Assembly (NCBI GenBank): GCA_937872005.1
Contig: CALMPQ010000452.1
Span: 1-14,239 of the forward strand
Reading direction: 5' to 3'
DNA: 14,239 nt
Origin: an uncultured Propioniciclava sp.
GTDB lineage: Bacteria; Actinomycetota; Actinomycetes; Propionibacteriales; Propionibacteriaceae
Notes under the pieces: generated by a model
The model's database searches: none
Told to the model about the DNA's origin: nothing
Seen by the model: only the letters and a program-made list of their open reading frames with translations
Program-made: the position numbers and the translations under genes
Part shown: positions 1 through 14,239 of the stretch, piece by piece
Layout: every line of letters begins with the position of its first letter
How positions within the stretch are numbered: the stretch's first letter is position 1

Positions 1-1351
1 ACTGGTTGATGCCCAGGTCGACGTAGCTGATGAAGCCGCGTTCGCGTCCCTTCTGCTCCTTGCTGACGAGCAGCTTCTCCAACACCTCCTGAAGCGCGCC
101 GTTGCCCAGCTTGGTTCCGGCGATCAGAGCGATGGCGTCCGGTTTGAAGAGGTCTGCCCGCAGGGGGTGGAAGATGAGCGCGTCGGTGGTCTCGACACGC
201 TCGCTCGTTCCTCGCTCGCTACTCGACCGGCGTGGCGCGGGGTGGCCGCGGTCGATGAGGCGGAAGAGCACCGCCAGCGAGTCGTAGAAGTGCGTGCCCG
301 TGCGCGCCTTCGGTGAGGCCAGCTCCACCAGCGTCAGCTCACGCAGCCGGTCGAGGCTGTAGCCCGTGTCGTACTCGGCCGCCCCCACCGGCAGGACGCC
401 CAGCTCGGGGGACGCCTCCGCGTACAGCAAGAACAGGATGCGATACAGGAACCGCAGCGACTGCCGCGCCAGCGGTTGCGCCTGCTCGGCCGGCAGCGGT
501 TCGAGGCCTTGCGCCCGGCGTCGGGCGACCACCTCGTTGGCGATGATCTCGATGCTGCGCCGCACACCCTCGCGCAGGTCCTTGCTGACGCCAACCGTGT
601 GCTTGACCGAGGCCTCCAGCACGGTGCTCCACCAGACCTGACCGTCGGCGTCCGGGGCCAGCGAGTCTGCGTCGAGGATCGTCAGCGCCCGGTCGATCTC
701 GCCCCCGCGCTTGACCTCGTTGCGGTCGCACACCGTCTGTAGGTCAACGGCCAGATAGCGGCCCTCGGCCCACCGCGCGGCTTCGGTGACCAACGCCCAG
801 CGCCCCGCGAGCACCAGCACAAACTGGACGCCGTCGTCAGCGTTGAACAGGCGCGAGATTGCCTTGGTCACGCTCGTCTCGGTCGTTTTCTCGTCGACCT
901 GCCAGTCGGTGAGCAGCCGGTGGTGGGGCTCCTTGGTGAAGAGGTCCTCCAGGGCTGCGGCCGGCTCGGCCTCGACGAGCGCGAAGGGAGGGTCGGCCGT
1001 CACGCCAGCCGTGTTGAACCACGTGACCGGCCCCGACGCCGTCGTCGCGAACTCGCGGGACGCATACCCCAGTACCTCGCGGAGTCGGGCGTGGGCGTCC
1101 GTGACGGCGATCGGTGTTGCCGCACGGCGTCCCTGTTCAATCGCCGGATCCGCGTAGAGCGCCGCCAGTGCGGTCGCCAACTCACCGCGGCGCGCGGTGA
1201 ACCGCGACCGGCTGGTGTCGTGCGTGGCGGCGTCCCACGCCTTGCGGCGGTCGAGCACCAGCCCGTGGAAGCTCTCCTTGGTCGCATCGGTGGTGAAGTA
1301 GTGCTCGGAGAGGAAGTCGTCCCCGACCACGAAGGCGTCTGACGTCGGCAC
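1..1351 (-). CDS. Large DNA methyltransferase, N-terminal part (DISARM DrmMI / PglX-like), cut by window edge
   Basis: About 450 residues are visible; the gene runs off the left edge. I translated it by hand from a GTG at 1351, six bases after the helicase stop and preceded by AGGAGGG at good spacing inside the helicase end. No stop codon occurs up to position 1. The segment QSLRFLYRILFLLYAEA followed by an LGVLPV/YDTGYSLDRLREL stretch is typical of the helical N-terminal region of large Eco57I/PglX-like adenine methyltransferases. The SAM-binding motif and the NPPF/NPPY catalytic motif would lie outside the window, so enzymatic activity is not shown here. In class 1 DISARM, drmMI follows drmD, as here. 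It presumably methylates host DNA to mark self. Oddity: a repeat-like element lies in frame near 188-228. It could instead belong to a type IIG-like or other helicase-methylase system. Confidence 0.72.
   Translation of the reverse strand, partial: MPTSDAFVVGDDFLSEHYFTTDATKESFHGLVLDRRKAWDAATHDTSRSRFTARRGELATALAALYADPAIEQGRRAATPIAVTDAHARLREVLGYASREFATTASGPVTWFNTAGVTADPPFALVEAEPAAALEDLFTKEPHHRLLTDWQVDEKTTETSVTKAISRLFNADDGVQFVLVLAGRWALVTEAARWAEGRYLAVDLQTVCDRNEVKRGGEIDRALTILDADSLAPDADGQVWWSTVLEASVKHTVGVSKDLREGVRRSIEIIANEVVARRRAQGLEPLPAEQAQPLARQSLRFLYRILFLLYAEASPELGVLPVGAAEYDTGYSLDRLRELTLVELASPKARTGTHFYDSLAVLFRLIDRGHPAPRRSSSERGTSERVETTDALIFHPLRADLFKPDAIALIAGTKLGNGALQEVLEKLLVSKEQKGRERGFISYVDLGINQ
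188..228. repeat. 41-bp REP-like dispersed element inside the methyltransferase gene
   Basis: The element begins GGTCTCGACACGC, has the core GCTCGCTCGTTCCTCGCTCGC written as two CTCGCTCG units around TTC, and ends GCTACTCGACC; its outer four bases are complementary. From memory it closely resembles a short repeat scattered between genes in many actinobacteria. Here it is translated as part of the methyltransferase, giving a low-complexity Ser/Arg/Glu stretch between LFRLIDRGHPA and DALIFHPLRADLF, two segments that look as if they should be nearly adjacent. There is no second copy in this window, so its repeat nature rests on recognition, not on a comparison made here. Confidence 0.6.
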
Positions 1352-1354
1352 CGC

Positions 1355-4237
1355 TCAGCCCTCCTGCGCGAAGTCGCTCGGATGGTCGGCGGGCAGCACG
1401 AGTAGGAGCGGGCGCACGAGCCGTTGGGTGGGTGCCATCTCGCGGATGAGTTCCTCCTCGTAGCCGATCGCCTCCATGCGCCGTCGCAGGCCCGAGCTGG
1501 TGGGGAACAGTTCGGCTTGGCCTCGCCACCGTGCGGTCTTGTCGGCCCACTGGTTGACGCGCCGCACCGCGTCGTCGGTCGCCGCGGTCAAGGCCGCCGC
1601 AAGCTGGGCGGACGCCGACTCGACCCCCGCGGCGACCAGGGGGGCCAGCGCCGCCAGGTCGGCGACCGGGCCGGGGTTGTTCATCGTCGGGCCGAACCCG
1701 ACGCCGGCGAACAGTTCGGCCGACGTGGCGACGACCTCGGATAACGCGAACGTCGGCGTCGCGGGGTCGGGGAACTGGACCTTGACCCAGGACGCCGCGA
1801 CCGTCTGCCCGCGGCGGTTGGTCAGGGTGCCCACGACCAACAGGGTCGGGCAGTCGACGTTCCCGCGTACGGCGTACACCTGGTTGCGGGCGAGGCTCGC
1901 CAGCGCACGGTCGGACGCCCAATCGAGCACCGGGTGCAGCGGGCCCAGGAAGTGCGCCTCAGGCCACGAGGTCTTGGTCGACTGGTCGGCCAGGGCACTC
2001 TCGAGCTCCTGCTTGCCCTTGCCGGCGTCAGTGGCGAGCACCAGCCGCTCGAGGACGCGTCGCTCGGCCAGATAGCTTTGCGGCAACACCTCTAAGCGCT
2101 GTCTGAGATCCTTCGGTGGCACGAACTCGACCAAGCGTTCGGCCGGGTGCTCCTTCCACGCGACGCCGTTCGCTGACGGGGGCGCCTCGGGGGTGACGAA
2201 CGCGGCCGTCAGCGCCTCGCGCAGGAAGTCGACCCGCTCGCGGTACAGCCCGGTGCGGAACGGCGCCGGTGCCGGCGGTGTGGGGGCGGACGCCGCCGCC
2301 GTCAATTGGGCGAACAGGGCGGCCAGTGGGTCGCCCGTGGCGGCGATGGTCGAGGGGTCCTTGACCGTCTCGTCGAGCGTGGCCTTACCCGCGAGGACGC
2401 GCTTGATCGCCTCCTCCTCCTTCTCGACCGAGTACTGCCCCATCAGGGACGCCGCGTCGCCCAGCGCCTTGTGGGCCTCCTCCTCGCGTTCGAGCAGGCG
2501 GCGCAGCACGACCAGGTCGCCGGCGAAGTCCTCGGCCGACGGGTTCAGCAACAAGGTGGTGATCTGGGGCGGCGTCCGCTGGCCGTAGCGGTCGATGCGG
2601 CCGTTGCGCTGCTCGATACGGATCAGCGACCACGGGATATCGTAATGGATCAGTTCGTGGCACTGTCGGTGCAGGTTGACGCCCTCGGACGCCACGTCGC
2701 CGGTGACCAGCACGCGGATCGGTGAACTCGACAGCTTGAACGACTCCACGATGTCCTGCTGGTCGACGTCGGAGAGCCCCCCGTGCAGCACGCGGACCTG
2801 GTCGGTCGTGAACCCGAGGTCTTTCGCCAGGCGCTGCTGCAGGTAGTGCAGCGTCGGGACGCGCTCGGCAAACACAACCGCTCGCATCGGCGAGGTCTTC
2901 TTCACGCCGATCTCGCCCAGGTAGGCCAGGAGGGCGTCGTACTTGCTGCTGCTGGTGTGCGTCGCCTCGTTGAGGGCGGCGAGGCGCGTGAGGGCGTCCG
3001 CCTCGATGCGCTGCGCCGCGGTGTGGGACCCGATGGGGCCCAACGTGCGGAGCCGCTGCGCGATGGTTTCGGCGAGAGCCGCGGATGAGGACAAGAAGGC
3101 CTTCGCGAGCGTCCACGGGAACAGGGTCGACGCTTGGCCTGAATAGGGGCTGGCGGCGTCCTTGGGGTGCAGCCACACGTCGGCGAGTTCCTGGGCCACG
3201 GCGTCTTCTGCGGGGGAGGCCCCGATGAGCTTGTGCTGCGGCTGCTTGCGCTCGGCCCAGTCGGCGCCGACGACCCGGGCGACCTCATCGGAATGGCGGT
3301 GCCGTCGGATGACGAGCCTGCTCACTTCGTCGGGGACCAGGTCGCCCTCGGGCGTCACGGCCGTGGGTTCGAGCAGCCGCACCAGCTCGGCGAACGACTC
3401 GGGGCGTCCGTTGTGGGGGGTGGCCGAGGCGAGGATGAGGGCGTCCGTCTTGGGGGCGAGCGTGCGCGCGAGGCGATTGTTCTGGGTCGCCGAGTTGGTG
3501 ACGTTGTGGGATTCGTCGATGACGACGGCGTCCCAGGAGTGTCGGCGCAGGTCGGAGGCGAACCGATCCTGCTTGAGGGTGTCCATCGAGATGATGACCC
3601 GGTTGAAGTAGGTGAACGGATTGCGCGTCGCGGGCAACTTCTGCTTGACGCGCTGGACGCCGACCGAGTCGAGCCGCACGAACGGGATCGCGAAGCGGTT
3701 CCACATCTCACCCTGCATCTGCTCCAACACGTGGCGTGGGCAGACGATGAGGATGCGCTCGCCACGGCCGCGGCGGATCAGTTCGGCGAGGATCATGCCG
3801 ATCTCCAGCGTCTTGCCGAGACCCACGGCGTCGGCGAGCAGGATGCGGGGGCGCAGGGCGTCCGGGTCGAGGGCTTTGCGGACAGCCGTCTGCTGGTAGC
3901 CGAGTTGGTCGGCCAACGCCCCGGTCGAGACAGTGAGGCGTTCGTCGGTGAGCGGGAGTGGCGTCTTGCGGACGGTCGCCTCCAACCAGAGGCGTGCGTC
4001 GCGGTAGTGGGGGGAGGAGTCGGCCCGCAGGGTCGCGAGACGGGGGTCGAGCACCTCGATCGTGTCCAGCGATTCGTAGAAGGACGCCGTGGTGCCCCGC
4101 ACGAGTTCGCCGAGGCCCTGGACGGTGAGCAGTTGCCCGTCGTCGGTGTGGCGGATCTGTGTGACCAGCCACTCCTCGTCGCGCACGACCACGATCGAGC
4201 CCGGAGCAACGTTCAGGGCGCGCGCCGTGTCAGTCAA
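1355..4237 (-). CDS. drmD: SNF2-family helicase/ATPase, DISARM DrmD-like
   Basis: 960 residues from a TTG start at 4237, chosen because GAGGAGGA (4246-4253) lies eight bases upstream and the family-like N-terminus (PGSIVVVRDEEWLV, residues 12-25) begins just after; upstream in-frame sequence is arginine-rich and looks noncoding. Visible helicase motifs: Walker A DAVGLGKT (136-143), DESH box (241-244), motif III SATPHNG (271-277), a second RecA lobe with LHGGLS (484-489), and motif VI IEQRNGRIDRYGQ (541-553). The segment PFVRLDSVGVQRVK followed by NPFTYFNRVIISMDTLKQD is what I recall from DrmD. DrmD is the signature helicase of class 1 DISARM, a multi-gene defence against phage DNA. The methyltransferase follows with only three bases between stop and start, so they are co-transcribed. 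A generic RapA-like helicase is the alternative. Confidence 0.85.
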   Translation of the reverse strand: MTDTARALNVAPGSIVVVRDEEWLVTQIRHTDDGQLLTVQGLGELVRGTTASFYESLDTIEVLDPRLATLRADSSPHYRDARLWLEATVRKTPLPLTDERLTVSTGALADQLGYQQTAVRKALDPDALRPRILLADAVGLGKTLEIGMILAELIRRGRGERILIVCPRHVLEQMQGEMWNRFAIPFVRLDSVGVQRVKQKLPATRNPFTYFNRVIISMDTLKQDRFASDLRRHSWDAVVIDESHNVTNSATQNNRLARTLAPKTDALILASATPHNGRPESFAELVRLLEPTAVTPEGDLVPDEVSRLVIRRHRHSDEVARVVGADWAERKQPQHKLIGASPAEDAVAQELADVWLHPKDAASPYSGQASTLFPWTLAKAFLSSSAALAETIAQRLRTLGPIGSHTAAQRIEADALTRLAALNEATHTSSSKYDALLAYLGEIGVKKTSPMRAVVFAERVPTLHYLQQRLAKDLGFTTDQVRVLHGGLSDVDQQDIVESFKLSSSPIRVLVTGDVASEGVNLHRQCHELIHYDIPWSLIRIEQRNGRIDRYGQRTPPQITTLLLNPSAEDFAGDLVVLRRLLEREEEAHKALGDAASLMGQYSVEKEEEAIKRVLAGKATLDETVKDPSTIAATGDPLAALFAQLTAAASAPTPPAPAPFRTGLYRERVDFLREALTAAFVTPEAPPSANGVAWKEHPAERLVEFVPPKDLRQRLEVLPQSYLAERRVLERLVLATDAGKGKQELESALADQSTKTSWPEAHFLGPLHPVLDWASDRALASLARNQVYAVRGNVDCPTLLVVGTLTNRRGQTVAASWVKVQFPDPATPTFALSEVVATSAELFAGVGFGPTMNNPGPVADLAALAPLVAAGVESASAQLAAALTAATDDAVRRVNQWADKTARWRGQAELFPTSSGLRRRMEAIGYEEELIREMAPTQRLVRPLLLVLPADHPSDFAQEG

Positions 4238-4469
4238 CTCGACCGTCCTCCTCGTTGGGGTCAGGGAGCAGGCTAGTGGATATCGCGTCCGCACATCTCC
4301 CGCGGCCTGTGCCCGTCGGCGCCGCGGGCGTCCGCTTACCCAGTGGCCGTTGCCAATGTGGGGTGCACGAAGTCGCGGGCGGCGGCGTCCGGCGAAGGTG
4401 TTTCGGCGGGGGAGTGTGACGACCCTGTTCTTGCCGATGATGCGGCGGTGAGCGCGTTGCGCCCCGGCG
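4238..4469 (-). promoter_or_regulatory. Leader and probable promoter region of the drmD-like gene
   Basis: This 232-bp stretch holds no convincing gene. On the minus strand a TAGCCT hexamer (4270-4275) fits the TAnnnT -10 pattern and would place transcription start about 25 bases before the TTG, leaving room for the ribosome binding site at 4246-4253. I see no good -35 element. No clear terminator hairpin follows the upstream ATPase gene, so read-through from it is possible. Confidence 0.35.
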
Positions 4470-5651
4470 TCAGGCGTTGCGGAGCTTGCCCACCAGTGCG
4501 CCCAGGGCGATGACGCCGACGCCGCCCGAGGTGGTGTATTCATCCTCGGTGCCGGGGTGGACGACCCATCTGTTCTCCACCCCGAGGTCGTCGCAAGCGC
4601 GGTGGAAACCGGCGCTCACACTCGGTGCCGTGGACAGCTTGACCTCGACCGCCGTGTGGGGCCTCCCGCCCTCCACCAGGACCAGGTCGACCTCGTTGCC
4701 GGTGGCCGTCCGATAGTGGTGCGCCTGCCACGAGGTCGGTGCGGCGTCGATGAGACTCTCGACGGCATGGCTCTCGAAACTGGACCCGGCCGAGGGGTGG
4801 CCGAGCAGGTCGTCAAGGGTGGTGAGCTCGAGCAAGGCGTGGAGGAGTCCCGAATCCCTGACGAACACCCTCGGGGACTTCGTCATGCGTTTGCCGGTGT
4901 TGGTGAACCAAGGCGTGAGTCGCCTCGTGAGCCCCAGGTCGACGAGGAGGTCGATGTAGCGATCCACCGTGGGGCCGGACACCCCCAGCGATTGCGCCAG
5001 CCGACTCGCATTGAGCAAGCCCCCACTGGAGTGCGCCAGCATGGTCCAGAGCCGGCGGAGCGTCTCGGCGGGGATGCGCGGGGCGAACATGGGCACGTCG
5101 CGCTCCAGGTAGGCCCGGATCAGGTCCTGACGCCACTCAAGCGAGGTCCGGTCATCGTCGGCGGTGAGTGAGTCGGGGAACCCGCCGCGTAGCCACAGCC
5201 GCTCCGGGGGGATGCCGTAGGCAGCCGCCTCGTCGACGTTGATCCCACTCAGTTCTACGTGCGCGACCCGGCCGGCCAGGCTCTCCGAGGACATCTGGAT
5301 CAGGTCGAGGGACGCCGATCCGAGGAGCAGGAACTGCCCGGTCCTGAAGCCCCCCCGGCGGTTGTCGTCAATGACGCCGCGCAGGGTGGCGAACAACTCG
5401 GGGACGCGGTGGACCTCGTCGAGTACCACCAGGTGGGGGGCTTGGTTCCGCAGGTAGGCGTCCGCATCGTCGAGCCGACGACGGTCAGTCGGCCGCTCCA
5501 GGTCGAGATAGGTGGCGCCGCCCGGCCAGCTGTCAGCGAGCTGGCGCGCCAGCGTCGTCTTGCCGACCTGCCGGGGGCCCAGGAGCACCGTGGCAGCCGA
5601 CGTGCTGACCCGACGCCGTAGTTCCTGCGCCTTGAACCGCTCGATCACCAT
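4470..5651 (-). CDS. AAA ATPase with C-terminal DUF4143 domain
   Basis: 393 residues, the usual full length for this family (COG1373 type). Walker A GPRQVGKT is at 25-32, Walker B HLVVLDEVH at 73-81, and a sensor-like LLLGSAS at 108-114. A helix-turn-helix-like segment (about 205-240, NASRLAQSLGVSGPTVDRYI) links to the C-terminal DUF4143 part, where NEVDLVLV (319-326) followed by AVEVKLS (334-340) has the layout of a PD-(D/E)xK nuclease fold core; whether it cuts DNA is unknown. The family has no settled function. It lies upstream of the drmD-like gene on the same strand, separated by 232 bp. No Shine-Dalgarno precedes the ATG; a long palindrome occupies that space, suggesting autoregulation and leaderless or short-leader translation. 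Confidence 0.88.
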   Translation of the reverse strand: MVIERFKAQELRRRVSTSAATVLLGPRQVGKTTLARQLADSWPGGATYLDLERPTDRRRLDDADAYLRNQAPHLVVLDEVHRVPELFATLRGVIDDNRRGGFRTGQFLLLGSASLDLIQMSSESLAGRVAHVELSGINVDEAAAYGIPPERLWLRGGFPDSLTADDDRTSLEWRQDLIRAYLERDVPMFAPRIPAETLRRLWTMLAHSSGGLLNASRLAQSLGVSGPTVDRYIDLLVDLGLTRRLTPWFTNTGKRMTKSPRVFVRDSGLLHALLELTTLDDLLGHPSAGSSFESHAVESLIDAAPTSWQAHHYRTATGNEVDLVLVEGGRPHTAVEVKLSTAPSVSAGFHRACDDLGVENRWVVHPGTEDEYTTSGGVGVIALGALVGKLRNA

Positions 5652-5681
5652 GCAAATCTAACATCACATGTTAGATTTGCA
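5651..5681. promoter_or_regulatory. 31-bp AT-rich perfect palindrome at the ATPase start codon (candidate operator/promoter)
   Basis: Arms TGCAAATCTAACAT (5651-5664) and ATGTTAGATTTGCA (5668-5681) are exact complements of 14 bases with a three-base centre. The palindrome touches the ATG (5649-5651) and replaces any ribosome binding site. Its low GC stands out strongly from the surroundings. On the minus strand it contains TAACAT and TAGATT, both TAnnnT -10 matches. An operator for a dimeric regulator, perhaps combined with the promoter, is the simplest reading. Confidence 0.65.
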
Positions 5682-5724
5682 CACCGGCAGGAGATCTGGC
5701 AGCGCTTGGTGCCACCGCGGTGCG

Positions 5725-5886
5725 TCAGGCGAAGCTGAACCAGCCCAACAGGCCGCAGCCAATGGCGAAGACCACCATCACGACGAACAGCAGCACGCTG
5801 AGGGCGCCGCCGAGCAGTTCGCCGGCCTTCTCCTCGGCCGTGTCGGCGGTGTGGGTTGCGACGTTACCGTCAGGCGTCTCGGTCAT
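5725..5886 (-). CDS. Small single-span membrane protein (paralogue of the last nor-operon gene)
   Basis: 53 residues from the ATG at 5886. The N-terminal half is polar and acidic; residues about 29-48 form one hydrophobic helix ending in GCGLLGWF. The 51-residue protein encoded at 8072-8227 has the same layout and the same helix pattern (VLFVxMxVFAxGCxxLGWF). The start overlaps the stop of the upstream pseudogene by four bases, the same arrangement of paired genes as at 8225-8229. It therefore looks like the surviving member of a second, mostly lost copy of the nor-operon tail. Function unknown; a longer upstream in-frame extension is rejected because it is the antisense-like arginine/proline-rich type and the paralogue lacks it. 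Confidence 0.65.
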   Translation of the reverse strand: MTETPDGNVATHTADTAEEKAGELLGGALSVLLFVVMVVFAIGCGLLGWFSFA

Positions 5887-6121
5887 ACGAGGCCTCCCAG
5901 GCGGCTGAGGTCCGACATCAGGGCGACGGCCAGGATGGTGAACACGATGAACATGAAGGCGGTGTACATCCACCGGCGTGGGTGGTCGGTGGACCAGAAC
6001 CGCTTCAGGCTGATGACCCCGTTGACCACGGCGAACACGCAGAACGCGATGCCGATCGGCCGGCCACCCAGCCCGCGAGGCTCAGGATCGGCACGAGCAC
6101 CGGAACCAGCACGTAGGTGAC
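5883..6121 (-). pseudogene. Frameshifted and 5'-truncated membrane protein gene, paralogue of the 138-residue nor-operon protein
   Basis: The last 60 codons (from PIGIAFCVFAVVNG to SDLSRLGGLV) match the 138-residue protein at 8227-8643 closely. Upstream, VTYVLVPVLVPILSLAGWVA also matches, but in another frame: where the intact copy has twelve bases between GATGCCGACCGG and its CACCCA block (plus strand), this copy has eleven, a one-base loss at about 6059-6063. Homology stops at about 6121, so the first roughly 60 codons and the start are missing. The loss of both start and frame argues for a true pseudogene rather than a single sequencing error. Confidence 0.7.
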
Positions 6122-6253
6122 GACGACTACACGGCACGGGGGTCGAATCACTCCGCGACGTGCTGGTTCGACGATGTCGCCATTCCCGATGCGGTGGCCA
6201 TGTACGCCGAGCTCGGGTTCCGCCAGTGCGAGGAGTTGGCCGACACGTTGTAG
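6122..6253 (+). pseudogene. C-terminal scrap of an unidentified gene, possibly a GNAT-type acetyltransferase
   Basis: Reading the plus strand to a TAG at 6251-6253 gives about 43 codons including CWFDDVAIPDAVAMYAELGF and ending CEELADTL. AVAMYAELGF resembles the closing A-x-x-x-Y-x-x-L-G-F helix of GNAT acetyltransferases, but the piece is too short for a firm call. It begins exactly where homology of the neighbouring membrane pseudogene ends, so both appear to be remnants joined by a deletion or recombination event. It lacks a plausible start. Confidence 0.35.
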
Positions 6254-6262
6254 GTCGGGCCG

Positions 6263-6853
6263 TTACACCTTGGCCTTGCGCCATCCAGCCTCTCGGGCCT
6301 CGGCCTCGGAGCAGAACATCCGCTCGCCCTTGGAGGGGTCGATCTTGGTCCTGCCGTAGTACTGCTGCCCGGGGACGTGGTAGATCTTCTCGCCCTTGTT
6401 GCTGATGTTTCCCTTGATGTTGCAGTCGCCCGAGGGGGCGGAGCCCCCCTTGGGTTCCTTTGCCGCCGGCTGCGTCGGCTCGGGCGCCTTGGTCGCTGCA
6501 GGTGCCTTGCTGGGGGCGGACGCCATAGCGGGAGAACTCGTCTCAACCGGGGAGGCATCTTGGGTGGCGGGCGGCGCCTCAGGGGTGGCGGTCTGCTCGT
6601 GTTCAGGGCTAGGAATGGCGGAGGGCGTTGGTCTGGCCGCCGAAGCCATGGGCGGTGTGGAAAGGCCCGCCGCCGGAGCGATCGCGGTCTGGGCGGTCGG
6701 CTGACCGTTCGGCCAGATGGCCACGAGGACGACGACCAGCGCAGCGATGGTGCCGACCTGTCGCCCCTTGCTCACAGGGCCCGCGTCGCTCTTGCCGCGC
6801 ACGCTGTCCCAGGTCCACCGCGCAGCTCCGCCAAGTGCATCCTTTAAGGCCAC
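6263..6853 (-). CDS. Membrane-anchored protein with Pro/Ala/Thr-rich linker and C-terminal sunset domain
   Basis: 196 residues from GTG 6853, with GGAGG five bases upstream. The N-terminus (1-32) is basic, residues 33-47 are a hydrophobic anchor (VGTIAALVVVLVAIW), and about 50-142 is a Pro/Ala/Ser/Thr-rich linker of the kind that spans the actinobacterial cell wall. Residues 143-196 form a compact domain starting CNIKGNIS and containing KGEKIYHVPG, YYGRTKID and GERMFCSEAEAREAGWR, the pattern of the sunset domain often found at the end of secreted nuclease-like proteins. Cys144 and Cys181 may pair outside the cell. There is no catalytic domain, so a wall-associated or DNA/ligand-binding role is only a guess. 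A TAGCCT-like -10 candidate (TAGGCT on the minus strand, 6881-6886) lies upstream. Confidence 0.75.
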   Translation of the reverse strand: MALKDALGGAARWTWDSVRGKSDAGPVSKGRQVGTIAALVVVLVAIWPNGQPTAQTAIAPAAGLSTPPMASAARPTPSAIPSPEHEQTATPEAPPATQDASPVETSSPAMASAPSKAPAATKAPEPTQPAAKEPKGGSAPSGDCNIKGNISNKGEKIYHVPGQQYYGRTKIDPSKGERMFCSEAEAREAGWRKAKV

Positions 6854-6966
6854 GGTGTCCTCCAGTGTTGAATTGCCAACAGCCTATCCAGATCGTGGGG
6901 TGCCGATTGGGCCGGCCCAGAACACACGGACGACGTGCATATCCGGAGCTCGCTCGGCCGTACCCA

Positions 6967-6996
6967 TTGACGTGCCAATATGGCTCCCACTAGGTT
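6967..6996 (+). promoter_or_regulatory. Sigma-70-type promoter for the coiled-coil gene
   Basis: TTGACG (6967-6972), an 18-base spacer and TAGGTT (6991-6996) on the plus strand match housekeeping consensus well. Transcription would start near 7003, giving a leader of about 60 bases with GAGGAG (7052-7057) before the ATG at 7065. It lies in the 211-bp divergent region between the sunset-domain gene and this gene; the rest of that region shows no gene, only the perfect 12-bp palindrome TGGGCCGGCCCA near 6908. Confidence 0.6.
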
Positions 6997-7064
6997 GAAT
7001 GCAACCGAACGGGGGGTCGGGGTCGACTCGCGGCCCGCGCACGCCCCGTGTGAGGAGCACTCGC

Positions 7065-7505
7065 ATGCCCGACAACAGCACCCTGATGTGGATCATCCTT
7101 GCGGTCGTCGTCCTGGCGCTCGTGATCGCGGTGGTCGCCATGACCTCCCGCAACCGGCGCGCCCGGGAGGAGGCCCAGCAGCACGCGGTGGCGGCCCAGC
7201 AGCGGCAGCAGGCCGACGAGCTGCGCACCCGCAGCCAGGATGAGGACGTCCGCGCCAAGGAGGCGCAGGCGGCCGCCGCGCAGCAGGAGGCCGAGGCCAC
7301 CCGCGCCCGCCACGAAGCCGACCGGCTCGAGCGCGAGGCGCAGCAGCAGGCCCACGAGGCGCGGCGCGCCCAGGAGGCTGCCGACACGCACCGCGCAGAG
7401 GCCGACCACCTCGACCCCGGCGACGCCCTGGGTGACGGAAGCCACGCACTCGGCGCGCGCGTCCACCCCGACGACCTGGCTCAGGACGGGCGAACCACCT
7501 CGTAG
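7065..7505 (+). CDS. Membrane-anchored coiled-coil protein
   Basis: 146 residues from ATG 7065, seven bases after GAGGAG. Residues 8-27 (MWIILAVVVLALVIAVVAM) form a single membrane span, followed by a basic stop-transfer stretch (SRNRRAR). About 31-118 is rich in Ala, Gln, Glu and Arg with repeated AQQ/EAQ units, a strong coiled-coil signature, and the tail (119-146) is polar with Gly and Asp. No enzymatic motif. Such proteins usually act as scaffolds or are simply uncharacterised. It is convergent with the reductase gene and overlaps its 3' end by 25 bases, so the two mRNAs share complementary ends. Confidence 0.7.
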   Translation: MPDNSTLMWIILAVVVLALVIAVVAMTSRNRRAREEAQQHAVAAQQRQQADELRTRSQDEDVRAKEAQAAAAQQEAEATRARHEADRLEREAQQQAHEARRAQEAADTHRAEADHLDPGDALGDGSHALGARVHPDDLAQDGRTTS

Positions 7506-8041
7506 ACCAACCGCGCGAACTGCCCGACCGCCGCAGCCGAGACCAGTCGCAGGCGATCCGACTCGACACGCCGCGGCAACAAGGGTGCCCCGCCGGTCAA
7601 CGCCACGGGCGCCACAGACAGCGCGATCTCGTCCAGCACCTCGGCATCCAAGAACTGGCCCGCGAGGTCGCCGCCGCCGACGACCCAGATGTCGCCGCCG
7701 GCGGCAGCCTCGCGGATCGCGGGGAGGGCGTCCAGGACAGAACCACGCACGAAGCGCACGTCGGCGCCCGCCGGCACCGGCAACGCGCGCGTCGTGAACA
7801 CGAACGTCGGTCGCTCGCCGTGGAACTCCTGCCACTTCTCGGGATGGGCCAGCAGGTCGGATTCGGCGAGCACCCACTCGTACGTCGTCGAGCCCTCGAC
7901 CATCACCGCGGCTTCGGCTGGGAACAGCCCCTCGTCGGGGTGGTCGCCGCCGTCGACCGCGAACAGCCAACTGAGCGAGTTCGACTCGTCGGCGATCCAG
8001 CCGTTCAGGGTGGTGGCGGTGTCGAAGATGATGCGTCCCAT
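7481..8041 (-). CDS. Dihydrofolate reductase / RibD C-terminal-domain family protein
   Basis: 186 residues from ATG 8041 (MGRIIFDTATTLNGWIAD), the N-terminal pattern of the RibD_C family. A TTG nine bases upstream in frame is possible but less family-like. VVGGGDLAGQFL is the nucleotide-binding glycine turn and EVLDEIALSVAPVALTGGAPLL is the usual C-terminal strand region (the second split as EVLDEIALSV and APVALTGGAPLL). These are NADPH-dependent reductases of unknown substrate, distinct from true FolA. The gene lies 30 bases after the last nor-operon gene on the same strand and could be its distal member, but TAGGTT (8048-8053 on the minus strand) ends seven bases before ATG, the spacing of a leaderless promoter. 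Confidence 0.82.
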   Translation of the reverse strand: MGRIIFDTATTLNGWIADESNSLSWLFAVDGGDHPDEGLFPAEAAVMVEGSTTYEWVLAESDLLAHPEKWQEFHGERPTFVFTTRALPVPAGADVRFVRGSVLDALPAIREAAAGGDIWVVGGGDLAGQFLDAEVLDEIALSVAPVALTGGAPLLPRRVESDRLRLVSAAAVGQFARLVYEVVRPS

Positions 8042-8071
8042 GCTGGCCAACCTAACGCGGCTCCTTCGAGG

Positions 8072-8227
8072 TCAGTCGAACCAGCCCAGCATCACGCAGC
8101 CGACGGCGAAGACGATCATCGCCACGAACAACACGATGGTGAGCACGGCGCTCTCGACCTCGCTGGGCTGCTGGTGCTGCGCCGCGTACTGCTCGACGTC
8201 GAACTCGTGCGGGGTGTCGGTGTTCAT
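8072..8227 (-). CDS. Small single-span membrane protein, nor-operon gene 6
   Basis: 51 residues from ATG 8227, whose A is shared with the TGA of the preceding gene (translational coupling). An acidic/polar N-terminal 25 residues with EQYAAQHQQPSEVES precedes one hydrophobic helix (about 27-46) ending in GCVMLGWFD. The C-terminal GWF and the internal FAVGC are shared with the paralogue at 5725-5886. The size and topology suit a small subunit or assembly factor of a membrane complex, here presumably the nitric oxide reductase, but that is inferred from position only. Confidence 0.7.
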   Translation of the reverse strand: MNTDTPHEFDVEQYAAQHQQPSEVESAVLTIVLFVAMIVFAVGCVMLGWFD

Positions 8228-8643
8228 CACAGGGCTCCCAGGCGGCTGAGGTCGGAGACGAGGGCGAGGGCCAGCACGACGAACACGACCGCCATGAAGC
8301 CGGTGTAGAGCCAGCGGTGGGGGTGGTCCGACCCCCAGAAACGGCGCATGCTGATGACGCCGTTCACCACGGCGTAGGTGCACAGCGCGATGCCGACCGG
8401 GGCCGCCACCCAGCCGGCGAGGCTGAGCACGGGCACCAGCACCGGCACCAGCAGGTAGGTGATCAGGCAGCGGATGCCCGAGACCACCACCGAGATCCGG
8501 AACGCCCGGTGGGCCTCCGCGCTGGGCCGCGGCTCCAGTCCGCGCACGCCCAGCAGGCGGCGCATGAAGCGTTCGGCCGGGGCGTCCGACCGGAACACGG
8601 GCTGTCGGCGCCCGGAGCGGGTGGGCGCGCTCGAGGCGGTCAC
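8227..8643 (-). CDS. Three-span membrane protein, nor-operon gene 5
   Basis: 138 residues from GTG 8643, overlapping the stop of the preceding gene (GTGA). Residues 1-48 are basic and soluble; hydrophobic spans lie at about 52-76, 80-99 and 111-130. Between spans two and three is the loop RRFWGSDHPHRW, conserved in the pseudogene copy near 5950-6000 as KRFWSTDHPRRW, which marks it as functionally important. No known domain recognised. Conservation of the last two spans and the loop between copies, with divergence elsewhere, suggests that this part contacts a partner. Longer in-frame starts upstream are rejected because they run over the preceding gene. Confidence 0.7.
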   Translation of the reverse strand: MTASSAPTRSGRRQPVFRSDAPAERFMRRLLGVRGLEPRPSAEAHRAFRISVVVSGIRCLITYLLVPVLVPVLSLAGWVAAPVGIALCTYAVVNGVISMRRFWGSDHPHRWLYTGFMAVVFVVLALALVSDLSRLGAL

Positions 8644-8945
8644 GGTGCCACCTCCTCGACGGCCCGCTCGGCTTGGGCGTGCTTCCACATCCGGACGCCA
8701 CCGAACACGGCCAGCAGCACCCCAGCCCCGCCGATGACGACGCCGGTGAACAGCCCCCAGTAGAGGGGGCTGAACAGGCCGGTGTCGGCCGAGCGCCCGG
8801 TCATCACGCCGAACAGGAAGCCGAACAGCGGCGCCAGGGCGGCCAGCACCACGCCGATCGTCACCGCCCAGAAGCCCGGTGCGGTGGGTTCGAGGCGGAT
8901 GGGCCGTCCCGCACTGGTGTCGAGGTCGAGGTCCGCATGGCTCAT
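8640..8945 (-). CDS. Two-span membrane protein, nor-operon gene 4
   Basis: 101 residues from ATG 8945, overlapping the slipin stop by four bases (ATGA), with GGAAGG upstream in the slipin end. The first 20 residues are acidic and polar; spans lie at about 24-48 and 61-84, with a short loop GRSADTGLFSP and a charged C-terminus. The gene has no recognised domain. The four-base overlaps on both sides indicate that it is made in step with its neighbours. Function unknown; likely a membrane partner of the slipin or of the reductase. Confidence 0.7.
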   Translation of the reverse strand: MSHADLDLDTSAGRPIRLEPTAPGFWAVTIGVVLAALAPLFGFLFGVMTGRSADTGLFSPLYWGLFTGVVIGGAGVLLAVFGGVRMWKHAQAERAVEEVAP

Positions 8946-9784
8946 CGCAGTTCACCTTCCTTGCCCCGGTCGACGACGGTCAGGCCGGGCTTGTGGGGAC
9001 GGGCGGCGGGGGCGTCCGGCTCGTTGAACCGCTCGACCGCCTTCACGATCGGGCCGACGATGTCCATCGGCAGGGGGAACACCACGGTGGAGTTCTGGTC
9101 GGCGCCCAGCTCCAGCAGGGTCTGCAGGTAGCGCAACTGCAGGGACGCCGGCGCCTCGCTCAGCGTGAGGGCCGCGTCGCGCAGTTCCTGGGACGCCTGC
9201 AGCTCACCCCGCGCGCTGATCACCTTGGCGCGGCGTTCGCGCTCGGCCTCGGCCTCGCGGGCCATGGCGCGCTGCATCATCTCGGGGATCTCGACGTCCT
9301 TGATCTCGACGACGGACGCCTCGACGCCCCATTCGGCGGTCTGCTTGGCGATGGAGCGGGCGAGGTCCTCGTTGAGGTCGGCGCGGTGGGCGAGGAGGGT
9401 GTCGAGTTCGGCGCGTCCGACGACCGAGCGCAGGGTGGTCTGCGCGAACTGCGACGTGGCGATCGCGTGGTTCTCGACCGACATGACCGACAGCACCGGG
9501 TCGACGACCCGGAACATGACCACGGCGTTGACGCGCGCGGTCACGTTGTCGCGGGTGATGACCTCCTGCGGCGGGATCGTCAACGTGACCGTGCGCAGGT
9601 CGACGCGGATGAGCTTGTCCAGGAACGGCAGCATGAACACCAGGCCCGGGCCCAGCGCGCCGCGCAGCCGACCGAGGCGGAAGGCCACGACGCGCTCGTA
9701 CTCGCGCACGACCCGGATGGAGGCGAACAGGAACGCGACCACCAGCAGGGCGGCCAGGATCCCGAGGACGACTTCAGTTTGCAT
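8942..9784 (-). CDS. Slipin-family (SPFH/stomatin/prohibitin) membrane protein
   Basis: 280 residues from ATG 9784, preceded by AGGAGAG. One N-terminal hydrophobic span (5-22) anchors the protein. The SPFH domain covers about 23-190, with REYERVVAFRLGRL, GPGLVFMLPF (45-54), VDLRTVTLTIPPQEVITRDN (61-80) and the family signature AMAREAEAERERRAKVISA (173-191), followed by a coiled-coil region. The tail (from about 255) is Pro-rich and basic. Slipins assemble into large rings that organise membrane patches and often protect or position partner membrane proteins. It lies in the same operon as the NO reductase and overlaps the preceding gene by 11 bases, which suggests that the NOR complex is its client. 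In other bacteria slipins often pair with NfeD proteins; none is visible here. Confidence 0.92.
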   Translation of the reverse strand: MQTEVVLGILAALLVVAFLFASIRVVREYERVVAFRLGRLRGALGPGLVFMLPFLDKLIRVDLRTVTLTIPPQEVITRDNVTARVNAVVMFRVVDPVLSVMSVENHAIATSQFAQTTLRSVVGRAELDTLLAHRADLNEDLARSIAKQTAEWGVEASVVEIKDVEIPEMMQRAMAREAEAERERRAKVISARGELQASQELRDAALTLSEAPASLQLRYLQTLLELGADQNSTVVFPLPMDIVGPIVKAVERFNEPDAPAARPHKPGLTVVDRGKEGELR

Positions 9785-10409
9785 CGATCTCTCTCCTGTC
9801 GGATGCGTACGAACTGCGCCGGCGGGCGAGCGCGGCGGCCGCCGCCTCGCGGTCGGCGAGCGTCTGGTCGAGGGTGCGCACGACCGCGCCCATCGGGTCG
9901 GCCGGCGAATGGCGCAGGTGCGACCACAGGGGCAGGGACGCCCCGGCCACCAGCACCGCGACCCCCAGCACGAGCACCTGGCTGGGCCAGGTCGTGACGA
10001 CCAGGGCGGTCAGGGCCGGCCAGATGACGGCGATCACGCTCACCGCGCACGCGATGCCGCGGTGGAACCGCGCCGCCTCGGAGGCCGGCCACGGGTCGAC
10101 GGCGCGCCGCATCTCGCGGCCGTCGTTCGACGCCGTGCACGTGTCCTTCACCGGGCACGCATTGCACACCAGGGGCAGCCCCCGGTAGCGCATGACCCGG
10201 TTCTCGGGGTCGAACGACTGGGGGTAGAGCCACTGGTCCTCGGGGCAGAGCCAGGCGTCGTGGTTCTCGTGGTAGACGAACCCGCCGCTGCGGTCACCGA
10301 TCAGGCGGTGGTGCGCGCGCCGGGCCAGCAGGTCGATGGCGTACGCGATGCCCAGCAGCAGGACGCCGTAACCGGCGGCCAGCCAGGCCATCACCTCGAT
10401 CTGGCTCAT
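9774..10409 (-). CDS. Membrane protein with a Cys/His cluster, nor-operon gene 2
   Basis: 211 residues from ATG 10409, overlapping the norB stop by four bases (ATGA). A membrane span (about 6-26) is followed by a soluble domain (28-115), then two spans (about 119-140 and 143-163) and a charged helical C-terminus. The soluble domain has His47, His50, Cys55 (HENHDAWLCPEDQ), and Cys82, Cys85, Cys91 in C-x2-C-x5-C (VCNACPVKDTCT), followed by DGREMRR. This looks like a metal-binding site and recalls the zinc-ribbon segment of some DDE transposases, though there is no transposase here. In an NO-reductase operon it could be an iron-sulfur, zinc or redox module, or an NO-sensitive sensor. Function not known. 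A much longer in-frame reading to 12875 is only a shadow of norB. Confidence 0.75.
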   Translation of the reverse strand: MSQIEVMAWLAAGYGVLLLGIAYAIDLLARRAHHRLIGDRSGGFVYHENHDAWLCPEDQWLYPQSFDPENRVMRYRGLPLVCNACPVKDTCTASNDGREMRRAVDPWPASEAARFHRGIACAVSVIAVIWPALTALVVTTWPSQVLVLGVAVLVAGASLPLWSHLRHSPADPMGAVVRTLDQTLADREAAAAALARRRSSYASDRREIDAN

Positions 10410-12811
10410 GTCGGCTCGTCCTCGGTCGGGGACTCGACGGCGGTGGCCGTACGACGGTCGGAGGCGTACCGGGTCGGGGAGGCGATGCCGGTGCGGTCCT
10501 CGCGGGCCTGCGGCGTCTCGATGACGAACAGCGTCTCGGGCTCCATCGCGGTGACCGTGGGCTTGATGGCGTGCCGGACGCCGAGCCAGGTGATCCAGAC
10601 GAAGGGCAGGATGCCGCCGACCAGGAACACCACGTCGCCGGGCATCCGCAGCCACTCGAGGATCACGTTGCCGGGCTGGCTGATGTAGCCCAGCGTGCGG
10701 GCCTCGAAGTAGCCGTCGTTGACCGAGTGCCACAGCTGGAGGACGCCCAGGGGCAGGAGGGTGGCGAACACCATCCAGGCCAGTCCGATGTTGAGGCACC
10801 AGAACGAGATCTTGGCCAGGCGGTCGGGCCAGCGCTCGGGCTTGATGATGTAGCGCAGCGCGAACAGGGCCATGCCGACGGCGAGCATGCCGTAGACGCC
10901 CATCATCGAGCCGTGCGCGTGGTTGGCCGTGAGCGCGGTGCCGATCTGGTAGTAGCTGACGATCGGCAGGTTGATCAGGAAGCCGAAGACGCCGGCGCCG
11001 ACGAAGTTCCAGAAGCCGACGGCGACCAGGAACATCACCGCCCAGCGGTGCGGGAAGGGTGCGCTCGACCGGGATTCCTGTTGGGACCCGAGCTGAAGGA
11101 ACGACCACGCCTCGACGGTCAGGAACGTGAGCGGGATGACCTCCAGCGCGGAGAAGAACGCGCCCAGGGCCATGTGCTCGACCGGCGTGCCGGAGAAGTA
11201 CAGGTGGTGCATCGTGCCGATGACCCCACCGGCGGAGTAGAGGATCACGTCGAGGAAGATGATCTGGATCGCGATCTTGCGCCGCACCACGCCGAGCATC
11301 ACGAAGATGTAGGCGACCATGACGGTGGTGAAGAGCTCCAGGAAGTCCTCGACCCAGAGGTGGACGACCCAGAACCGCCAGAACTCGGCGACCGTGACGT
11401 GGGTGTCGTTGGTGGCGAGCAGGCCGACCGCGTAGAAGGCGGGGATGGCGAGGGCTGCGAAGAAGAACAGCCACGGCATGTTGAACTTCGACTCGGTGCG
11501 CAGCCGGGAGCGGATCGCCCGGTAGACGATCAGGATCCACAGGAACAGGCCGATCACGAGCAGGATCTGGAAGAACCGGGGCAGGTCGAGGTACTCCCAC
11601 TGCTGGTCGAAGAAGATCGAGCCGGCCGCCCACGAGGGCCCGAAGGTGCTGATCGCGGTGCCGCCCAGCATGCCGACGACGACGACGAACAGGGCGCCCA
11701 GGAGCCCGTACGCGAGCCAGTGCTGACGCTTGGGTTCGCGTCCGGAGATGATCGGGGCGAGGAAGATCGCGGCGGCGAGGAAGGCGGCGGCAGTCCAGAG
11801 CAGGGAGAGCTGGACGTGCCAGGTGCGGCTCAGGTTGAACGGCAGCACCTGGGCCAGGTCGAGGCCGAAGAAGCCGGACAGCTCGACGCGGTAGTGCTCC
11901 ACGGCGGCGCCCAGCGTGGACTGGACGAGGAACAACAGCGACACGACGAGGAAGAACCAGGCGGTCGCCTTCTGCGCCTTGGTGATGCCGACCTTCCCGG
12001 GCTGGAGGAACGACAGGCTCGGCGCCTCGGTGGACTGCCACCCGATCTTCTTGCTCCAGCGGCCGTAGACGGCGAACAGGGCGCCGAGGCCGGCGAGCAG
12101 GGCGACCAGCGACATGGCCGACCAGACGAGGATGTCGGCGGTCGGCACGTTGTTGACGCGCGGCTCGGCGGGCCAGTTGTTCGTGTAGGAGTAGTCGTGG
12201 CCGGGCCGCTCGGCGGCGGCCGCCCACCCGGTCCAGGCGAAGAAGGCCGTGAGGTCGTGGATCTGCTGCGGGTCGGTGATCGCCGACGGGATCAGTCCGT
12301 GCTCGGTGGTCGGGGTACCGAAGAAGTCGGCGTAGTGCTGCTTGATCTCCTCGAACGCGCTGATCTGCTCGTCGGTGAAGACCAGGGTGCCGGTGGCCGC
12401 GTCGTAGCGGTTCTCGCGCAGGTGCTCGACGGTGGCCGCGATGGGGTCGGGCGTGTTCGTGGCGCGGAGCCGCTCGGTGACGTGCTCGCTCGACAGGCGC
12501 AGGTACTCGGCGGTGTAGTCGGGGCCGAGGTAGCCCCCGTGGCCCATGATCGAGCCGTACTGCTGCAGGCCGCGGCGCAGGAAGATCTGCTGGCCCTCGG
12601 TGACCTGGGCCTCGGTGAACACGACCTGACCGGACTGGCTCACCACCTGCTTGGGCAGCGGCATGCTGTCGGTGTAGGTGCGGTAGGCCAGGAAGCCCAT
12701 CACGAAGAAGCCGAAGACCATGACCAGGGCGACGCCCTGCACCCAGCCCTTCGAGATGACCAACTCCGCCTTCGACGGGTTCAGATCCGGGTTGTTGCTG
12801 ACGCGACTCAC
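10406..12811 (-). CDS. norB: Quinol-dependent nitric oxide reductase (single-subunit, qNOR)
   Basis: 801 residues from GTG 12811, with AGGTGG seven bases upstream; a longer start would run into the promoter. It reduces two NO to N2O at the membrane, taking electrons from quinol. The N-terminal extension (1-230), homologous to cytochrome c-like NorC but lacking a CxxCH heme site, marks the quinol type. The heme-copper-type core follows: His332 (WHVQLSLLW), His484 and Glu488 (VVHLWVED), His535-His536 (GTMHHLYFSG), and His631/His633 (ANHAHGSMMG). These fit the ligands of heme b, heme b3 and the non-heme iron FeB, all present. About fourteen membrane helices and a hydrophilic tail after 745. First gene of a six-gene operon. 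No nitrite reductase is near, which suggests NO detoxification. Confidence 0.96.
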   Translation of the reverse strand: MSRVSNNPDLNPSKAELVISKGWVQGVALVMVFGFFVMGFLAYRTYTDSMPLPKQVVSQSGQVVFTEAQVTEGQQIFLRRGLQQYGSIMGHGGYLGPDYTAEYLRLSSEHVTERLRATNTPDPIAATVEHLRENRYDAATGTLVFTDEQISAFEEIKQHYADFFGTPTTEHGLIPSAITDPQQIHDLTAFFAWTGWAAAAERPGHDYSYTNNWPAEPRVNNVPTADILVWSAMSLVALLAGLGALFAVYGRWSKKIGWQSTEAPSLSFLQPGKVGITKAQKATAWFFLVVSLLFLVQSTLGAAVEHYRVELSGFFGLDLAQVLPFNLSRTWHVQLSLLWTAAAFLAAAIFLAPIISGREPKRQHWLAYGLLGALFVVVVGMLGGTAISTFGPSWAAGSIFFDQQWEYLDLPRFFQILLVIGLFLWILIVYRAIRSRLRTESKFNMPWLFFFAALAIPAFYAVGLLATNDTHVTVAEFWRFWVVHLWVEDFLELFTTVMVAYIFVMLGVVRRKIAIQIIFLDVILYSAGGVIGTMHHLYFSGTPVEHMALGAFFSALEVIPLTFLTVEAWSFLQLGSQQESRSSAPFPHRWAVMFLVAVGFWNFVGAGVFGFLINLPIVSYYQIGTALTANHAHGSMMGVYGMLAVGMALFALRYIIKPERWPDRLAKISFWCLNIGLAWMVFATLLPLGVLQLWHSVNDGYFEARTLGYISQPGNVILEWLRMPGDVVFLVGGILPFVWITWLGVRHAIKPTVTAMEPETLFVIETPQAREDRTGIASPTRYASDRRTATAVESPTEDEPT

Positions 12812-12847
12812 GGCACGACCACCTGCACTCTCCCTGGGGATGTCGAC

Positions 12848-12865
12848 CACGGCCCGGCGGCCGTG
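12848..12865 (-). promoter_or_regulatory. Stem-loop at the start of the norB leader
   Basis: CACGGCC and GGCCGTG form a seven-base stem around a four-base loop, just after the predicted transcription start. It could protect the 5' end of the operon mRNA. There is no U-tract, so it is not a typical terminator. Confidence 0.35.
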
Positions 12866-12873
12866 CAGACGGC

Positions 12874-12902
12874 ACACTAGCGAGAGCTGATTGTTACAGC
12901 AA
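12874..12902 (-). promoter_or_regulatory. norB operon promoter
   Basis: On the minus strand TTGCTG (12897-12902), a 17-base spacer and TAGTGT (12874-12879) fit a sigma-70 promoter. Transcription would start near 12867, leaving a leader of about 55 bases to the GTG at 12811. The -35 box lies inside the inverted repeat at 12889-12916. Confidence 0.6.
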
Positions 12903-12916
12903 GGCGTATAACAATC
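12889..12916. promoter_or_regulatory. 28-bp inverted repeat over the norB -35 box (candidate operator)
   Basis: GATTGTTA (12889-12896) and TAACAATC (12909-12916) are exact complements separated by 12 bases, centre-to-centre 20 bp, or two helical turns. They flank and overlap the -35 element, so a bound dimer would block or modulate polymerase. The shape does not match the FNR/CRP box (TTGAT-N4-ATCAA) and I cannot name the regulator; an NO-responsive repressor is the expected type. Confidence 0.6.
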
Positions 12917-12948
12917 CGCGGACAAGGCGAATCGCCGGGGAGGGGCGG

Positions 12949-13368
12949 CTACGGCAGGCCCGCGTCCCGCACCAGCATCGCGGCGGAGACGCGGTTGTCG
13001 ACGCCGAGCTTGGTGAAGATGTGCGACAGGTGCGCCTTGACCGAGGCCATCGACACGTTCAACCGCGTGCCGATCTGGGCGTTCGTCAGGCCCTGGGCCA
13101 TCAGCACGGCCACGTCGCGCTCGCGGTCGGTGAGTTGGGCCAGCGCGGCCCCCGCCCCCGCATCGACCGGCCCGTGGTCGGTCGCCACCGCGATCAAGGT
13201 GCTGGTCACTTGCGGCGACAGGGTCGGCTCGCCTGCGTGCACACGGCGGATGGCGTCGACGAGGCGGGCGGGGTCGGCGTCCTTCAGCAGGAACCCCTCC
13301 GCGCCCAACCGCAGCGCGCGCACCACGTAGTCGTCGGTGTTGAACGTGGTCAGCACGATCACCCGAGG
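12949..13368 (-). pseudogene. 5'-truncated NarL/LuxR-type response regulator
   Basis: About 140 codons remain, to TAG at 12949. They hold the last third of a receiver domain (PRVIVLTTFNTDDYVVRAL, then GAEGFLLKD with the conserved Lys) and an intact LuxR helix-turn-helix (LTDRERDVAVLMAQGLTNAQ, then IGTRLNVSMASVKAHLSHIF). The phospho-accepting Asp and the first three strands are missing. Sequence upstream of about 13368 belongs to an esterase-like gene on the other strand. A long open frame continues over that gene but encodes no receiver sequence. It may once have regulated a neighbouring operon with a sensor kinase, now lost. Confidence 0.8.
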
Positions 13369-14031
13369 TCGCTCGACCGCGACGTGGCGTCCCGGGTCGA
13401 GCAGGCCACGGCAGGGCTGCTGGCCGCGGTCACGGCGTCCGATGATGGGAGCGAGGCGGCCGCCGACGCGACGCAGGCAGCGCGCGTGCTGGAGCAGAGC
13501 CGCCAGCGCGCGTTCAAGACCGGCTCGCGTGACGCCCTGCTGTTCGAGAACCTGCGGTGGGTCGTGGAGCGCGGGGCGGCGTCCGGGCGCGAGCACACGC
13601 TGCTCTTCGCCCACAACGGGCACGTCGACCGCGCCGGACAGGCCAGTCTCGCGCCCGGCGACAAGCTCGGCGAGCTCGCCGCCCGGCACTGGGGTGAGTC
13701 CTACCGGGCGATCGGCACCGACGGGCACCGCGTCGCGGTCGAGGCCGACGGGATGACGGCCGTCACCGTGTCCGGACGCCACCGCGGCCTGTTCGCGGGC
13801 ACCCGCGTGGGCTACCTGGAGGTGGCCGACGTGACCGGGCCCGACGCGGACCTGTTGCGCTCGCGCGTGACGATGGTGAGTGTCGGCTACCCCTTCGCGG
13901 CGTGGCAGGCGTGGATCCCCTTCCTGCACACCGTCGACGTCACGCCGACCGAAGCCTGGGACGCCCTCATCTACGTCTCGGACGCCGCCCCACGACCCGG
14001 GTGCCGTGATCAGAGCCCGGACCGTCCCTAG
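13369..14031 (+). pseudogene. 5'-truncated erythromycin-esterase-like gene
   Basis: About 220 codons to TAG at 14029-14031. The reading shows RDALLFENLRWVVERG and TLLFAHNGHVDRAG, the helix and H-x-G-H region typical of erythromycin esterase-family hydrolases, then KLGELAARHWGESYRAIGTD and a C-terminal part ending AWDALIYVSD. Family members have around 400 or more residues, so the N-terminal half, with other active-site residues, is missing. The open frame that runs back to 13021 over the response regulator is antisense shadow. It is almost certainly not a working enzyme. Confidence 0.7.
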
Positions 14032-14040
14032 ACTGCGGTC
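14029..14040 (+). promoter_or_regulatory. Leaderless-type promoter of the DUF3375-like gene
   Basis: TAGACT (14029-14034) is a strong TAnnnT -10 box ending six bases before the ATG at 14041, so transcription would begin at or next to the start codon. No Shine-Dalgarno is visible, which agrees. The TAG of the esterase remnant is the first half of the box. Confidence 0.5.
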
Positions 14041-14239
14041 ATGGCAGGACGCACCGGCAGCGCGGTCGCGGCGCAGCGGGCGGCCCAGTCGGCCGGCCTG
14101 AAGCTGATGCGCGCGGAGTTGATGCCGGTGGTCGTCGCGATCCTCGCCGCGCGGTTCGCCGACCACCGCACGCTGCCGTACGCCGAGTTCATCGCCCTGG
14201 TGGGCGAGGACCTCGACGAACTCCGCGATGCCGGCTTCC
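14041..14239 (+). CDS. N-terminus of a DUF3375-like protein (Wadjet JetA-type kleisin), cut by window edge
   Basis: 66 codons are visible from ATG 14041. After a short Ala/Gly-rich start, LKLMRAELMPVVVAILAARF and then LPYAEFIALVGEDLDELRDAGF follow. The order (hydrophobic helix after a LLRA-like element, then a helix with D-L-x-x-L-R-x-x-G-F) resembles the N-terminus of DUF3375 proteins, the JetA subunit of the plasmid-restricting Wadjet complex. jetA is the first gene of Wadjet operons, which fits a gene with its own promoter heading out of the window. The piece is short, so the family call is tentative. Confidence 0.5.
   Translation, partial: MAGRTGSAVAAQRAAQSAGLKLMRAELMPVVVAILAARFADHRTLPYAEFIALVGEDLDELRDAGF

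Follow-up and report, generated by a model that had tools for sequence, protein, structure and literature searches.

Quinol-type nitric oxide reductases (qNORs) are described as single-gene enzymes in two papers (PMC9976466, PMC13087809), the first of which reports that qNOR needs no additional genes and that, in cNOR, insertion of FeB requires NorQD (PMC9976466). The qNORs known so far (NorZ), such as those of Geobacillus (3ayf), Achromobacter and Neisseria, possess an N-terminal cytochrome c-like domain without the haem-c motif, 14 membrane helices and the catalytic His and Glu residues.

The window analysed here is a stretch of 14,239 nucleotides from an uncultured Propioniciclava sp.; positions 8072-12811 are filled by six minus-strand genes (Table 1), starting with a NOR and followed by a Cys/His protein (C protein), a slipin and the small proteins p101, p142 and p51. 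The genes overlap by 4 (NOR/C protein), 11 (C protein/slipin), 4 (slipin/p101), 4 (p101/p142) and 1 (p142/p51) bases; a gene check of the window confirmed that both genes and overlaps are real and placed as claimed by an earlier sequence-only reading, which took the tight coupling as the sign of a fixed assembly.

The NOR matches the Pfam models PF22085 (E 4e-54, 184 bits) and COX1 (E 1e-53, 183 bits), both far above the cut-off, and is very similar to the solved qNOR 3ayf (phmmer E 1.6e-153), with alignment of the HLWVE and HH residues, which we take to be the conserved His and Glu residues of the catalytic haem b3-FeB centre. Like the known qNORs, it has 14 membrane helices, predicted by hydropathy, and an N-terminal domain without the CxxCH motif of haem c; its translated sequence contains no cysteine in this part. 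Differently from them, it bears a motif-carrying C-terminal tail of about 50 residues, and its gene is tied to that of the C protein and usually to that of a slipin. The occurrence of further genes after the NOR gene resembles the norCBQDEF operon of cNOR; however, no match to NorC, NorQ, NorD, NorE or NorF was found among the module partners with Pfam and NCBIfam models. In a Pfam scan no family scored above the cut-off for the C protein, p101, p142 and p51. The NirK model reached 163.9 bits in the organism's own genome, under the cut-off of 296.3. A promoter scan returned 0 promoter-like sites, while terminator-like sites were 5, compared with 1.3 in shuffled sequences, all lying within the NOR or slipin genes.

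Table 1. Features of the locus, in positions of the window
Feature	Positions	Strand	Remarks
Quinol-type nitric oxide reductase NorB/NorZ (NOR), 801 aa	10406..12811	-	GTG start; PF22085 + COX1
YASDRR tail motif, NOR C-terminus	10451..10468	-	motif search
Cys/His protein (C protein), 211 aa, 3 membrane helices	9774..10409	-	Cys4 domain between helices 1 and 2
Domain homologous, by profile comparison, to Cys4 region of IS1182-type transposases, C protein aa 43-113	10071..10283	-	NF033551, hhalign
YASDRR tail motif, C protein C-terminus	9792..9809	-	motif search
Slipin (stomatin-family SPFH protein), 280 aa	8942..9784	-	Band_7, stomatin 9oh9
p101, small two-helix membrane protein	8640..8945	-	after slipin in 64/80 loci
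p142, three-helix membrane protein, 138 aa counted from GTG start	8227..8643	-	19/80 loci
p51, single-helix membrane peptide, 51 aa	8072..8227	-	same 19/80 loci as p142

Linkage of the module across Actinomycetota

Related loci were fetched using the C protein as query, which identified 104 relatives, of which 80 were kept; in all these 80 loci qNOR, C protein and slipin are found in the same order and on the same strand. Overlaps were counted on 79 loci, after exclusion of L027, where the module frames are broken: the NOR and C protein genes overlap in 59 and the C protein and slipin genes in 74, while for slipin and p101, a pair examined in the 54 loci where BLAST found p101, an overlap is present in 48. 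Among 396 genomes of the phylum, the C protein adjoins NOR in 21 of the 27 NOR-positive ones, in 17 of which slipin is also adjacent, and the ten strong C protein matches are all within NOR-positive genomes; similarly, the strong p101 matches in 393 genomes of the class are all beside the NOR module (7/7), once without slipin. The neighbourhood is thus conserved far beyond close relatives.

A fixed module is supported, as proposed earlier, for the genes of NOR, C protein and slipin, but not for the six genes as one unit: p101 is found in 64 of the 80 loci and p142 and p51, always together, in 19, and a single six-gene complex was rejected on these counts. NOR and the C protein make up the dedicated pair, to which slipin, then p101 and then p142/p51 seem to have been added stepwise. 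In the NOR tree, which comprises 85 rows including the window (7 of the 80 loci, with NOR frames shorter than 700 aa, were omitted and 11 loci were added), the rows bearing p101 form one clade and the 15 bearers of p142/p51 also form one clade.

Sequence distances of NOR, C protein and slipin are correlated (r 0.88-0.91 over 74 rows). Comparison of amino acid sequences indicates that the three genes seem to have been transferred as one block, since the proteins of a Mycobacterium are closer to those of a Tessaracoccus than to those of a Mycolicibacter (78% vs 65% identity for NOR, 62% vs 49% for the C protein and 77% vs 71% for slipin). No plasmid match to the C protein was obtained by tblastn at E 1e-5.

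Upstream of the module, 64 proteins from 41 loci have no Pfam family common to more than three; these are one or two called genes per locus, hand-picked from 129 listed for 43 loci on rough gene calls. Plain local synteny was rejected, the upstream neighbours not being conserved. The same result bears on the proposal that the genes are merely co-regulated under nitrosative stress, with NOR removing NO and slipin and the small proteins independently protecting or repairing the membrane. In its favour, slipins are general membrane proteins, and 25 of the 27 NOR-positive genomes have slipin-profile matches away from NOR; however, the lack of conserved upstream neighbours makes a general stress island unlikely, the C protein and p101 occur only with NOR within the samples searched, and NOR and the C protein have a tail motif in common, so that we regard simple co-regulation as improbable.

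The Cys4 domain of the C protein

The C protein displays a C-x26-C-x2-C-x5-C pattern in all 80 relatives, and its four cysteines are invariant across 81 sequences; in an alignment of 36 diverse copies, column identity averages 42%. The cysteines lie on a long loop rich in positive charges, which is predicted to face the inside. In the AlphaFold2 model, the membrane helices have block means of 93-98 pLDDT, while the Cys domain has only 41-52, i.e. it is not confidently folded. The Cys4 region alone aligns to NF033551 (E 6.5e-8, 31.9 bits, under the whole-protein cut-off of 270), and hhalign of this region against four DDE transposases gives a probability of 97.4 (E 1.5e-11). Profile comparison therefore indicates that the Cys4 domain is homologous to part of the IS1182 transposases, with which it has the CP...CNxCP...CT...GR arrangement in common, and its site is a candidate for metal binding, the metal probably being zinc. 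Differently from these transposases, the C protein presents the Cys4 domain within a loop of a three-helix membrane protein, and a search for a catalytic DDE domain in it found none. C protein homologues that are zinc-less, without the Cys4 domain, come after two other NORs.

The family includes at least 2,476 proteins, some of which are named transposase in databases, e.g. 'Transposase DDE domain'. These names and the domain homology could suggest a transposase remnant, inserted beside norB by chance; this origin was rejected and has almost no probability, given that no DDE domain was found, that conservation is strong and that the gene directly follows NOR in every one of the 80 loci. The position of the Cys4 site, in a positively charged loop expected inside, would also suit a redox part, namely an Fe-S or rubredoxin-like centre acting as a sensor of NO or as an electron donor to NorB. 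However, homology points to a transposase domain, for which we know of no redox role, qNOR has quinol as its electron source and zinc-less homologues exist, making such a function very improbable.

A less remote alternative, which we still consider unlikely, is that the C protein assists NorB transiently, in maturation or metal delivery, as a functional substitute for NorQ/NorD, while slipin acts in membrane quality control and no stable complex is formed. The invariance of the Cys4 set agrees with this role, as does the dependence of cNOR on NorQD reported in PMC9976466; conversely, the same paper states that qNOR requires no further genes, Cys4-less homologues are found beside NOR and the motif common to NorB and the C protein would be left unexplained.

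Slipin, tail motif and possible organisation of the module

The slipin matches Band_7 (Pfam, E 9e-38) and its profile matches the solved stomatin 9oh9 with E 5e-83; this SPFH protein is a clear homologue of the slipin/stomatin proteins (PH1511, stomatin). Slipin genes are often paired with NfeD, an association that is common and not defining; here, unlike the usual arrangement, the operon partners are NOR, the C protein and p101, and no NfeD match was found by Pfam in p101, p142 or p51. HflK/HflC are also SPFH proteins, able to surround the membrane enzyme FtsH; however, the slipin scores 70.7 bits for HflK (cut-off 159.4) and 40.2 for HflC (cut-off 134.4), and the stomatin match is better.

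NOR and the C protein have in common, near the C-terminus, the motif YASDRR, in the general form [ST]-x-Y-[AG]-S-D-R-R, which is nearly private to them: across the frames of the loci the strict tail motif occurs 90 times, always within a NOR or C protein frame. The strict motif is present in NOR in 41 of 58 rows with p101 and in 0 of 16 without it, an association that is not independent evidence, because the rows with p101 represent one clade. Joint gain or loss of the motif in the two proteins was not significant on 5-6 independent pairs, with a median p of 1 (strict form) or 0.5 (relaxed form).

The explanation that we favour, and consider rather probable, is that this qNOR has its own lineage-specific membrane partner module, where the C protein is the dedicated NorB partner and slipin and p101 form a scaffold. 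The C protein would serve NorB as an accessory subunit or would stabilise it, being physically associated with it through packing of helix 1 and the helix 2-3 hairpin, with the metal-bound, probably zinc-containing Cys4 domain at the cytoplasmic face; a stomatin-type slipin ring would scaffold NorB and the C protein in the membrane, with p101 joining later and p142/p51 in one clade, and NO reduction could be affected in turn. Since the tails of NorB and the C protein carry the same motif, they probably bind one common receptor, which may be slipin or p101. The sequence-only reading had suggested that a slipin ring could shelter or localise qNOR and that the proteins of unknown function could act in assembly, as subunits or in electron transfer.

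A bolder version, which we put forward only tentatively, sees the qNOR of Actinomycetota not as a lone enzyme but as the subunit providing catalysis in a modular assembly so far undescribed: an old three-helix NorB partner would have acquired a transposase-type zinc domain in its cytoplasmic loop, or lost it in places, and a stomatin ring would then have corralled NorB and this partner through the shared tag, read by slipin or p101, to give an SPFH-organised NO-reducing microdomain, of which we know of no earlier example.

Some observations count against a complex. Full-length qNOR is found without any partner alongside in two genomes (G042 and G226), and slipin is absent beside the NOR-C protein pair in 4 of 21; the tail motif is missing from whole clades that retain slipin and is present in some unrelated proteins, few in number, from other genomes. 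For other qNORs, a single gene is sufficient (PMC9976466, PMC13087809).

As the sequence-only reading had supposed for a NOR complex of such composition, a description of the NOR-C protein-slipin module was not found in the open-access papers searched. NOR destroys toxic nitric oxide, and qNOR, treated so far as a single-gene enzyme, produces the greenhouse gas N2O; with a partner tied to it across the phylum, the actinobacterial enzyme may require, or be under the control of, factors not co-expressed with it so far. The C protein family, with at least 2,476 members, some of them named transposase, would gain a likely role, and a bacterial slipin an obvious client; to our knowledge, the clients of slipins are an open question. 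Finally, the short tail motif of NOR and the C protein represents a candidate docking signal, which is directly testable.

Gene content and conservation of the NOR module

The operon comprises six genes on the minus strand, with successive overlaps of 4, 11, 4, 4 and 1 bases. The first encodes a clear qNOR (NOR, or NorB), above the Pfam cut-off for both PF22085 and COX1; the closest solved structure is 3ayf (E 1.6e-153), with which the HLWVE and HH segments align. Hydropathy analysis revealed 14 hydrophobic segments in this protein; both ends are therefore expected inside. The second gene encodes a 211-aa Cys/His membrane protein (C protein) and the third a stomatin-type slipin, followed by three small membrane proteins, p101, p142 and p51; for these three and the C protein no Pfam family was found above its cut-off.

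Features of the window and of two other contigs
Feature	Coordinates	Strand	Remark
Six-gene operon	8072-12811	-	
qNOR	10406-12811	-	
C protein	9774-10409	-	
Slipin	8942-9784	-	
p101	8640-8945	-	
p142	8227-8643	-	
p51	8072-8227	-	
Defence-like block	2-5651	-	
Type IIG/DrmMI-like restriction-methylase	in 2-5651	-	cut by contig start
DrmD-like SNF2 helicase	1355-4543	-	E 8e-92
AAA_14/DUF4143 ATPase	in 2-5651	-	candidate PDC-S01
Second p142/p51-like pair	5725-6091	-	68% identity to p142 over 57 aa; p142-like part split between two frames
LuxR-type response regulator	in 12949-14031	-	receiver match only from profile position 70
Erythromycin-esterase-like fragment	in 12949-14031	+	match from position 131
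JetA-like (DUF3375, Wadjet) gene start	14041-14238	+	cut by contig end
NirK-like copper nitrite reductase region, same genome	G000:C229:2972-3793	+	922-aa frame, below family cut-off
Membrane protein with tail motif	L182:2351-4612	-	

Elsewhere in the window, the LuxR-type regulator and the erythromycin-esterase-like fragment meet near 13,360, pointing to a deletion or a misassembly. A close relative (L003) carries a second p142 directly after p51.

Named bacterial and archaeal genomes were scanned once with the C-protein alignment, with no selection for NOR or slipin, yielding 104 relatives, of which 80 loci were kept. By title, these belong to Propionibacteriaceae, Mycobacteriaceae, Corynebacterium, Micromonosporaceae, Nocardioidaceae, Cryobacterium, Arthrobacter, Brachybacterium and others; one contig titled Acidobacteria (L010) may be mis-binned. 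NOR, C protein and slipin follow each other in the same order on one strand in 80/80 loci, and this core is conserved phylum-wide. Profile searches found p101 in 64 of the 80 loci and p142 and p51 in an identical set of 19. Gene overlaps also recur, between NOR and C protein in 59/79 loci and between C protein and slipin in 74/79, L027 being excluded for its broken frames. One or two called upstream genes per locus were tested at 41 loci (64 of the 129 listed proteins) and no Pfam family was common to more than three members at E 1e-5; conservation of the module is therefore not general synteny.

C-protein matches were present in 15 of 396 phylum genomes. The ten strong ones (E 3e-49 or better) all fall in genomes among the 14 that are NOR-positive; of the five weak ones (E 4e-10 to 9e-4), four are DDE transposases when read as long frames and the remaining one is L095. 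A class sample of 393 genomes contained 21 NOR-positive ones, eight of them already in the phylum sample. Profiles of the C protein and slipin were then run against all 27 distinct NOR-positive genomes. The C protein adjoins NOR in 21/27, and slipin adjoins the pair in 17 of these 21 (all except G535, G164, G184 and G283); the slipin match contains one stop codon in G703 and G654, and the NOR match of G164 is split across two frames. In G684 and G474 NOR is followed by a C-protein homologue devoid of the Cys4 domain (zinc-less homologue). NOR has neither partner adjoining in four genomes, two with a full-length qNOR (G042, G226) and two with short NorB-like frames only (G133, G128). All seven strong p101 matches in the class genomes adjoin the module, which in G535 is without slipin; five more matches have E 1e-4 or worse.

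In the portions of the sources available, qNOR is a single-subunit enzyme (PMC13087809), actinobacterial qNOR is described with no mention of a partner (PMC13332983, PMC6349771), and the C. pseudotuberculosis genome is credited, by prediction, with norB only (PMC4289026). Searches of the open-access literature, with most subscription papers outside it, found no paper on slipin and nitric oxide reductase, or on band 7 and nitric oxide reductase in Actinobacteria; by title, stomatin with nitric oxide reductase returned a mitochondrial topic only, norB with SPFH nothing on NOR, and domesticated IS1182 with zinc phytopathogen insertion sequences only.

The C protein and its Cys4 domain

The C protein has three helices by hydropathy, with AlphaFold2 block means of 93-98 pLDDT; prediction is poor (pLDDT 41-52) for the stretch that links helix 1 to helix 2. 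This stretch holds the pattern C-x26-C-x2-C-x5-C in 80/80 relatives, and the four Cys are invariant in the 81-sequence alignment, which includes Thermoleophilia relatives. Profile comparison shows this Cys4 domain to be a homologue of the Cys4 region found in IS1182 transposases (NCBIfam E 6.5e-8; hhalign against four actinobacterial DDE transposases, probability 97.4, E 1.5e-11), hence the transposase-type names that the C protein bears in some database entries. That the protein is itself a transposase, as such names imply, is contradicted by the missing DDE domain.

The two zinc-less homologues, of 116 and 109 aa (BLAST E 1.5e-12 and 3.5e-5 in a small local set of C proteins), align to helix 1 and to the segment that runs from WPxSExxRxH to helix 3, suggesting that it is the helices that face NOR, with the Cys domain as an insert.

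A large C-protein branch was also observed, with 2476 of 2957 candidate proteins matching at E 0.001 and Thermoleophilia/Solirubrobacterales names among the 120 matches listed; G283, the source of the branch query, has NOR and C protein with no slipin adjoining.

A tail motif common to NOR and the C protein

The C-terminal tails of both NOR and C protein carry a (S/T)xYASDRR-like sequence. All stop-to-stop frames of 35 aa or more from 81 loci, 2,589,197 residues in total, contain 90 occurrences of the strict pattern Y[AGSR]SDR[RK], always in NOR or C frames. Among 80 loci it is present in both proteins in 36, in neither in 33, in NOR only in nine and in C protein only in two, and it was not found in the slipin tail or p101; shuffled tails yielded it in 1/14,800 trials for NOR and 2/14,800 for C protein. 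At the DNA level, Y[AG]SDRR is matched exactly twice in the window's own genome (72% complete), in NOR and C protein, and likewise in G307 (100% complete). Coupled change of the motif in the two proteins was not significant on independent pairs, and Mycolicibacter loci keep slipin with the motif absent.

Across 20 genomes, in-frame DNA matches also occur in 14 loci outside NOR and C protein; most of these may lie in non-coding frames, but three or more seem to be genuine proteins. One (L138) resembles, on reading its sequence, a polysaccharide-type tyrosine kinase; the others (L182, L163) represent an apparent membrane protein of two genomes from one family, whose long, disordered tail ends in WYGSDRREH, with the motif of the NOR and C tails, and which has no Pfam match.

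History and proposed organization of the module

A FastTree phylogeny of 85 NOR proteins, with the two partnerless qNORs chosen as root, displays a pattern of nested addition, from NOR to NOR with C protein, then slipin, then p101 and finally p142/p51; the basal order is unsure, since the deep branching is open and some of the rows are long. p101 is confined to one clade of 59 rows, within which L155 is without slipin, and p142/p51 to a 15-row clade nested inside it; slipin requires at least two changes. For NOR, C protein and slipin, the pairwise distances are correlated (0.88-0.91, 74 rows). Mycobacterium L018 is nearer to Tessaracoccus L004 (NOR 78%, C 62%, slipin 77% identity) than to Mycolicibacter L052 (65%, 49% and 71%) in all three proteins, which suggests that the three genes were transferred as one block.

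Beyond the linkage, co-occurrence, homology and motif observed for the NOR-C-slipin module, we infer contact, metal and function as follows. The C protein would be a dedicated NOR partner, binding NorB within the membrane, with a structural metal site facing the cytoplasm. The main rival is that it acts as a transient maturation factor, in a role like that of NorQD. With the C protein as a dedicated partner, slipin would scaffold its pair with NorB, p101 would join later, and the tails of NorB and C protein would dock on a common receptor.
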